A stretch of 64,000 nt of DNA from Ferruginibacter sp. (GTDB taxonomy: Bacteria > Bacteroidota > Bacteroidia > Chitinophagales > Chitinophagaceae): NCBI RefSeq assembly GCF_028288465.1, contig NZ_JAQBNR010000048.1, positions 1 through 64,000 on the forward strand, read 5' to 3'. The position numbers and the translations under genes are program-made. The first letter of the stretch is position 1, and each line of letters starts with the position of its first letter. Below the pieces are notes generated by a model. That model saw only the letters and a list, made by a program, of their open reading frames with translations. It was not told the origin of the DNA and searched no databases. This document shows, piece after piece, positions 1 to 64,000 of the stretch.

Positions 1-741
1 GTAGCTAAAATTTACCTGCTGGGCAGTACCCTGCAACAGCAGCGCACAGAAAGTGTTTTTATGACCGATGCGCCGGGCTGCCGCCATGCCAGTCATTACT
101 GGTTGCTGGTACTGGTTGATAAGGAATGCGGCGGTAACAATAATGCTGTGCAGGATAAAATAGAAAATACCTGCCGCCCTGTTGTACCCGTTACGGTTAT
201 TATACTTGACAGAGCACAGTTTTACAACTGGTTGAATGAAGGACACCCGTTTGCCTGCAGGGTGGCAAATATAGCCGTAGTACTGCATGACGTTACCAAC
301 ACACCTGCTGTGGTAGCGGCCAGCACAAACGAAGACCGTACAAATGCCAGCCGGGCTTATTGTATGCTGGGCATTAACAGGGTAAGCGAATTTATAGCAG
401 GAGCAGACTTGTACCGGCTAAGGCAACAACATAAAATGGCAGCCTTTATGCTGCACCAGGCTGCAGAGCAGGCATTGCTGACCATCTTTAAAAAAGGCAC
501 CGGCCTGCATCTTAGCAGTCACAATATACACAAGCTGCTCCGTTATTGCGCCCTGGTCAATTATAAAATACCGGCCATCTTTCCGGCAGGCAATGAAACC
601 AGTGAAAGGCTGCTGCGCCTGCTGCAGAAAGCCTATATAGATGCCCGGTATAAAGAAGATTTTACCATCAGCGGTACTGACTTAATTTCAATTACAGAAA
701 AAGTAAAAATGTTGCAGGAGATACTGCTACAAACAAAATAG
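1..741 (+). CDS. HEPN domain-containing protein, C-terminal part (5' end outside window)
   Basis: The frame is open from base 1, so this is the 3' part of a longer gene; the first ATG at 61 is internal. The N-terminal visible part (KIYLLGSTLQQQRTESVF, then a hydrophobic strand WLLVLVDKE) resembles the substrate-domain-like region that precedes HEPN in Bacteroidota proteins of this type. Visible residues from about 115 onward form the helical HEPN domain (SRAY..G...F, AAFMLHQAAEQALL, DARYKEDF). The canonical RNase motif RxxxxH is not evident, so nuclease activity is doubtful. The family is often paired with nucleotidyltransferases in toxin-antitoxin-like modules, but no partner is visible here. 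Function is unknown; the HEPN assignment is fairly secure. Confidence 0.8.
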   Translation, partial: VAKIYLLGSTLQQQRTESVFMTDAPGCRHASHYWLLVLVDKECGGNNNAVQDKIENTCRPVVPVTVIILDRAQFYNWLNEGHPFACRVANIAVVLHDVTNTPAVVAASTNEDRTNASRAYCMLGINRVSEFIAGADLYRLRQQHKMAAFMLHQAAEQALLTIFKKGTGLHLSSHNIHKLLRYCALVNYKIPAIFPAGNETSERLLRLLQKAYIDARYKEDFTISGTDLISITEKVKMLQEILLQTK

Positions 742-898
742 TATGTTGTTTTTACAAAGTTTCCGCCTTAAGAAAACAGAGTGGCTGGCTACATTGCGCA
801 ACAGAAAGTAGTTTCATTAATACGTAGGCTGTAACAAACCTGACAGTAGCATTACTAAAGCTGAACCTACTATTTGCAACAGCTCAATAAAGCTGCCT

Positions 899-939
899 GT
901 CAGCAACGGGCTGTATTCGTTGCTGACTTGACTTTTTTT
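899..939 (+). terminator. Terminator-like hairpin inside repeat copy A
   Basis: GTCAGCAACG (899-908) and CGTTGCTGAC (918-927) form a perfect 10-bp stem with a 9-nt loop, followed by TTGAC and a T run up to about 940. It could end transcription of the HEPN gene. The stem is only partly kept in copy B, so it may be a feature of this copy. Confidence 0.5.
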
Positions 940-954
940 TGTTATCTTTCTTTG

Positions 955-962
955 TGTCAAGA
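955..962. repeat. Left target-site duplication of the mobile element
   Basis: TGTCAAGA directly outside the left inverted repeat, identical to 5382-5389. A duplication of 8 bp is what the IS1595 family is known to make. Confidence 0.9.
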
Positions 963-993
963 GGTAACTACATACCTGTTAGACCACGGGGGT
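963..993 (+). repeat. Left terminal inverted repeat
   Basis: Starts GGTAACTACATACCTG and ends GGGGGT. Its reverse complement lies at 5351-5381, with a single mismatch at the 28th base (G here, A in the other copy). Confidence 0.92.
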
Positions 994-1092
994 AAATTTC
1001 GTTATTTTTGAGCGGATATCGATTGTTCCTCCGAAAAAGTAAAACTTAAGGGCCTGCCAAGTTGGATATAGTCTAAAAAAAAATGTTTAAAC

Positions 1093-1126
1093 TTATTGTA
1101 TATATTAAAATTTTAGCATTACTTTG
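1093..1126 (+). promoter_or_regulatory. Possible promoter for the first membrane-protein gene of the element
   Basis: TTATTG (1093-1098), then 20 bases, then TTACTTTG (1119-1126). This is near the Bacteroidota TTTG / TAnnTTTG consensus but imperfect in the -7 box, so it is weak. Confidence 0.3.
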
Positions 1127-1201
1127 AAGCGCATACAATATCTACTGCAAGCCATTAACATTTTATTTGCAACTAAAACCAGCAACTTGCGCTCTTAATT
1201 A

Positions 1202-1567
1202 ATGGCTAAATCCAGCTCAGCTACTCCTGCAAAAAAAGAGAAAAATAATCCGTATAGACCTAATGTTTGGGGAATGATTCGAGACATTATGGTTCATGCC
1301 ATAAATAAGGGACAATTACCTGTGACGGGTTTAATTTTACTGCTGGGTTTAGTAGTTTTTAAAATGCCTGCAGAGGATGTATCTAAGCTGATGTATGCAA
1401 CAATTCGCCAGTTTAAAACGTTATATTATCTGGGTTGGACTTTAGATGGTGTGATTATTGTTACCTGGGTAATTGTACAGCGAAAATTAACGCGGGGTTA
1501 CAGAAGAGAATTGGATAGAATTAACAACGAAAACCAAGAATTGCAAAAAAAGTTATTAGATTCATAA
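1202..1567 (+). CDS. Small membrane protein of the mobile element, unknown function
   Basis: 121 residues. A basic Lys/Pro-rich N-terminus (1-35) is followed by a hydrophobic segment at about 40-55 (TGLILLLGLVVF), a second at about 76-95 (LGWTLDGVIIVTWVIV) and a charged C-terminal helix likely to form a short coiled coil (RRELDRINNENQELQKKL). I do not recognise a family. It lies 31 bases before the next membrane-protein gene in the same direction, so they are likely co-transcribed. Being inside the inverted repeats it is cargo of the transposon. The two-helix layout could suit a membrane anchor or holin-like partner, but nothing in the sequence decides this. Confidence 0.7.
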   Translation: MAKSSSATPAKKEKNNPYRPNVWGMIRDIMVHAINKGQLPVTGLILLLGLVVFKMPAEDVSKLMYATIRQFKTLYYLGWTLDGVIIVTWVIVQRKLTRGYRRELDRINNENQELQKKLLDS

Positions 1568-1598
1568 CAATCGTGAATTAACTTAAACTATACATAAA

Positions 1599-2210
1599 AT
1601 GGCTACTCTATTTTTTATTGTAATACTGCTTTCAGTTTACCATTTTGTTATGGAAACTTTGGTATTGCCAGCATTGAAAGAAGAGCTGCGCTTTAAATTA
1701 TTGAAGTTGAGAAGTAAGCTATGTAATTTAAAATTACAAGCTAAAGATAAGTTAGATGGAAAAACGTTTAGCGACTTAGACGCCGCTATTGTATTTAATC
1801 ATAATCATATGGATTCGCTAAATCTTGTAGATTTTATGACCACTATGAAAAGTATAAAAAATGATAGAAAGCTAATTGCTCAAGCTGATAGCGATATTAA
1901 ACGAATCGAAAATATGAATCTTCCTGAAGCGAAGGCGATATTTGAAAAATTCAACAAATATTTTATTCTTACACTGGCAGTTAACTGTGGGGCTTGGGGG
2001 CTTTATTTTCTTCCTATTATCCCCTTTATCTTACTTACCAGATTGATGAAAAGATTTTGGAGGAAGAGTGATCGTCGCGCAAAAAATCTTGCTTTTGTTA
2101 TTTCAGAAAAGCGTCATTTCCCTGCTGAGGAGCCACATGCTATAAGGGTAAATGTTACTAATGGCTTTGATAAGATTAGGAGTAAATGGCATGGAGAAAT
2201 TGCCCTTTAA
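1599..2210 (+). CDS. Membrane protein of the mobile element, unknown function
   Basis: 203 residues. One N-terminal hydrophobic segment (about 2-22, LFFIVILLSVYHFVMETLVL), a charged helical middle part (30-120) rich in Lys, Asp and Asn, and a second hydrophobic stretch at about 122-148 (FILTLAVNCGAWGLYFLPIIPFILL) followed by a basic tail. The fold would place the middle segment between two membrane spans. I do not recognise the family. It is the second gene of the left cargo pair and shows the A+T-rich codon use of the rest of the element. It converges on the XRE gene at 2261. Confidence 0.7.
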   Translation: MATLFFIVILLSVYHFVMETLVLPALKEELRFKLLKLRSKLCNLKLQAKDKLDGKTFSDLDAAIVFNHNHMDSLNLVDFMTTMKSIKNDRKLIAQADSDIKRIENMNLPEAKAIFEKFNKYFILTLAVNCGAWGLYFLPIIPFILLTRLMKRFWRKSDRRAKNLAFVISEKRHFPAEEPHAIRVNVTNGFDKIRSKWHGEIAL

Positions 2211-2260
2211 GAATGAATCAAAGAAATATTTGCAACCCAAGTATTGCTGCCTTAAATTTT

Positions 2261-2470
2261 TTATAAAAAGTCTTTTACATTCATTTTAAATAAATCGGCG
2301 ATGCCCTTTAAAGTTAGTAAGTGCATATTGCTTTTACCATTCTCCAAAAATGAGATACTGCTATAGTGTATGCCGATATCCTTACCTACCTGCTGTAAGG
2401 TCATTTTTCTTTTTCGTCGGGCTGCTTTTACTTTTGCGCCTACCAGTTTCAGATACTCTCCGTTACTCAT
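2261..2470 (-). CDS. XRE-family helix-turn-helix regulator, coupled to the transposase
   Basis: 69 residues, almost entirely one HTH_XRE domain: GAKVKAARRKRKMTLQQVGKDIG forms the first helices, IHYSSISFLENGK the recognition helix region, and LKGIADLFKMNVKDFL the closing helices. Its ATG overlaps the transposase stop codon (ATGA, bases 2467-2470), so translation is probably coupled and the two proteins made from one message. By analogy with other small XRE proteins it likely represses a promoter of the element; the interleaved divergent promoters at 3409-3458 are the obvious candidate operator region. That role is inference. Confidence 0.85.
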   Translation of the reverse strand: MSNGEYLKLVGAKVKAARRKRKMTLQQVGKDIGIHYSSISFLENGKSNMHLLTLKGIADLFKMNVKDFL

Positions 2471-3390
2471 ATTTTAGCTGTTAATTCTTTATATTTTAAA
2501 GAGCCATTACAATTGGTTAAGGCTGCAGCAAAACGTTCATCCTGCAATAACTCTCTGTTATTATGTCTGAAAGCTGATTCATTGCAATAGCGTTGTAAAT
2601 GCTTTGGGCTTACTGAATGATGAATGCCGTCGATTTGTTTTTTCAAAATATTCCAGTACCCTTCAATTGTGTTAGTATGTACCAAAATATCTTCTTTACG
2701 AACATATTCTTTATTCCGGTGGTTAACCTTCTTATGGTTGTATTTTTGTCCAACCTTGTTATAAGCATGATGGTCGTCTGATACCATAGTACTATCAGGT
2801 GTTATAAACCCTTCAATTGCTTCACTGATGTTTTCAATGTTGGTTTGAGGTATAACCTTAGTCTTTACCTTTCCCTGCCGTTGTACGGCCCCGAATACCA
2901 TAGTCTTATTACCAACCCCTCCCTTTACTTTTCTTTTGCTCTCATGCTTGTTAGATTCGCTGCCACCGATGTACGTTTCATCAACCTCAACAATACCGTC
3001 CAACAATTCAGGTGCGTTATCAGTCAGCATAACCCTTATACGATGGTTTAAATGCCATGCAGTTTTTTGTGTTACACCTAACCAGTTGGCAAGCTGTAAA
3101 CTGCTAATACCTTTGCTATGTACTGATAAAATATAGGTAGCTAAGAACCATTTCTGTAATGGAATTTTTGTGTTTTCATAAATAGTGCCAACAGTAACAC
3201 TAAACTTACTGCGGCACTGTTTTTCCCGGCATTTAAATATCCGGCCATTGCTGAACCGGCAAACATTAAGAGAGCCACAAAACGGGCATGCTGGTGTACC
3301 ATTCCATCTTTGCGCTTCTAAATACTCCCTGCATTTTTCTTCGCTGCTAAATTCTTTTTGAAAGTCTAATATTGATTTGAATGTTTTCAT
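2467..3390 (-). CDS. IS1595-family (ISXO2-like) transposase
   Basis: 307 residues, the usual length for the family. The N-terminal zinc ribbon has Cys35, Cys38, Cys54 and Cys59, followed by a helix-turn-helix-like region (SLQLANWLGVTQKTAWHL, about 97-114). The catalytic RNase H-like domain shows VEVDETYIGG with Asp137, SDDHHAY with Asp205/206, and NTIEGYWNILKK with Asn240/Glu243. All key positions look intact, so the enzyme is probably active. It would cut at the 31-bp ends and leave 8-bp duplications, as seen here. It is transcribed from a promoter at 3409-3440 and overlaps the XRE gene by 4 bases. Confidence 0.93.
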   Translation of the reverse strand: MKTFKSILDFQKEFSSEEKCREYLEAQRWNGTPACPFCGSLNVCRFSNGRIFKCREKQCRSKFSVTVGTIYENTKIPLQKWFLATYILSVHSKGISSLQLANWLGVTQKTAWHLNHRIRVMLTDNAPELLDGIVEVDETYIGGSESNKHESKRKVKGGVGNKTMVFGAVQRQGKVKTKVIPQTNIENISEAIEGFITPDSTMVSDDHHAYNKVGQKYNHKKVNHRNKEYVRKEDILVHTNTIEGYWNILKKQIDGIHHSVSPKHLQRYCNESAFRHNNRELLQDERFAAALTNCNGSLKYKELTAKI

Positions 3391-3408
3391 CTTCTTAATT
3401 GTCTTAGA

Positions 3409-3440
3409 TAAAGGTAGGGAGTTTATTTTGAATTACAAAA
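3409..3440 (-). promoter_or_regulatory. Promoter of the transposase-XRE operon
   Basis: Read on the minus strand: TTTTG (3440-3436), 19 bases, TACCTTTA (3416-3409). This fits the Bacteroidota TTTG-N19-TAnnTTTG pattern except the last base. It ends about 20 bases from the transposase ATG and is interleaved with the opposite promoter. Confidence 0.6.
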
Positions 3441-3458
3441 TTTATTTTTGTATATTTG
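3426..3458 (+). promoter_or_regulatory. Promoter of the zinc-ribbon/P63C operon
   Basis: TTTTG (3426-3430), 20 bases, TATATTTG (3451-3458): a full match to TAnnTTTG with good spacing. The ATG follows at 3479. Its -33 box lies inside the spacer of the opposite promoter and vice versa, so both cannot be occupied at once. Confidence 0.7.
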
Positions 3459-3478
3459 CCCTACCAATATATAAGACA

Positions 3479-3883
3479 ATGACACTATGTCAAATTTATA
3501 AGAAATTACCAACTGAAGCAGACTGTATAGATTTGTTGGAGACTGTTATATGGGGGAATATCCCTAAATGCCCCTACTGTGGATCAACCAACTCTGTTGC
3601 ATTGACGTCCGGGAATAGGTATCATTGCAATAAATGCAATACAAGTTATAGTGTTACTGTAAAAACTATTTTTCATAAAACCAAAATTCCTCTTCAAAAA
3701 TGGTTTTATGTTATCCATTTAAAAGAAAAAAATGATTTATCTATTTCGGTTAGAAATTTAGGAGAGCAAATCGAAACAACAAAAGATACTGCTAATAGAA
3801 TAGTTAATAAAGTGAATAATTTTTACTTACTAAACTTAGGGCTGTTTAAATCAATTAATTCAAAAATTACAAAAAATGAGTAA
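3479..3883 (+). CDS. Transposase-like zinc-ribbon protein without DDE domain
   Basis: 134 residues from the ATG at 3479; an upstream in-frame start at 3377 would place translation before the promoter, so 3479 is preferred. It resembles the first ~120 residues of the neighbouring transposase: PKCPYCGS and YHCNKCN supply four cysteines of a zinc ribbon, then SVTVKTIFHKTKIPLQKWF and a helical segment. It stops where the catalytic domain would begin, with no frameshifted remainder after it: the next gene starts in an overlapping frame. This looks like a stand-alone DNA-binding derivative that could bind the transposon ends or modulate transposition. It could instead be an old truncation, but the clean promoter and gene overlap argue for use. 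Confidence 0.75.
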   Translation: MTLCQIYKKLPTEADCIDLLETVIWGNIPKCPYCGSTNSVALTSGNRYHCNKCNTSYSVTVKTIFHKTKIPLQKWFYVIHLKEKNDLSISVRNLGEQIETTKDTANRIVNKVNNFYLLNLGLFKSINSKITKNE

Positions 3884-4874
3884 TTTATTAAAAGCAACTC
3901 ACCAGGGCGAGTTACCTATTGGTGACATTATTTTACCCTGCGCAGTATTAGAAAACGGCACAAGGCTAATAACATATAGCGCTATTTTTAAAGCTTTTGG
4001 CAGGACTAAAAGAGGTGCCCATAAAGACAGAAAAAGCGGGGTGCGCAACATGCCCGCTTTTCTTAATGCAAATAACCTACAACCCTTTGTGGGAGAGGAT
4101 TTGATGGGGGTGCTCAAATTGATAGAATATACAGACATTTCGGGCAATCAAAGTACAGGCTATAACGCAACTATTTTACCCATGTTGTGTAAAGTTTATT
4201 TAGATGCAAGATCAACTATAAATTCAGATACGGGGAAGCGGTATTTGACAAAAAGTCAAGAGCCGCTGGCAAGAGCAAGTGAAATACTTTTATTAAGCCT
4301 TTCAAAGGTTGGTATCATTGCTTTAATTGATGAAGTAACCGGATACCAAGAATCTAGGGATAAAGATGCATTAACCAAATTCTTAGCTAAGTTTATTAAA
4401 GAAGAAAGAGGTGTTTATATAAAAACTTATCCAGATGAGTTTTTTGAAGCCTTATTTAAAATGAAGGGTTTAACTTGGAGCCTTGCTAATAAAGGTAAAA
4501 AGCCGCAGTATATAGGGCATTACATCAATAATTACGTATACTCACGCATTGCTCCTAACATATTAACTGAACTTAGGAGAGTAAATCCTAAAGATGAAGA
4601 TGGTAAAAGAAAAGGCAAGCATACGCAACATATTGACATTGATTATGGTCATCCTAAATTAAAAGAGCATATAACTGTCTTGACAATGTTTGCTAAAGCC
4701 GCTGGATTTAATTGGGCTAATTGGGAAAGGATGGTAGAAAGAGCACTACCAAGATACTCACAGGACGGTAGCCTTGTACAAGAATTACCTTTTACGGAAG
4801 TCATAGAAGAAAACGAAAATAAAAAAGGGCAATTAAGCCCTGTTAAAAAAGTCGTTCGCGGCGACGGGAAATAA
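3876..4874 (+). CDS. P63C domain-containing protein
   Basis: 332 residues; the ATG overlaps the end of the zinc-ribbon gene by 8 bases, so the two are co-translated. The sequence matches the P63C family: LPIGDIILPCAVLENGTRLITYSAIFKAFG near the N-terminus, LARASEILLLSLSKVGIIALIDEVTGYQESRDKDAL in the middle, and the P63C core GVYIKTYPDEFFEALFKMKG followed by YIGHYINNYVYSRIAPNILTELRRVNP. The C-terminus is charged and variable. P63C proteins occur on phages and mobile elements; their biochemical role is not established to my knowledge. Within this element it is the largest cargo protein. Domain call good, function unknown. Confidence 0.85.
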   Translation: MSNLLKATHQGELPIGDIILPCAVLENGTRLITYSAIFKAFGRTKRGAHKDRKSGVRNMPAFLNANNLQPFVGEDLMGVLKLIEYTDISGNQSTGYNATILPMLCKVYLDARSTINSDTGKRYLTKSQEPLARASEILLLSLSKVGIIALIDEVTGYQESRDKDALTKFLAKFIKEERGVYIKTYPDEFFEALFKMKGLTWSLANKGKKPQYIGHYINNYVYSRIAPNILTELRRVNPKDEDGKRKGKHTQHIDIDYGHPKLKEHITVLTMFAKAAGFNWANWERMVERALPRYSQDGSLVQELPFTEVIEENENKKGQLSPVKKVVRGDGK

Positions 4875-5000
4875 CGGTAAAATAAAATCTACTGTGAACC
4901 TTGTACATTAGCCATCTCATTAGTGGTTTCCCATTAGACGTAAGTGATATACAAGGATTTCCCTTTTTCAAAGGTAACAAAAATCTATAACTTTATATCT

Positions 5001-5144
5001 ATGGCAAAAGTTAAAAAGGCTGCACCAAAGAAAGCGGCAACTAAAACAGCAAAGGAAGCATCTAACGTATTTCATAACATCATGGCAGCATCAGTAAAAG
5101 ACAATCCAAAGCCTGTCAAAAAGAAAGTAGATAAAAATAAATGA
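5001..5144 (+). CDS. Small lysine/alanine-rich basic protein
   Basis: 47 residues from ATG 5001 (an in-frame start at 4944 is less likely). The sequence is AKVKKAAPKK-like at the N-terminus and KPVKKKVDKNK at the end, very basic, reminiscent of histone H1-like tails. Its stop overlaps the next ATG (ATGA, 5141-5144), which supports that it is translated. Possible nucleic-acid binding; no family recognised. Confidence 0.55.
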   Translation: MAKVKKAAPKKAATKTAKEASNVFHNIMAASVKDNPKPVKKKVDKNK

Positions 5145-5365
5145 TCTCTCTAAATGTTATCATTGGGATTGTAGCACTAACTGTATTAGGTTATGTTCTT
5201 TTAAATAATGGGCTACATGAAGAAACGGCGCAAGAAAAAATGATAAACCCAACCAAGCAATCTCCATTAAGAAATTTCCGTAAATGGCATATTGTGATAT
5301 TAGGTATAGTGTGTTGGGGATTTGCTTTATATCTTGCCTTTATTTTTTTAACCTCCGTGGTCTAA
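5141..5365 (+). CDS. Small two-helix membrane protein whose stop codon lies in the right inverted repeat
   Basis: 74 residues. Hydrophobic segments at about 3-22 (SLNVIIGIVALTVLGYVLLN) and 50-72 (IVILGIVCWGFALYLAFIFL) flank a polar loop. It overlaps the preceding gene by 4 bases. The last residues (TSVV) and the TAA stop (5363-5365) are encoded by the right terminal inverted repeat, so this gene has evolved together with the transposon end and is not a random passenger. Family not recognised. Confidence 0.65.
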   Translation: MISLNVIIGIVALTVLGYVLLNNGLHEETAQEKMINPTKQSPLRNFRKWHIVILGIVCWGFALYLAFIFLTSVV

Positions 5366-5381
5366 CAGGTATGTAGTTACC
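5351..5381 (-). repeat. Right terminal inverted repeat
   Basis: Reverse complement of 963-993 with one mismatch. It encodes the last codons and stop of the small membrane protein ending at 5365. Confidence 0.92.
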
Positions 5382-5389
5382 TGTCAAGA
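5382..5389. repeat. Right target-site duplication
   Basis: TGTCAAGA, identical to 955-962 and directly adjacent to the inverted repeat. Confidence 0.9.
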
Positions 5390-5474
5390 CAAAAAAAGTA
5401 AGGCGTAAGCGACGATTAACTAAACAACCTGCGACTTAAATAACTCCCGCAGATCCAGCAGATAAACGCACATA

Positions 5475-5651
5475 AGAATGCGACTTTTATTAATACCTGG
5501 GCTGTAACAAGCCTGACAGCAGCATTACAAAAGCTGAAACACAACGTACAACAGCCCAACAAAGCTATATACAAGCAACAGACTTAATCGTTGACTACCC
5601 GACTTTTTTTTGTTATTTATTTTGCGTTCAGGGCAAAAAAAGTACATAAAA
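5475..5651. repeat. Intergenic repeat copy B (intact)
   Basis: Second copy of the ~150-bp repeat seen at 803-962. It ends in the same hairpin form: an A/T stem ending TTTTG, a loop CGTTCAGGG and CAAAAAAAGTA. Loop bases differ from copy A, while the stem pattern is kept. The surrounding 5390-5697 carries no gene. Confidence 0.7.
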
Positions 5652-5675
5652 AAAAGCCCTCCTATTTGGAGAGCT
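5648..5675 (-). terminator. Rho-independent terminator of the 761-residue secreted protein gene
   Basis: On the minus strand AGCTCTCC, loop AAAT, AGGAGGGCT-like arm (one T:G pair), then eight T. It lies 23 bases after the stop codon. Confidence 0.8.
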
Positions 5676-5697
5676 TAAAGGGGTTGCTAACTCTTAC

Positions 5698-7983
5698 TTA
5701 AAATAAAATTATCTTTTTAACTACCCTGTCGTTGCCCATAAAAACCTGCACCAATACAGTTTGATTGTGTAACCCGGTGCTGTAGTTTTCAATGTGGACG
5801 GTATTATTTCCCGGGCTGGATTTTTGCGTGGACGAAGCCAGCATCCTTCCATACATATCTTCCATTCTTATTGCAACATCAGTGGCTTTTTTAGTATAAA
5901 AATTTACCCGCACTTTTTCGGACGATGACTGATATATACCGGTTACATAATTGTTGTTCTCCTGTTCTTTTGATGCAACTTTTGCAATATAAGAATATTG
6001 ACTTTTACCTGTAGTGAGTACTATTTTAACACGGTAATATAAAGTAGCGGACAAACCATTGCGAACATCATCACTATAATAATACGCACTATTGTTTTGT
6101 GTGTTTGCACCAACCTTATACACCTGAGTAAAATTAATGCCGTCATTACTTCTTTCAATCTCGTAATGATCAGTTCCTTCTTCGGTTTGCATAGTCCACT
6201 GAACATTTACCTGCAGGTTAGCTGCAAAAGTGGCTTTTAATGTGCCGAAAATTATTGCCAATGTTTTTTGAGCGCTGTACAGTACATACGTTTTAGCAGT
6301 ATCCTTACAGCCATTGCGTTTTTCTGTAACTACCAGCTGGTGCCAGCCACTGTCGGTAGTAACAGGATTTTGTATTAATGAACTAAACCCTTTGGCATTC
6401 GTCCAGCTCCATAATAAACCCTGTGAGCCTCCAAAAGGTGTTGCGTAATTGCTCCTGGCTGTATCGCCCCCTAATAGCAGTACCGTAGTGGTAAATGACT
6501 GATCAATAATTCCAATTGAAGAAGCTGATGCAACCGGTTTGTAGTTGTCCAATCCTACCGTTACTGAGTCAGTGTTTTGCGGACAACCGGGAGCGGCTGC
6601 AGTACTAAGATAATACTTGCCGGCTTTGTTAACTGTAATACTACTGGTATCTGCTTTTCCGACAATATTGCCGGTGCTGGTGCTCCAGTTATAGTACCTG
6701 CCCTGATCGATTACGGATGGAATTAATTGTGTCTGAGATTTGGAACAAGTTAAAGGAGCTGGCGATACAATAGTAGCAGCAACAGAGGGCGCATCCAGAA
6801 ATGGATAAGGGCCTGCAAAATCGGATAATGCAGCTGTAAAGCTGGCAGACGACCTTGTTTTAATTATTATCCTGGTAAAGGCAGGATTACAACTATTGCC
6901 AGCCGTGTTATTAAAGGCAGGATCAATACCTATAGAAGTCAAATCAACCGCAGTTTCAGAAAATTGACTTACAGAATTAAATTCAGTGAAGTAATTGTTG
7001 ACGGAAGTGCCCAAATCTTTTGAGGCGGTTCCCCAGACCGGCCCTGCAATCATTGCGGAATTGACTGAACCCCAGAGTGGCAGCGTATAACCAGTTTTGG
7101 CTATTATTTTTGCATATCCATAGGTAGCATTGTTACCTGCGCCGTAAAACTCACCCGGCACAAAATTAAATTTTTGCTGACCATAGGTATTTGAATAAGT
7201 CGCCTCGCTCACCCAGATATAAATAGAGATATCGGTAACGTTGGTGCTGGAATAAGTTAAACTAACATCTATATCCCCAATTTTTTTAAGACTCCCATCT
7301 GTATTAAATTGAAAATCTTCATGACCTCCTTTTGCAGAAGAGCCTCCGTTTGAAAATTTACCAGTGACAGAATCGTACGCCAGCCTGTTTACAAACAATT
7401 CAAAATCTACATACCTGTTACCCGAAGTACTCAATATGGTAGAACCCATGGACAATATTACGTGGCTCGGATTGGGATTATTGATGGTTGTGCCGTCTCT
7501 TCTCATACCTGCATAGGCATCAATAAGGTCAGATTTATCCTGTACCATTCCACCACTGGGAGTAGTACTCCATACAGAAGGATCGTCGCCATTTTTACTT
7601 CCACTTGCAAAACTGGTTTTATCATTATTATTATAATCCCGGCCGTAAATAGCGTCCATATGCAAGAAGGTATCCACAACACTAAACCTGGGAATAGCGG
7701 AGCCCCTGGTAAAAGAGATATTGTTACCATTGGATAACAATGTTTTTAACATGGTGGCTCCCGTGGTGTCTATTACTCCCCTGCCGGTACCGTTATTTGT
7801 TTTAAACCAGTCGTGGGAACCTGCCGCGGTAAACGTTCCATTTTGGCGGTAATCTGAATATAAATCGCCATCAATTCCAAATTTGGCTACTAAAGCACTG
7901 TTTTGAATTTGACAAACACTTGTGAGCGAAAGCAACAACATAGTTGGTGTCAGCGTTAAAAAGATGCGGGTAAACTTTTTCAT
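5698..7983 (-). CDS. Secreted protein with T9SS type A sorting domain
   Basis: 761 residues. A signal peptide covers about 1-25 (KKFTRIFLTLTPTMLLLSLTSVC). The large central region (30-560) is Ser/Thr/Asn/Gly-rich and shows no enzyme motif I recognise; it includes an Ig-like or PKD-like stretch around 425-500 (PLTCSKSQTQLIPS...GKYYLST). A fibronectin-III-like part around 590-670 (VQWTMQTEEGTDHYEIERSNDG) precedes the C-terminal ~75 residues, which look like the sorting domain of type IX cargo (VRVNFYTKKATDVAIRMEDMYGR ... VFMGNDRVVKKIILF). It is expected at the cell surface or released. Monocistronic, with its own terminator. Confidence 0.8.
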   Translation of the reverse strand: MKKFTRIFLTLTPTMLLLSLTSVCQIQNSALVAKFGIDGDLYSDYRQNGTFTAAGSHDWFKTNNGTGRGVIDTTGATMLKTLLSNGNNISFTRGSAIPRFSVVDTFLHMDAIYGRDYNNNDKTSFASGSKNGDDPSVWSTTPSGGMVQDKSDLIDAYAGMRRDGTTINNPNPSHVILSMGSTILSTSGNRYVDFELFVNRLAYDSVTGKFSNGGSSAKGGHEDFQFNTDGSLKKIGDIDVSLTYSSTNVTDISIYIWVSEATYSNTYGQQKFNFVPGEFYGAGNNATYGYAKIIAKTGYTLPLWGSVNSAMIAGPVWGTASKDLGTSVNNYFTEFNSVSQFSETAVDLTSIGIDPAFNNTAGNSCNPAFTRIIIKTRSSASFTAALSDFAGPYPFLDAPSVAATIVSPAPLTCSKSQTQLIPSVIDQGRYYNWSTSTGNIVGKADTSSITVNKAGKYYLSTAAAPGCPQNTDSVTVGLDNYKPVASASSIGIIDQSFTTTVLLLGGDTARSNYATPFGGSQGLLWSWTNAKGFSSLIQNPVTTDSGWHQLVVTEKRNGCKDTAKTYVLYSAQKTLAIIFGTLKATFAANLQVNVQWTMQTEEGTDHYEIERSNDGINFTQVYKVGANTQNNSAYYYSDDVRNGLSATLYYRVKIVLTTGKSQYSYIAKVASKEQENNNYVTGIYQSSSEKVRVNFYTKKATDVAIRMEDMYGRMLASSTQKSSPGNNTVHIENYSTGLHNQTVLVQVFMGNDRVVKKIILF

Positions 7984-8125
7984 GTAGGGGGAGTTAAATT
8001 AAATTGTGTGTTTTCATCTGAATGCCATAAACCTTGCCATTGATATAACCATCTCAAAATAGATACTTATACGAGTATTAACGCTGTATTTTTCCATTTC
8101 ATAGACACACATTCCATTTTACAGA

Positions 8126-8149
8126 CAAAGCGATGGTTAAATCACTTTG
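8126..8149. promoter_or_regulatory. Imperfect palindrome, possible operator
   Basis: CAAAGCGAT, 6-base spacer GGTTAA, ATCACTTTG: nine-base arms with one mismatch. It lies about 145 bases upstream of the ATG of the secreted protein at 7983. Confidence 0.35.
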
Positions 8150-8930
8150 CACAATGTGGCTGCTTGTTACGCGGCGGATGTCGTCCTTCCCCTGTTTTGC
8201 AAATGACTTATCATCAGCACTAGGCATGTACTCAGCCCACGGTTCTTTGGCATAAACGAGCTATGTTCAATAAAATCTGCCTTTCAATATCTCTTCTAAA
8301 AATGTTTCTTCAACCTGCCAGGCCGGGTAATAAAATCAACACCTGGCTGATCAGTGAGCTTAACGCAAGGCATCAGGAAGACGCCTGCAACAGATGGATG
8401 TAAACAACTAAACGGATTGAAAAGCAATGATAGCTTAGTCAGTAATACATACCAACCAGTTTTCAGCCTTAATATCGCTTATTGGTAAACACGAAACAGA
8501 ATTTCTCGAAATGGATTTAATCAAAATAGACACTTCATCCACCCGGATTATTTTCCACAATTCACCGGTACCCGTATTGGCTATTAACATCCCTGGCAGG
8601 AGGTTGCCCGTATCTAACTGGGAAAATATTTGTGCCCACTATTTGTGTTTTGGGGGACATTAAAGATACGGTTTCATAGGCTAAGCCACAACTATATTTT
8701 TGCTTGTGCCATACTGTATAAAGTTCCAAATCACCTTAAAAAACTGTTGTTTGAAATTTTTATAGCAAAATACTTTTGCTGCTTTATTGGAAGTCTCAAA
8801 CCGATAGCTTTATTTAAAAGCATAGTAAGTTGCCAAACAGCAGGTAACTCTTTAATAACATATAATTTTTTCTTTTGACGGGATAGCTAAAAAGCAGTTT
8901 GTTGAAATACTTTTTTTTTATAGTAAAATC

Positions 8931-8975
8931 CCTGGTTGGTACCTGCCTTATACCTTCTTCGTACCTGCTTCGGGA
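8931..8975. repeat. Degenerate 11-bp tandem repeat, four units
   Basis: Units CCTGGTTGGTA, CCTGCCTTATA, CCTTCTTCGTA and CCTGCTTCGGGA follow one another without gaps (the last is 12 bases). The array lies just past the 3' end of the metalloprotease gene. Function unknown. Confidence 0.5.
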
Positions 8976-9050
8976 CACCTTCGGCAATTGACGCTCCTGG
9001 TACGAAGCAATCCAAAAGGAGGCACGAATGCTCCCTTAACAGAAGCTAAA

Positions 9051-9785
9051 CTATTTTCCAGCATTCGCTTTCAGATCGTTTATGCAATTGTCGTCGAGCG
9101 GGGGTACCGGGTTATTCATAGACCCTGCATTGGTTTCAATGCCATAATACATCAGGCAATTGGTGTTGCTGCAATGGGCGCCGTTGTCCGTGTCCCTGTG
9201 GGGCGACTGCATTGGTGATCCCTGGTTTACCAAACCGAGCAAGTGCCCCATTTCGTGCTGGAGCACGGTACTGAGCAACCTTGATTTGGTGACCCGGCGG
9301 GGGCTGCCGGAATTGTCATTGATGGCCTGCCCAAAAATACAGGTAGAGGTATTCCAGTAAGACGTGGCGAAAGTATTGGCCGAAGTGAAATAACCATCGG
9401 TGATTAAAATATGCACGGAGATGGTGTTAAGCCCGGTAAAAAACAACTGGTTAGGTTGTTCAATTTTTACAATGTCACTTTGGCCTAAAACTGCCTTACC
9501 ACTTGCTGCAACTGGCCTTAACGAGACGGAGATACCACCAGACTTATTGGCGTAGGTGGATATAAAATTAGTGAGGTTGCTAATGGTTGCATCATCCGGT
9601 GCAAAGGCGGGCATGTAATCTACCTGGATTTGTAATGTTGTATAGGGTGCCGCGGTTAATAAATCGTGGGCCGAAACACCCAGCGTTCTGTATTCGTACT
9701 TGCTGGTGAGGTCCTGTTTTTGGCAGGCGGGTAAAAACACCACGCAGCAACATAAAAACCAGTACCCCTTATTTTTAACTGCCAT
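9051..9785 (-). CDS. Zinc metalloprotease lipoprotein, metzincin-like
   Basis: 244 residues. A lipoprotein signal ends at Cys21 (VVFLPAC), placing the protein in a membrane facing the periplasm or surface. The zinc motif is HEMGHLLGLVN, with His177, Glu178 and His181; the third metzincin ligand position (187) is Asn instead of His. Further on, HCSNTNCLMY (His204, Cys205, Cys210, Met212) resembles the HCx4CxM part of archaemetzincins but lies 17 residues later than in that family. His204 or His196 could supply the third zinc ligand and Met212 the Met-turn. Similar HExxHxxGLVN proteins are annotated as membrane metalloproteases in Bacteroidota. Substrate unknown. Confidence 0.8.
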   Translation of the reverse strand: MAVKNKGYWFLCCCVVFLPACQKQDLTSKYEYRTLGVSAHDLLTAAPYTTLQIQVDYMPAFAPDDATISNLTNFISTYANKSGGISVSLRPVAASGKAVLGQSDIVKIEQPNQLFFTGLNTISVHILITDGYFTSANTFATSYWNTSTCIFGQAINDNSGSPRRVTKSRLLSTVLQHEMGHLLGLVNQGSPMQSPHRDTDNGAHCSNTNCLMYYGIETNAGSMNNPVPPLDDNCINDLKANAGK

Positions 9786-10187
9786 AATTTAAATAAGCAT
9801 GGTTGTATAAAAAATAGTTTATCAGACATGAAATAATTTGTCGATAAATAATATTTTAAAAAAACAAATGGTATCACGGAGGACAAATCTACGCTTATAA
9901 AAATTATTTCTCTATAGTATCAATCAATACAGGCAATTTTATTGGCAGTATTAAATAATGACAACAGGCAAATCTTTCACCGCTGTAACAAATATCGTTT
10001 GGAACAAATTTTTTTTCTGAGCACTGACCGGCTGGCGATTGCTGCAGCATGTTGTGCAGAAACATCACCTTCTTCGTGTTGAAGACCCTGTGGTAAAAAT
10101 GTGCATTCAATATAGCTGCCATAGTATATAAAACAGGGGGGCTGCCCAATTGAGCAGCCCCCTTAGTATTTTACGACCAACATTCGT
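9786..10187. other. Intergenic region with a strong terminator
   Basis: Apart from the terminator at 10136-10162 I see only A+T-rich sequence here. An 81-codon minus-strand open frame (9904-10149) runs through the terminator hairpin and is not considered a gene. Confidence 0.5.
10136..10162 (-). terminator. Rho-independent terminator of the 1145-residue protein gene
   Basis: GGGGGCTGC and GCAGCCCCC form a 9-bp G+C-rich stem around an 8-nt loop; on the minus strand it is followed by CTGTTTTATA. Confidence 0.8.
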
Positions 10188-13100
10188 TTATTTGATCTGT
10201 ACCAATTTTCCGTTCACTTGTTTGTCGCCTACACGCAGGGTATAGATCAACGCACCTTTGTTGGAAGAAGGTGTGTTGTAATCTACTACCTGGGTTCTGT
10301 TGGCAAACAGGTAACCGGCAAAAACAGTTTTCACTTTCTGACCCATCATATTGTACACATCCAGGGTGGCTTTACCGGATACAGGGGACACAATGGAGAA
10401 TTTCACCTTGTCGGTAAATGGATTTGGCCAGGCAGTTGCTGTGAGCGCTGTAACCGCCTGTCTGTCTTCTGCCGCAATCATAACTTCCGCAGATCTTGCC
10501 AATGGCGAGCCGCAGGAGGTTGGGTTATTATAATACCCCAGGAAGAACCTACCGCCGTCAAAAGACCGGTTAATCACGTCCACCGCATTGTTGATATCAG
10601 ATAGTGTTACTCCGGAAGGAAGTGCTGCACCACCCAGGGCATTGCTGGCAAGGTTGAGCAGATCACCTACAGTTTTTGTACCACTGTTTATCCAGGCTGT
10701 AAACCCTGCACTGCTGCTAAGCTGCAAGCTGCTGATGGATGTCGCATCAGCTGAACAGGCTATAACTTTGACCGTTGGGCACTTAGAGAAATCTGCCTTT
10801 TGTGTAGTTAGATACCCTGGTTTAAGAATAAGCCCAAGTAATGGATCATTCAGGATAAAATTAGTATTTAAAGTAAGGGTGATGGTTTGTCCCAGCAAAA
10901 CACTTGAAATCTTTTTATTAAACAGCTTGGGAAGGTTGGTAGTAATATTAGTATTGTTATTACTGCCGCTATTTGCTGTTATCACCGCAGCGGCCTGTCC
11001 GGCAGGCATGTCAGATACAAGGTTATTGATTTCCGGTTGTGATGGGCCAACATTAAGGGTACCTACTGTAAAGGTTCTGTTGTTTGCGGCAACACCTAAT
11101 TTTAATTGCTTGCCTGGCATATTGTTAATACTGAGCGCTATCAGGCTGGCGGTATTTCCTTTTCCGCCTGAAGTATAGACTGAACAAGACGGCAGCGTTA
11201 CTTTACCACCCAAATTGCCATAAAATCCTTGGGTTACGGTGTAGTAACCGTTGGCTGCATTTATGCTAACAGAATAACTACAGGTTGCATTGCAGTTAGT
11301 GGTGTAAGTATTATCTATAACTTTCAACGACACCATGTAAGAACCCGTTGTTGTTGTGGTAACAGTAACAGTCTGCGTAGCGGCTGTAGTTAGACCGCCT
11401 GCGAAACTAGCGCCCGCCGTATTGCTCGTAAAGCTCCACAGGTATGCAAAATTTGCTCCGGATGGACCACTCAATTTGACTGCTTGTCCTACGCCCGCAG
11501 AAGAAGACCCTGGACTCGTAATATTGCTAATAGTACAAGATGGCACCGGATTTACGGTAACTGTTGTTTCATCTGATGTAGCAGAACAACCTGCATCATT
11601 GGTAACGGTTACTGTATAAACACCACTGGTAGTTGCGGTATATTTTTGACCGGTTGCACCATCTATCTTAACTCCATCTTTATACCACTGGTTACCTGTT
11701 GCAGAGGAAGAACTCAATATTACACTGCCACCTGCACAGAAGGTAGTGGCACCACTGCTAATGGTAGGTTTGGCCGGTGTGTCATTCACTTTTACAGTTA
11801 TTCCGTCTGATGTAGCAGAACAACCTGCATCATTAGTAACGGTTACTGTATAAACACCACTGGTAGTTGCGGTATATTTTTGACCGGTTGCACCGTCAAT
11901 CTTAATACCATCTTTATACCATTGATTACCCGTTGCGGATGAAGAACTCAGTTCTACACTGCCCCCGGTACAGAAAGTAGTTGGCCCTCCGGTAATGTTT
12001 GGTTTAGTAGGTTTGTCGTTTACTGTTACTGTTCCTTTGGTATCAGTTACAGTACAGGTACCGTCTTTTACGGTGACTGTATAGTCCGTAGTGGATGTTG
12101 GAGAAACAGTGATTGATTTGGTTGTTTCGCCGTTACTCCATAAATAAGAAGAATTCGCTCCATTATTGGTTGCTGTTAATGTTGCCGATTCACCATTGCA
12201 GATAACGGGGCTATTCACAGATACCGTAAGCGTACATGGATCTACACCGAGATGCTTTGAGCAAGTGCTTTTGCAACCATTGGCATTGGTAATGGTCACA
12301 TAATAATCACCTTCATCACTTACATTCACACATTGATCAGCAGATGTAAACCCATTAGGCCCGGTCCATGAATAACTGCTCATACCATCAGCAGCACACC
12401 ACTGGACAGAACCGCCTGAAGTGATCGATCCCTCACCTGTAATAGTGCAGGTAGGCAATTCGTAAACGGTTGTGGAAGCGTTGGCACTATTATTAGTGAG
12501 ATCGGGGTCATCTGTTATTTCGGTAACACTAACTGCGTTACTTACAGAACCACTTACTGTTGGGGTAGCCACCACAGTAAGTGTAACAGATTGCTGTGGA
12601 GAGAGTGCACCAACGTTAAATACGGTTGTTTGGCCCGTTTGACTGGTGGGCGCCCCGGAAGCTGAAACAAAGGTTTGATTTGCACCTAACACGTCTGTTG
12701 CTACAATTCCATTAGCAACAGTGCTGGTTTCATTGTTTTTTATGGAGATGGTGTAAGAAACATTGTCTCCAAGACAAACGGGCTTGGCTGTTTTAGTAAC
12801 TGATATGTCAGCCTGAGCGGTGAAAAAACTTTGAACCTTTAATAGGGGTACTGTTTGGTTTCCGGTATTGATACCATCACCTCCATCCCCTACTGCACCG
12901 GTGTGTGCATCTATCAGTGCTGTTTGCACATTACCGGACGAACCAACAGGAATTGAGCATTTCAACACAACCCAAATCTCAACAATTACCTTGTCCCCTT
13001 GTTCCAGTCCTGAAACCTGGATAGTACCGTGAATGCGTTCGTTACTACCCCCCGCATCCAAAGTAGTAGCAGAATATGAATCTACTTTGGCATTGGCACC

Positions 13101-13625
13101 CGGGTCATTGGTGCCCGGATCACCATAATCTACAAATGCACAATACACCCCATAAGCAGGGTCAAATCCAAAATCATCGCCACTGGTGGTTTTTGCAAGC
13201 CATTCAGGATTAATATTAATAACACCCAAAGATGTTGGTCCAGTTACATCTACCTCAATAAAAAACGGTACCACCTGGCATAAGGCCATGTCCTTTGGAG
13301 CAAGTGATGGAACGGCGTCAAAGTTGGATGAAAGGGGTGGTGCTGCATACGCAACCGCATCAGGCAGGGGGTTGTTAGCTCTTCCAATTCCCCCACTTGG
13401 AGTGGAACAGGATAACAATGCTGGCGCCAGCTTTTGATAAGTTGGCTGGTATGGCCCAGTGTTCATTGCGGGATCGGCGGCAACCCATTTTAGCGAATAA
13501 CTACCGCCTGCATCACTTTGTGCCTGAACAGTAGTTAGAGGAAAGAAACTGTTAATGAATAACAGCGTCATTAAAGAAAAAAGCAATTGCTTTTTTCTTT
13601 TTTCAAAAGGTTTAATTTTTTTCAT
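10188..13625 (-). CDS. Large secreted adhesin-like protein with DUF11, Ig-like repeats and T9SS sorting domain
   Basis: 1145 residues. A signal peptide is at about 1-36 (basic start, then LLFSLMTLLFINSFFPLTTVQA). Residues 40-270 are unclassified; about 272-392 is a DUF11 domain (ADISVTKTAKPVCLGDNVSYTISIKNN). Several Ig-like or PKD-like modules follow. Two of them, about 528-684, are nearly identical 78-residue repeats (CxGGSVxLSSSSATGNQWYK), repeated in DNA with a period of 234 bases. The last ~75 residues are a type A sorting domain (AWPNPFTDKVKFSI ... ANRTQVVDY ... VNGKLVQIK). Likely a surface-attached adhesive or matrix protein. No catalytic motif seen. Confidence 0.85.
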   Translation of the reverse strand: MKKIKPFEKRKKQLLFSLMTLLFINSFFPLTTVQAQSDAGGSYSLKWVAADPAMNTGPYQPTYQKLAPALLSCSTPSGGIGRANNPLPDAVAYAAPPLSSNFDAVPSLAPKDMALCQVVPFFIEVDVTGPTSLGVININPEWLAKTTSGDDFGFDPAYGVYCAFVDYGDPGTNDPGANAKVDSYSATTLDAGGSNERIHGTIQVSGLEQGDKVIVEIWVVLKCSIPVGSSGNVQTALIDAHTGAVGDGGDGINTGNQTVPLLKVQSFFTAQADISVTKTAKPVCLGDNVSYTISIKNNETSTVANGIVATDVLGANQTFVSASGAPTSQTGQTTVFNVGALSPQQSVTLTVVATPTVSGSVSNAVSVTEITDDPDLTNNSANASTTVYELPTCTITGEGSITSGGSVQWCAADGMSSYSWTGPNGFTSADQCVNVSDEGDYYVTITNANGCKSTCSKHLGVDPCTLTVSVNSPVICNGESATLTATNNGANSSYLWSNGETTKSITVSPTSTTDYTVTVKDGTCTVTDTKGTVTVNDKPTKPNITGGPTTFCTGGSVELSSSSATGNQWYKDGIKIDGATGQKYTATTSGVYTVTVTNDAGCSATSDGITVKVNDTPAKPTISSGATTFCAGGSVILSSSSATGNQWYKDGVKIDGATGQKYTATTSGVYTVTVTNDAGCSATSDETTVTVNPVPSCTISNITSPGSSSAGVGQAVKLSGPSGANFAYLWSFTSNTAGASFAGGLTTAATQTVTVTTTTTGSYMVSLKVIDNTYTTNCNATCSYSVSINAANGYYTVTQGFYGNLGGKVTLPSCSVYTSGGKGNTASLIALSINNMPGKQLKLGVAANNRTFTVGTLNVGPSQPEINNLVSDMPAGQAAAVITANSGSNNNTNITTNLPKLFNKKISSVLLGQTITLTLNTNFILNDPLLGLILKPGYLTTQKADFSKCPTVKVIACSADATSISSLQLSSSAGFTAWINSGTKTVGDLLNLASNALGGAALPSGVTLSDINNAVDVINRSFDGGRFFLGYYNNPTSCGSPLARSAEVMIAAEDRQAVTALTATAWPNPFTDKVKFSIVSPVSGKATLDVYNMMGQKVKTVFAGYLFANRTQVVDYNTPSSNKGALIYTLRVGDKQVNGKLVQIK
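11572..12039. repeat. In-gene tandem repeat, two units of 234 bp
   Basis: The unit starting near TCTGATGTA (11572 and 11806) is repeated with only scattered substitutions, so two 78-residue Ig-like modules are nearly identical. Recent duplication or gene conversion is implied; copy number could vary between strains. Confidence 0.8.
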
Positions 13626-13927
13626 TTTAGTTTGTTTACTTGAGTAAATGTGTTGGATAAGAATGCTGGATTTAACTGGTATAGTTGAAACGGGCGGATA
13701 TAGTTTTCCCTGGACTTTACAATTGTAAAATCTTAATTATCTAAAATTCACCAAAGTAAAAACGATGGAATTGTAACTTAGGGAACGGGTAATAAATTTA
13801 AGTGAAATAAGAGATGCTGGTGGCTCAATAGAATTGGATATACGTGCGGGAAAATCTAAGGTAAATTAAAATAAATTGTAATCCTATTAAATAAGGAAAA
13901 TTATTTTTTAAAAATGATTTTAACGGA
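13626..13927. other. Intergenic region, A+T-rich
   Basis: About 300 bases between two minus-strand genes. It should hold the promoter of the gene starting at 13625; I could not identify one with confidence, and there is no clear terminator for the gene ending at 13928. Confidence 0.4.
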
Positions 13928-16900
13928 TCACTCGTAATACAACGGCGTATTTAAAGTAGTGGAAAGCACTTTAACCTGGTCGCCCAGGATGGCTTCCAGT
14001 GTGAGTTTGTAATATTGAGGTTCGCGGGGAATGAAAAAATCAAGGGACGGCCCCTCCCCCGCTTTTTTTATAAAAAGGGTATTGCCATACTGATCGGTGC
14101 GCACCAGGTTCCATTCAAAACTAAGTCCCGGTACATTGTTGTGGTACAGCTTCCATTGGTTATTGTATTTTACAATTACCTGGTAAATCAATTCGTTCCC
14201 TTCAAAGGCCAGTTTGGCGGGTTTTAAAATGCGTATTTCGGGTATGGGTGAGGGTCTGTCTGGCGTGTTGTTCCAGGTGCTGGCTACTGTATTGTACCAT
14301 TGCTTTTTCCTGCCTTCCATATCCAGTAAACCATCCAGGCTGATGTACCTGGTATTCTCCAAATCCTGCCAGGCAGGTAACGTTCCGGATTGCCGGATTG
14401 CCGGCAGCAAGGGCCATAATTCAGGAGCTACCTTACCCCAGGTCATGCCAGGTTCCAGGGGTTCAGCTAAGCCAGCCGGGTATTTCGCAACAGCGGTAAG
14501 CATATAAGTATTTATTTCCGGCACCTGCCCTTCGTAATAGTGAAACCGCTCACGGCCATTTTCATCCCAGTTTAAATTCATTACAATCGGGCGGGCACTG
14601 TCTGTCAACCGGATCTGGCGGCAGAGTTCACTCAGCCATTCAGTATAGCGCTGCCGGTAAAAAAAATAATCCGGTAAATAGGTTTGGCTGGCGAGACTGC
14701 TTAATACATCATCACCTACATTCCATGCAATAATATTTTTATTATGCAGGTTACTTTTTATTACATTCAGTATGTTATTTTTTTCCTTTTGCAGCAGCTT
14801 TTTATCATTCATTACAGCCACGGTGGCAGGTATCCTGAAACAGGGAATTAAACGGATATTGTTTTCTGCCAGTACTTTGCCCAGGTTATTATCATAAAAG
14901 CCCGGCATCATTCGTTGAACGGTATTTATGCCCACTTTTTTCATTGCGGCCACATCAGCCTGCAATGTGCGCAGGTTAAGCGTATGCCTGTTTCTGAACC
15001 AGTAGTATCCTTTGTTGTACTCAACACATTTAATACCGCCAGGCAGCTGGTGATTTTTTGTAACGCCGGTTGTTATGGTACTTTTTGAATATGCGGCGTC
15101 CGGCGGCATACTGGCGGCCGGCGCATTTTGCCAGAGGGTATTTTGCATTACAACGTCACCGGCATTGTGCACGGCTCCTTCCTTATGTGACGGGTAATCT
15201 GCCAACACACTTTTTATTTCTTTGAAAGCAGTATCTATATTCTGCCAGGCTGCATTCCACCACTGCAGGTTGTAACGATTGCTTACGTTTGCCCCGGTAA
15301 TCATTACCGGCAAACCGCTGTTAAAAACTGGCTGTTGGTGGTAGGGCCGGTACAGCTGATCAAAACTTGGTACAGGCCTGCCGGTGCTGTCGGTCATGTG
15401 TATATTAATCCAGTCTGTAAATCCCTTTCCGGGGAAATAAGCTGTTGCAGACAGCACATCTTTAGGTCTCCAAACCCACACAACTTTATCCGCACCGGCT
15501 TTACTGACCAGCTGGTGCACATATTGCCAGGCTGCTATATACAGTTGCGGATTATTGCCTGTGGCGGAAAACAGCGGGTATTTATCCCGCGCCGCCTCAT
15601 CTCCAAAAGTTAAAAAAACCGGCTTGTTCAGTGTTGCCAGCTGCTTCGCGAAAGCGGTTATTGTCTCATCGTACTCCCCATCTGTAATTTGCTGCAACAC
15701 CATGGAATCTTTTGCAATTGTGCTGCCACTGTCTTTTTGCCAAAGCTGCCACACCAGCAAGGGTAAGGCGTGATGGTGATACACCCGGTTAAGGTAACTG
15801 GTATCCAGTATATTTTTTTCACCTGCTCCCCATGGAACGTTGGCAGCGATGATGGCCGTTTGCTGTTTCGGCAGCAGCGAAGCAAAGAAATTGCCCGACG
15901 CAACATTATTTTCCGCATTGCTTTGCAGGCTGAAGCCCTTATAGAATATTTGTAAACCTGGCGGAGGCGGGGGTAAAAAATCCGGTAACTTTTGCTGCTG
16001 CCGGTAGGCAAATACAAATGCTACGATTAATACCATGGCAAGCGGCAGCGAATAGGTGCGTAAAAATCCATGTGCTTTTTTAATTAACCAGGTATGTTGC
16101 CGCAGCTTCATGGCAAAACCACTTGCCACGCTTGTTTCGCTGGTATACCCGGAAATAAAAAAAATAAAAAACATAAATATTACCTGCATAGACGCCAGCA
16201 CTACCATGAATATGGTATAAGGATTATAGTCAAACCGTATCCCGTATGCAATAGCCGCCAGGGACACTATTGCAATGACGATATTGGGTAAGCTAAACAA
16301 AAACGGCAGCGGGTCATGGTCATTTTTGGGCGTAGGTATATAAGGTACTTTTTTTCTGAAGATGGTATATATAAACCCAATGCTGTATACCCACCAGGCA
16401 CCGATCTGTAATATTCCCCCTATAAAATGAAAACCCCTGTCACTGTCTTCTGCCACCCATTTTTGTACATAGTGCCTGATAAGAATACTCATGGTGAACA
16501 GCGGAGCGGAAGCCAGTAAAAAATTCAGCACATCCATTTGCAACGGAATATAGCCGGTAAATAGAGAGATAACAGGAATTAAAAAATTAATAAAGAAAAT
16601 AAAGCCCAGCAAATAATGAAATGGCAGCGTGAAGTAATGTATTTTTTGCCGCCAGGTAAAATGTTTAAAGAGAGCCGGATAAGTTACCAGCAACAATTCC
16701 CATGTACCCCTGCTCCATTTTAATTGTTGTTTATAATACGACGACATGGTTGCGGGAACAAGGCCACGGGTAATAATGGCAGGTACGTACACCGATTGCC
16801 AGCCCTTGGCATGCAACTGCATAGCAGTGTGCATATCTTCTGCCAGGCCATTGGCGTGGCCGCCAATTGAATCCAGCGCAGCCCGTCGAAAAGTACAATT

Positions 16901-17620
16901 GGCACCAATGGCCTGTACCGTTCCATAACTCTGCATAGCCATCATCATTGGGCCGTAAAACTGGTAGGTTTGCTGCGCAGCGCCTTTTGCCACCAGGCTT
17001 TGCTGCTGATTATAGTATGCCTGTACTACCTGTACAAAACCAATTGAAGTATTATCGAAATAAGCCACTACCTGGTCTAAAAATTCGGGTGCCGGAATAT
17101 GATCCGGATCCAGTACCACACACAATTCGCCTGTTGCATATTGCAGGGCATTGTTGATGTTGCCGGCTTTGGCATCTCTTTTATCAGTTCTTGTAACATG
17201 TTGTATGCCCAGCCGGAAACACAATTGCTTTACATTGGGATCGTCCGCTTCATCGCAGCACCATGCAGTATGCGGGTAGGTTATATTTTGAATGGCGGTC
17301 AACGTGCGTTCCAGCATATCAAATGGCTCTCCCGGGCAATAAGTAGTTAAAATATCTACTGTATACACCTTTGCTGCAGCTGGCTTAACCGGACTTGTAA
17401 TAGAAAAATAGTGATACCATTCGTGCAGGTACTTAAAGCAATAATACACCATGGTAATCATCAGCAAAACATACAATGGATAGTAGCTGATATTGCCCGG
17501 CTGCAGTAAGTTGTATAGAAAAAATATAACGGACACCACTCCAATAAGGATCATCAGCCGCAGCGCCATCTTTTCTTTTACAGAAGGAGATTGTATGGGG
17601 GTTAATTTATAATTTATCAT
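13928..17620 (-). CDS. GT2 cellulose-synthase-like glycosyltransferase fused to two TIM-barrel glycoside-hydrolase-like domains
   Basis: 1230 residues when started at the ATG at 17620, which overlaps the stop of the upstream gene (ATGA); an upstream in-frame start at 17656 lies inside that gene. Two N-terminal membrane helices (about 18-66) precede a GT2 synthase domain: Asp123, KAGNIN (151), DPDH (171-174), AED (260-262) and QQLKWSRG (298), the last replacing the usual QxxRW. Several membrane helices follow to about 545. Residues 590-830 resemble a GH26-like barrel and 863-1117 a second GH-like barrel, then a C-terminal beta domain. In the second barrel the expected GNE motif reads WNVGDD, so catalysis is doubtful. 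It probably makes and exports a polysaccharide; the product is unknown. Confidence 0.8.
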   Translation of the reverse strand: MINYKLTPIQSPSVKEKMALRLMILIGVVSVIFFLYNLLQPGNISYYPLYVLLMITMVYYCFKYLHEWYHYFSITSPVKPAAAKVYTVDILTTYCPGEPFDMLERTLTAIQNITYPHTAWCCDEADDPNVKQLCFRLGIQHVTRTDKRDAKAGNINNALQYATGELCVVLDPDHIPAPEFLDQVVAYFDNTSIGFVQVVQAYYNQQQSLVAKGAAQQTYQFYGPMMMAMQSYGTVQAIGANCTFRRAALDSIGGHANGLAEDMHTAMQLHAKGWQSVYVPAIITRGLVPATMSSYYKQQLKWSRGTWELLLVTYPALFKHFTWRQKIHYFTLPFHYLLGFIFFINFLIPVISLFTGYIPLQMDVLNFLLASAPLFTMSILIRHYVQKWVAEDSDRGFHFIGGILQIGAWWVYSIGFIYTIFRKKVPYIPTPKNDHDPLPFLFSLPNIVIAIVSLAAIAYGIRFDYNPYTIFMVVLASMQVIFMFFIFFISGYTSETSVASGFAMKLRQHTWLIKKAHGFLRTYSLPLAMVLIVAFVFAYRQQQKLPDFLPPPPPGLQIFYKGFSLQSNAENNVASGNFFASLLPKQQTAIIAANVPWGAGEKNILDTSYLNRVYHHHALPLLVWQLWQKDSGSTIAKDSMVLQQITDGEYDETITAFAKQLATLNKPVFLTFGDEAARDKYPLFSATGNNPQLYIAAWQYVHQLVSKAGADKVVWVWRPKDVLSATAYFPGKGFTDWINIHMTDSTGRPVPSFDQLYRPYHQQPVFNSGLPVMITGANVSNRYNLQWWNAAWQNIDTAFKEIKSVLADYPSHKEGAVHNAGDVVMQNTLWQNAPAASMPPDAAYSKSTITTGVTKNHQLPGGIKCVEYNKGYYWFRNRHTLNLRTLQADVAAMKKVGINTVQRMMPGFYDNNLGKVLAENNIRLIPCFRIPATVAVMNDKKLLQKEKNNILNVIKSNLHNKNIIAWNVGDDVLSSLASQTYLPDYFFYRQRYTEWLSELCRQIRLTDSARPIVMNLNWDENGRERFHYYEGQVPEINTYMLTAVAKYPAGLAEPLEPGMTWGKVAPELWPLLPAIRQSGTLPAWQDLENTRYISLDGLLDMEGRKKQWYNTVASTWNNTPDRPSPIPEIRILKPAKLAFEGNELIYQVIVKYNNQWKLYHNNVPGLSFEWNLVRTDQYGNTLFIKKAGEGPSLDFFIPREPQYYKLTLEAILGDQVKVLSTTLNTPLYYE

Positions 17621-18981
17621 TGTACTACGTAAAACGGGATATTGGCTGTAGCACAAAAGCCAGCCGGATTTTTGACTGTTACAAATATCCTGTAGGGCCC
17701 TTTACCGGCAGGTGCTTTAAAATTGATTTCACTGTGTAAGCTATCTGTCATCAATCCCATTTGTACAGCTGGTTTTTTAAAATTGTCCCAGGTAAGTCCC
17801 CAATGTTGCCAGTCTTCTTTTAGAATCTGCCATTGATATACCAAGGTATCTGCAGCGCCCGGCTTCTCCAAATAAACAGCAGCCTGGTGAGTTGAACCAG
17901 CCTCAAAAATAAGATTGCTGTCCCCGCTCGATTTATCTATCAGCATATATTGCAGGCGGGGCGATTGGTGTTTGGTAACTGTATCTTTCCAGCAGTCGTT
18001 TAAAACCTCCAGTGCTTCAGTAGGAGTATCATCTTCATTAAAAATACTGTACCAGGTATGCGTATATTCCTGGCGGTTACCCCAGAAAAAAACCAAAGAA
18101 CCCAAAAACCGGGGATCATTGCGGGGCATGTACTTTGTATAAAATTCGGCGTATTGCTGCGCTTTTTTTGTACTGGTATTTTCTATTGGAGCCTGCCAGG
18201 TAGTTAAGGATGCTTCCCAGCCGCCGTTGGGCGACCACTCCCCAACCAGGTAAGGTCCGTTCCAAAACCATTTTATCAAACTAAGATCGGTTTCAATTGA
18301 TTTAATCCTGTTATAAGTATTAATACAAATGAAATCCAGCGCGGGTATCCGCCACCGGATATTAAAAATAAACCGCTTCGCCACATTGATTGTAGAAGTC
18401 GAAACAGGGTGATCGGGATCTGTCTGGTGAATGGTCTCAAGCAGGCGATTGTAGCTTTTGTAAAAAGGAACTGTTGTAAAAGTAAGGGGCATATCCAGCT
18501 CATTGCCCAGGCACCACGCCAGCAACGCCGGCTCATCCTTATAACGGGATACAATTTGTTTATAATGATTGTACAATTTGTTGGTATTGCTGTCCTGGTT
18601 ATAAAAGTCTGTATTGTCTCCGCCAGGGATATCAATCCCTACTATTACTGCTACACCATTCTTTGCTGCTTCTTTAAATGTATTTTCCAGCCTGGATGTA
18701 TCCCAGCAAATAATGGTATTACCACCGGCATTAACTAATTCTTTAATGTGGGTAAATCCTGCCCCACCTTTTACAATAAACGGTTGGCCATTTTTATAAA
18801 AATTAAACCGGCCATTTTGCTGCCGGATACTTACCAGTTTACCAGGCTTCGTATATTGATTTCTGGGGCCTTTGGTCAGGACGTAAAACAACCATACTAA
18901 ACATACCAACAACAGGGAAGCTGCCATGAGCCTTAATAGCCATCGTTTAATTTTACCGGCACCTTGGTAGTACTTCTTCAA
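17617..18981 (-). CDS. Membrane-anchored glycoside-hydrolase-like protein (GH2/GH5-type barrel)
   Basis: 454 residues. A basic N-terminus and one membrane helix (about 13-35) anchor it with the rest outside the cytoplasm. The barrel carries LLAWCLGNELDMP (Asn160-Glu161, the usual acid/base position) and LVGEWSPNGGWE (Glu248, the usual nucleophile position), so unlike the second barrel of its partner it looks catalytically competent. A C-terminal beta-sandwich covers about 350-454. Its stop overlaps the start of the GT2 fusion gene by 4 bases, so both are made together. A role in trimming or releasing the polysaccharide made by the synthase is plausible, as endoglucanases do in cellulose operons; this is inference. 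Confidence 0.8.
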   Translation of the reverse strand: MKKYYQGAGKIKRWLLRLMAASLLLVCLVWLFYVLTKGPRNQYTKPGKLVSIRQQNGRFNFYKNGQPFIVKGGAGFTHIKELVNAGGNTIICWDTSRLENTFKEAAKNGVAVIVGIDIPGGDNTDFYNQDSNTNKLYNHYKQIVSRYKDEPALLAWCLGNELDMPLTFTTVPFYKSYNRLLETIHQTDPDHPVSTSTINVAKRFIFNIRWRIPALDFICINTYNRIKSIETDLSLIKWFWNGPYLVGEWSPNGGWEASLTTWQAPIENTSTKKAQQYAEFYTKYMPRNDPRFLGSLVFFWGNRQEYTHTWYSIFNEDDTPTEALEVLNDCWKDTVTKHQSPRLQYMLIDKSSGDSNLIFEAGSTHQAAVYLEKPGAADTLVYQWQILKEDWQHWGLTWDNFKKPAVQMGLMTDSLHSEINFKAPAGKGPYRIFVTVKNPAGFCATANIPFYVVQ

Positions 18982-19319
18982 TGATTGGATTGGTTAATAC
19001 TGGATTATTATTATTTTTTAAGCGTAAAGGATTCAGGGTAAATACAAAACGCTTCAACAAAATACATACAATCCTTAAAAATAAAATTAAATTCAAACAA
19101 TGCAGGGATAAAGTTCCCTGATGCAAAATAATCTGCCTGCAATAAAGCGATCATTCGAAATAGTCCTGACAATTTTTATGCCTGTACTACCAACAACCGG
19201 TTTAAGTGGCAATTTATTAAACGAAGTAACTTACAGGAGAAGTATTTTTATAGCAGCGGAAACAATAATAAAATGAACAACAAGGCTCTTGCTAATAGCC
19301 AACGGCATCTTCTCCATTG
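18982..19319. other. Intergenic region, nothing identified
   Basis: About 340 A+T-rich bases between two minus-strand genes. I saw no gene, clear promoter or terminator. Confidence 0.4.
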
Positions 19320-19820
19320 TTAAAACTCAAAGTCAGCTGCTTCATCCGGGTTATTTAAGCGGGTACTTTTTCTTTCACCATGTACCATCACATGGATGAT
19401 TTGCATTTGCTGCGGCTTGGCGTCGTATAAAATGTTATTGGTTACTGTAATTTTTTTTACTGCGGCAATATTATCTACCTGGAAATAACTGATAATCCCT
19501 TCTTCCTGTTGTTCGAAACCGAGAAATTGCAGCACCAGTTTTTTATTATCGGCCGATACTTTTAAATGTTGCTGAACATACTTATTCACCAAAGGATTCA
19601 TCTGATTTTTTAAAGCCGGATTCAGCAGATCGATTGTCGTTTTATTTTGCTGGCGTAGGGTCTGTTCAAAATCATCAGTAAAAATCTTGCAACTTATTTC
19701 CAGCGTTTTGGCAGCCGCATTGTGATTGATTTCTGTAACACTCACAAAAATGGGATGATGTTTGCCAGTGAAAGTGCTGATTGAAAAAAGAAGTAACCAT
19801 TTATACAGTATAGATGCCAT
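19320..19820 (-). CDS. DUF6702 family protein
   Basis: 166 residues with an N-terminal signal-like hydrophobic segment (about 3-18, SILYKWLLLFSISTF) followed by HPIFVSVTEINHN, the family's typical beginning, and an Ile/Val-rich beta structure (LEISCKIFTDDFE, KLVLQFLGFEQQEEGIISYFQVDNI). This family regularly stands next to HupE/UreJ and M1 peptidase genes in Bacteroidota, as here, where HupE is divergent 174 bases away. It is expected in the periplasm or at the membrane. Function is unknown. Confidence 0.75.
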   Translation of the reverse strand: MASILYKWLLLFSISTFTGKHHPIFVSVTEINHNAAAKTLEISCKIFTDDFEQTLRQQNKTTIDLLNPALKNQMNPLVNKYVQQHLKVSADNKKLVLQFLGFEQQEEGIISYFQVDNIAAVKKITVTNNILYDAKPQQMQIIHVMVHGERKSTRLNNPDEAADFEF

Positions 19821-19994
19821 TTAAACAAAGAATTAGCTGTTTACAATTCAATTGAAGATATTTGAACACCAAAATTAGCGACTATTACACTATTAAATTG
19901 GAATGGCTCAATTATCTGTTCGTATACAAAGTATTTAGCCCAGACTGTTTAATTAATTTGTACACCAGCTATCGCAAACTACCAACTAATGTAA

Positions 19995-20573
19995 ATGAAT
20001 GATGTTGTTTTTTATTTAGAAACAGGCTGGCACCATATTATTAGTTGGAATGCGTTGGATCACATATTGTTTATCATTGCGTTGGCGGCGATTTACCTGG
20101 TCCAGGACTGGCGGCAGGTATTGGTCTTAATAACTGCCTTTACCATCGGCCATTCGCTTACCCTGGCACTGAGTGTAAATGATGTGATCCGCTTTAACGA
20201 AAAATGGGTGGAATTTTTAATTCCCTGCACCATTCTTGCTACTGCCATATTTAATTTTTTTGTAAAAGGGTATCGGCCCAAATCATTAAGGGTAAACTAT
20301 TTTTTAGCCTTGTTTTTTGGATTGATCCATGGAATGGGTTTTGCCAATGCCATCCGTTTTATGCTGGCTTCCAACCAATCTATTGGCTGGCCATTGCTAG
20401 GTTTCAACATAGGGCTTGAGGTTGGACAAATAACTGTAGTTAGTGTGATACTATTGATCAGTTATATCCTGGTGACCAGATTGAAACTGGAAAGAAAATG
20501 GTGGGTATGGGGCTTATCCATCCTGGCCATCATCATATCTGCCAATATGTTGATTGAGCGGTGGCCTGAATAA
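19995..20573 (+). CDS. HupE/UreJ family membrane protein
   Basis: 192 residues with about six hydrophobic helices. The opening motif GWHHIISWNALDHILFIIALAAIYL and the later FTIGHSLTLALS and FFGLIHGMGFA contain the conserved histidines and acid typical of HupE/UreJ_2 proteins. Members next to hydrogenase or urease genes are thought to move nickel or cobalt, but neither enzyme occurs in this window, so the substrate here is open. The gene is 52 bases before an M1 peptidase in the same direction and divergent from the DUF6702 gene. Confidence 0.85.
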   Translation: MNDVVFYLETGWHHIISWNALDHILFIIALAAIYLVQDWRQVLVLITAFTIGHSLTLALSVNDVIRFNEKWVEFLIPCTILATAIFNFFVKGYRPKSLRVNYFLALFFGLIHGMGFANAIRFMLASNQSIGWPLLGFNIGLEVGQITVVSVILLISYILVTRLKLERKWWVWGLSILAIIISANMLIERWPE

Positions 20574-20625
20574 ATATGCGCAACAATTGAATTGATTTAA
20601 CAGCTATAAAAAAAACAATCACACT

Positions 20626-23001
20626 ATGATGAGACACCTGCTTACTCTCCCGCTTTTAATTGCGGTTACAATTAGTGGTTATGCCCAGGACATTAAGAAC
20701 AATCCCGGCAGCAACCATGGCAATCGTTTTGAACAATTAGGCACTATTCTGCCAACACCCAACGAATACCGTACTGCAAGTGGTGCTCCAGGACCTAAAT
20801 ACTGGCAGCAGCGCTGCGATTACGACATCGTTTGCCAACTGGATGAGCCCAACCGAAAATTGAACGGAAAGGAAACGCTTACCTATTTTAACAACTCTCC
20901 TGACCCGCTTAGCTATTTGTGGATACAGCTGGATGAAAACCAGCACAGCACAAAAAATAACTCCGGTTACCAAACGAGCAATACCATGCCCAAAAGTGTA
21001 ACCGAAAACGACCTGGCACGGCTTGGCGGAAAGACAGATAAGGAATATGGAGACAATATTTTAAAGGTAACCGATGCCTCAGGCAAACCGATCGGTTATA
21101 CCATCAACAAAACAATGATGCGTATTGAACTGCCACAGGTTTTAAAACCCGGCCAGGAGTTTATTTTTAAGATAGAGTGGAATTATTTTATCAGCGACCG
21201 CATGAAAAATTTCGGGCGTGGCGGGTATGAATATTTTCCTGAAGATGGCAATGATTTGTATACAATGACGCAGTGGTATCCACGCCTCTGTGTGTACAGC
21301 GATTTCCAGGGATGGCAGAACCACCAGTTTGTTGGCAGTGGTGAATTTGCATTAACCTTTGGCAACTTTAAAGTGGCGATGACAGTGCCGGCAGACCATG
21401 TAGTGATGGCCACCGGCGAGGGGCAAAACTATCAGCAGGTGCTATCACCGGCCCAGTTTGCCCGCTGGCAAAAAGCGCAGACAGCAACAGAACCAACAGA
21501 AATTGTTACGCTGGAGGAAGCCAAAGCAAGAGAGAAACAAAAGCTGACACAAACAAAAACATGGATATTTAAAGCCAGTATGGTACGTGACTTTGCCTGG
21601 GGCAGCAGCCGTAAATTTATATGGGATGCCATGGCAACAAAAGTGGAGGGCAAAAAAGTAATGTGCATGAGCGCTTACGGAAAAGAAGCATATAACCTGT
21701 ACCGCAAGTATAGCACCAAAGCAGTGGCGCACACCATTAAAAGTTATTCAAAATTCACCATCCCTTACCCCTACCCTGTTGCCCAGAGTTTAGAAGCCGC
21801 CAATGGTATGGAGTACCCGATGATCTGTTTTAATTTTGGCCGTTGCGAAAAAGACGGCACCTACAGCGAGGGCACCAAAAACGGTATGCTGGGCGTAGTC
21901 ATTCATGAGGTAGGACATAACTTTTTTCCAATGATCATTAACAGCGATGAAAGGCAATGGACATGGATGGATGAAGGCCTGAATTCTTTCTGCGAATATT
22001 TAACAGAAGAATTATGGGATAATAAGTTTCCTGTAAGCAAAGGCGCGGCTTATAAAATTGTTGATTACATGAAACTGCCCAAAGATCAGCTGGAACCTAT
22101 TATGACCAACAGTGAAAACATTATACAATTTGGCCCCAATGCGTATACCAAGCCTTCTACCGGGTTAAATATTTTACGCGAAACCATCATGGGGCGGGAT
22201 TTATTTGATTATGCCTTCAGGGAATATGCAAGGCGCTGGGCATTTAAACATCCTACACCTGCAGACCTTTTCAGAACCATGGAAGACGCGAGCGGCGAAG
22301 ACCTGGACTGGTTTTGGCGTGGCTGGTTTTATGGTACTGATCCCTGCGACATTTCCCTGGACAGTGTGAAATGGGCTAAACTAACGCTAGATGGAGGTAA
22401 CCCAACCACCGGTGGTAATACGATTAAACAAAACATTGCCAGGCCACTTTTAAATTCGTTTGAAGATATTTCTAAAGTAAGAAACCGGGAAGACAAAAAG
22501 ATCAATTTTGCTACGGACGCAGATACCAGCCTGCGGGATTTTTACTGGCGTTACGATCGCGGCTTTGCGAAAGTTGACACTACGCCGGTTGAAATTACTA
22601 TCCCCGTTGCAGTGGCAGATACTTTTACCAACCAGCAAAAAACTGATTTGGCCGGTGGTAAAAACATGTACGAGCTAACCTTTAGCAACAAGGGCGGTTT
22701 GGTAATGCCCATCATCATTGAATGGACGTTTAAAGACAGCACAAAACAAATTGACCGCATACCTGCACAGGTATGGCGCAAGAATGAAAACAAAGTGGTA
22801 AAAACATTTGTAAAAGATAAAGAAGTGGCCTCTATTAAGCTAGACCCAATGAGGGAAACAGCCGACATCAATACCAGCAACAATACCTGGCCGGCTGTTG
22901 AAACGCCCACCAGCTTTCAATTGTTTAAAGCCCGCAGCGGAGCAGGCCGTGGCGGGGCATCGGGTAATATCAATCCCATGCAAAAAGAAATAAAAAAATA
23001 A
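20626..23001 (+). CDS. M1 family zinc metallopeptidase, secreted
   Basis: 791 residues. A signal peptide covers about 1-20 (RHLLTLPLLIAVTISGYAQ). The catalytic zinc motif is HEVGH (His427, Glu428, His431) with the third ligand Glu450 in WMDEGLNSFCEY, exactly 18 residues later as in M1/gluzincin enzymes. A GMEYP stretch at about 398 takes the place of the aminopeptidase GAMEN motif, so substrate choice may differ from classical aminopeptidases. The C-terminal quarter is beta-rich. It follows hupE by 52 bases, likely in one transcript, and ends at a strong terminator. Confidence 0.9.
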   Translation: MMRHLLTLPLLIAVTISGYAQDIKNNPGSNHGNRFEQLGTILPTPNEYRTASGAPGPKYWQQRCDYDIVCQLDEPNRKLNGKETLTYFNNSPDPLSYLWIQLDENQHSTKNNSGYQTSNTMPKSVTENDLARLGGKTDKEYGDNILKVTDASGKPIGYTINKTMMRIELPQVLKPGQEFIFKIEWNYFISDRMKNFGRGGYEYFPEDGNDLYTMTQWYPRLCVYSDFQGWQNHQFVGSGEFALTFGNFKVAMTVPADHVVMATGEGQNYQQVLSPAQFARWQKAQTATEPTEIVTLEEAKAREKQKLTQTKTWIFKASMVRDFAWGSSRKFIWDAMATKVEGKKVMCMSAYGKEAYNLYRKYSTKAVAHTIKSYSKFTIPYPYPVAQSLEAANGMEYPMICFNFGRCEKDGTYSEGTKNGMLGVVIHEVGHNFFPMIINSDERQWTWMDEGLNSFCEYLTEELWDNKFPVSKGAAYKIVDYMKLPKDQLEPIMTNSENIIQFGPNAYTKPSTGLNILRETIMGRDLFDYAFREYARRWAFKHPTPADLFRTMEDASGEDLDWFWRGWFYGTDPCDISLDSVKWAKLTLDGGNPTTGGNTIKQNIARPLLNSFEDISKVRNREDKKINFATDADTSLRDFYWRYDRGFAKVDTTPVEITIPVAVADTFTNQQKTDLAGGKNMYELTFSNKGGLVMPIIIEWTFKDSTKQIDRIPAQVWRKNENKVVKTFVKDKEVASIKLDPMRETADINTSNNTWPAVETPTSFQLFKARSGAGRGGASGNINPMQKEIKK

Positions 23002-23020
23002 TTACATTTTAGATTACAGT

Positions 23021-23052
23021 AAAGCCGCTCCGTTGCAGGAGCGGCTTTTTTA
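23021..23052 (+). terminator. Rho-independent terminator after the M1 peptidase
   Basis: AAAGCCGCTCC, loop GTTGCA, GGAGCGGCTTT, then more T: a perfect 11-bp stem with a T run. The A run on the other side could let it act in both directions. Confidence 0.9.
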
Positions 23053-23332
23053 TGGTATCATCTGCCTCTGTTAAAATATGTATACCGGTGTTTTTTTATA
23101 GGAGATATAACAAAAAACTGTCACACCTGTACCTGCGGTAGTTATTATGGAGTCTGTTTGATTTACCAGGAACCTTTTTCATCATCCAATTGCGCAGGAA
23201 GTTTTTTTGCTCAGTCCATTACTCCCCCAGCATCCTTTTACAGTCTGCTGGCCGGTAAGTAATAAACCTGTTGCCTTTTAGAGGGCTTATTAACTATGTG
23301 AAATGGCATTCGTAGTTGTAATTGAACGGCCT
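23053..23332. other. Convergent intergenic region, nothing identified
   Basis: About 280 bases between the terminator and the end of the minus-strand T9SS gene. No gene seen. Confidence 0.4.
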
Positions 23333-25219
23333 TTATTTATGCTTAATAAGTACCTGCGTACTAAATACCGATCCTTTATCCGAAACATTTACTACGTAAT
23401 AACCGTTCGGGAAATTAACTGTATTAATATCGATCGACTTTTCAGTAAATGCCCTGTCCAGTATTTTTTTACCGCTGATATCAATCAATACAATTCGTCT
23501 TTGGTCAGAAAAATATTCTTCAGTGGAATACACTTTTATTAACTCATCAGCGGGGTTAGGTGTAACTTTTATTTTTTGAAAATCTGCTGTCTTTCTTACC
23601 ACCAATACCTGGCTCAGATAACTTTCGCCGGTAGCGTCGTAAGCCCTTATCCTGTAATAGGCGTCACTGTTTCCGTTCACGCGGTTATTAAAATAATAGC
23701 TCTCTTTACCTGCTTCTCCGTTTACTGTACCGGCAAGTGCCCAGTTTTTCGAATCCTCGCTATACTCTACTTCAAATTTGCCAACCAGTGTTGATGCCAG
23801 GGCAATTGACCACTTTATACTGTGCAGGGTGGTGTTGATGGCATCTGCCTTGGCGTCAATAAATTTTACAGGTAAAATGGTTCCAAAGAAAAACGGTGTA
23901 GGCCTGTTTTCGGGATAGTCGCCAGGGTCGCCATCTGCATTCAAATCTATTACATTCACTCCACCATTATTGGATGAATCAATTACCGGAAGCCGGTTGC
24001 CCGCATTGCCTATTTCACCCTTTGAAAAGGCTGTATTATAATAGATTTGATTATTGACAAGGTTAGTTGCCCTTAGATGTACCTGTAATATTACGTAGCC
24101 GTTCTGAAGATTGCTCATCAACTGGTTGTCCAGAAACATTTTATTATTGGTAACGCCATCAAATAACGGATCCAGTATTAAATTATTAGGATTTGATGAC
24201 ACGGTAACACTAACATTAGAAACATTGGCAGCCCCGAATATTGCTCCAAAATCTTCAGTTACATTAAAGTTGGTAAGCTTAACATTGCCCATATTTCTTG
24301 CCACAATTTCATACACAATATCTTGCGTTACACTGTCAATTTTTGTATTGGCCACCAACCGGTTTGACAAACCTGTTGCAGGCGTAATACTGGAATTATC
24401 AATCGGGGTTTGGCTTAATTGAAATGTTTGTTGATTCGTCATTACTTTCGTTACCAAATCATACACATAACGGAAACAACTGCCGTTGAAATTAGTGCCG
24501 GCCAATTGTATGGCTCCATTTACATAAGCCAGGGCATAACAAGGTTTGGCCATATCCTGTATAAAATTGGCAATGGCGTTTCCTGATCCGCCGTTGTAAT
24601 TGGTGATCTCATAAAACTTGCCAGGGTTGTCGCCCATTACAATAAACATTCTGCCGTTGGGCATTAAGCAAATATCGCCTGTATTCAGGGTATTGGGGAT
24701 GTGGTTGGATGGAAACCGGATTGTTTTACTTGCAAGAATAGTACCCGTTGCTTCGTCAAACCGCTCAATGATGGCTGAACTGTCCACGAGGTTGCGTATA
24801 GACCACAGATCGCCGTTAATGTCAAATTCAAAATTATTGGGTGTATAGTTATACAGATAGGTCGGTACCAGTGGCATGGTTGCCGGACATGTATACGCCG
24901 TAGGTAAACTCATATCGTATATATAAATCCGACTGTCACCCTGGTTTATGTCATTGATATAAATCTTATTATCCTTTGGATTGTAAGAAATAAATTTATT
25001 AAAAACGTCTGAAAAGGGAGGATTAACCGTACAACTTGCCATCAGGTATGCACCTGTGATGGGTTTGTTTCCAATGGAAGAAAAAGTAACGGCTGTTTTA
25101 TTACCACACGCATTAGAACCAAAATTTAAAATAGCCGTATTGATAGCCTTGCTTTGGCCGTAGCCTTTACCACAAATCAATACAATCGCTGTAACGAGGT
25201 ACTTAATTTTTTTTCTCAT
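23333..25219 (-). CDS. Secreted protein with DUF6923-like, DUF11-like and T9SS sorting domains
   Basis: 628 residues. A signal peptide covers about 1-21 (KKIKYLVTAIVLICGKGYGQ). Residues 60-270 look like a beta-propeller of the DUF6923 kind (KFISYNPKDNKIYINDINQGDSRIYIYD, PNNFEFDINGDLWSIRNL). About 290-410 resembles DUF11 (TQDIVYEIVARNMGNVKLTNFNV). A fibronectin-III-like part (SIKWSIALASTLVGKFEVEYSEDSKNW) at about 455-540 is followed by a type A sorting domain in the last ~80 residues (KVTPNPADELIKVYS ... FPNGYYVVNVSDKG ... QVLIKHK). It is exported through the type IX system. Role unknown; no enzyme motif seen. Confidence 0.8.
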   Translation of the reverse strand: MRKKIKYLVTAIVLICGKGYGQSKAINTAILNFGSNACGNKTAVTFSSIGNKPITGAYLMASCTVNPPFSDVFNKFISYNPKDNKIYINDINQGDSRIYIYDMSLPTAYTCPATMPLVPTYLYNYTPNNFEFDINGDLWSIRNLVDSSAIIERFDEATGTILASKTIRFPSNHIPNTLNTGDICLMPNGRMFIVMGDNPGKFYEITNYNGGSGNAIANFIQDMAKPCYALAYVNGAIQLAGTNFNGSCFRYVYDLVTKVMTNQQTFQLSQTPIDNSSITPATGLSNRLVANTKIDSVTQDIVYEIVARNMGNVKLTNFNVTEDFGAIFGAANVSNVSVTVSSNPNNLILDPLFDGVTNNKMFLDNQLMSNLQNGYVILQVHLRATNLVNNQIYYNTAFSKGEIGNAGNRLPVIDSSNNGGVNVIDLNADGDPGDYPENRPTPFFFGTILPVKFIDAKADAINTTLHSIKWSIALASTLVGKFEVEYSEDSKNWALAGTVNGEAGKESYYFNNRVNGNSDAYYRIRAYDATGESYLSQVLVVRKTADFQKIKVTPNPADELIKVYSTEEYFSDQRRIVLIDISGKKILDRAFTEKSIDINTVNFPNGYYVVNVSDKGSVFSTQVLIKHK

Positions 25220-25388
25220 AAATCGGCATAATAGTGGGTTGAATAGTTACTATAACGGACTCAGTATAAAAAAATTGTTGTTTTTATTTGTGCAGTTGTG
25301 TGGTAAGGCCCAAAGCCGTCAGTCTTTTCACCAGAAGAAGCGGGAATAAATGATCCGATTATTTATAAAACATACATTTCAAAGCAGA

Positions 25389-25847
25389 CTAATGGATACT
25401 GGCGTAGCTTGTTTCGTTACCGATTGTTAAGGAAAAAGTTGTTGAAGATGTATACATTTCGTCCCCATTGTTAAACACGGTTTTTATGCGATAGTATACC
25501 TTTTCTTCAGACAGGTAAGTTTTTCTGAATTTCACTTCGTAGTTGGTAGACCAGGCAGTAACATCGCTGGCTGCTATTAATTTCGAGGTTTCAAAAGTAT
25601 GGTTATCGTAACTTAATTGTAATTCAAAATGACTGGTATTACTTTCGTTTACAGCCTGCCATTTAATGGAAGCTCCGTTGGCATCTCTTTCAAATTTTAA
25701 TTCGTTTCCCTCTGCACCCATAGGTTTGAATGATACATCATTGGTAACGGTTTCCGCGTTGTTGTTAATCGTAAATTTTACCTGTGCATTCACAGACGTA
25801 ACAAGAAACGTGCAAGTAACTGCGAGAATGATTGAGATAGCTTTCAT
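25389..25847 (-). CDS. Small secreted fibronectin-III-like protein
   Basis: 152 residues with a signal peptide (about 1-21, KAISIILAVTCTFLVTSVNA). The mature part has the pattern of one fibronectin-III-like domain common in Bacteroidota cargo proteins (ASIKWQAVNESNTSHFELQLSYDNHTFE, VYYRIKTVFNNGD). Unlike its neighbours it lacks a recognisable sorting domain, so it would remain periplasmic unless exported otherwise. It lies 169 bases upstream of the T9SS gene in the same direction; co-transcription is possible. Confidence 0.65.
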   Translation of the reverse strand: MKAISIILAVTCTFLVTSVNAQVKFTINNNAETVTNDVSFKPMGAEGNELKFERDANGASIKWQAVNESNTSHFELQLSYDNHTFETSKLIAASDVTAWSTNYEVKFRKTYLSEEKVYYRIKTVFNNGDEMYTSSTTFSLTIGNETSYASIH

Positions 25848-26101
25848 AAAATCAGTTTTTAATTATGAGGTACTGATAGTATGTTTACAGCAATGATGCC
25901 AACAGCTAAAACCGTTACTGGTAAAGGGTTTCAGAATTTACTTGTTATAGATTTTTCTTTTTCAGGGAAACAAATTCCATTTTATGGAAAAAATCGGTAG
26001 TTAGTATTCTACCAGTTTACAAGCAATAACGGATACTTGCTTATTTATTAATAAACGACCCGGATAGCACTTATGGACAATCATTAATTATGCGTAGTTG
26101 A

Positions 26102-28966
26102 TTAACTAAATAAAAATTCTACGTCTTCTTTACTCAATTGTTTTACAAAGCCTTCGTTATCGCCGATTAAATTATCGCTGAGTTCTTTTTTTCTTTGCTG
26201 CAGCTGAATGATTTTTTCCTCTATCGTATCCTTACAAATCATCTTGTAAGCAAATACGTTTTTGGTTTGCCCAATGCGGTGAGTCCGGTCGATGGCCTGT
26301 TGCTGCACTGCATTGTTCCACCAGGGATCAAACAGAAATACATAATCTGCCGCAGTTAAGGTGAGACCCGTATTACCCGCCATCAGGCTGATTAAAAAAA
26401 CACTGGTAGTATTGGATGGCTCCTGGAAATCAGCCACCATTGCAGCTCTCTGCCTGGGTGGTGTACTGCCATCCAGCTGATAAAATGAAATGCCCTTTTT
26501 TGTAAAGCTTTCTGCCAGCAGGTTCAGCATTTTTGTAAACTGAGAAAACACCAGCACTTTATGATTGCCGAGGTTAGCCAGCTCTTCCAGCAACATTTCT
26601 GTTTTTACTGAATGACCGGTTGTTTGTTCTTCAGCAGGTAACAATAAAGGCGAACTGCACACCTGTTTCAATTTCATGATACCCTGCAGCACGGCTAGTT
26701 TGCTTTTGCCGAGGCCTTCAGTTTTTATATTTAAAAACAGGTTGCTTTTAATATTTTCTTTGATGCCTTCGTACATTTCTTTTTGCGAAGCATTCATGTT
26801 ACACCATAACACAGTCTCTGTTTTTTCCGGCAGGTCTTTAGCCACTTGTTCTTTGGTTCGGCGGAGAATAAATGGGGCGGTTAGTTTTTGGAGTGCAGCA
26901 ATTTTTTCTTCATTCCGGTCACGGTCTATGGCATCAGCATATTCCCGTTTAAAAAATTCTTTTGTACCGAACATGCCGGGCAACAGAAATTCAAGTTGCG
27001 AATACAAATCAAAAGTATTGTTCATTACTGGCGTACCGCTCAGGGCAATACGGCTGCGAACCTGCAACTGGTAAATAGCACGGGTACTTTGCGCTGAAGG
27101 ATTTTTTATATTATGGCTTTCATCCACTACAGCCACATCAAAAACAATGGCTGACAGTTGTTCAATATCCGACCGCATGGTGCCATAACTGGTGATGCAA
27201 ACATCCATTGTTTCAGCATTAATGGAACTGATATTTCTTGCTGCGCCATGATGAATATAACTGCGCAAATGAGGGGCGAATTTCGTAATCTCCTGCTGCC
27301 AGTTGTAAATAAGGGAAGATGGGCAAACTATCAATGCCATTCCGCCTTTTACCTGCTCCATCCGGTCAGTTATAAAACAAATCGTCTGCAGGGTTTTACC
27401 CAATCCCATGTCATCCGCCAGGCAAGCACCTGCATTGATAGCCGATAACATTTTTAGCCATTCAAACCCTTTTTGCTGGTAAGGACGCAGCGTAGCCTGT
27501 ATGCTGGCCGGCGCTTTATATACCACTTCACCCGGCTGCTGCCAGCGTTCCCAGTTTTGCCACCAGTCATCACTTACCGTAATTTTCAGCGGCTGATTTT
27601 CTGTCGGATTTTTTTGTTCGCTGATCGCCAGCCATTGCGGTACGTTCAATTGCTTTTTTTCTATCTTACTATGTTTGATGATGGTGGCATATTCAGCTAT
27701 CCAGCTTTCGGTTAAAACACCGAAGGATCCATCCTTCAGCATGAGGGCACGTTGGCCGGCAATGAGCATTTTCTGCAGTTCCGGCAACGCTATTTTTTCC
27801 TCTCCAAACTGCAGGGAAAAATCAGCCAGCAAAACCTGCGCATCTTTTTTTATAATCGTCATTTTGGTAACCGGCTTATGTGCCGAATACCTGAAGTGGG
27901 TAAGCATGTCCATACCAGCCAGTTCGATATCCATATCCAGCAGCTGGTGGTATACTTTTAAAAACCATTGCTTTTTCTGCGCTTCGGCAAACGATAAATA
28001 ATACCAGCCATTTAACTGCTTGATAAAATTGGGGTGTAAGGCAACGAGCTCCTTTTTAAAAGCAGCCTCCATTTCTTTATCGCGTTTTACAACTATGGTT
28101 TCACCGCGGTTGGTGGTTTCAAAATACTCCTTCCACTCACCCTCTGCAATATATCCATCGTATACCCATTGTGGGGTAAGTACTAAAAAAGAATTGCTTA
28201 TCTCGCTAAGTAACACCCTTCGTACTGGTGGAACCTCTATCGTGGTTACAGAGAACAAATTATTTCGCTCTACGGTGTAGCTTTCTTCGAGCCTGCTCAA
28301 AATATTTTCTGCAAGGGATGGCGCATCAGCACTGTATTGCGACGGATTTTTTTGCACCAGCCATTCCAGCGTTTGATAATCTTTTGATGCCAGTAAAAAA
28401 TACTCGTTTTTACTTTCGAGCAGGAAGTGGAAACGGTTAAAATTTTCCAGGGGATAATTGGTTCCGTTAATGGTTATGATGGTTTGCAATACCAATTCGT
28501 CTTTCTCCTTCAGCACTTCAAACTTCAAAAATGGTTTGTAGTTGCTGAAACTGCACGGGGCAGTTATCATGTTGCCTGTACTTGCATTGGGTAACTGATG
28601 ATACCATTTTACAAGGTGTGCAAATGGTTTAAAAAATTCAAAATGCTCCTGCAGTTTTCGTGCATAGGCTGCCTTTAAAAACTGGCTCAGCTGAACGCCT
28701 GATTTTTGCTGCTTATGGCGTTTGATAATATCATCTTCCATGCGATAAAGACCTTCCGGTGTTAACCCGTATAAACCCTGCTTGGCCTGGCCTGGAAGAT
28801 CGCTGTACAGCCGCAGCATTTCCCGGCTGTCGAGCTCTGCTATATCATACTTTACACCTAAAACATTTTTTGTAATGTGAAGCGAACGGAGGATGCTTTT
28901 TTGCTGGGTTAACTGCCGGGGCAGCAGCAGCAAAGCGGTTTTTTTTTCTGTTTTTCTATCGGCCAT
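26102..28966 (-). CDS. SNF2-family DEAD/DEAH-box helicase
   Basis: 954 residues. The N-terminal half (1-480) is the poorly conserved region found in bacterial SNF2 proteins. The ATPase core shows Walker A DDMGLGKT (about 520), the DExH box as DESHNIKN (about 613), motif III SGTPVMNN, and in the second lobe KVLVFSQFTKML, SLMAGNTGLTLTAADYVFLFDPWWNN and AIDRTHRIGQ. All motor motifs are intact. Such proteins remodel protein-DNA or RNA polymerase complexes (compare RapA), but no specific partner is visible. A stand-alone gene; a short repeat of the GTACAAG family lies upstream. Confidence 0.93.
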   Translation of the reverse strand: MADRKTEKKTALLLLPRQLTQQKSILRSLHITKNVLGVKYDIAELDSREMLRLYSDLPGQAKQGLYGLTPEGLYRMEDDIIKRHKQQKSGVQLSQFLKAAYARKLQEHFEFFKPFAHLVKWYHQLPNASTGNMITAPCSFSNYKPFLKFEVLKEKDELVLQTIITINGTNYPLENFNRFHFLLESKNEYFLLASKDYQTLEWLVQKNPSQYSADAPSLAENILSRLEESYTVERNNLFSVTTIEVPPVRRVLLSEISNSFLVLTPQWVYDGYIAEGEWKEYFETTNRGETIVVKRDKEMEAAFKKELVALHPNFIKQLNGWYYLSFAEAQKKQWFLKVYHQLLDMDIELAGMDMLTHFRYSAHKPVTKMTIIKKDAQVLLADFSLQFGEEKIALPELQKMLIAGQRALMLKDGSFGVLTESWIAEYATIIKHSKIEKKQLNVPQWLAISEQKNPTENQPLKITVSDDWWQNWERWQQPGEVVYKAPASIQATLRPYQQKGFEWLKMLSAINAGACLADDMGLGKTLQTICFITDRMEQVKGGMALIVCPSSLIYNWQQEITKFAPHLRSYIHHGAARNISSINAETMDVCITSYGTMRSDIEQLSAIVFDVAVVDESHNIKNPSAQSTRAIYQLQVRSRIALSGTPVMNNTFDLYSQLEFLLPGMFGTKEFFKREYADAIDRDRNEEKIAALQKLTAPFILRRTKEQVAKDLPEKTETVLWCNMNASQKEMYEGIKENIKSNLFLNIKTEGLGKSKLAVLQGIMKLKQVCSSPLLLPAEEQTTGHSVKTEMLLEELANLGNHKVLVFSQFTKMLNLLAESFTKKGISFYQLDGSTPPRQRAAMVADFQEPSNTTSVFLISLMAGNTGLTLTAADYVFLFDPWWNNAVQQQAIDRTHRIGQTKNVFAYKMICKDTIEEKIIQLQQRKKELSDNLIGDNEGFVKQLSKEDVEFLFS

Positions 28967-29097
28967 AATCAGACCGCAAATGTAGTAGATTTATCAGCGA
29001 ATGATGCCCAAATATTGACTATCATGCTTAAATTAAAAAGGCAAAGGTTAGAAAAATAATCCAAGCAGATTTATGAATGCCGTCAATAAACAGCTGC

Positions 29098-29150
29098 TTA
29101 TAACGCTGCGGTACAAGAGGGCGATGCAACGATTTTCATTATAGCTTCCT
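29098..29150 (+). repeat. GTACAAG-family repeat, copy 1
   Basis: The core GTACAAGAGGGCGATGCAAC starts at 29111 and matches the cores at 41812, 46134 and 61817 and, in reverse, 36167 and 44029. It lies between the MORN protein gene and the SNF2 gene. Confidence 0.65.
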
Positions 29151-29194
29151 GGCCCGGAACAACTTGTTTTCTTATAAAGATTATTGTTGCATCA

Positions 29195-29881
29195 TTACAA
29201 CGAAGTCTTTCCTTCCCGCTCCATTTGTTTTCTTTTCTTTTTGCTGTATTTTTTTTCGTACTCCAGTATCTCTTTCGTCTTCCCCACTTCACCCGTTACA
29301 TCTGCAGGTTTTTTAGCCACGATTGCTGTGTTATTATCTGCTTTTATCAGGCGTCCATGATCGTAGGTTTCAGCCTTAATAAATTTCTCACCCGGAGCGT
29401 AATACTTCCATACACCGTTGGGAACACTATACTGTTCTGCCTTTACAATTTTGTAACTGCTTACCTCATTGTTACCCTGCCCGTATACGGCAATGGTATC
29501 GTACGGTCTTTCAGGATCGTACCCTTTCCATTCTTCATGGCGGATAAGGTCGCCCAAAAATGTGAAGTATTCCTGCACACCTTCTTTGCCACCAGCTTTA
29601 TAATTTTCCACAGCCAAAATATCTCCGGTGCTGTTGTATTTGCGCCAGGGACCTGTCTTTTTATCATCTTTAAAATATCCTTCTTCGTCATACCCGGGTT
29701 CGCCTCTTAATTCCACCACACTAATCACCCACCTGCCCTGCTTTAAATTATTTTTATCCACTACGTTCAGTGTATCTCCCTTTGGCGACAGTATAAATGA
29801 CTTGTACTGGGCGCCGGCACAGAAAGAAAAAAGCAACAGGGTCATTATGCAAGCGGCGATTTTAAAATTGATGTTTTTCAT
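29195..29881 (-). CDS. Secreted MORN-repeat-like protein
   Basis: 228 residues from the ATG at 29881, which puts the signal peptide (about 4-23, NFKIAACIMTLLLFSFCAGAQ) at the very start; an in-frame start at 29908 adds nine residues before it. The mature part contains repeats of the type KQGRWVI, KTGPWRKYNSTGDILAVENYKAGGKEGVQEYF and PNGVWKYYAPGEKFIKAETYDHGRL, the MORN/YwqK-like pattern. The C-terminus is very basic (KKYSKKKRKQMEREGK). Exported, role unknown. Confidence 0.75.
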   Translation of the reverse strand: MKNINFKIAACIMTLLLFSFCAGAQYKSFILSPKGDTLNVVDKNNLKQGRWVISVVELRGEPGYDEEGYFKDDKKTGPWRKYNSTGDILAVENYKAGGKEGVQEYFTFLGDLIRHEEWKGYDPERPYDTIAVYGQGNNEVSSYKIVKAEQYSVPNGVWKYYAPGEKFIKAETYDHGRLIKADNNTAIVAKKPADVTGEVGKTKEILEYEKKYSKKKRKQMEREGKTSL

Positions 29882-30040
29882 ACTGCGATTTTTGTAGATT
29901 TTAAACAACGCAAATTTACCTTTTTGTTGAGTAACCAGGCATGTTAACGATTTTTTTTAACATCTGTTGTATATCTGCCCGAGCGGTTATTTTTACAGGT
30001 ATACAATACTGTATTTCAGTACATTTGAGAAAAATAGGTT

Positions 30041-31381
30041 GTGCATACAATATTAATCATCGATGATGAAGAAAAATTAAGAACACTGATGGCCCGTATC
30101 ATCCGGCTGGAAGGTTACGAAGTGCTGGAAGCGGCTACCTGTAAAGCCGCATTAAAAAAACTGGAACAGACAGAAGCCGATGTAATTTTATGTGATGTTA
30201 AACTGCCAGACGGTAACGGAGTTGAACTGATTAAAGAAATAAAGACCCTTTATCCGCGGGTGGAAATTATTTTGCTTACTGCGTATGGTAATATTCCGGA
30301 TGGTGTACAGGCCATGAAAAATGGCGCTTTTGATTATCTTACCAAAGGCAATGACAATGAAAAAATTGTTCCACTCATCAACCGGGCGCTGGAAAAAGTA
30401 CAGCTGGAAAAACGTATCGAAAAACTGGAGCAGCAGGTAGGCAAACGTTACGGGTTCGACAGTATTTTAGGCAGTTCGCCGCTGATACAGGAAGCCATTG
30501 CATTTGCAAAAAAAGTAGCACCAACCAACGCATCGGTTTTATTGCTGGGCGAGACTGGTACAGGCAAAGAGGTATTTGCACAGGCCATTCACAATGGCAG
30601 CCTGCGGGCGGGCAAACCTTTTATGGCGCTGAATTGCAGTGCATTTGGAAAGGAGTTGCTGGAAAGTGAAATATTCGGGCATAAGTCGGGTGCCTTTACC
30701 GGCGCATTGAAAGATAAAAAGGGCTTGATAGAAGAAGCCAATACGGGTACCTTATTTTTAGATGAGATCGGTGAAATGCATATTGACCTGCAGGCGAAAT
30801 TATTGCGGGTGCTGGAAACAGGTGAGTTTATCAAAGTGGGTGACACAAAACCCACCAAAGTGGACGTAAGAATTATTGCAGCAACCAACCGCGACCTGCA
30901 GGATGAAGTAAAAACCGGCAGGTTCAGGGAAGACCTTTTTTACAGGATCAATGTGTTTACTATCCTGTTGCCTTCGTTACGTGACCGGAAAAAAGACATA
31001 CCGGACCTGGCAAATAGTTTTATAAAACTATTTGCTCAGAAAAGCAATAAGCGGATCGATGGTATGAGTAAAGACTTTAGCAGTCATTTGCAAAACCATG
31101 TGTGGAAAGGAAATATCAGGGAACTAAAAAATGTAATCGAACGGGCCGTCATCCTGGCCGAAGGGTCGCAATTGACATCAGACAGTTTGCCGGTAGAACT
31201 GCAGATCAATGACACACAACAGCAAAGCGGCATGTCGGCCTTCGAATTGTCGGGTGTTGAAAAATTGCATATTCAGCGGGTATTAAATCATACCAAAGGA
31301 AATAAAACAGAGGCAGCAAGATTGCTGAATATTGGCTTAACCACATTGTACCGGAAAATAGAAGAGTATAAAATTTTTTAA
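30041..31381 (+). CDS. Sigma-54-dependent response regulator (NtrC family)
   Basis: 446 residues, start codon GTG. The receiver domain (1-120) has Asp8/Asp9 and the phosphorylation site Asp52 (LCDVKLPDG). The AAA+ domain carries Walker A GETGTGKE, the sigma-54 contact loop GAFTGA and Walker B LFLDEIGEM; all look intact. The C-terminal Fis-type helix-turn-helix is GNKTEAARLLNIGLTTLYRKIEEY. The next genes are potassium transporters, and an orphan-looking histidine kinase at 40052 closes that cluster, so this is probably its partner in place of the OmpR-type KdpE. The pairing is inference from position. A terminator follows directly. Confidence 0.92.
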   Translation: MHTILIIDDEEKLRTLMARIIRLEGYEVLEAATCKAALKKLEQTEADVILCDVKLPDGNGVELIKEIKTLYPRVEIILLTAYGNIPDGVQAMKNGAFDYLTKGNDNEKIVPLINRALEKVQLEKRIEKLEQQVGKRYGFDSILGSSPLIQEAIAFAKKVAPTNASVLLLGETGTGKEVFAQAIHNGSLRAGKPFMALNCSAFGKELLESEIFGHKSGAFTGALKDKKGLIEEANTGTLFLDEIGEMHIDLQAKLLRVLETGEFIKVGDTKPTKVDVRIIAATNRDLQDEVKTGRFREDLFYRINVFTILLPSLRDRKKDIPDLANSFIKLFAQKSNKRIDGMSKDFSSHLQNHVWKGNIRELKNVIERAVILAEGSQLTSDSLPVELQINDTQQQSGMSAFELSGVEKLHIQRVLNHTKGNKTEAARLLNIGLTTLYRKIEEYKIF

Positions 31382-31404
31382 AAAACCATTTCAAAATGAA
31401 AATC

Positions 31405-31429
31405 ACCCTCCCAAAACGGAGGGTTTTTT
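31405..31429 (+). terminator. Rho-independent terminator after the response regulator
   Basis: ACCCTCC, loop CAAAAC, GGAGGGT, then a T run: a 7-bp stem 24 bases after the stop codon. Confidence 0.85.
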
Positions 31430-31633
31430 GTATTTTTTTTTGAGGTGAATTAAGCGATGAAATTTATTAAATAATATTGCTGAAAGTTACTGCTATCAAC
31501 AGGTTTATTGATTTTGTCCAATTCACATTTACCGTACAAATAAAATGATCTTCCTTTAGCAAAGTGCTGTTATATCGGTTACACCAATAGTTGTTTTTAC
31601 GCTGTTGTTGTACATTTTTTATAAAAAAATATT

Positions 31634-33601
31634 ATGCATCCCAACTTAAAAAAAGTTACCGGCGCAGGCCTGTTAATTACCCTAGGAATTATTTTTGGTG
31701 ACATTGGCACTTCGCCTTTGTACGTTTTTTCAGCCATCATCGGCAAACGCGTTATAACAGATCAGCTGGTATACGGCGGTATCTCCTGTGTGTTTTGGAC
31801 ACTGACGCTGCAAACCACTTTTAAATATATATTGCTCACCCTGCAGGCAGATAACAAAGGTGAAGGAGGAATATTTTCACTGTATGCCATTGTTTGGAGA
31901 TACCGGCACTGGCTGTATTTTCCGGCCGCACTGGGTGCCGCCACTTTATTGGCGGATGGCATTATTACACCCCCTATTTCTGTCTCCTCTGCTATTGAAG
32001 GTTTAAATGGCTTGCATGGTCTGGAGAATATTATTGTTCCGGGTAATACGCTAACCATCGGGATAATCGTTGGTATTATTTCCCTTTTATTTTTCTTTCA
32101 GCAATTTGGTACCAAGGTAATCGGAAGTTCCTTTGGCCCCATTATGTTTGTCTGGTTTTCAATGATCATGTTTTTTGGTATTGTACAGGTTACATATTAT
32201 CCCCACATATTATCGGCTTTCAATCCATATTACGCATACGACCTTTTGAGCCACTATCCTAAAGGATTTTGGTTACTTGGCTCTGTGTTTTTATGCACAA
32301 CAGGCGCCGAAGCATTGTACAGCGACCTTGGGCACTGCGGCAGAAAAAATATACAGGTAAGCTGGATCTTTGTGAAGATTGCGTTGGTAGCCAATTATTT
32401 TGGGCAGGCTGCCTGGTTACTAAAAAGTGGAAAATCAACGCTGAATGGGATCAACCCTTTTTATGCGATTATACCCCATAGCTTTTTGCTGCCTGCAATC
32501 ATCATTGCAACGCTGGCTACCATCATCGCCAGCCAGGCACTTATCAGCGGATCATTCACATTGATCAGTGAGGCAGTAAATATGAATTTCTGGCCACGCA
32601 TTACCATTAAATTCCCCACTAATGTCAGGGGCCAGATTTATATCCCCAGTATCAACTGGATACTATGGATTGGCTGCGTAGTAATGATGTTATATTTTAA
32701 AGAATCAAGCGCCATGGAGGCTGCGTATGGCTTTTCCATAACAATTGCCATGCTGATGACAACCATGCTGATGTTCTACTACATGAAGTTTATAAAAAAA
32801 TGGAGCACCCCTGTTTTGTTGCTGATATTGGCCATTTTTCTGTCCGTAGAACTTTCCTTTTTTGTAGCTAATGTTGCCAAAATAAAACAACGCTGGATGT
32901 TTTTAATCTTTGAGATCCTGCTTGTGTTCATTATGTACATCTGGTACAAAGCAAGAAAAATTACCAACAGATTTTTACACTTTGAGTCTATCGCCCCATT
33001 TGTGCCGGCTTTGCATAATTTGAGCATTAATTTAAAGGAACCCAAATATGCTACACACCTGATCTATCTTACCAAAGCTAACAGCAATAAAAGTGTTGAA
33101 AAAAGAATTTTAGAATCCATTTTTAGTAAAAGGCCCAAGCGTGCCGATGTGTATTGGTTTGTTCACATCGACAGAACAGATGAACCTTATACCATGGAGT
33201 ATTCAGTAGAAGAAATTGTGCATGATAAAATCATCCGGGTAGAGTTTCGTTTAGGCTTTCGCATCCAACCCAGGATAAATTTGTTTATGAAAAAGGTTAT
33301 GCAGGAAATGGTGGAACACCATGACCTGGAGATTGGCATCAATGATGAAGCGCCGCTGTTGAATAAGCACAATATTTCTGCAGATATCAGGTATGTGTTA
33401 ATTCAAAAATTTCTGTCGATAGAAAACGAATTTTCATTTAAAGACAGTTTCATTCTCAACTCCTATTTTGCTATTCTCAATCTTGGTCAGTCAGATAAAA
33501 AGGCCTTTGGCCTTGAAATGGGCGATACGGCCATTGAAAGGATTCCACTGGTTGTTTCCCCGGTTGTAAGCATTCCGCTTAAACGCATTGTACACGCATA
33601 A
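31634..33601 (+). CDS. kup: Potassium transporter, KUP/HAK/KT family
   Basis: 655 residues. The family signature GDIGTSPLYVFSAI lies near the N-terminus (about 21-33), followed by about twelve hydrophobic helices to residue 440 (for example GGIFSLYAIVWRY, LGAATLLADGIITPPISVSSAIEG). A cytoplasmic C-terminal domain covers about 450-655. It takes up K+, coupled to protons in characterised members. Its length and order of motifs match the family. It is flanked by terminators on both sides, hence transcribed alone, but stands between the response regulator and the kdp genes, which makes the whole 30-41.8 kb stretch a potassium locus. Confidence 0.93.
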   Translation: MHPNLKKVTGAGLLITLGIIFGDIGTSPLYVFSAIIGKRVITDQLVYGGISCVFWTLTLQTTFKYILLTLQADNKGEGGIFSLYAIVWRYRHWLYFPAALGAATLLADGIITPPISVSSAIEGLNGLHGLENIIVPGNTLTIGIIVGIISLLFFFQQFGTKVIGSSFGPIMFVWFSMIMFFGIVQVTYYPHILSAFNPYYAYDLLSHYPKGFWLLGSVFLCTTGAEALYSDLGHCGRKNIQVSWIFVKIALVANYFGQAAWLLKSGKSTLNGINPFYAIIPHSFLLPAIIIATLATIIASQALISGSFTLISEAVNMNFWPRITIKFPTNVRGQIYIPSINWILWIGCVVMMLYFKESSAMEAAYGFSITIAMLMTTMLMFYYMKFIKKWSTPVLLLILAIFLSVELSFFVANVAKIKQRWMFLIFEILLVFIMYIWYKARKITNRFLHFESIAPFVPALHNLSINLKEPKYATHLIYLTKANSNKSVEKRILESIFSKRPKRADVYWFVHIDRTDEPYTMEYSVEEIVHDKIIRVEFRLGFRIQPRINLFMKKVMQEMVEHHDLEIGINDEAPLLNKHNISADIRYVLIQKFLSIENEFSFKDSFILNSYFAILNLGQSDKKAFGLEMGDTAIERIPLVVSPVVSIPLKRIVHA

Positions 33602-33981
33602 AAGCACTTCCTTTTGAAAAGCGACCCTTCCATTCTGGAAGGGTTTTTTATTGATTCGAAATGATGCTCTGTTATCCATATTACATACAACACAATACAG
33701 TACTGCATTACAGGTTTCACTAAACTATTTTAACAAGAAAGGCATATGGTTTGGCATCATGTAATGAAATGGGAAAAATGAAATTGCCTTTTCAACAATT
33801 CAGGCAAATGATAAAACTAGTACATGTGTTTATTAGAAGTTACTGATTTTGTGATATTGGCGGATCCTGTTTAAACCCATTGCCTAATCAATTCAAAGCA
33901 TGTGAAAATCAATATTTCCGATGATAATTATCATGGCTACAAGATTCTTCAGGCTTTCGTTTTACTACATTTTTTAAAAAA
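33602..33981. other. Intergenic region upstream of the kdp cluster
   Basis: It holds the kup terminator and A+T-rich sequence that should contain the kdp promoter. I looked for a sigma-54 promoter (GG, 10 bases, GC) in this stretch and found none with exact spacing. Confidence 0.45.
33624..33649 (+). terminator. Rho-independent terminator after kup
   Basis: ACCCTTCC, loop ATTCT, GGAAGGGT, followed by TTTTT: an 8-bp stem. Confidence 0.9.
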
Positions 33982-34128
33982 ATGAAAAAATTTATAAACC
34001 GAATAATGGCTTTGCATCCAATACCTCAAAAAGTAAAAGAAGTTGTTATTATACTGTTGGCCTGGTTAGCAGCAGTTGCGCTCGTTTACATTACCTATCA
34101 AAAGTTTAAAATATTATTTCATAAATAA
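33982..34128 (+). CDS. Micro-membrane protein, first gene of the kdp cluster
   Basis: 48 residues. A basic amphipathic N-terminus (KKFINRIMALHPIPQKVKE) is followed by one membrane helix (VVIILLAWLAAVALVYITY) and a short basic tail. It lies directly ahead of another micro-membrane protein and kdpF, all in one direction with about 10-30 bases between them. No family recognised. The compact spacing and clear charge/helix pattern support a real gene; a role in assembling or regulating the Kdp pump is a guess from position. Confidence 0.55.
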   Translation: MKKFINRIMALHPIPQKVKEVVIILLAWLAAVALVYITYQKFKILFHK

Positions 34129-34138
34129 AAACTAAAAA

Positions 34139-34222
34139 ATGCTGACCATTCTTCTAATTCTTGCAGGGCTTTTATGCTTTGTGCTATTTTTTAAAGCCAT
34201 TGATTTTTTTGACAAAATCTGA
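34139..34222 (+). CDS. Micro-membrane protein, second gene of the kdp cluster
   Basis: 27 residues: one hydrophobic helix (LTILLILAGLLCFVLFF) with a polar end KAIDFFDKI. It starts 10 bases after the previous stop and ends 30 bases before kdpF. Size resembles KdpF, but the C-terminal PEKF signature is absent, so it could be a KdpF paralogue or a separate regulatory peptide. Confidence 0.5.
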   Translation: MLTILLILAGLLCFVLFFKAIDFFDKI

Positions 34223-34252
34223 TCACCGCATCAGGTATAAAAATTCTAAACC

Positions 34253-34330
34253 ATGTTATTACTTTTTATTTTATCCATCCTGGTTTTTTGTTACATCTGT
34301 TATGTACTTGTAAAGCCAGAAAAATTTTAA
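34253..34330 (+). CDS. kdpF: Potassium-transporting ATPase subunit KdpF
   Basis: 25 residues: a single membrane helix (LLLFILSILVFCYICYVLV) ending in KPEKF, the conserved end of KdpF subunits. It precedes kdpA, as in standard kdpFABC operons. KdpF stabilises the KdpFABC complex in characterised bacteria. Confidence 0.8.
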   Translation: MLLLFILSILVFCYICYVLVKPEKF

Positions 34331-34406
34331 CCCTGAATGGTAAGTGATCAATGAGAATATTCATTATCAACGAACATTTACAATTCACCATTCACAATTC
34401 ACTTTT

Positions 34407-36107
34407 ATGAACACAGAAATTTTTGGCGTTGTTGCCACGTTTATCATCACCGTACTGCTGGCCATTCCATTAGGCCGGTATATTGGTAAAGTTTATAGCG
34501 GGGATAAAACCTGGCTCGATCCCATTATCAATCCTATAGACAAATTGTTTTACAAAGCCGGCGGTATCAACCCCACAAAAGAAATGACCTGGCAACAAAA
34601 CCTTGTGGCATTATTAGTTATCAATCTCGTGTGGTTTTTACTCTCCATGCTGGTATTAATGAACATGAGCTGGCTGCCGCTCAACCCCGATAGTAATCCA
34701 TCCATGAGTGCCGACCTGGCCTTTAACACTACCATCAGTTTTGTATCCAATACCAACCTGCAACACTATTCCGGTGAAAGCGGTGTATCGTACCTGGGGC
34801 AATTGCTGTTGATGTTTTTTCAGTTCGTAAGTGCAGGTGCAGGGATGGCAGCATGTGCTGTAGTATTTAAAGCAATGAAAGAAAAGAACAGCGATAAGCT
34901 GGGAAACTTTTATGTGTACTTTATAAAATCCTGCACCAGGGTTTTATTGCCCATCTCAGCTGTGATAGCAATCGTTTTGTTGTTCAATGGCACACCCATG
35001 ACATTTCAGGGTAAAGACCAATTTATTTCCCTGCAGGGTGATACAGTGAATGTCTCAAGAGGACCTGCGGCAGCTATGGTAGCCATCAAGCAAATCGGTA
35101 CCAACGGAGGTGGATACTTTGGTGTTAACAGCGCCCACCCGCTGGAAAATCCCAATTACGTTACGAACATGATGGAGAACATCTGCATCATCCTGATACC
35201 CATCGCCATGATATTTGCGCTGGGTTATATCATCAAAAGAAAACGTTTTGCCTGGATGATTTTTGGAGTGATGACAATCGGCTTTTTATTACTGGTGATC
35301 CCTTCCATCTACCAGGAAATGAAAGGCAGCAATGCCATTCATAAAATGGGCCTGGTTCAAAAACTGGGAAGCATGGAAGGCAAGGAAGTACGTTTTGGCC
35401 CGGCTGCATCCGCCTACTGGGGTATCACTACCACCGTAACTTCCAACGGTTCGGTCAACGCCATGCATGACAGCTTTACACCGCTTACCGGCATGTTTGC
35501 CATGCTGGGCATGATGATCAATTCATTCTATGGCGGTGTAGGTGTGGGCTTTTTAAACTTCTATATTTTCATCATCATCGCCGTTTTCATCAGCGGCTTA
35601 ATGGTAGGCCGCACACCGGAATTTTTAGGCAAAAAGATCGAAGCAAAGGAAATGAAGATTGCAGCCATCATTGCATTGCTGCACCCCTTCCTGATATTGG
35701 TTGGTACTGCCATCGCATCGCACTTGTATGCGCAAAACCCAACGGCTTATGCAGCCTGGTTAAACAACCCCGGCAGCCACGGCTTTGGCGAAATGTTATA
35801 CGAGTTTACCTCTTCATCAGCCAACAACGGGAGCGGCTTCGAAGGACTGGGCGATAACACGCCATTCTGGAACATCGCCTGCGGACTGGTAATGGTGATG
35901 GGAAGATTTTTACCAATCATTGGCCCGGTGGCCATCGCAGGTATTCTGGCCAAAAAGAAATATGTGCCCGAAAGTGCCGGTACTTTAAAAACAGACACGT
36001 CCACTTTCGCCATTATGATTTTCGCAGTCATTTTTATCATCGCAGCATTATCCTTTTTTCCCGCCCTTGCGCTTGGTCCGCTGGCAGAATACTTTGGTAT
36101 GCGTTAA
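34407..36107 (+). CDS. kdpA: Potassium-transporting ATPase subunit KdpA
   Basis: 566 residues from the ATG at 34407 (MNTEIFGVVATFIITVLLAIPLGRYIG); an in-frame start at 34344 would translate a low-complexity CAATTCAC-repeat leader and is rejected. KdpA is the channel-like subunit that selects and carries K+ through the inner membrane. Visible family motifs are SNTNLQHYSGE, TNGGGYFGVNSAHPLENPN (selectivity filter region) and NNGSGFEGL. About ten membrane helices. All parts of the family are present, so it should be functional. Confidence 0.95.
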   Translation: MNTEIFGVVATFIITVLLAIPLGRYIGKVYSGDKTWLDPIINPIDKLFYKAGGINPTKEMTWQQNLVALLVINLVWFLLSMLVLMNMSWLPLNPDSNPSMSADLAFNTTISFVSNTNLQHYSGESGVSYLGQLLLMFFQFVSAGAGMAACAVVFKAMKEKNSDKLGNFYVYFIKSCTRVLLPISAVIAIVLLFNGTPMTFQGKDQFISLQGDTVNVSRGPAAAMVAIKQIGTNGGGYFGVNSAHPLENPNYVTNMMENICIILIPIAMIFALGYIIKRKRFAWMIFGVMTIGFLLLVIPSIYQEMKGSNAIHKMGLVQKLGSMEGKEVRFGPAASAYWGITTTVTSNGSVNAMHDSFTPLTGMFAMLGMMINSFYGGVGVGFLNFYIFIIIAVFISGLMVGRTPEFLGKKIEAKEMKIAAIIALLHPFLILVGTAIASHLYAQNPTAYAAWLNNPGSHGFGEMLYEFTSSSANNGSGFEGLGDNTPFWNIACGLVMVMGRFLPIIGPVAIAGILAKKKYVPESAGTLKTDTSTFAIMIFAVIFIIAALSFFPALALGPLAEYFGMR

Positions 36108-36136
36108 AAAATTATAAGCCCAGCCGTTGAATATAA

Positions 36137-36180
36137 ATGAAGCTTCACTGGCGTCGCACTCTTGTACAACAAAACAATAT
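36137..36180 (-). repeat. GTACAAG-family repeat, copy 2, inside the kdp operon
   Basis: Core (minus strand) GTACAAGAGTGCGACGCCAG starts at 36167. It sits in an unusually long 185-base gap between kdpA and kdpB and creates a false upstream start (36137) for kdpB. Confidence 0.7.
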
Positions 36181-36292
36181 TGAACAAGGCAATGCATGCT
36201 CTGCGGCTCAGGTAAAAGCAATTGGCTTTAAAATTTGTATAATTAGTGCATTAAAACTTGTGTCAAAAAATAGTGCATCAAAAAATAAAATC

Positions 36293-38338
36293 ATGGCAAA
36301 GAACCAATCTAATAAACTGTTTGAACCAGCGCTCATCAACACCGCTTTAAAACAGTCTTTTATAAAATTAAATCCCCGTATCATGTTCCGCAACCCGGTA
36401 ATGTTTACGGTGGAAATATGTACAGCCGTAATGCTGGCCGTTTGCATCTGGATCGCTACCGGCGAAAAAACACAGGGCAGCCTGTTGTATAATCTCATTG
36501 TGTTTGGGGTACTTTTTTTAACCCTGCTGTTTGCCAATTTTGCCGAAGCCATTGCAGAAGCAAGGGGGAAGGCGCAGGCAGATTCTCTCAGAAAAACAAG
36601 GGAGGAAACACCGGCGAAATGGATACAAACTGTGGGAGAAATGTATGTGAACGAAGTAAAAATTGTTCCTTCTTCCCAGTTAAAAAAAGGAGATGTATTT
36701 CTTTGTGAAGCAGGCGACATGATACCCATGGACGGCGAAATAATCTGGGGAATTGCAACCATCGATGAAAGCGCCATCACTGGTGAGAGTGCACCGGTGA
36801 TAAGGGAAAGCGGCGGTGATAAAAGTTCTGTTACAGGCGGCACAAAAGTATTGTCCGACAAAATAAAAGTAAGGGTAACCACAGAACCGGGCGAATCTTT
36901 CCTGGATAAAATGATTGCGCTGGTAGAAGGTGCCAGCCGCCAGAAAACACCCAATGAAATTGCGTTGACTATTTTATTAGCTGGCTTTACACTGGTGTTC
37001 ATCATTGTGTGTATCACGCTAAAACCATTTGGCGACTATGCCAATACACCGATCACCATTGCGGCGTTTATCTCCTTGTTTGTGTGTTTGATACCAACTA
37101 CTATTGGTGGCCTGTTAAGCGCCATTGGCATTGCCGGCATGGACAGGGCCCTCCGGGCGAACGTAATTACAAAAAGTGGTAAAGCGGTAGAAACTGCCGG
37201 GGACCTGGATACACTATTACTTGATAAAACAGGTACCATCACCATTGGTAACAGAAAGGCTACCAACTTTTATCCTGCCAATGGTATTGATGCAGCCGCT
37301 TTTACAGAAGCTTGTACGTTATCCTCTCTGGCAGATGAAACGCCTGAGGGAAAATCAATCATTGAACTGGCTAACATCAATGTAAATACCTTTAAAACCG
37401 ACGGCGCTAAATTTATTATGTTTACAGCGGAAACCAGAAGCAGCGGCATCGATTTACATGGCGGCATAAAAATTCGTAAAGGTGCTTATGATGCTATAAA
37501 AAATATAGTGACGAAGGCAGGCAATGGCTTTCCGGAAGAAACTGCAGAAAGAGTGCGGTTGATTTCAAGCAACGGCGGTACACCACTGGTTGTAAGTGAG
37601 AACAATAGGGTATTGGGTGTTATTGAATTACAGGACATCATAAAACCCGGTATCCAGGAAAGGTTTGCACGTCTGCGTAAAATGGGTGTAAAAACAGTGA
37701 TGGTAACAGGTGATAATCCTTTAACAGCAAAGTTCATTGCAGAAAAAGCCGGCGTAGATGATTTCATCGCCGAAGCAAAACCTGAAGACAAAATGAACTA
37801 CATCAAACAGGAACAGCAAGGCGGAAAGTTAGTCGCCATGATGGGCGATGGCACAAATGATGCACCTGCACTTGCACAGGCTGATGTAGGCGTGGCAATG
37901 AATAGTGGTACTGCCGCAGCTAAGGAAGCAGGTAATATGGTAGACCTGGATAATGACCCCACCAAACTGATAGAAATTGTAGAGATCGGAAAACAATTAT
38001 TGATGACCAGGGGAACTTTAACCACCTTCTCAATCGCCAATGACGTAGCAAAGTATTTTGCAATTGTACCGGCATTATTTATCACTTCGATACCGGCATT
38101 ACAAGGTTTAAACATCATGCACCTGCATAGTCCTGAAAGTGCTATCTTATCAGCAGTAATATTTAATGCCCTCATCATCCCGATGCTGATTCCCCTGGCC
38201 TTAAAAGGGGCGGCATACAAGCCCATTGGTGCCAGCGCCTTGCTGAGAAGAAACTTATTGATCTTTGGACTGGGTGGAGTAATAGAACCCTTTATCGGAA
38301 TTAAATTATTGGATTTACTGGTATCGGTTTGGTTTTAA
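36293..38338 (+). CDS. kdpB: Potassium-transporting P-type ATPase subunit KdpB
   Basis: 681 residues from the ATG at 36293 ([12 protein letters not shown]), matching the usual KdpB length and start; the in-frame start at 36137 reads through a dispersed repeat and is rejected. It is the ATP-hydrolysing subunit: phosphorylation motif DKTGT with Asp311, actuator motif AITGESAPV (about 162-169), hinge [21 protein letters not shown]. Membrane helices lie at about 33-85 and 222-275 and at the C-terminus. kdpC follows 21 bases later. Confidence 0.95.
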
Positions 38339-38359
38339 TAAACAAATAAATTTAAAAAA

Positions 38360-38923
38360 ATGAAACAGCATATTCTTCCCGCATTAAAGTTAACCTTCAT
38401 TTCCATCATAGTGCTTGCAGGTATCTACACAATTGCAATCTGGGTAGTTGCCCAGGTGGGTCCTAACCATGGCATCGGTGAAACCGTGAGTGTTAATAAC
38501 AAAGTGGTTGGTTACAAATTAGAAGGTCAGAATTTTACCGCAGATAATTATTTTAACAGCAGGCCATCTGCCGCCGGCTACAATGCAGCTGGCAGTAGTG
38601 GAAGCAATAAAGGACCCAGCAATCCTGAGTACTTAAAACAGGTGCAAGACAGGGTAGATACTTTTTTAGTACACAATCCTTCTATAAAAAAAGAAGCCAT
38701 CCCTGCAGAATTAGTAACCGCTTCTGGTAGCGGATTAGATCCTGATCTTTCTGCAGAGGCTGCAATGGTGCAGGTTGCACGAATATCAAAAGCAAGAAAC
38801 ATTTCCGAAGACAAATTAAATACACTGGTAGTGCAGCAAACACAAAAGCCGTTACTGGGTTTATTTGGCACAGAAAAAATAAATATTTTACAGTTGAACA
38901 TCGCCCTGGATAAATTAAAATAA
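38360..38923 (+). CDS. kdpC: Potassium-transporting ATPase subunit KdpC
   Basis: 187 residues with one N-terminal membrane helix (about 8-31, LKLTFISIIVLAGIYTIAIWVVAQV) and the family motifs NYFNSRPSAAGYNAAGSSGSNKGPSNP, SGLDPDLSAEAAMVQVARISKARN and LLGLFGTEKINILQLNIALD. KdpC stabilises the pump and aids nucleotide binding. The next gene begins 2 bases after its stop. Confidence 0.95.
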   Translation: MKQHILPALKLTFISIIVLAGIYTIAIWVVAQVGPNHGIGETVSVNNKVVGYKLEGQNFTADNYFNSRPSAAGYNAAGSSGSNKGPSNPEYLKQVQDRVDTFLVHNPSIKKEAIPAELVTASGSGLDPDLSAEAAMVQVARISKARNISEDKLNTLVVQQTQKPLLGLFGTEKINILQLNIALDKLK

Positions 38924-38925
38924 TT

Positions 38926-40050
38926 ATGCCCGAAATAACATCCAATGCCGAACACTTTTTGAACCTCATCCGCAAAAGCAGGAGGGGCAAGTTTAAAATA
39001 TACATTGGTATGAGTGCCGGTGTAGGTAAAACTTTCCGGATGTTACAGGAGGCACAAACCCTGTTGCGCAATGGCGTGGACGTTATGATCGGTTATATTG
39101 AAACACATAATCGTAAAGAGACACACGAACTGCTGGAGGGGCTGCCCGTACTACCGAGGCGTAAATTATTTTACAAGGGAAAAGAGCTGGAGGAGTTTGA
39201 TGTGCAGGCGGTAATCAACCTGCATCCTGAAGTGGTGATTGTAGATGAACTGGCCCACAGCAATATTGAAGGCAGTAAAAATGAAAAACGCTGGCAGGAT
39301 GTAATAGAAATTTTAGATGCCGGTATCAATGTGATCAGTGCTGTAAATATACAGCATATAGAAAGCCTTAACAGCGCCGTAAAAGAAATTACAGGTGTAG
39401 ATGTAGCAGAGCGTATACCAGACAGTGTTTTACAGCAGGCAGATGAAGTAGTGAACATCGACCTTACGGCAGACGAACTGATCACCAGGCTAAAGGAAGG
39501 CAAAATTTATTCACCTGATAAGATTGAAGTCTCGTTGAAAAACTTCTTTCAAAGCGAGCGCATACTCCAGTTAAGAGAACTGGCGCTAAAAGAAGTAGCC
39601 GGACAGGTAGAGCGCAAGATTGAAACCGAGTTGCCCCGTAATACGCATTTAAAAACGGAACGTTTTATGGCCTGCATCAGCAGCAATCATGAAATTGCAA
39701 AAAAAGTGATTCGCAAAACGGCCAGGCTGGCTTCTTACTATAACAGCAAATGGTATGTGCTATATGTTCAAACACCAAACGAAAGCGGAGATAAAATTGG
39801 ACTTGCGTTACAAAGACACCTGATCAATAATTTTAAACTGTCTGCAGAACTGGGAGCAGAGATCATTAAAATAAAAAATAAAAATATCGCCAAAGGAATC
39901 CTGGAAGCCAGCGTAGATCAGCACATCACTACAATTTGCATTGGCAAACCCCATCTTACCCTTTGGAATATCATTGTCAGTACACCCGTATTTAACCAGC
40001 TGCTGAATAAATTGTCAGAATCAGATATCGACATTGTAATTTTAGCATAG
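38926..40050 (+). CDS. KdpD N-terminal domain plus universal-stress domain, without kinase
   Basis: 374 residues. The KdpD sensor domain (about 20-230) has the P-loop GMSAGVGKT (28-36) and the Walker B-like VVIVDELAHSN; a universal-stress-protein-like domain follows (about 245-374, ERFMACISSNHEIAKKVIRKTARLA). KdpD proteins of Proteobacteria continue with four membrane helices and a histidine kinase; here the protein ends and the kinase is the next gene, one base away. The split arrangement is known in Bacteroidota. It probably senses K+ or ATP state and acts on the separate kinase. Confidence 0.9.
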   Translation: MPEITSNAEHFLNLIRKSRRGKFKIYIGMSAGVGKTFRMLQEAQTLLRNGVDVMIGYIETHNRKETHELLEGLPVLPRRKLFYKGKELEEFDVQAVINLHPEVVIVDELAHSNIEGSKNEKRWQDVIEILDAGINVISAVNIQHIESLNSAVKEITGVDVAERIPDSVLQQADEVVNIDLTADELITRLKEGKIYSPDKIEVSLKNFFQSERILQLRELALKEVAGQVERKIETELPRNTHLKTERFMACISSNHEIAKKVIRKTARLASYYNSKWYVLYVQTPNESGDKIGLALQRHLINNFKLSAELGAEIIKIKNKNIAKGILEASVDQHITTICIGKPHLTLWNIIVSTPVFNQLLNKLSESDIDIVILA

Positions 40051-40051
40051 C

Positions 40052-41773
40052 ATGAAACTTAAAACAAAATTATCCCTCGGCCTTTCCTTCCTGTTTGCGG
40101 TGATAGTGGCCTTTGGCATTCTTGGTTTTTTTTATATTAACCGCCTTAGTAATGATTCAGACAGGGTATTAAAAAATAACCACGAATCGCTTGTGTACGC
40201 GAATAATATGCTGAAGGCGCTGGAAGAAATCCCTTCTAAAAAAGCAGCCTTTCAGTTATTTGAATATAACCTGGAGAGGCAGGAAAAAAATATTACAGAA
40301 CCGGGCGAAAAAGAGAGTACGGAAGCACTTAGGAAAGATTTTACAGAATTGAAAGCCAATCCTGCAGATTCATCCAATTACACGCAATTGCGCAAGTCCA
40401 TACAAATAATCAATGATTTGAACCAGGATGCTATTTTAAGAAAAAACGAAATTGCGCAAAAAACGGCGGAGGATGCACGCTTCTGGCTCACACTAATCTT
40501 CACCATATTGATCATCGTTAGCATCACTTTCATTTATAATTTTCCGGCTGTGATTTCTGAACCAGTAACAAGGCTCGCAGAAGGCATCAGGGAAATTGCC
40601 AACAAAAATTACAAGCAACGGATTTACCTGGAACAAAAAGATGAGTTCGGTGATCTTGCCAATTCTTTCAACAGCATGGCCGAAAAACTGGATGAATACG
40701 AAAGCAGTAACCTCGCAAAAATAAAGTTTGAAAAAAGCAGGATAGAAACCATTATCAACCAGATGAAAGATGGCATTATCGGTTTGGATGACAAGAAACA
40801 TATTTTGTTTGTTAACGCGGTTTCTGAAAAAATACTGGGTCTTAAAGAAAGTGATATCATTGGTAAATATGCAGCAGATATAGCCATTCAAAACGACCTG
40901 ATGAGAACCTTGCTGCAGGATGAAACCCGGAAGGAATTAAAAATTTATGCGGATGAAAAAGAGAGTTTTTTTAATAAAGATTTTATCAACGTAAAAGCAA
41001 ATGATGCAGTAATTGGCCAGGTGATTGTGCTGCGCAATATCACGCCCTACCATGAACTGAATGAAGCCAAAACAAACTTCATCGCCACCGTTTCGCACGA
41101 ATTAAAAACTCCTATAGCCTCTATCAGAATGAGTCTGCAGTTGCTGGATAATAAGCAAACCGGCAATGTAAATACCGAACAGCAATTGCTGCTGGACAGT
41201 ATAAAAGATGACACCAACCGCCTGTTAAAAATTACCGGGGAGCTACTGAACATGACACAGGTAGATAGCGGTAAAATACAGTTAAGCGTTGTATCCAGTG
41301 ATGCCAAAGAAATTCTGGAGTATGCAGTTAACGCCAACAAATCCGCGGCCGAACAAAAAAATATTCAGCTGGATGTTGACATAGCACCCAACCTGCCGCA
41401 GGTAGCGGCTGACAATGAAAAAACTGCCTGGGTACTTACCAATTTATTATCGAATGCTATCCGCTACTCCTATGATAATTCAACCGTCTTTGCAAGCATA
41501 CATGCAACTGACAGTAAAATAATTTTCACTGTAAAAGACACCGGACAAGGCATTGCACCGGAATACAAGTCCAAAATTTTCGATCGTTATTTCCGTGTTC
41601 CCGGCACACACAAAGAAGGTACGGGTCTCGGACTTTCTATCTGCAAAGAATTTATTGAAGCCCAGGGTGGACAGATAAACGTAGAAAGCGATTATGGCAC
41701 CGGCAGCAGTTTTATGGTAGTTTTAAATGCTTTCCCTCATACCCTGAAGGGGAGTTCTGCGACGACCTCATAA
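40052..41773 (+). CDS. Membrane sensor histidine kinase of the kdp cluster
   Basis: 573 residues. Two membrane helices (about 9-29 and 145-163) flank a ~115-residue external sensor domain. Then come HAMP (about 165-218), PAS (about 230-330), HisKA with the phosphoacceptor His349 in SHELKTP, and HATPase (about 450-565; NLLSNAIRYS, DTGQGIAPEY, GTGLGLSICKEF). All catalytic boxes are intact. It directly follows the KdpD-like protein, so the pair likely replaces full-length KdpD. The response regulator at 30041 is the nearest candidate partner. Confidence 0.9.
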   Translation: MKLKTKLSLGLSFLFAVIVAFGILGFFYINRLSNDSDRVLKNNHESLVYANNMLKALEEIPSKKAAFQLFEYNLERQEKNITEPGEKESTEALRKDFTELKANPADSSNYTQLRKSIQIINDLNQDAILRKNEIAQKTAEDARFWLTLIFTILIIVSITFIYNFPAVISEPVTRLAEGIREIANKNYKQRIYLEQKDEFGDLANSFNSMAEKLDEYESSNLAKIKFEKSRIETIINQMKDGIIGLDDKKHILFVNAVSEKILGLKESDIIGKYAADIAIQNDLMRTLLQDETRKELKIYADEKESFFNKDFINVKANDAVIGQVIVLRNITPYHELNEAKTNFIATVSHELKTPIASIRMSLQLLDNKQTGNVNTEQQLLLDSIKDDTNRLLKITGELLNMTQVDSGKIQLSVVSSDAKEILEYAVNANKSAAEQKNIQLDVDIAPNLPQVAADNEKTAWVLTNLLSNAIRYSYDNSTVFASIHATDSKIIFTVKDTGQGIAPEYKSKIFDRYFRVPGTHKEGTGLGLSICKEFIEAQGGQINVESDYGTGSSFMVVLNAFPHTLKGSSATTS

Positions 41774-41850
41774 CGTAGCGGATTGAAGTAGTGTTACACA
41801 AAGCTAAAACAGTACAAGAGGGTGACACAAGAATGATCCACAAAGCTGTG
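41770..41850 (+). repeat. GTACAAG-family repeat, copy 3
   Basis: Core GTACAAGAGGGTGACACAAG starts at 41812. Upstream bases (AACGTAGCGG...AAGTAG...TTACA) also resemble those of copy 5 at 46100-46133. It lies between the histidine kinase and oxyR. Confidence 0.65.
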
Positions 41851-41985
41851 TATTTGCCCCCGGGAAAAAAATATTGCCAAAAAATATTGCTGTAAAGTCC
41901 AAAAAAATGGTTCTTCGACAAATTTTATCATATAATCTTTTTCGATATTTCTGTTAATAATATAACGATTGTCTATTTTTACAGT

Positions 41986-42921
41986 ATGACAATTACGCAA
42001 CTGGAATACATTATTTCGCTGGATACTTACCGGCATTTTTCTACTGCGGCCGAAAGGTGTTTTGTAACCCAGCCAACACTCAGTATGCAGGTGCAAAAAC
42101 TGGAAGACGAACTCGGCACCAAATTGTTTGACCGCAGCAAACAACCAGTCATACCAACAGAAACCGGCGAAGAAGTCATCCGCCAGGCAAGGATGATTGT
42201 ACATGAAGTAAAGATGATGCACCAGCTGATAAAAGATAAACAGGGTGTGTTACAGGGCGAACTTAGAATCGGGATCATACCAACATTGGCACCTTACCTG
42301 CTGCCCATGTTTCTGCAACCTTTTCTTACAAAATACCCGGATATTAAAATAAGGGTAAAAGAAATGACTACCGACATTTTGGTAGAGAAACTAAAAGCCG
42401 GAAAGATAGATGCGGGTTTGCTGGTAACGCCTTTACAGGAAAGCGCCATCAAGGAATATCCCTTATTTTACGAAGAGCTGGTGGCCTACGTTTCCAAATC
42501 AAACGCGGCTTTTAAAAAGACGTATGTACTCGCTGATGATATTGATTTAAAGGAATTATGGCTGCTGGAAGAAGGCCATTGTTTCCGCTCGCAGATCGTT
42601 AATTTATGTGAGCTAAAAAAACAAAGTACCGAACAAAGCCATTTTGAATACGAAGCCGGCAGCGTGGAAACCTTACGCAAAATGGTGGAAAAAAATAATG
42701 GTGTGACCATCTTACCTGAAATGGCTACACTGGATTTTACGCTGAAGCAACTCAACATGGTGCGGCATTTTAAAGCGCCGGTGCCGGTGAGGGAAGTGAG
42801 CCTTGTTACGCACCGCGACTATGTAAAGAAAAAACTGGTGGATGTGTTGAAAGCGGCCATTATAGAATCTATCCCCGCTAAAATAATGCTGAACAAAAAT
42901 AAAAACCTGGTCAAAATTTAG
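41986..42921 (+). CDS. oxyR: Hydrogen-peroxide-sensing LysR-type regulator OxyR
   Basis: 311 residues. The LysR winged helix lies at about 1-60 (TQLEYIISLDTYRHFSTAAERCFVTQPTLSMQVQKLEDELG). The effector domain contains EEGHCFRSQIVNLC with Cys199 and Cys208, the very positions of the peroxide-reactive cysteine pair in E. coli OxyR. This supports a true OxyR rather than another LysR regulator. A peroxiredoxin gene follows 89 bases later in the same direction and is a likely target or co-transcribed partner. Confidence 0.92.
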   Translation: MTITQLEYIISLDTYRHFSTAAERCFVTQPTLSMQVQKLEDELGTKLFDRSKQPVIPTETGEEVIRQARMIVHEVKMMHQLIKDKQGVLQGELRIGIIPTLAPYLLPMFLQPFLTKYPDIKIRVKEMTTDILVEKLKAGKIDAGLLVTPLQESAIKEYPLFYEELVAYVSKSNAAFKKTYVLADDIDLKELWLLEEGHCFRSQIVNLCELKKQSTEQSHFEYEAGSVETLRKMVEKNNGVTILPEMATLDFTLKQLNMVRHFKAPVPVREVSLVTHRDYVKKKLVDVLKAAIIESIPAKIMLNKNKNLVKI

Positions 42922-43010
42922 GGTGCGCTAAAAAAATAATCTAAAAAATGTACGGCAGGCTGCTGGTATGTTTGAAGCCGACCTATATTTACAATCTAAA
43001 AATAAAAAAT

Positions 43011-43481
43011 ATGGCAATCGAAATTGGGCAGCAAGCCCCCGAATTTACTTTATACGACAGTGAAAAAAACAAAGTGAGCCTGGCAGATTACAAAGGCAAA
43101 AATGTATTGCTGTTATTTTTTCCGCAGTCGTTTACCGGCGTTTGCACCGCGGAATTGTGCAGCACAAGAGATAATATAGCCACTTATAATGCCGCCAATG
43201 CGCAGGTATTTGGCATTTCTGTTGATTCTGTTTTTACGCTGGGTAAATTTAAAGCAGAGCAAAATTTAAATTTTCCCTTGTTAAGCGATTTTAATAAAGA
43301 GGTATCCACAGCCTACGAAAGCATTTATACCGACTGGATCCTGGAAATGAAAGGTGTGAGCAAACGCTCCGCTTTTGTGATAGACAAAGAAGGTATTGTA
43401 CGTTATGCCGAAGTGCTGGAAAGCGCGGGAGATCAGCCCAATTTTACCGCAATACAGGAAATACTGGCCGGGTTAAATTAA
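43011..43481 (+). CDS. Peroxiredoxin (AhpC/TSA, BCP-like)
   Basis: 156 residues from the ATG at 43011; an in-frame start at 42948 adds a non-conserved leader. The thioredoxin fold carries the active site FPQSFTGVCTAELC: peroxidatic Cys45 with Thr42, and a second Cys50 five residues on, the spacing of atypical two-cysteine BCP enzymes. SVDSVFTLGKFKAEQNLNFPLLSDF and the end GVSKRSAFVIDKEGIVRYAEVL match the family. It reduces peroxides in the cytoplasm and fits the neighbouring oxyR. Confidence 0.9.
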   Translation: MAIEIGQQAPEFTLYDSEKNKVSLADYKGKNVLLLFFPQSFTGVCTAELCSTRDNIATYNAANAQVFGISVDSVFTLGKFKAEQNLNFPLLSDFNKEVSTAYESIYTDWILEMKGVSKRSAFVIDKEGIVRYAEVLESAGDQPNFTAIQEILAGLN

Positions 43482-43492
43482 TATTTTTATAC

Positions 43493-43533
43493 CAATAAGA
43501 GCCGATAAGTTTTAACATCTTATTGGCTCTTTC
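43493..43533 (+). terminator. Terminator-like hairpin after the peroxiredoxin
   Basis: AGAGCCGATAAG and CTTATTGGCTCT pair over about 12 bases around a TTTTAACAT loop (one G:T pair), followed by a short T stretch. Confidence 0.75.
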
Positions 43534-43606
43534 ACAATAATTTGCATTATAATTTGTTTAAGAAAACAGGTGGCATTTTTAAAGAATTTACCTACTTTTA
43601 CATAAA

Positions 43607-43954
43607 CTGAAACGTTTAACAATTATATCAATCGTATTATTTGGATTAATTTTTACTTCTTTTGCTCAAAATAAAATCGCCGCTTCCAATGGTGGTGATC
43701 CTGCTGCAAAACTGATTAAATATTATCCAAATCCAGCTACTACCGCTATTAGCTTCGAGTTCGTGCGTGGTTACGACAAATCTTTTACGCTTCAGTTATA
43801 CAATTTCATGGGCAAAAAAGTGCTGGATGTAAACACACTTTCACAGCTCACCAATCTTTCCCTCAACGGCTTTTACCGCGGCGTTTATATTTTTCGCCTC
43901 AGCGATAAAAATGGCAACGTGATTGATTCCGGCAAATTCCAGGTGGTACGTTAA
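43607..43954 (+). CDS. Minimal T9SS protein: signal peptide plus type A sorting domain only, CTG start
   Basis: About 115 residues if started at the CTG at 43607. The frame is open from 43583, and the conceptual start LKRLTIISIVLFGLIFTSFAQ is a clear signal peptide, yet no ATG, GTG or TTG lies before it; a GTG at 43763 would lose it. After a ~15-residue linker the rest is a sorting domain: IKYYPNPATTAISFEF, FTLQLYNFMGKKVLDV, LNGFYRGVYIFRLSDKNGN, GKFQVVR. There is no cargo domain. Either CTG (or ATT at 43586) starts translation, or an ATG has been lost in a recently inactivated gene. Confidence 0.65.
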   Translation: MKRLTIISIVLFGLIFTSFAQNKIAASNGGDPAAKLIKYYPNPATTAISFEFVRGYDKSFTLQLYNFMGKKVLDVNTLSQLTNLSLNGFYRGVYIFRLSDKNGNVIDSGKFQVVR

Positions 43955-43997
43955 GTTTTATTTCCTTCTATTTTTATTGGCCCAGCTACATATTTTC

Positions 43998-44060
43998 AAA
44001 TAAGCTTCATTGGCGTCGCACTCTTGTACTTTAAAGCTTTATTGAACTTTTACCGAAGCG
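43998..44060 (-). repeat. GTACAAG-family repeat, copy 4
   Basis: Core (minus strand) GTACAAGAGTGCGACGCCAA starts at 44029; the preceding ACGCTTCGGTAAAAGTTC is shared with copy 5 at 46100-46118. It lies between two convergent genes. Confidence 0.75.
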
Positions 44061-44104
44061 TATCATGCGATCACTGATTTTTGATTTGCATGAAACCAGG
44101 TAGT

Positions 44105-45286
44105 TTATAAAACCTGTGCAATCAAAAACTTTAAATAGTGCGTATTTTCCTGTCCGCGGATAATCGGGTGGTCGGCTGATTGCGCATTAAAAACCACCTG
44201 CCTTATTTTTCGTTTGGCATCTTTGGCGGCCATTTGTATAATGTCTAAAAACAACTCCGGCTTCACCAGGTTGGTACAACTGGAGGTCACCAAAAACCCG
44301 CCGGGTTTCACCAGTTTCATTCCACGTAAATTAATTTCCTTATAGCCTGCCACGGCTTTGTCAATGGTACTCCTGCTCTTTGTAAACGAAGGCGGGTCCA
44401 GCATTACAACGTCCCATTGCTTGCCATCTTTCGTCCATTCCTTTAACACATCAAATGCATTTACGCATTCAAAGCGGCAAATACTTTCCAGTCCGTTCAG
44501 GGCCGCATTTTTGTTGCACATATCAATGGCGCTTGGGGAAATATCTAATCCCAAAACACTTTTGGCGCCATAGTGGGCAGCCGTAACTTCAAATGAGCCG
44601 GTGTAGCAAAACGCACCCAATACATCCGCACCTTTTACGATATGCTGAATGGCGCGGCGGTTATCCTGCTGGTCTAAAAAATACCCCGTTTTTTGCCCGT
44701 TTGCAATATCCACATTCATTTTTATCCCGTTCTCCTCAATAATAATATTGGTATCAAATTCAGCTGATAAAAATCCTTTGTGCTGTTCCATACCTTCCAG
44801 CTCCCTTACCGGTACATCGTTGCGTTCATAAATGCCTTTGGGCGAAAATAATTGTTCCAGGGCTTTTACAATGGCAGGCTTCCAGATGTCGATGCCCAGC
44901 GCCAAAGTTTGTATCACAAAATAATCGTTGAATTTATCGATGATCAGTTGGGGCAGGTCATCCGCTTCGCCAAAAATGAGACGGCAGTTTTTAGTATAAC
45001 CCAGCGTTTGCCGGTAGGCCCAGGCCTGCTTGATTTTATTATAAAAAAAAGCCTCATCAATTGCGACATCTTTATCCCGGGTAAGCAGCCGCACCATTAT
45101 CTGCGATTGTGGATTTACATAGCCTTTACCAATAAATTTTTTGTCGTGCGTAAAAACATTTACTATTTCGCCGGCTTTGGCAGCTGCATCTAAAGCTTTA
45201 CCGCGGTTTATTTCGTTCGCAAAAATCCAGGGATGGCCGGTTTCCACACGATTTCCTACATTTTTATTCAGGAAGAGACTTTTCAT
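44105..45286 (-). CDS. Class I SAM-dependent rRNA methyltransferase, RlmI-like, with PUA domain
   Basis: 393 residues. The N-terminal PUA-like domain (about 1-75) has NVGNRVETGHPWIFANEI and IGKGYVNPQSQIMVRLL. A linker region (RLIFGEADDLPQLIIDKFNDYFVIQ) leads to the methyltransferase domain: VLGAFCYTGSFEVTAAHYGAKSVLGLDIS binds SAM, and DVVMLDPPSFTKSR is the DPP(S/P) catalytic motif. This layout is that of RlmI, which makes 5-methylcytosine in 23S rRNA in E. coli. The target in this organism is inferred from the family. Confidence 0.88.
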   Translation of the reverse strand: MKSLFLNKNVGNRVETGHPWIFANEINRGKALDAAAKAGEIVNVFTHDKKFIGKGYVNPQSQIMVRLLTRDKDVAIDEAFFYNKIKQAWAYRQTLGYTKNCRLIFGEADDLPQLIIDKFNDYFVIQTLALGIDIWKPAIVKALEQLFSPKGIYERNDVPVRELEGMEQHKGFLSAEFDTNIIIEENGIKMNVDIANGQKTGYFLDQQDNRRAIQHIVKGADVLGAFCYTGSFEVTAAHYGAKSVLGLDISPSAIDMCNKNAALNGLESICRFECVNAFDVLKEWTKDGKQWDVVMLDPPSFTKSRSTIDKAVAGYKEINLRGMKLVKPGGFLVTSSCTNLVKPELFLDIIQMAAKDAKRKIRQVVFNAQSADHPIIRGQENTHYLKFLIAQVL

Positions 45287-45457
45287 GCCGCAAAGGTAAC
45301 TTTTAACCGCTCAGCCAGTTCAAATTTGCAGTTAAACTCACTTCATTTGCCAATTTGGCTGTTAATGAAGGTTGGCAAAATGTTTGACTATCGTACATTT
45401 GCACCTCATTTACAATTTTGATTGTATAACAAAAAAAGAAGGCTTAACACTATAATT

Positions 45458-46033
45458 ATGGAACAAAAAATAAAAGAAACAGAGGAGGAAACAACCATGG
45501 CGGAGCAAACGCAGGGCTTTGAGGACATCAATTCTGATTCGGATATTCCGGGAAATACCCACTTAAGCAATGAAGCGGGGGAAAACGCGTTTGAAAAACT
45601 GCAGTCTGAACTGGAAGAACAAAAAGATAAATACATCCGTTTATTCGCCGAGTTTGATAACTATAAACGCCGCAGCGCCAAAGAAAGAATTGAACTGATT
45701 CAAACTGCGGGCAGGGAAGTAATTACCTCTTTACTGGATGTATTGGATGACAGCGAACGTGCTGAAAAACAGCTGCAGACAAGTACTGACCTGGAACAAA
45801 TAAGAAAAGGTATCGAACTGGTGTTTGGCAAGCTGAGAAGCACATTACAGGCAAAAGGATTGAAAGCCATGGACAGTATCAACACAGAGTTTGATGTGGA
45901 AAAACATGAAGCGATTACCGAAATACCGGCTCCTTCTGAAAACCTGAAAGATAAAGTAGTGGACGAGGTTCAAAAAGGGTATTACCTGAATGATAAGATT
46001 ATCAGGTTTGCCAAAGTAGTGGTTGGTAAATAG
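45458..46033 (+). CDS. grpE: Nucleotide exchange factor GrpE
   Basis: 191 residues from the ATG at 45458; a TTG at 45422 would add twelve basic residues not typical of the family. The acidic N-terminal tail (1-45) leads into the long coiled coil (ENAFEKLQSELEEQKDKYIRLFAEFDNYKRRSAKERIEL) and the C-terminal beta wing (TEFDVEKHEAITEIPAPSENLKDKVVDEVQKGYYLNDKIIRFAKVVV). It releases ADP from DnaK. dnaJ follows 223 bases later, with a dispersed repeat in the gap. Confidence 0.95.
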   Translation: MEQKIKETEEETTMAEQTQGFEDINSDSDIPGNTHLSNEAGENAFEKLQSELEEQKDKYIRLFAEFDNYKRRSAKERIELIQTAGREVITSLLDVLDDSERAEKQLQTSTDLEQIRKGIELVFGKLRSTLQAKGLKAMDSINTEFDVEKHEAITEIPAPSENLKDKVVDEVQKGYYLNDKIIRFAKVVVGK

Positions 46034-46094
46034 ATCGGTATCTACTGCCTGCAAATTGCAAAGCAGGAATTAACCTAAGCTGACCATAGCCAAT

Positions 46095-46170
46095 CTTGTT
46101 ACGCTTCGGTAAAAGTTCGTTACAGATATTAAAGTACAAGTGAGTGACACAACAATGCTGACCAATGAAA
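46095..46170 (+). repeat. GTACAAG-family repeat, copy 5, between grpE and dnaJ
   Basis: Core GTACAAGTGAGTGACACAAC starts at 46134. With copy 4 it shares a second block, ACGCTTCGGTAAAAGTTC, about 20 bases upstream, which defines the repeat as at least 60 bases long. Confidence 0.75.
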
Positions 46171-46256
46171 AAATGCTGGTAAAATAATAATAACAATTGT
46201 CTTTACCCTTTTTAAAGGTTAGGCATAAAACAAATTACCCTTTGGGAAACCGGTTT

Positions 46257-47435
46257 ATGAAGAAAGATTTTTATGAAATTTTGGGGATTAGTAAAACTGC
46301 ATCGCAGGATGAGATAAAAAAAGCGTACCGTAAAGTGGCTATGCAGTTTCACCCTGACCGCAATCCCGGCGATAAAGCATCTGAAGAAAAATTTAAGGAA
46401 GCAGCTGAGGCTTACGAAATATTAAGCGATCCGGACAAGCGGGCCCAGTATGACCGTTTTGGTCACCAGGCTTTCAGTGGCGGTCGTGGTAACAGCGGTG
46501 GCGGATTTAGTGGCGGTGGTATGAATATGGATGATATCTTCAGCCAGTTTGGAGATATTTTTGGCGATGAAAGTCCGTTTGGCAGTTTCTTTGGTGGCGG
46601 AGGTGGCGGTGGACGGCGATCTTCCGGCGGAAGAAGCCATGGTGTGCGGGGCAGTAACCTGCGCATAAAAATAAAACTGAACTACGAAGAGATGGCCAAG
46701 GGCGCTTCGAAGACAGTTAAGGTAAAAAAATATGTTCCCTGCGCTACCTGTAGCGGCAGCGGAGCTAAAGATAAAAACAGTGTACAAACCTGTGGCACCT
46801 GCGGTGGCAGCGGCCAGGTAAGAAAAGTGCAGAATACCTTCCTGGGCCAGATGCAGACCGTAACTACCTGCCCTACCTGTAATGGCGAAGGAAGTACCAT
46901 CGCCAATAAATGTACAAGCTGCAAGGGTGAGGGACGTGTATACGGTGAGGAAACCGTTACCATCGAAATACCGGCAGGTGTACAGGAAGGCATGCAACTG
47001 AGCATGAATGGTAAAGGCAACGCAGGCGAACGCGGCGGAGCCAACGGCGACTTAATCATCCTGATTGAAGAGGAAGCTCATGCACAACTACAAAGAGACG
47101 GCCTGAATGTGGCGTTCGATTTACATATTTCTTTTCCTGAAGCGGTATTTGGAACCAACATAGAGGTACCTACGATTGATGGAAAGGCTAAAATAAAAAT
47201 TCCGCCGGGAACCCAGAGTGGTAAAATTTTCCGGTTGAAAGGAAAAGGCTTTCCTTCAGTAAATTCTTACGAAAAAGGTGATCAGTTGATACATGTAAAT
47301 GTGTGGACGCCGCAACATGTGAGTTCTGAAGAAAAAGCCATGCTGGAAAAAATGCAGGACAGCAAAAACTTTGAACCAAAGCCGGAAAAAGGCGACAAGT
47401 CTTTTTTTGATAAGGTGAGAGAGATGTTTGCCTAA
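46257..47435 (+). CDS. dnaJ: Chaperone protein DnaJ
   Basis: 392 residues from the ATG at 46257 ([11 protein letters not shown]); an in-frame start at 46197 adds a non-conserved leader. The J domain (1-68) has the HPD motif at 32-34. A long Gly/Phe-rich linker (about 75-130) precedes four CxxCxGxG zinc-finger repeats ([32 protein letters not shown]) and the two C-terminal substrate-binding domains. It delivers substrates to DnaK. The stop overlaps the end of the convergent vWA gene by four bases. Confidence 0.96.
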
Positions 47436-49186
47436 TCCTTATATTTCATTTTCTTTTTTACGTAGATTTTTTTGGCCATCCCAATCAACTGTACAAATTG
47501 CTTTTGCAGGTAGCTGTCAGGGTTATAGGCATTGGTGGCGATTCTTTCTGTCTCCGTCCAGTCTGTTATGGGAAAATACTTTGACTGGCGCAGTTTCATA
47601 CCAAACATGGCTATAGAAGCGCCAAGTTGATACTCCTTATCGATGTTATTAAAAGACTGGTAATTTGCAGGGCAATCAAATTTAATTTCCCTGCGGTTTT
47701 TTGTAGCCGGCAGGGTATATTTTAGTGAAACCGATGCCGGTGAAATCATTGTCCCTGAATCAACCGCAAAATCATTTTTTGGTGTTACCTCAAAAATCGC
47801 CAGCACACTGTTTCCACTGCCGATATCTCCTCCTTCCAGTTCGCCCGAACTGTCCGCAATGGCATCCCGCTTATTATCAAAACCAATCAGGCGATAATCT
47901 TTTATTACGGCGGGGTTAAAATGTACATTTAAAAAAACATCGTCCGCCACTGAAAAAAATGTCTGGGTTACTTCTTTTACCAGTACTTTTTCCGCCTCGG
48001 TAATATTGTCGAGGTAGGCGTAATTTCCGTTCCCTCTTTTTGCCAGCGTTTCCAGTTTGGAATCTTTAAAATTTCCCATACCTACACCCAGGCAGGTTAA
48101 GTATACACCACTCTTTTTTTCTTTAGTGATCAGCTCATCAAGGGCCTTTTCTGTCACTTCTCCCACATTAAAATCGCCATCTGTTGCCAGTATCACCCTG
48201 TTATTTCCACCTTTTATGAAAGATCTTTCTGCCAGACCGTATGCCATCCTGATAGCCGATTCTCCCGGTGTATCTCCACTGGCCGTCAGCTCTTCTATAG
48301 AGGCAGTAATCTTCTGTTTTTCTGCTCCGCTGGTAGGTGGAAGCCATACAGATACGCTGCCACCATAAGCCACAATGGATACCGTGTCGATTGCCCTTAA
48401 ATTTTTTATCAGCATTTGAAAAGCGGCTTTTACCAGCGGCAGCCTGTTGGGTAAATCCATACTTCCGGAAGCGTCAATCAAAAAAACCAGGTTAGATGGA
48501 GGTACTTTATCCATATCCAGTTTGCGTGCGTTAACGTTCAGGAATAACAATTTGCTTTCAGCATTCCACGGGCAATCTGACAACTGTGATTCTAAACTAA
48601 ATACTTCATTTTTGGAGGGCTCGCGGTAGTGCAGGTTAAAGTAATTCAGTAATTCTTCTATTCGCACCGCATCCGGTGGCACCAAACTTTTAGTGGTAAG
48701 AAACCTGCGGATATTACTGTAGGATGCTTTATTGATGTTAAGGGAAAAAGCTGAATTGGGAAATTTGTTTACATCGACCGTTTCATTTTCTACCAGCGAA
48801 AAATAAGATTCATCGCTGACATACCAGGTATAGGTGGAAGAAAAATCCCGGTCTTTAGTAACGGAAATCAGCTTAGGTCTGTTTTTAGTTACATTGGCAG
48901 ACAATGATTTTAAAATGAGTTGCTGAAATATATCTGTTTTAACGCCAAATGATTTTGTTTCGTAACCATCCGCAATGAGTGTAACAGAATCGTAAGATGA
49001 ATGGCAGGAAATACCAAACCCCCCTGATGTACCCGAATAGTAAACATTTTTATCTGAGTGAAGTAAGATTTTTACATTCTGCAACAACTCACTTTTTTCG
49101 TTTTTTATTTCGCCACGTAAATAGTATTGAGCATTGGCAAATGGCACAAATAGCAGGAAGGATATGTAGACGGCTAATTTTTTCAA
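47432..49186 (-). CDS. Secreted von Willebrand factor type A protein (YfbK-like)
   Basis: 584 residues. A signal peptide (about 1-19, [18 protein letters not shown]) is followed by a carboxypeptidase-regulatory-like beta domain (about 22-95, [22 protein letters not shown]). The YfbK N-terminal domain (about 118-215) contains [18 protein letters not shown] and [29 protein letters not shown]. The vWA domain (about 230-410) keeps the metal site DASGSM and [15 protein letters not shown]3520-like C-terminal domain ends the protein. It probably binds another surface protein in a metal-dependent way; partner unknown. Confidence 0.88.
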
Positions 49187-49253
49187 CAGTTCAAAAGTTG
49201 CAGTAAGTTATAAAAATTATCCCAAACAGAAACTGATTACTGCCGCATAACCG

Positions 49254-49793
49254 TTATTCCGCTGTTAATTGATAAATTTCCGGGATATTTCTTCCCAACC
49301 CGTCGTAATCAAGACCGAAGCCCAGTAAAAAGATATTTGGTACACTAAAGCCCAGGAAATCGATTGCTACAGGATGCAATAAAGCTTCAGGCTTGTGCAG
49401 TAAGGCTGCGATTTTTAGAGAAGCTGGCTGTTGTGCATACAGTTGTGGTAAAAACTTGTGCATCGTGGTGCCGGTATCAACAATGTCTTCAATAATAATG
49501 ACATGCCTGCCTTGTAATGGCTCATCCAGCCCGATGGAAGTAATGACATTGCCGGTTGAGCTGGTCCCCTTGTAAGAAGCCAGCTTTATAAAACATATCT
49601 CTGCATCTATTGATATTTCTTTAAAAAGATCAGCCGCAAACATAAATGAGCCGTTTAAAATGGCAATGAATAAAGGGCGTTTGCCGGCATACTCTGTATT
49701 AATTTCAGCTGCCAGTTCTTTTATCCGTCCGTTAATCTTTGCCGCGGAAATATACGGCTTGAATTTTTTATCATTTACCTGTAATATTGGCAT
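49254..49793 (-). CDS. hpt: Hypoxanthine phosphoribosyltransferase
   Basis: 179 residues. The PRPP-binding loop is VIIIEDIVDTGTTMHKF, with the acidic pair Glu-Asp and the DTGTT motif of type I phosphoribosyltransferases. The N-terminal part has LFIAILNGSFMFAADLFKEI and the C-terminal part PVAIDFLGFSVPNIFLLGFGLDYDGLGRNIPEIY, both typical for HPRT. It converts hypoxanthine (and often guanine) to the nucleotide in purine salvage. A short intergenic gap separates it from the glucosaminidase gene upstream in the same direction. Confidence 0.93.
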   Translation of the reverse strand: MPILQVNDKKFKPYISAAKINGRIKELAAEINTEYAGKRPLFIAILNGSFMFAADLFKEISIDAEICFIKLASYKGTSSTGNVITSIGLDEPLQGRHVIIIEDIVDTGTTMHKFLPQLYAQQPASLKIAALLHKPEALLHPVAIDFLGFSVPNIFLLGFGLDYDGLGRNIPEIYQLTAE

Positions 49794-49840
49794 ATGGTTG
49801 TTGGCTGTTTTATTGTTCGTGTGTGTACGTGCATAAAGGA

Positions 49841-51013
49841 CTATTCAGAAACCACCAACTCCTGTCCTATCCGTAAATTGTCGGTAGTTAAATTATTCCA
49901 TTGCCTTAATTGCTGAATGGTTACCTGGTATTTTTTTGCTATACTGTACAATCCTTCTTTAGGTTGCACAATATGCATTTTGTGCGATGCTCGTACTTCT
50001 TTTTTAGATACTGTTAAAGCCACTGCATCCTTTATTGCTGCTGCCTGTTGCGTTTGTGCTACCGGACTTAAATACAATTTTGTCCCCGCAGCAACCGGTG
50101 TATCTTCTTTCATGTCGTTATACAATAAAAGATATTTAAGCTGTATGCCATTTTTTTGTGCGATGTCATGCAACGGCTCCTGTTGTTGTGCAATGTAAAA
50201 ATCACTGGCACCTGTTTTTGACTTTTTTTGCAAAAAGATAATCTGGTCGTCTTTAAGAATGCCGTCTTCTTCCAGGTCATTATAGGAAAGTAATTTGCTA
50301 AGATCAATATCATTTTCGGTGGCTATGGCGAGCAGCGAAGTTCCCTTTTTTGCATTGATATATTTGTGCCCGTTAATGTAGTTTACAGGCTCGCCTTCAG
50401 ACGAATTACCAGATTCTGTATTATCAGTAGAAGTGGATTTTTCCGGCGTTGGTTCCTTATCGTCCTGGTATTTGCTTTTGTCAACTTGTGGCATATCCTG
50501 GGCTCCTATTAAAGAATATTGCTGCAGGTTATATTGTTCAATATTTTTAATCAGGATGTCAGGATATTTTGGGTTAGTGGCATACCCCGCTTTTCTTAAA
50601 CCTTTTGCCCATGCCTTGTAGTCCAATGGATCTAACTGAAAAAGAAAAGCATACCACTCCATTCCACGCAAATAATTACTATGATCCCTGTAAGATGCTT
50701 CTGCATCTTTATAGCTGCGAAAACATTCGCCCTTTTCATCATCATCGTGGGTCACCGCGTCCGACGTCCAGCTGCTTTTACATTTAATGCCAAAATGATT
50801 ATTCGATTTTTTTACAAGATCGCTGTTGCCGTTTTCTGTTTCCAGAAGTCCCTGTGCCAGCGTTATGGCGGCAGGCACGCCCATTCTTTTCATTTCTTTT
50901 ATTGCGAGGTCTTTGTATTTTTCTACGTATTGCTCAGGCGTCATTTTTTGCGCATTTGCACTAATGCAAAAAACGGCAACCGTACATATTAAATTCACCA
51001 ATTTTTTTATCAT
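49841..51013 (-). CDS. Secreted glucosaminidase with LysM domains
   Basis: 390 residues. A signal peptide (1-21, KKLVNLICTVAVFCISANA) precedes a FlgJ/mannosyl-glycoprotein endo-N-acetylglucosaminidase-type domain (about 25-170; MGVPAAITLAQGLLETENGNSDLVKKSNNHFGIKC with the catalytic Glu of LLETENG, and AWAKGLRKAGYATNPKYPDILI). Three LysM-like modules follow: about 215-260, 270-315 and 345-389, the last clearest (HIVQPKEGLYSIAKKYQVTIQQLRQWNNL). It cuts peptidoglycan glycan chains in the periplasm. It lies 27 bases after the O-methyltransferase gene in the same direction. Confidence 0.92.
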   Translation of the reverse strand: MIKKLVNLICTVAVFCISANAQKMTPEQYVEKYKDLAIKEMKRMGVPAAITLAQGLLETENGNSDLVKKSNNHFGIKCKSSWTSDAVTHDDDEKGECFRSYKDAEASYRDHSNYLRGMEWYAFLFQLDPLDYKAWAKGLRKAGYATNPKYPDILIKNIEQYNLQQYSLIGAQDMPQVDKSKYQDDKEPTPEKSTSTDNTESGNSSEGEPVNYINGHKYINAKKGTSLLAIATENDIDLSKLLSYNDLEEDGILKDDQIIFLQKKSKTGASDFYIAQQQEPLHDIAQKNGIQLKYLLLYNDMKEDTPVAAGTKLYLSPVAQTQQAAAIKDAVALTVSKKEVRASHKMHIVQPKEGLYSIAKKYQVTIQQLRQWNNLTTDNLRIGQELVVSE

Positions 51014-51040
51014 AATTATTAGCCTTTGGGGAGCCTGATT

Positions 51041-51679
51041 TTATAATTTTCTTATCAGCATTAATCCGTCCCTTACTGTTAGCAATACCTGTTGTACTCC
51101 CGGATCATTTTTTACATGCTCATTAAAAGCATGTACGGCTTTCGCATTTTTGCCGCTGATATTTTCTTCCAGTACCTGTCCATGAAACAGTGTGTTATCT
51201 GCGATGATAACGCCGTTCTGCTTCACCGCAGGCAAAATTAAATCGTAATAACTGATATAACCCGTTTTATCCGCGTCGATAAAAACAATATCCCACTGTT
51301 CATTTAACGTGGGAATAATTTCATTCGCGTCACCAAGGTGTAACCGGATGTTATTTTTATATACAGATCTCTCAAAATACGATTTTGCCGTTGCAGCATC
51401 CGGCTCTCTTAATTCGATGGTGTGAAGCATTCCTCCGGGCTTTAAACCTTTGGCAAGGCACAGCGCACTGTATCCTGTAAACGTACCTATTTCCAAAATG
51501 CGGGATGGTTGCAACAAAGTACTCAACAGGCTTAAAAAACTCCCCTGCACATGCCCGCTAAGCATATGTGCATTGTCATGTGTTGCGGTTGTATATTGAT
51601 TTATTTCGTGCAGCAAATCATCTTCTTCAAAAGAAAAATTAGATGCGTATGCTTCTGCTGCAATATTTACAATATCCAT
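51041..51679 (-). CDS. SAM-dependent O-methyltransferase (caffeoyl-CoA OMT-like)
   Basis: 212 residues. The SAM-binding motif I is ILEIGTFTGYSALCLAKGL (about 76-94), followed by LHTIELREPDAA and WDIVFIDADKTGYISYYDLILPAVKQNGVIIADNTLFHG, where the Asp residues bind the metal ion and catechol-type substrate in the family. Length and motif order match bacterial O-methyltransferase family 3 proteins. The natural substrate cannot be read from the sequence. It is the first gene of a likely pair with the glucosaminidase. Confidence 0.9.
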   Translation of the reverse strand: MDIVNIAAEAYASNFSFEEDDLLHEINQYTTATHDNAHMLSGHVQGSFLSLLSTLLQPSRILEIGTFTGYSALCLAKGLKPGGMLHTIELREPDAATAKSYFERSVYKNNIRLHLGDANEIIPTLNEQWDIVFIDADKTGYISYYDLILPAVKQNGVIIADNTLFHGQVLEENISGKNAKAVHAFNEHVKNDPGVQQVLLTVRDGLMLIRKL

Positions 51680-51773
51680 GAATTGAATTTAATAACAATG
51701 GTGTCACCCTTAATTCACCGATTAAAAATGACACCCTGCAGGTACAAAAATAAAATTTATACCCCGTAACCAA

Positions 51774-53309
51774 TTATTTTTTTGAAATGATTAACAAGCC
51801 TGTAAAGGTTAATAGTCCGTTGATGATGAGTATTTCAATACCAATTACATATCCATTCAATAAATGCGGCGCATTGGTTTGAAGCAGGTAACATAGTACG
51901 GGACTTATAATTGCTATAATGGCGATAATAAAATTATCCGGCAAACTGCGGCGGGTTAAAATGCCAAAAGTAAATAAGCCAAGCAAGGGGCCATAGGTAT
52001 AGCCGGCAAGGTCTAAAATTTTATCAATAATGGAACGGCTGTTAATTTCCCTGAACACCAGGATACATACAAAAAACAGCGTGGTCATTGTTAAATGTAC
52101 TGACAATCGAAGGCGTCTTTTTTGTTGCTCATTTAAATCCGTTCTTTCCTTTATGCCCAAAATATCAATGCAAAAAGAAGACGTAAGCGCTGTTAAGGCA
52201 CCATCTGCACTGGGAAACAAAGCCGATATCAACGCGATAATAAAAATAACAGAAATATAGGACGGCATGGATTGCAATAAGCCAAGTGCTACCGAAGGAA
52301 AAAGATTATCACCGGTTAAACTCAGGTTATTATATACAAACCCCCATACAGGCACACCATCTACCATTGTTGTGGTGAAACTGGCTCCCTGTGTATAAGC
52401 ATACAGGTACAAAAGGCCGCCAAGCAGCAGGAACAACAAATTTACAAACACTAAAATCACGCTAAACGTCAGCATATTTTTTTGCGAATCCTTCAGGTTT
52501 TTTACGCTGATATTTTTTTGCATCATCTCCTGGTCAAGGCCTGTCATAGCAATGGTTATAAATGCGCCACCGACAATCTGTTTTATAAAATATCCCTTGC
52601 TGTTGATGTCAGTATTAAATATCCGGGTAAGGTTTTTTGCTTCCATGGCATTTACCGCTTCGCCTACTGAAAGATGCAGGTGAGATAAAATGTAACCAAT
52701 GCATACAACCAAACCCAGTATCATCATGGTTGTTTGCAATGTATCTGTATACACAATTGTTTTTACGCCGCCTTCAAATGTGTACAGCAGTATCATAATC
52801 AATACAACGGCAGCAGATACATAAAACGGGATGTGCATCCTGGATAAAATAAAAACATGCAACACATTAATAACAAGATACAGTCTTGCTGTGGCGCCTA
52901 CCGTTCTTGATAAGATAAAAAAAGATGCACCGGTTTTATAAGCCCAGGTACCAAAGCGCTGCTTGAGATAATTATAAATTGAAGTTAAGTTCAGTTTATA
53001 ATAAAGCGGTAACAATACATAGGCAACAACAAGGTATCCCAAAAAATAACCAATCACTACCTGGAAATATCCAAGTGCATTGGGAACAAGCCCCTCTTTG
53101 CCAATATTGCCAACACTACCCGGAACGCTCACAAATGTTACTCCGCTTAAGGACGTGCCAATCATGCCGAAAGCCACCAGCATCCAGTTACTATTGCGGT
53201 TGCCGATAAAAAAAGAATCATTATTTGAATTTCTGCTGGTATACCACGCCACGATGAATAACAATAAAAAATAACCGATAACAAAATACAAAAGCGTTGA
53301 AGGAGCCAT
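51774..53309 (-). CDS. Sodium:solute symporter family protein
   Basis: 511 residues with about thirteen hydrophobic helices. Family signatures are FFIGNRNSNWMLVAFGMIGTSLSGVTFVSVPG near the N-terminus, the FEGGVKTIVYTDTLQTTMMILG helix (SSS signature region, about 176-197) and SALFPSADGALTALTSSFCIDI (about 358-380), which contains the Na+-binding region. It imports an organic solute, often a sugar or organic acid, together with Na+; substrate unknown. Isolated gene, divergent from the LOG gene. Confidence 0.92.
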   Translation of the reverse strand: MAPSTLLYFVIGYFLLLFIVAWYTSRNSNNDSFFIGNRNSNWMLVAFGMIGTSLSGVTFVSVPGSVGNIGKEGLVPNALGYFQVVIGYFLGYLVVAYVLLPLYYKLNLTSIYNYLKQRFGTWAYKTGASFFILSRTVGATARLYLVINVLHVFILSRMHIPFYVSAAVVLIMILLYTFEGGVKTIVYTDTLQTTMMILGLVVCIGYILSHLHLSVGEAVNAMEAKNLTRIFNTDINSKGYFIKQIVGGAFITIAMTGLDQEMMQKNISVKNLKDSQKNMLTFSVILVFVNLLFLLLGGLLYLYAYTQGASFTTTMVDGVPVWGFVYNNLSLTGDNLFPSVALGLLQSMPSYISVIFIIALISALFPSADGALTALTSSFCIDILGIKERTDLNEQQKRRLRLSVHLTMTTLFFVCILVFREINSRSIIDKILDLAGYTYGPLLGLFTFGILTRRSLPDNFIIAIIAIISPVLCYLLQTNAPHLLNGYVIGIEILIINGLLTFTGLLIISKK

Positions 53310-53390
53310 GTTGAAAAATAATTAAAATATAATCCCGCTAAATTAGCAGAAGTAAAAGTATTTGTTGAATTTTAAACAATATACATCATT

Positions 53391-53930
53391 ATGACTTTTG
53401 AATCCATTGCGGTTTTTTGTGGAAGTAAGACAGGAAACAACCGCTTATTTGCAGCGCATGCCACCAGCCTTGGATACCTGCTGGCTGAAAAAAATATTAC
53501 CTTAATTTATGGTGGTGGCAATAAGGGTTTAATGGCCTCTGTGGCCAATGCTGTGATGGAAAAAAGCGGCAAAGTAATTGGCATTATCCCGCAGGTATTA
53601 ACAGAATGGGAACACCAACATGAAGGAATAACCGAACTGATTGTGGTAGAAACAATGCATGTACGCAAACGCATGCTTTATGAGAAATGTGATGCGGCCA
53701 TTGTACTGCCCGGTGGCTATGGAACATTGGATGAAGTTTTTGAAATGCTTACCTGGAACCAGTTGAGTATACACGACAAACCGATTTTTATTTTAAACAG
53801 CGGTGGTTTTTATGATGGCTTGTTACTGCATGTTGATAAAATGATGGGAGAGGGATTTCTATACGATCAGCCTGCAAAAAGCTTCACTGTTATAAGTACA
53901 CCTGAAGAAATATTTCACTACAATCAATAA
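53391..53930 (+). CDS. LOG family protein (TIGR00730-type nucleotide 5'-monophosphate phosphoribohydrolase)
   Basis: 179 residues. The Rossmann-type fold begins SIAVFCGSKTGNN; LIYGGGNKGLMASVANAVMEKSGKVIGIIPQVL, the METMHVRKRMLYEKCDAAIVLPGGYGTLDEVFEMLTW block contains the family's PGGxGTxxE active-site motif and the upstream Arg-Lys. LOG enzymes release the base from cytokinin-type or ordinary nucleotide monophosphates; in bacteria the physiological role is often nucleotide turnover. Its end overlaps the convergent next gene by 7 bases. Confidence 0.93.
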   Translation: MTFESIAVFCGSKTGNNRLFAAHATSLGYLLAEKNITLIYGGGNKGLMASVANAVMEKSGKVIGIIPQVLTEWEHQHEGITELIVVETMHVRKRMLYEKCDAAIVLPGGYGTLDEVFEMLTWNQLSIHDKPIFILNSGGFYDGLLLHVDKMMGEGFLYDQPAKSFTVISTPEEIFHYNQ

Positions 53931-54535
53931 CGTTCTCTTCTTTGTCTTCCCTGGAAAAGCCCAATGTTAAATCCTGCCCTTACAACAGGAATCATTCTGC
54001 GGCCGGCATCTACATAAGGTGAATTGGGTTGTTGTGCCACATCAAACAGAACCGAAAAATAATAATAGGTGTTATTTCCTTCACTTCTTCCGCTGCTATA
54101 GCCTGCACCCAGTAATACGCTGTTTACATCTGTTGTACCTTTTGCAACAGTACCCACACCTGGCTCTATCACTCTCAGATTTATAAAATTATGTTCGTAC
54201 TGCCCCTGCAGGTAAAGGAAATTTACCGGAAAAATTCGCACGAATGCCCCCGGACCGATATTGGTTTGCCGGTATTTAATTCCGCTATAATCTTTTTGGC
54301 CCTGATAAATGACATTTACGCTTAAGGCAGCGTCCAGCCACTTTGTGAGACTATAACCAAGGTAAGGACTAACTCCCAGGGTAGTACCGCCAGTATAAAA
54401 TGCAAGGGTAAGATCACCTCCGGTAAATAATTTTTCTTTTTGAAAACCGGTTACCGGTTCTTCCTGTTCACTTTGCTGGGCAAAAACGGCCATTGAAAAA
54501 ATGGTTACGCTGAATAATAAAACTATCTTTTTCAT
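53924..54535 (-). CDS. Outer-membrane beta-barrel-like protein
   Basis: 203 residues with a signal peptide (about 1-19, KKIVLLFSVTIFSMAVFA). The mature chain alternates aromatic and polar residues in strands: LTLAFYTGGTTLGVSPYLGYSLTKWLDAALSVNVIYQG, IGPGAFVRIFPVNFLYLQGQYEHNFINLRV, NTYYYFSVLFDVA. The C-terminus ends in RRRERY instead of an aromatic residue. It is consistent with a small outer-membrane barrel of about eight strands. Function unknown. Confidence 0.75.
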   Translation of the reverse strand: MKKIVLLFSVTIFSMAVFAQQSEQEEPVTGFQKEKLFTGGDLTLAFYTGGTTLGVSPYLGYSLTKWLDAALSVNVIYQGQKDYSGIKYRQTNIGPGAFVRIFPVNFLYLQGQYEHNFINLRVIEPGVGTVAKGTTDVNSVLLGAGYSSGRSEGNNTYYYFSVLFDVAQQPNSPYVDAGRRMIPVVRAGFNIGLFQGRQRRERY

Positions 54536-54722
54536 TTGTTGCTTGTTTATTCTTAAGTCCTTCTATACCAGAAAAAAGCTGCTGTAAAAATCGCACAAAA
54601 TATTGATTAATAATTTGACAGGTATTAAATGAGCAGTTAAATATTGTTAATTTTTAGTCAATCAGCGATTACATCAAAGGGTGAAATATAAGAAGAGGGT
54701 ATCCTCATTTTTGTGAGCGAAA

Positions 54723-55754
54723 CTAAAACCTGGGGCAGATAACCTGGCGGGTATCACCGGAAGCTTCTCCGTAAAACCCTTTCTTCATTATGTTGAACTC
54801 GGAAGCGCCCTGCATGTTATTGTAATTTCTTAAAGCTGAGGTAGTAGCATCATAACTGAAAGTAAAACGCACATGTTTTAATTCAAAACCAACCATGGGA
54901 ACAATGGCATCACCTGCCCTGTAATACAAGCCTGCCAATAACTGCATATCGCCGCCTGCGCCGGAAAGATTGTAATTGGCATTTAACCCAAGGACCAATT
55001 CGCTTGACTTAGCCTGCATCGTATAATAGGCATTGGGGTTAAGTATAACCCGCTCATCAACTTTCAGCAGTGCATTTAAGAAGCCGATATGACGCACGGG
55101 TATTTTGGTAGAATCTCCTCCCGGATTAAAAAAAGTTTCCTGCGGCCTGTTGACGTGGTGAATAGAATATCCGCCATTGAAATATACATTTTCGTTGGGA
55201 AAATAAGCATAGTTCATACCCACCTGCATATCAAAATAACTCACGTTGTTATTCACGAGCACTACATCTGTCGGGGTATTGGAATCAAAAAACTTTCCGT
55301 CAAACTGGTCAGGAAATTTTAATTTAGTTTGATCAATTCTTTTATTTGCCCAGCCAAGGTTAAAACCAGCAGTAAGCAAACTGCTGCTTCCAAGCATTTG
55401 GTGATAGGCCAGCGAACCGTACACTTTGGTAGAACGGAGGCCGCCGCTGCCGGCAACATCACTTAAAATAAAACCACCTATTCCCAACCACCCATATTCA
55501 ATCTGGTTACGCAAAACCTGGGCATCGCCAAAAACACTTACCGTTTGATACGGTGTAGCCATGACAGAAGAATACTGGTTGCGGTAACTGGCGCCCAGCC
55601 TGTAATCTGCGTCGGGAATAAATCCTGTATTGGCAGGGTTGGTTGTAAGCGGGTTATTGAAAAATTGTGAAAAATGAAGATCCTGGGCCTGAACAAATGT
55701 GGTGATTTGCAGGCCAACAGCTATTATCAATAATATGTTGATTCTTCCTTTCAT
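54723..55754 (-). CDS. PorP/SprF family type IX secretion membrane protein
   Basis: 343 residues, usual for the family. A signal peptide (about 1-23) leads to QDLHFSQFFNNPLTTNPANTGFIPDADYRLGASYRNQYSSV, the hallmark start of PorP/SprF. Barrel strands follow through FELKHVRFTFSYDATTSALRNYNNMQGASEFNIMKKG. PorP/SprF proteins help anchor type B sorting-domain cargo at the surface. It lies 24 bases after such a cargo gene on the same strand, the standard pairing, so the two form an operon and functional pair. Confidence 0.93.
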   Translation of the reverse strand: MKGRINILLIIAVGLQITTFVQAQDLHFSQFFNNPLTTNPANTGFIPDADYRLGASYRNQYSSVMATPYQTVSVFGDAQVLRNQIEYGWLGIGGFILSDVAGSGGLRSTKVYGSLAYHQMLGSSSLLTAGFNLGWANKRIDQTKLKFPDQFDGKFFDSNTPTDVVLVNNNVSYFDMQVGMNYAYFPNENVYFNGGYSIHHVNRPQETFFNPGGDSTKIPVRHIGFLNALLKVDERVILNPNAYYTMQAKSSELVLGLNANYNLSGAGGDMQLLAGLYYRAGDAIVPMVGFELKHVRFTFSYDATTSALRNYNNMQGASEFNIMKKGFYGEASGDTRQVICPRF

Positions 55755-55778
55755 GCTTACTGTAACAGTAAATAAATT

Positions 55779-58700
55779 TTACCTTAATAACGTGATATCT
55801 CCCGTTTTTCGATATTTAGTACCGTTTGTAAATTCAACATCCAATGTATAGGTATATACTTCCAGGGGCTGTAGTTTTCCTTTATATGTTCCATCCCAAC
55901 CCTGGCTAATACTGTTACTTACAAACATTACCTGTCCCCAGCGATTGTATATTTTCCAGTTCATCTTTCCTATTCCAAAACCCTTTACGCCGATCACTGC
56001 GTTTTTCCCAAATTTGCCTGGTGTAAACGCATTTGGAACATCCACCAGTGGCAAAATTTTTGCCGAAACATTCATACAAAAAGTATCTATACAACCCGCA
56101 GGATTAATGGCTTGCAGACATACGCTGAAAGTTCCCGTAGAAGTAAACTGGTATAATGGATTCACTTCTTCAGATGTCTGTCCATCTCCAAAATCCCAGA
56201 TATAACTGGTGGCACCCAGGGACAGATTCCTAAACTGGACTGGTATATTTTCCGGAGCGGGGTTGGGTGCTGCCGCGAAATTTGCAGTAGGAATTTCATA
56301 CACTGTAATGGTGTAACTGGTTGAATCTATCTTATTACAGGTTGAAGTATCATTGGCAATCAATTTAACCGTATAAGTTCCCGCACTTGTATAAAGGTGA
56401 ACCGGATCCACATCTGGTGATGTAGCACCATCGCCGAAAGACCATTTAAAATCTGTACCACCCAGCGAAGTATTTTTGAATACCGCATTATATGTTTTAC
56501 ACCCTTTTGCAGGCGTTTCAAACTGCGCCTTGACGGTAACGGCTAAACGCACCTGCTTAACTGCTGAATCCGGCGAATTACAAAAAACACTGTCATCAAC
56601 CACCAGCCTTACGATGTATGTACCTACCGCTGCATAAGTATGCTGCTGATTTCCCAAACCGGCCCGCACCTGGGGTGTTCCATCTCCAAAATCCCACAGA
56701 AAACTATTTGGCTTGAAGGTGGGTATGGTGGCTGTAGTTGTGTTGGTAAATGTATACGTAAGGTTGGTACAGGGAGGAATTTTTACCGCAATGAAATCAG
56801 GATGTACTTCGTTGTTACCCACCCTGACATGGGTATACGCGGTATCTGAAATATTGCAGGTAGTGGAATCTATAGAAACCAGCCTCAGGGTATACACCCC
56901 TACTTTTGTATAGGTATGTGTGGTGGAATTGTTGGGTGCATAAGTGGTATCATTTTTTGGACTATTAATATCTCCATAATCCCAGATATACATTTTTCCT
57001 TTGGCCAGGGTATCCGTAAATTTAATGGTAAGCGGAACACAGCCCACTGTATCAAACACGCCGTTAATGGTAGCTTTTACACTGGCACCGATGCCACCAA
57101 AATTCATTTCTATTTTAACAGCGGCTTCGTTGCAGTTAGATGAGCCATTTGTTGGAGCCCATACGCCGGGTGTAGTAGGAAAAAATCCCGGAGTTCTTGG
57201 GCCGCCACAATTAGCGCAAATAGCCTGGTATATAATCCCGTTGGCATCAAATCGGCTGGTGCCCCCGTCAACGTGGTCATCAAATCCACCGGTTTGCCCG
57301 TAAAAACTACCAAATAGCTGGCTTTTTGCATCCTTCTCCAGAACAAAGAAATAGAAATCGCCCCCATCACTGGTAGATTTAAGCGCATTGGATGTTACCG
57401 GCATGCCCCTTGTTCCTGCACAGGGATATTGCCGTTCATTATTGAATTTTCCACCCCAGCCGGAAACATACACATTCTGACAACGATCAACCAAGAAAGC
57501 GACCGGCGAAATATTGGGGATCGATGAATTGGTGCCAAAAATGGTTGAAAACAAATAGGTAGATAAATCTGGCTTTAATTTAGCGATAAACTGTTTGGCA
57601 CCAGCATTACTGTAAGCGGCATTTTTTACCGGCCAGTTGCCGGTTGTAGCACCCATGATATAAGGAAATCCAAATTTGTCGAACTGTATTCCATAGACAA
57701 GATCATTGCCGCTGGTACCAGCAAAAATGGTTTTGATAATAGATTTACCATCTGTTGTAATCTCGGTAATAAAGCCGTCTGTTGCGCCGCCCTGGTTGGT
57801 AATACCCATACCGGGTTCTACCGGTGAACCTGCGATGGTGCCGGGAAGCGTTGCACTGGTTGTTCCACCGGCAACATACAAATTACCCCTTGCCGGATTG
57901 ATGGATAATACAAAGCAGGCGTCGCTGCCCGTGCCGCCAAAAAAAGTGCTGAATATGATACTCGTGAGGTTAGGTGTGAATTCCATTACAACTCCATCCT
58001 GTCTACCGCCACCAAACACGCCCTGTAATACACCGCCCGTAACCGGAAAATCTGAAGACTGTGTACAGGACGCCAGATAGATATTGCCTGATCCATCCAG
58101 TATCACTTCACTTCTTGCATCGTCTCCATAGTTTCTTCTTGTTTCAAATGCTCCATCCGTCTGACCGTTTGGCGCTCCTACCAGGGGAGAATATTTTGGC
58201 CTTATATTAACGCCATCGTCACCGCTTCCGCCCACCTTTATAGAACCGAGCAAAGCGGTACCGGAAGGATTAAATTTGGTAACCACGATATCATAACCGC
58301 CTGGTTTACCAACAAATGCCGTGGTAGTTGGATAATCAGTTGACGTAGTCCGGCCGGCAACAACCAAATTTCCCTGCCCGTCACAAATCATGCTATGAGG
58401 TTGCTCATTGGCAGTTGATCCACCCAGGTAAGTTGCGTATAATCTCTTGGTTCCGTCAGGCGAAAATTTAATAATGGCAATATCATATGGTCCATTGGCA
58501 TCTTCCTGTGACCCACTGTTATACGTTTGGTCAAAAGCACCTGTTGATACCGGGTAACCGGCACCGAATGAAATACCGCCTGCAAACAAACTACCGTCAG
58601 GACCCGGCGTTGCTGTATATCCCCAGTTATCAGTTGTACTACCGGTAAAAGAAGCAAAAATCAATGTTGGATCAATGATCAGTGTAGCATCAGGCGAATA

Positions 58701-59480
58701 ATTTTTTACTTTGAATTTTACCACGTTGTCTTTAACAACATATTTGCAATCAACTGTTGTGCGACCGCCCGCCCCTACCTGGTACGAGTAGGGATATAAC
58801 TCTTTTACATCACCTACTGAAGTACCGATGACAAGTTCCCGGTCTTTTACACCAAGGTTATTTACGCCGTCATACTTAAGGGCTATATCATTTACATCGC
58901 CTCCCGGGTGCACAATTAAATCATATTTTAATGTGCCGGCGTCTGTATAGTAACGTACATCAATATTGGGATACATGTTGGTGTAAGTAACTCCCGAATA
59001 TATTTTGCAACCACCCTGCCATTTGCTTTTATCATTGCCAATAAAATAATTATTGTAGGTTGGCAAAGGCTTATCAGGACTGGCTTTTGCAGTTGCTGAT
59101 GCTCCTAAAAAATTTACTCTGTAAGCGTGAGAATGTATTACAATTGCATCATTTGCGGTCGCTGGAAATTTACCTGGAATTGTTCTCGCAGCAGCTGAAG
59201 CGGGAGTGCTGTCTGTATTCAATTTCCCATGCATTTGATCTGCCAGCTTTTTAAGATCATCTGCATTACGCAACACAACACTGAATCCATTTTTTTGAAG
59301 AAAAAAAGCGCCTGTAGAAATCTCGCTTTTAAAATCTGCCCTGCTGTCCCACTGCCCTTTGTTTTCTATAAACTGCAATTGTGCAAAGCTCCGGCTACCT
59401 ATAAATAGTATTAAAGAGGTCAGCAAAAAAGAAAGCGCTATATATTTAACAGAGTTCAATAGAGAGGTAATTTTGTACAA
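55779..59480 (-). CDS. Giant surface protein with DUF7948, PKD repeats and gliding-type (T9SS type B) sorting domain
   Basis: Up to 1233 residues with a TTG start at 59480; another in-frame TTG at 59459 is possible, and there is no ATG ahead of the signal peptide (about 12-34, YIALSFLLTSLILFIGSRSFAQ). The mature protein begins LQFIENKGQWDSRADFKSEI (DUF7948, to about 265). Residues 270-760 are propeller-like repeats (YATYLGGSTANEQ, STFFGGTGSDACF). Four PKD domains follow (about 820-1130; WDFGDG, WSFGDG). The last ~95 residues are the type B domain (VPNAFTPGKFGKN, WKIYNRWGQVMF, WDGTYKG, YTYTLDV). It is displayed at the surface with help of the downstream PorP/SprF protein. Confidence 0.9.
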   Translation of the reverse strand: MYKITSLLNSVKYIALSFLLTSLILFIGSRSFAQLQFIENKGQWDSRADFKSEISTGAFFLQKNGFSVVLRNADDLKKLADQMHGKLNTDSTPASAAARTIPGKFPATANDAIVIHSHAYRVNFLGASATAKASPDKPLPTYNNYFIGNDKSKWQGGCKIYSGVTYTNMYPNIDVRYYTDAGTLKYDLIVHPGGDVNDIALKYDGVNNLGVKDRELVIGTSVGDVKELYPYSYQVGAGGRTTVDCKYVVKDNVVKFKVKNYSPDATLIIDPTLIFASFTGSTTDNWGYTATPGPDGSLFAGGISFGAGYPVSTGAFDQTYNSGSQEDANGPYDIAIIKFSPDGTKRLYATYLGGSTANEQPHSMICDGQGNLVVAGRTTSTDYPTTTAFVGKPGGYDIVVTKFNPSGTALLGSIKVGGSGDDGVNIRPKYSPLVGAPNGQTDGAFETRRNYGDDARSEVILDGSGNIYLASCTQSSDFPVTGGVLQGVFGGGRQDGVVMEFTPNLTSIIFSTFFGGTGSDACFVLSINPARGNLYVAGGTTSATLPGTIAGSPVEPGMGITNQGGATDGFITEITTDGKSIIKTIFAGTSGNDLVYGIQFDKFGFPYIMGATTGNWPVKNAAYSNAGAKQFIAKLKPDLSTYLFSTIFGTNSSIPNISPVAFLVDRCQNVYVSGWGGKFNNERQYPCAGTRGMPVTSNALKSTSDGGDFYFFVLEKDAKSQLFGSFYGQTGGFDDHVDGGTSRFDANGIIYQAICANCGGPRTPGFFPTTPGVWAPTNGSSNCNEAAVKIEMNFGGIGASVKATINGVFDTVGCVPLTIKFTDTLAKGKMYIWDYGDINSPKNDTTYAPNNSTTHTYTKVGVYTLRLVSIDSTTCNISDTAYTHVRVGNNEVHPDFIAVKIPPCTNLTYTFTNTTTATIPTFKPNSFLWDFGDGTPQVRAGLGNQQHTYAAVGTYIVRLVVDDSVFCNSPDSAVKQVRLAVTVKAQFETPAKGCKTYNAVFKNTSLGGTDFKWSFGDGATSPDVDPVHLYTSAGTYTVKLIANDTSTCNKIDSTSYTITVYEIPTANFAAAPNPAPENIPVQFRNLSLGATSYIWDFGDGQTSEEVNPLYQFTSTGTFSVCLQAINPAGCIDTFCMNVSAKILPLVDVPNAFTPGKFGKNAVIGVKGFGIGKMNWKIYNRWGQVMFVSNSISQGWDGTYKGKLQPLEVYTYTLDVEFTNGTKYRKTGDITLLR

Positions 59481-59541
59481 AGTACTGAAATATAATCAAA
59501 CATACTACAGCCCTGCAACGTTTATGTATTGTTAATTCTAT

Positions 59542-61734
59542 TTACGAAATTTTACTCCAAACCGTTTTACCTTTTTGAAAATGAAGGTAATTTTTTACCG
59601 GCGCATTTTCTTCCATTGTTAAATCAGGGTCAGTATTAATGATCTCCTCCGCCGCAATTTTTGCGGCTTCCAGCATCACCCTGTCACTTACTATATTTGC
59701 CAGTTTAAAATTCAATAAGCCGCTTTGTTTAGTGCCTTCAATATCTCCCGGTCCTCTTATTTCCAAATCTTTTTCGGCTACTTTAAAACCATCGTTTGTT
59801 GCGCAGAGTATTTTTAATCTTTCTCTCGCGTCTTTTGACACTTTATTTCCTGTAAGCAGCACACAATAACTTTGTTCACTTCCCCGCCCTACCCTGCCGC
59901 GTAACTGGTGCAACTGCGATAAACCAAACTTCTCGGCGCTTTCAATTACCATGATCGAAGCGTTCGGCACATTTACACCCACTTCAATTACCGTTGTACT
60001 TACCATAATCTGCGTATCAGCTTTTACAAACCGCTGCATGTTGGTTTCTTTCTGATCCCCGGGCTGGCGCCCGTGCACCATGCTGATCCAGTATTTTGGT
60101 TCCGGAAAAAAAGATTTTACCTCTTCAAAACCTTTCATCAGATTTTCGTAATCCATTTTGGCAGATTCTTCAATCAACGGATACACCACGTATGCCTGCC
60201 TGCCTTTTTTTATTTCATCCTTTATGAAATCCATTACCATCGGCCGTTTGTTTTCAAAACGATGTACGGTGGTAATTGGTTGCCTTCCAGGCGGCAGCTC
60301 ATCAATCACGCTGTAATCCAAATCACCATAAGCCGTTAAAGCAAGCGTTCTTGGAATGGGTGTTGCCGTCATCACCAGCACGTGCGGCGGTAATGTATTT
60401 TTGGCCCACAATCTAGCCCGCTGTGCCACACCGAATTTATGCTGTTCGTCTATTACCGCGAAACCCAGGTTTTTAAACTGCACTTTATCTTCTATTACCG
60501 CATGTGTACCAATCAATATATTCAATGAGCCATCTTCGCAGGCCTTTAAAATTTCCCTGCGCTGTTTAGTAACAGATGATCCGGTTAATAGTTTTACACA
60601 AACGGGTAAATCTTTTACGAGGGCAGCGATGGTATTATAGTGCTGTTGTGCCAGAATTTCTGTTGGTGCCATTAATACAGATTGAAAAGCATCGCCTTTG
60701 GTTGGGTGAGTATTATCTGCGGCAATCAGCATACTTAATAAGGCAACAATGGTTTTGCCGCTGCCTACATCCCCCTGCAGCAGCCGGTTCATTTGTTTCC
60801 CGCTGCCAAAATCTTTTCTTATTTCCTTCAACACTCTTTTTTGGGCGTTGGTAAGTTCAAAGGGAAGATAGGTATTGTAAAAAGTATTGAACAAATCACC
60901 CACTTTGTTGAACGTCCAGCCCTGGCTGAAACGATGACGGGTGCTGCGCAATAAGCCCAGCCTCATTTGGGCAAAAAATAATTCTTCAAATTTGAGCCGT
61001 CTTACCGCATGCGCATACAATTCTTCTGTTGCCGGAAAATGGATAGAGCGAAATGCATCCCAGCGGGAAATAAAGCGGTATTTCAGGAGCAATGATTCCG
61101 GCAAATTTTCCGGCAGATCTTTGGCAGACAATTGCTGCAATAAGGCGTAGGTTAATTTTGCAAAGGCCCTGCCATTCAAGCCACGGGCTTTTAATTTTTC
61201 TGTAGAATAATAAACAGGTTCCAGGAATTTTTTACCATCCGCCTTTTCGGCTGTGTACAGTTCAATTTCAGGATGATTGATTTGTACCCGGTTCATAAAA
61301 AAGCCCACCTTTCCAAAAACCAGGTAATGGTGACCGACGGTTAACAATTTCTCCGCCCAGCTGATTCCCTGGAACCAGACCAGTTCCATTTCTCCTGTAT
61401 CATCCTGCAGGTAGGCTACCAAGCGCTTGCTGCGTTTTTCGCCTATCAGCTCAACGTGAGTTAATTTTCCTGCAACCTGTGCATATTCTGTTCCTTCATT
61501 TAATGTTGCAATTTTATCTATTTTGGTTTTATCCAAATGCCGGAAAGGATAATATTCCAGCATATCCTTAAAGGTGAAAATGCTTAATTCTTTTTTAAGC
61601 ATATCTCCTCTCAGCGGACCTACGCCTTTAAGGTACTCAACCGGACTGGATAATATATTGGGAGAGGATGAAATAGTAAGTAGTTTATACAAATATATTT
61701 CTTTGGCAGGAAATGAAACCCAACGCCGGGCCAT
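59542..61734 (-). CDS. recG: ATP-dependent DNA helicase RecG
   Basis: Up to 730 residues; the first ~24 residues (MARRWVSFPAKEIYLYKLL) are unlike the family and a later start, such as the TTG at residue 15, is possible. The wedge/OB domain (to about 250) has VEYLKGVGPLRGDMLKKEL and QVAGKLTHVE. The motor carries Walker A QGDVGSGKT, the box DEQHKFG, motif III MTATPIPRTLALT and in lobe two IMVSTTVIEVGVNVPNASIMVIE and QLRGRVGRG. It unwinds branched DNA at stalled forks in recombination and repair. Confidence 0.95.
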   Translation of the reverse strand: MARRWVSFPAKEIYLYKLLTISSSPNILSSPVEYLKGVGPLRGDMLKKELSIFTFKDMLEYYPFRHLDKTKIDKIATLNEGTEYAQVAGKLTHVELIGEKRSKRLVAYLQDDTGEMELVWFQGISWAEKLLTVGHHYLVFGKVGFFMNRVQINHPEIELYTAEKADGKKFLEPVYYSTEKLKARGLNGRAFAKLTYALLQQLSAKDLPENLPESLLLKYRFISRWDAFRSIHFPATEELYAHAVRRLKFEELFFAQMRLGLLRSTRHRFSQGWTFNKVGDLFNTFYNTYLPFELTNAQKRVLKEIRKDFGSGKQMNRLLQGDVGSGKTIVALLSMLIAADNTHPTKGDAFQSVLMAPTEILAQQHYNTIAALVKDLPVCVKLLTGSSVTKQRREILKACEDGSLNILIGTHAVIEDKVQFKNLGFAVIDEQHKFGVAQRARLWAKNTLPPHVLVMTATPIPRTLALTAYGDLDYSVIDELPPGRQPITTVHRFENKRPMVMDFIKDEIKKGRQAYVVYPLIEESAKMDYENLMKGFEEVKSFFPEPKYWISMVHGRQPGDQKETNMQRFVKADTQIMVSTTVIEVGVNVPNASIMVIESAEKFGLSQLHQLRGRVGRGSEQSYCVLLTGNKVSKDARERLKILCATNDGFKVAEKDLEIRGPGDIEGTKQSGLLNFKLANIVSDRVMLEAAKIAAEEIINTDPDLTMEENAPVKNYLHFQKGKTVWSKIS

Positions 61735-61789
61735 TGTGCCTGCCTGGTTTTAGATCAGGCTTCTATATGTAAAATCGAGCGGCAATGAA

Positions 61790-61850
61790 TTGAAGGCGTT
61801 CCACAATGCTGTTTATGTACAAGTGAGTGACACAACGATATACCACATAT
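61790..61850 (+). repeat. GTACAAG-family repeat, copy 6
   Basis: Core GTACAAGTGAGTGACACAAC starts at 61817 and is identical over 20 bases to the core of copy 5. It lies between recG and the DEAD-box gene. Confidence 0.7.
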
Positions 61851-61909
61851 CCTTAAGAGCTTGTTCAATAATTTCCTTAAACAATTAAAATGTTAGCGAT
61901 GGATGTAGT

Positions 61910-63151
61910 TTAAGATGGTTTTCCTGCCCGCGGATTTCTGTGAAAATGCAGGGGCTTTTTACCATGTTTGCTGCCAGTTTCCCTGGGAACAAATGTAGAC
62001 GGTGTATAAGCCGGCGCTTCTCCAAATTGTTCGGGAACAACTTCTTTTTGAACCGGCTTTCCAAGCAATTTTTCTATGGTTGCAAACTTGCGCTGTTCTT
62101 TTACGCTGATAAATGTAATTGCAGTGCCTTCCGCCGCAGCCCTTGCTGTGCGGCCAATGCGGTGCACATAATCTTCACCATCATGCGGCACATCATAATT
62201 CAGCACCAGGCCGATATTATCAATGTCAATACCACGGCTTAATATATCGGTGGCGACCAACACCTGCAGGCGGCCACTTTTAAAATGCATAAGTACTTCT
62301 TCCCTTTTATCCTGTTCAAGGTCGCTGTGAATTTCATCCACAGCCAGCCTGGTTTTTTTTAATTCCCGGTTTAGTTCTTTTACGCTGTTTTTACTGCTGC
62401 AAAAAATAAGTACGGAAGAAAAAGTTTTTTGGAGTAACAGGTGTTTAACCAGCGGAATTTTTTGTGTATCGTACACCACGTAAGCCAGCTGGGTAATTTT
62501 TTCGTTTGGCTTACTGATAGAGATATTTATTTCGGCGGGCTGGTGTAAAATACGGCGGGCCATTTCTCTTATCTTATGCGGCATAGTTGCCGAAAACAAC
62601 AGGTTCTGGCGCTTTGCCGGCAAGGCTCCGATGATGCGCATGATGTCATCATAAAAACCCATATCCAGCATGCGGTCTGCTTCATCTAAAATTAAATATT
62701 TTAATCCCTGGAATTTTACATAGCCCATGTTGATGTGGGCGAGCATTTTACCGGGCGTGCATATCACCACATCGGCACCTGCGCTCAAAGCCTTTTTTTC
62801 CTGTATAAAGGCATTGCCATCTCCGCCGCCATAAACAGCAATAGAACTTACGGAAGTAAAATAACTCAAGCCTTCCATATGCTGTGCTATCTGTATGGCC
62901 AGCTCCCTGGTGGGTACAATTACTAACGCGGTAATGCTATGATGGTTAAGCGGACTTGAAATAATGTTGTTGATCAGCGGCAATAAAAACGCGGCGGTTT
63001 TGCCGGTACCTGTTTGTGCAGAAGCGATGACATCTCTGCCTGCTAAAACTAGTGGAATTACCTGTTCCTGAACTGGGGTTGCTTCATTATAATTGGAGGC
63101 TTCTATGCCGTCTATCAATCTTTGATCAAAGTCAAAATCGGTGAACTTCAA
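61910..63151 (-). CDS. DEAD-box RNA helicase (RhlE-like)
   Basis: 413 residues. The Q motif region FTDFDFDQRLIDGIEASNYNEATPVQEQVIP is followed by Walker A ASAQTGTGKTAAF, PTRELAIQ, the DEAD box LDEADRMLDMGF, SATMP, and in lobe two VLVATDILSRGIDIDNIGLVLNYDVP and YVHRIGRTARA. The short basic tail (about 385-413, GSKHGKKPLHFHRNPRAGK) is typical of RhlE-type proteins and would bind RNA. It acts in RNA unwinding, for example in ribosome assembly or cold growth. Confidence 0.93.
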   Translation of the reverse strand: MKFTDFDFDQRLIDGIEASNYNEATPVQEQVIPLVLAGRDVIASAQTGTGKTAAFLLPLINNIISSPLNHHSITALVIVPTRELAIQIAQHMEGLSYFTSVSSIAVYGGGDGNAFIQEKKALSAGADVVICTPGKMLAHINMGYVKFQGLKYLILDEADRMLDMGFYDDIMRIIGALPAKRQNLLFSATMPHKIREMARRILHQPAEINISISKPNEKITQLAYVVYDTQKIPLVKHLLLQKTFSSVLIFCSSKNSVKELNRELKKTRLAVDEIHSDLEQDKREEVLMHFKSGRLQVLVATDILSRGIDIDNIGLVLNYDVPHDGEDYVHRIGRTARAAAEGTAITFISVKEQRKFATIEKLLGKPVQKEVVPEQFGEAPAYTPSTFVPRETGSKHGKKPLHFHRNPRAGKPS

Positions 63152-63205
63152 AATGTATAGGGAAATTAATTTAAAAGAATGTATTGTTGTTAATGTATGT
63201 TTGTT

Positions 63206-63574
63206 TTATTCAGCATTTGCTTCGGCTGTAACTTCCGGTGCTGGTTGTGGCGCTGGTTGTGGTGCGGTATTTTTTATAGTCAATTGAAATTTCGTGTTTA
63301 GAATTACTTCATACTGTCCGCCCCGCAACACTGCTTTTGTAGCATCATCTTCCAGCATAGCGCTTGCCAAATGACTGGCAAGATCTGATCCGCTGATTAC
63401 ATTACTTACTTTGCCATCTGTAAAAGCAATTACAAATTTGTAACCCGCTTTGCGGCCCGTTCCCGCTCTTTCAAAATCTTCCCTGTTAAGGCTCAGTAAC
63501 TGGTCGCCTGCGGCTGATTTTTTTAGTAAAATTCTAATTACCGGCAGGTATTTGTTCCAAATATAAGTATACAT
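63206..63574 (-). CDS. Conserved small protein of unknown function
   Basis: 122 residues from the ATG at 63574 (MYTYIWNKYLPVIRILLKKS); an in-frame start at 63619 is less likely. The compact N-terminal part contains LNREDFERAGTGRKAGYKFVIAFTDGKV and SDLASHLASAMLEDDATKAVLRGGQYEVILNTKFQLTIKN; the tail is a low-complexity Pro/Ala/Gln and Ala/Glu segment (QPAPQPAPEVTAEANAE). I do not recognise a named family, but the pattern looks like a soluble cytoplasmic protein. It lies 54 bases upstream of the helicase gene in the same direction and could be co-transcribed. Confidence 0.7.
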   Translation of the reverse strand: MYTYIWNKYLPVIRILLKKSAAGDQLLSLNREDFERAGTGRKAGYKFVIAFTDGKVSNVISGSDLASHLASAMLEDDATKAVLRGGQYEVILNTKFQLTIKNTAPQPAPQPAPEVTAEANAE

Positions 63575-63946
63575 ATAAAAGATTTTTAATTGTGCTGCCT
63601 TCGTACAAAGGACAAACATTGAACGAAAGTGAAATATGGCGTATAAAGATACAGCTTATAGATGGATAATGCTGTTTTGATTTTTCCGGATACCTGCCTG
63701 TTGGAGGTATTCCCGTGTTAATCACCTGGTATCAGTGGGTTTTACTATCTCCGTTCAGTTGAAGGCACAACAATTAATACAGGGGACTACCGGTCATTCC
63801 CCGCCAGCGGCAAATCAATTTTCATTATTGAATTAATATTTTCTTTGGCCTCCGGCGCTTGCATCCACAACCAATCATTATAAATACTACATTAGCAGCA
63901 TAAAACGATTGTATGCCAAAATTTACTCTAAAAAAATCGCCGCAAA
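63575..63946. other. Intergenic region, nothing identified
   Basis: About 370 bases at the window's end without a convincing gene or terminator. Confidence 0.4.
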
Positions 63947-64000
63947 CTAATTGTGCGCATTCATTGCCTTTATTACTTCCGCTTTTATATTAGCCGTTTT
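63947..64000 (-). CDS. Possible C-terminal end of a gene continuing beyond the window
   Basis: The minus strand reads KTANIKAEVIKAMNAHN followed by TAG at 63947-63949, open to the window edge. Composition looks coding (helical, mixed charge), but 17 codons are too few to name a family. Confidence 0.35.
   Translation of the reverse strand, partial: KTANIKAEVIKAMNAHN

Follow-up and report, generated by a model that had tools for sequence, protein, structure and literature searches.

We describe a transposon of 4,419 bp (963-5381) in the window, the whole 64,000-nucleotide stretch of Ferruginibacter sp. DNA that was analyzed. Judged by its sequence, it is a real and complete IS1595-type element with cargo, and as a whole it is probably best explained as a cargo-carrying IS1595-family transposon, a mosaic "tIS" of parts from two IS1595 lineages. 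One component is a DDE transposase (Tnp) with 31-bp ends and an overlapping HTH gene; insertion into a repeat unit produced an 8-bp duplication. The other is the first portion of a transposase-P63C element, comprising a relic end, ZNH, and P63C, which meets the promoter region of Tnp at about 3400-3406. That IS1595 elements carry passenger genes was known before; what looks new is this gene make-up. IS1595 "transporter IS" (tIS) with passenger genes appear in passages of PMC7986276 and PMC11891212, both citing Siguier, Gagnevin, and Chandler (2009), and a passage of PMC11891212 gives the IS1595 member ISNha5 a transcription regulator as passenger. The element and its surroundings contain the following features:

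955..962, no strand: left copy of the target duplication, TGTCAAGA
963..993, +: left terminal inverted repeat
1202..1567, +: 121-aa protein, PADLOC family 2TM-TIR (E 6.7e-28), phrog_33772; 29% identical over 96 aa to a relative in locus L083
1599..2210, +: 203-aa protein, PADLOC family 1TM-TIR (E 8.1e-25), phrog_24550; its L083 relative adjoins that of the first
2261..2470, -: HTH_3 (Cro/CI-type) regulator gene, overlapping the Tnp gene by 4 nt
2467..3390, -: IS1595/ISXO2-type transposase Tnp, zinc ribbon and DDE domain (PF12762, E 1.4e-41; PF12760, 9e-11)
3398..3419, +: relic end (TIR core) of a transposase-P63C element, inverted-pair arm, candidate operator
3427..3458, +: promoter-like site TTTG-N20-TATATTTG for 3479-4874
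3459..3480, -: second inverted-pair arm over the ZNH start, candidate operator
3479..3883, +: ZNH, zinc-ribbon and HTH-region half of a second IS1595 transposase, without DDE domain (PF12760, 1.8e-11)
3876..4874, +: P63C protein (PF10546; phrog_2384, E 7e-93), 8-nt overlap with ZNH
5001..5144, +: 47-aa protein rich in lysine, seen repeatedly in this IS1595 lineage
5141..5365, +: 74-aa protein, hydrophobic as judged by eye; its gene overlaps the lysine-rich one by 4 nt
5351..5381, -: right terminal inverted repeat
5382..5389, no strand: right copy of the target duplication, TGTCAAGA
5471..5645, +: neighboring repeat unit, paralogous empty site

Ends, insertion site, and transposase

Terminal inverted repeats with an 8-bp target duplication are a trait of the IS1595 family. 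Both are present here: the 31-bp repeats agree at 30/31 positions, and 955-962 and 5382-5389 are identical (8/8), as an earlier sequence-only reading had described. A search for the 31-bp end in the strain's own 6.88-Mb genome, allowing up to 3 mismatches, returned only the two ends of this element, which is a single copy in that genome. With one genomic copy, the element is only presumed to be mobile. The left flank, one copy of the duplication, and the right flank align with the neighboring repeat unit (from 5485) at 78% identity (127/163), unbroken over the junction. This unit serves as the kind of empty site that the earlier reading had proposed to look for. The target is one unit of an interspersed repeat that matches the genome at 24 places, including the two in the window. 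The contig starts at window base 1, and sequence further left is not visible.

Tnp, which had been called intact and of IS1595 type, carries both domains typical of the family (Zn_ribbon_IS1595 and DDE_Tnp_IS1595) and all three DDE-region motifs sought, EVDETYIGG, SDDHHAY, and HTNTIEGYW, within which we presumptively assign the catalytic residues. The regulator expected of the element is found in the overlapping HTH gene. A sequence search with Tnp against the PDB gave nothing usable. Transposase domains, terminal inverted repeats, the 8-bp duplication, and passenger genes are shared with the IS1595 tIS as the passages cited above present them. The element differs from these in its recurrent lysine-rich protein, cargo of defense type, a truncated second transposase linked to P63C, and an interspersed-repeat target.

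ZNH, P63C, and the divergent promoter region

Over 126 aa, ZNH shares 50% identity with the transposase N-terminus of the relative L076, and its alignment to transposases is confined to their N-termini. Its start was set at 3479 (ATG) as likelier than 3377, a choice made from homology. In L076, P63C comes after the transposase, in the same order as ZNH and then P63C. The protein had earlier been taken for an accessory DNA-binding protein; it is indeed a DNA-binding half, but one of a truncated transposase paralogue. A fused transposase C-terminus as the origin of the ZNH tail was ruled out (751/1000 shuffles were as good).

The L076 end core, TGTCATAGATAAAGGTAGTG, has one match in the window, at 3400-3419, with 2 mismatches (0.00 expected). 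The distance from this match to the ZNH ATG is 79 bp, and the equivalent distance in L076 is 84 bp. Because the TTGTCTTA portion of the relic end also precedes Tnp in L054, an element without ZNH, only the inner part of the relic end is clearly foreign. The inverted pair 3398-3419/3459-3480 folds as single-stranded DNA (z -7.6, 0/200 shuffles as good). The promoter-like pattern, based on a consensus which we take to apply, occurs once in the window against 3.5 expected by chance, so it is no commoner than chance.

The relic of a transposase-P63C end in the divergent promoter region suggests a repressor-operator switch, and we infer one at 3398-3480, the candidate operator. Its two candidate arms lie one at each end of that promoter region. 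ZNH, without a catalytic domain, would bind both the relic end (3398-3419) and the inverted copy of it (3459-3480) and thus repress Tnp and its own operon in an InsA-like manner, a proposal that we find plausible, if a shade short of probable. InsA of IS1 is a repressor, a zinc-finger and HTH protein without a catalytic domain that is kin of the transposase N-terminus. ZNH has the same composition and would likewise bind element ends near a promoter. InsA, however, derives from the transposase region of IS1 itself, whereas ZNH stems from another IS1595 lineage, whose former end is the candidate operator.

P63C, co-translated with ZNH, would be a phage-type regulator or exclusion protein. Its phrog_2384 match spans residues 3-297 of 332, and its model resembles Mx8 p63 (E 6e-7). 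Unlike the Mx8 p63/P63C phage proteins, which lie among phage genes, it is coupled here to a transposase fragment. The passage of PMC6536676 on P63C merely names the domain within a phage network. No Bro-N/Ant domain was found in P63C by Pfam search, and PDB fold and sequence searches with it gave nothing usable.

It is possible, though unlikely, that P63C itself is the payload, a superinfection-exclusion or defense gene common to phages, plasmids, and IS1595 elements, with ZNH only its leader gene. The phage settings are consistent with this: P63C overlaps the cI end in SPN9CC, has integrase and repressor genes nearby in both Gordonia phage Petra and satellite Javan441, and in SEN34 stands alone on the opposite strand. 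It is also found on plasmids of 5.8, 8.5, and 20 kb, and on the P63C tree the label IS1595 must change at least 3 times, which implies that the gene moved between element types and does not support P63C as a single IS1595 lineage. However, P63C is directly downstream of the transposase in four elements with 8/8 duplications (L033, 2,055 bp; L043, 2,109 bp; L044, 3,013 bp; L076, 2,305 bp), and in L033 and L043 the ORF listing has no further ORF of at least 40 aa, which suits a role in transposition. The weak likeness of its model (pTM 0.48) to phage Bro-N/antirepressor proteins (Foldseek E 0.006-0.05, low TM-scores) and of its sequence to phrog_2899 Ant (4e-5) suits a regulator.

Cargo in the element and its relatives

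The two adjoining membrane-protein genes match the sister PADLOC families 1TM-TIR and 2TM-TIR, with most of each profile covered (2-157 of 186 and 5-115 of 124). These labels are catalogue names and not experimentally established functions of the pair. The statement in the sequence-only reading that no cargo had a known function was therefore too strong. Unlike what the family names imply, the element encodes neither a TIR protein nor another named partner: no TIR or reverse transcriptase partner was found among its proteins or in ORF 61-741, left of which the contig soon ends. The parent system and the meaning of the two names were not found in the literature searched, and viral and plasmid scans with the 1TM protein gave no match. 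PADLOC-type genes occur in 6/24 cargo-bearing elements scanned, and the 4.9-kb L112 carries ShosA and ShosT (ShosTA), AbiD, and RhuM. PADLOC matches were obtained for 10/48 hand-picked proteins of the window and its relatives and for 0/10 flank proteins, a small control that is not significant alone. We lean slightly toward the two-gene cassette being defense or toxin-type cargo that would pay for its carriage.

The sister element L054:4964-8239, from the same genus, has ends that match these with 2 and 3 mismatches over 23 bases, a Tnp 81% and an HTH protein 39% identical, a lysine-rich protein of the same type, and other cargo; DNA homology covers 2473-3406 of the window. A tIS holds genes dispensable for transposition within its ends, and cargo varies between relatives here when compared as the earlier reading had advised. 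Its view that simple members hold only the transposase fits these neighbors poorly, the 23 relatives with assigned ends being about 2 to 6.5 kb long. The lysine-rich protein (start at 5001 taken as likelier than 4944 from homology) is present in 16/28 elements but nowhere in 295 kb of flanking sequence, which means that the cargo is not wholly random. Its composition leads us to guess that it probably assists transposition as an accessory DNA-binding protein.

A simpler reading, which we also consider unlikely, is that an ordinary tIS trapped random neighboring genes and a dead IS1595 fragment, with ZNH-P63C a remnant in decay and the membrane pair carried along by chance, without a role in transposition or defense. 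Close relatives with differing cargo fit this, as do the rarity of P63C in Chitinophagaceae (2/147 genomes, this one included) and the decayed relative L151, which has only a C-terminal transposase fragment. IS1595 passenger genes have precedent in what PMC11891212 reports, the ZNH tail is unlike a transposase C-terminus, and a right-hand relic end sought downstream of P63C was not found (best 16/31). ZNH may be a decaying fragment. On the other hand, the reading frames of the element are open, ZNH retains its four zinc-ribbon cysteines and overlaps P63C by 8 nt as in the L033 pair, and the lysine-rich protein recurs.

That the entire element works as a single undescribed system, as first proposed, is very improbable. 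All its genes do lie between a single pair of ends, but the modules also occur apart. The earlier reading had named the same cargo genes outside such ends as evidence against itself, and this is the case for parts of the cargo: P63C is common outside IS1595 ends, with 46 records in phages and 12 in plasmids, and also stands with full transposases, the membrane pair is found in L083 with no match to 16 IS1595 transposases inside the 7.7 kb examined, and Tnp, HTH, and the lysine-rich protein accompany other cargo in L054.

Within the mosaic reading, a broader proposal, rather speculative, is that this IS1595 lineage in Chitinophagaceae is a fleet of very small (2-6.5 kb) defense-gene carriers with the lysine-rich protein as hallmark, often in abundant interspersed repeats, and that the window copy uses a captured rival transposase as repressor and the rival's old end as operator. 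Defense genes would then travel on IS-sized elements in interspersed repeats, besides phages, plasmids, and large transposons. According to PMC8649781, Tn7-like transposons also have defense and toxin-antitoxin genes among their cargo, but their transposase family and core genes are others than those of the present elements, which span 2-6.5 kb. Elements such as L112 would be ready sources of defense candidates, because all non-transposase content between two short ends is a testable cassette. The ZNH-P63C junction would be a directly testable instance of a transposase captured as repressor, and P63C, whose role in temperate phages is obscure, would gain a tractable setting. In the literature searched, with subscription papers mostly outside its scope, no title or abstract described P63C-transposase pairs or IS1595 defense cargo.

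End assignment and hairpin arms at the target

In the first set, the script gave 13/20 loci with an 8/8 duplication, and L054 was assigned by hand (7 bp). Ends were unassigned in 6/20 loci of the first set and 11/20 of the second, candidates in L107, L109, and L118 being uncounted. In the control, 12/15 tested loci scored 17-24 of 24 with an exact duplication, and 43/45 mismatched flank pairs scored at most 15/24. Two of these mismatched pairs scored high: the score of L056/L061 (18) is due to the common target GTTGCGTC, and no common target accounts for that of L064/L055 (23), so the script alone yields some false positives. Ends are weakly supported in L064 (17/24) and L072 (18/24), where a second placement scores equally because the site is palindromic. 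L063 has two placements at 24/24, of which the one starting GGTAAC was chosen, and L108 (14/24) was retained because it is similar to L069 in both its ends and its duplication.

Hairpin loops were considered as the target of all elements, and this holds for a subset only. Arms of at least 6/10 surround the duplication in 5/27 elements (window, 8; L063, 9; L067, 6; L072, 10; L106, 6), and the other 22 have at most 5 (Fisher 4e-6, with L108 left out and the doubtful L109 included). Tested apart, L054 has arms of 7/10.

The element and its insertion site

The sequence-only reading had described window positions 963 to 5381 (4,419 bp) as an IS1595-type transposon with cargo, and its facts proved correct: the ends, 963-993 and 5351-5381, agree at 30 of 31 bases, and the outer 8 bp are identical. 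When we searched the 6.88-Mb genome allowing up to 3 mismatches, the 31-bp end was absent elsewhere. The G+C content is 0.349 within the element versus 0.417 in the window to the right of it. The insertion site is one unit of a repeat. Joined with one copy of the duplication, the left and right flanks align with the next unit at 78% over 163 bp, spanning the junction; because of this alignment and the 24 matches of the unit in the genome (the window's two counted in), uninterrupted comparable units are present in the same genome. The unit (window 812-945 and 5471-5645) is about 130 to 175 bp long, with copies often in small clusters. A HEPN-domain protein (PF05168, E 1.7e-7), encoded at window 61-741 where the contig begins, adjoins the element.

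Genes of the element, with matches to PADLOC, a catalogue of defence-associated families
1202-1567 and 1599-2210: membrane pair, left of Tnp; PADLOC 2TM-TIR (6.7e-28) and 1TM-TIR (8.1e-25), most of the profiles covered
HTH_3 gene: 4-nt overlap with Tnp
2467-3390, minus strand: transposase (Tnp), both IS1595 domains and all three motifs looked for
3479-3883, plus strand, right side: ZNH, IS1595 zinc ribbon and HTH half of a second transposase, without the DDE domain
3876-4874, plus strand: P63C protein, directly after ZNH with an 8-nt overlap
5001-5144: 47-aa lysine-rich protein
Following it: 74-aa hydrophobic protein

Related elements and a shared lysine-rich protein

Of 147 genomes from the window's bacterial family, 34 (its own included) have relatives of Tnp at E 1e-40 or better. 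Wide regions were taken for 40 among the 53 matches listed (own included), plus L076, a P63C-carrying locus. Ends and a target duplication could be assigned at 14 of the first 20 loci (13 by script, and L054 by hand with 7 bp) and at 9 of the second 20. As a control, 43 of 45 mismatched flank pairs scored no higher than 15/24 for matching ends; of the two high-scoring pairs, one has a common target and the other (23) has no explanation. Some of the end assignments have weak support or two alternative placements. The 23 relatives span 2.2 to 6.5 kb with no bare IS among them; they were selected for likeness to the window Tnp and are therefore not a census. With the window element and four P63C elements (L033, L043, L044, and L076), they make up a set of 28. 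L151:5804-7538 is a short derivative of 1,735 bp with ends scoring 24/24, an 8/8 duplication, the lysine-rich gene, and only a C-terminal fragment of the transposase.

The lysine-rich protein is encoded by 16 of the 28 elements and nowhere in 295 kb of flanks, as judged by a model seeded from 9 of the 28 and refined with in-element matches. It is present in 27 of the 147 genomes, 22 of which are among the 34 with Tnp. Weak or orphan matches led to 14 further stretches, several of which stop at contig ends; 4 have transposase fragments and 10 do not. The L151 derivative lies on one of these 14.

Six elements (L056, L060, L061, L069, L108, and L151) share one insertion point within sites that read TTGCGTC|GCACWCTTG, the last base of which differs in L056 and L060. 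The TTGCGTCGCACWCTTG 16-mer is a very abundant interspersed repeat, with 1170 copies in genome G141, 723 in G058, 178 in G068, 112 in G004, 13 in G016, 10 in G000, 7 in G034, and 0 in G069; the reversed control gave 0. The first five of these genomes are the ones that contain the six elements. Other elements, including that of the window, are inserted between inverted arms. Repeats are thus preferred insertion sites for some members of the family.

Mosaic structure and the P63C gene

An element from the same genus, L054:4964-8239, shares its ends with the window element. Identity is 81% for Tnp and 39% for the HTH protein, the same kind of lysine-rich protein is present, and different cargo takes the place of P63C and the membrane pair. 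Two of its cargo proteins have counterparts in L067, at 49% and 43% identity, and one member of the L067 pair contains a PIN domain (PF01850); for the L054 proteins themselves there was no Pfam match. DNA homology between the two elements across the Tnp region extends to window 3406. Over 126 aa, ZNH shows 50% identity with the N-terminus of the transposase at L076, and the next gene after that transposase encodes a P63C protein 48% identical to the window's. The same gene order, transposase then P63C, is found in L033, L043, and L044. The end core of L076 matches the window just once, at 3400-3419 (2 mismatches; 0.00 expected). This match lies 79 bp before ZNH; the corresponding distance in L076 is 84 bp. 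Because the L054 homology stops at 3406 and the L076 end core starts at 3400, we place a join of two lineages at about 3400-3406. The end-core match would be a relic of a transposase-P63C element, with the caution that TTGTCTTA of this site is also found before Tnp in L054. A right-hand relic end was looked for and none was seen.

The relic and an inverted copy of it, which spans 3459-3480 and extends into the start codon of ZNH, occupy opposite ends of the 88-bp divergent intergenic region, and the pair folds with a z of -7.6. TTTG-N20-TATATTTG is a Bacteroidota promoter form. Such a site lies at 3427-3458, the only one in the window, yet 3.5 are expected by chance; its position alone is suggestive. 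We infer that ZNH may repress both divergent genes, Tnp and its own, via candidate operators.

The P63C protein has invariant residues in a DEVTGYQ..R stretch (positions 152-161 of a 20-row alignment). Its structure model is of moderate quality (pLDDT 77, pTM 0.48); Mx8 p63 (E 6e-7) is among its best matches to viral proteins, as are Bro-N and antirepressor proteins, though weakly and with low TM-scores. A relative of the window transposase lies directly upstream in 3 of 21 P63C loci (L035 and L047 are apparently one locus). P63C relatives were also found in 46 phage and 12 plasmid records, and in the 7 of these whose neighbourhoods we inspected, the phage genes lie beside cI, near an integrase, or as a single gene on the other strand. 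In the P63C tree, the five IS1595 copies fall into two groups, one joining the window copy to L076 and one holding L033/L043/L044 together with two others, which argues that the gene moves between element types.

An ORF at L054:3854-4408, which by its motif may resemble a REP-associated tyrosine transposase, is close to palindromic repeats, and the sister element has inserted into one of these. At L102:3764-4168, a protein whose gene overlaps an IS1595 transposase gene at its end is similar to a portion of P63C (E 2e-7); it had no Pfam match.

Defence-type cargo

IS1595 elements with passenger genes are already in print (PMC7986276, PMC11891212). By title and abstract, in a search with most subscription journals outside its scope, no paper was found on P63C-transposase coupling or on IS1595 defence cargo.

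We scanned 48 hand-picked window and relative proteins from 24 of the 28 elements (all but L033, L043, L076, and L102) against PADLOC. Apart from the window's plain HTH gene, there were matches for 10 proteins from 6 elements: the membrane pair of the window, SoFic in L062, PD-Lambda-2_B in L063, HEC-09 in L069, PDC-S02 in L119, and ShosA, ShosT, AbiD, and RhuM/PDC-S05 in L112. None of 10 flanking proteins matched. With hand-picked proteins and this small control, the results suggest an enrichment of defence-type genes in the elements. PIN domains were found in L060 and L067. The L112 element (4479-9426, in G083, another genome from this bacterial family), with ends scoring 23/24 and an exact duplication, amounts to an IS-borne mini defence island.

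Relatives of the membrane pair are present at L083, 6249-7186, with 29% identity over 96 aa (E 3e-12) and 23% over 149 aa (E 8e-17). None of 16 IS1595 transposases had a match there within 7.7 kb, which reach just 0.5 kb past the pair. In a phylum sample of 296 genomes, the 1TM family was found in 2, that of L083 and the window's own. At L083:6028-7279, a hairpin repeat with GGCGAACCCC stands on both sides of the 2TM/1TM pair, in inverted copies.
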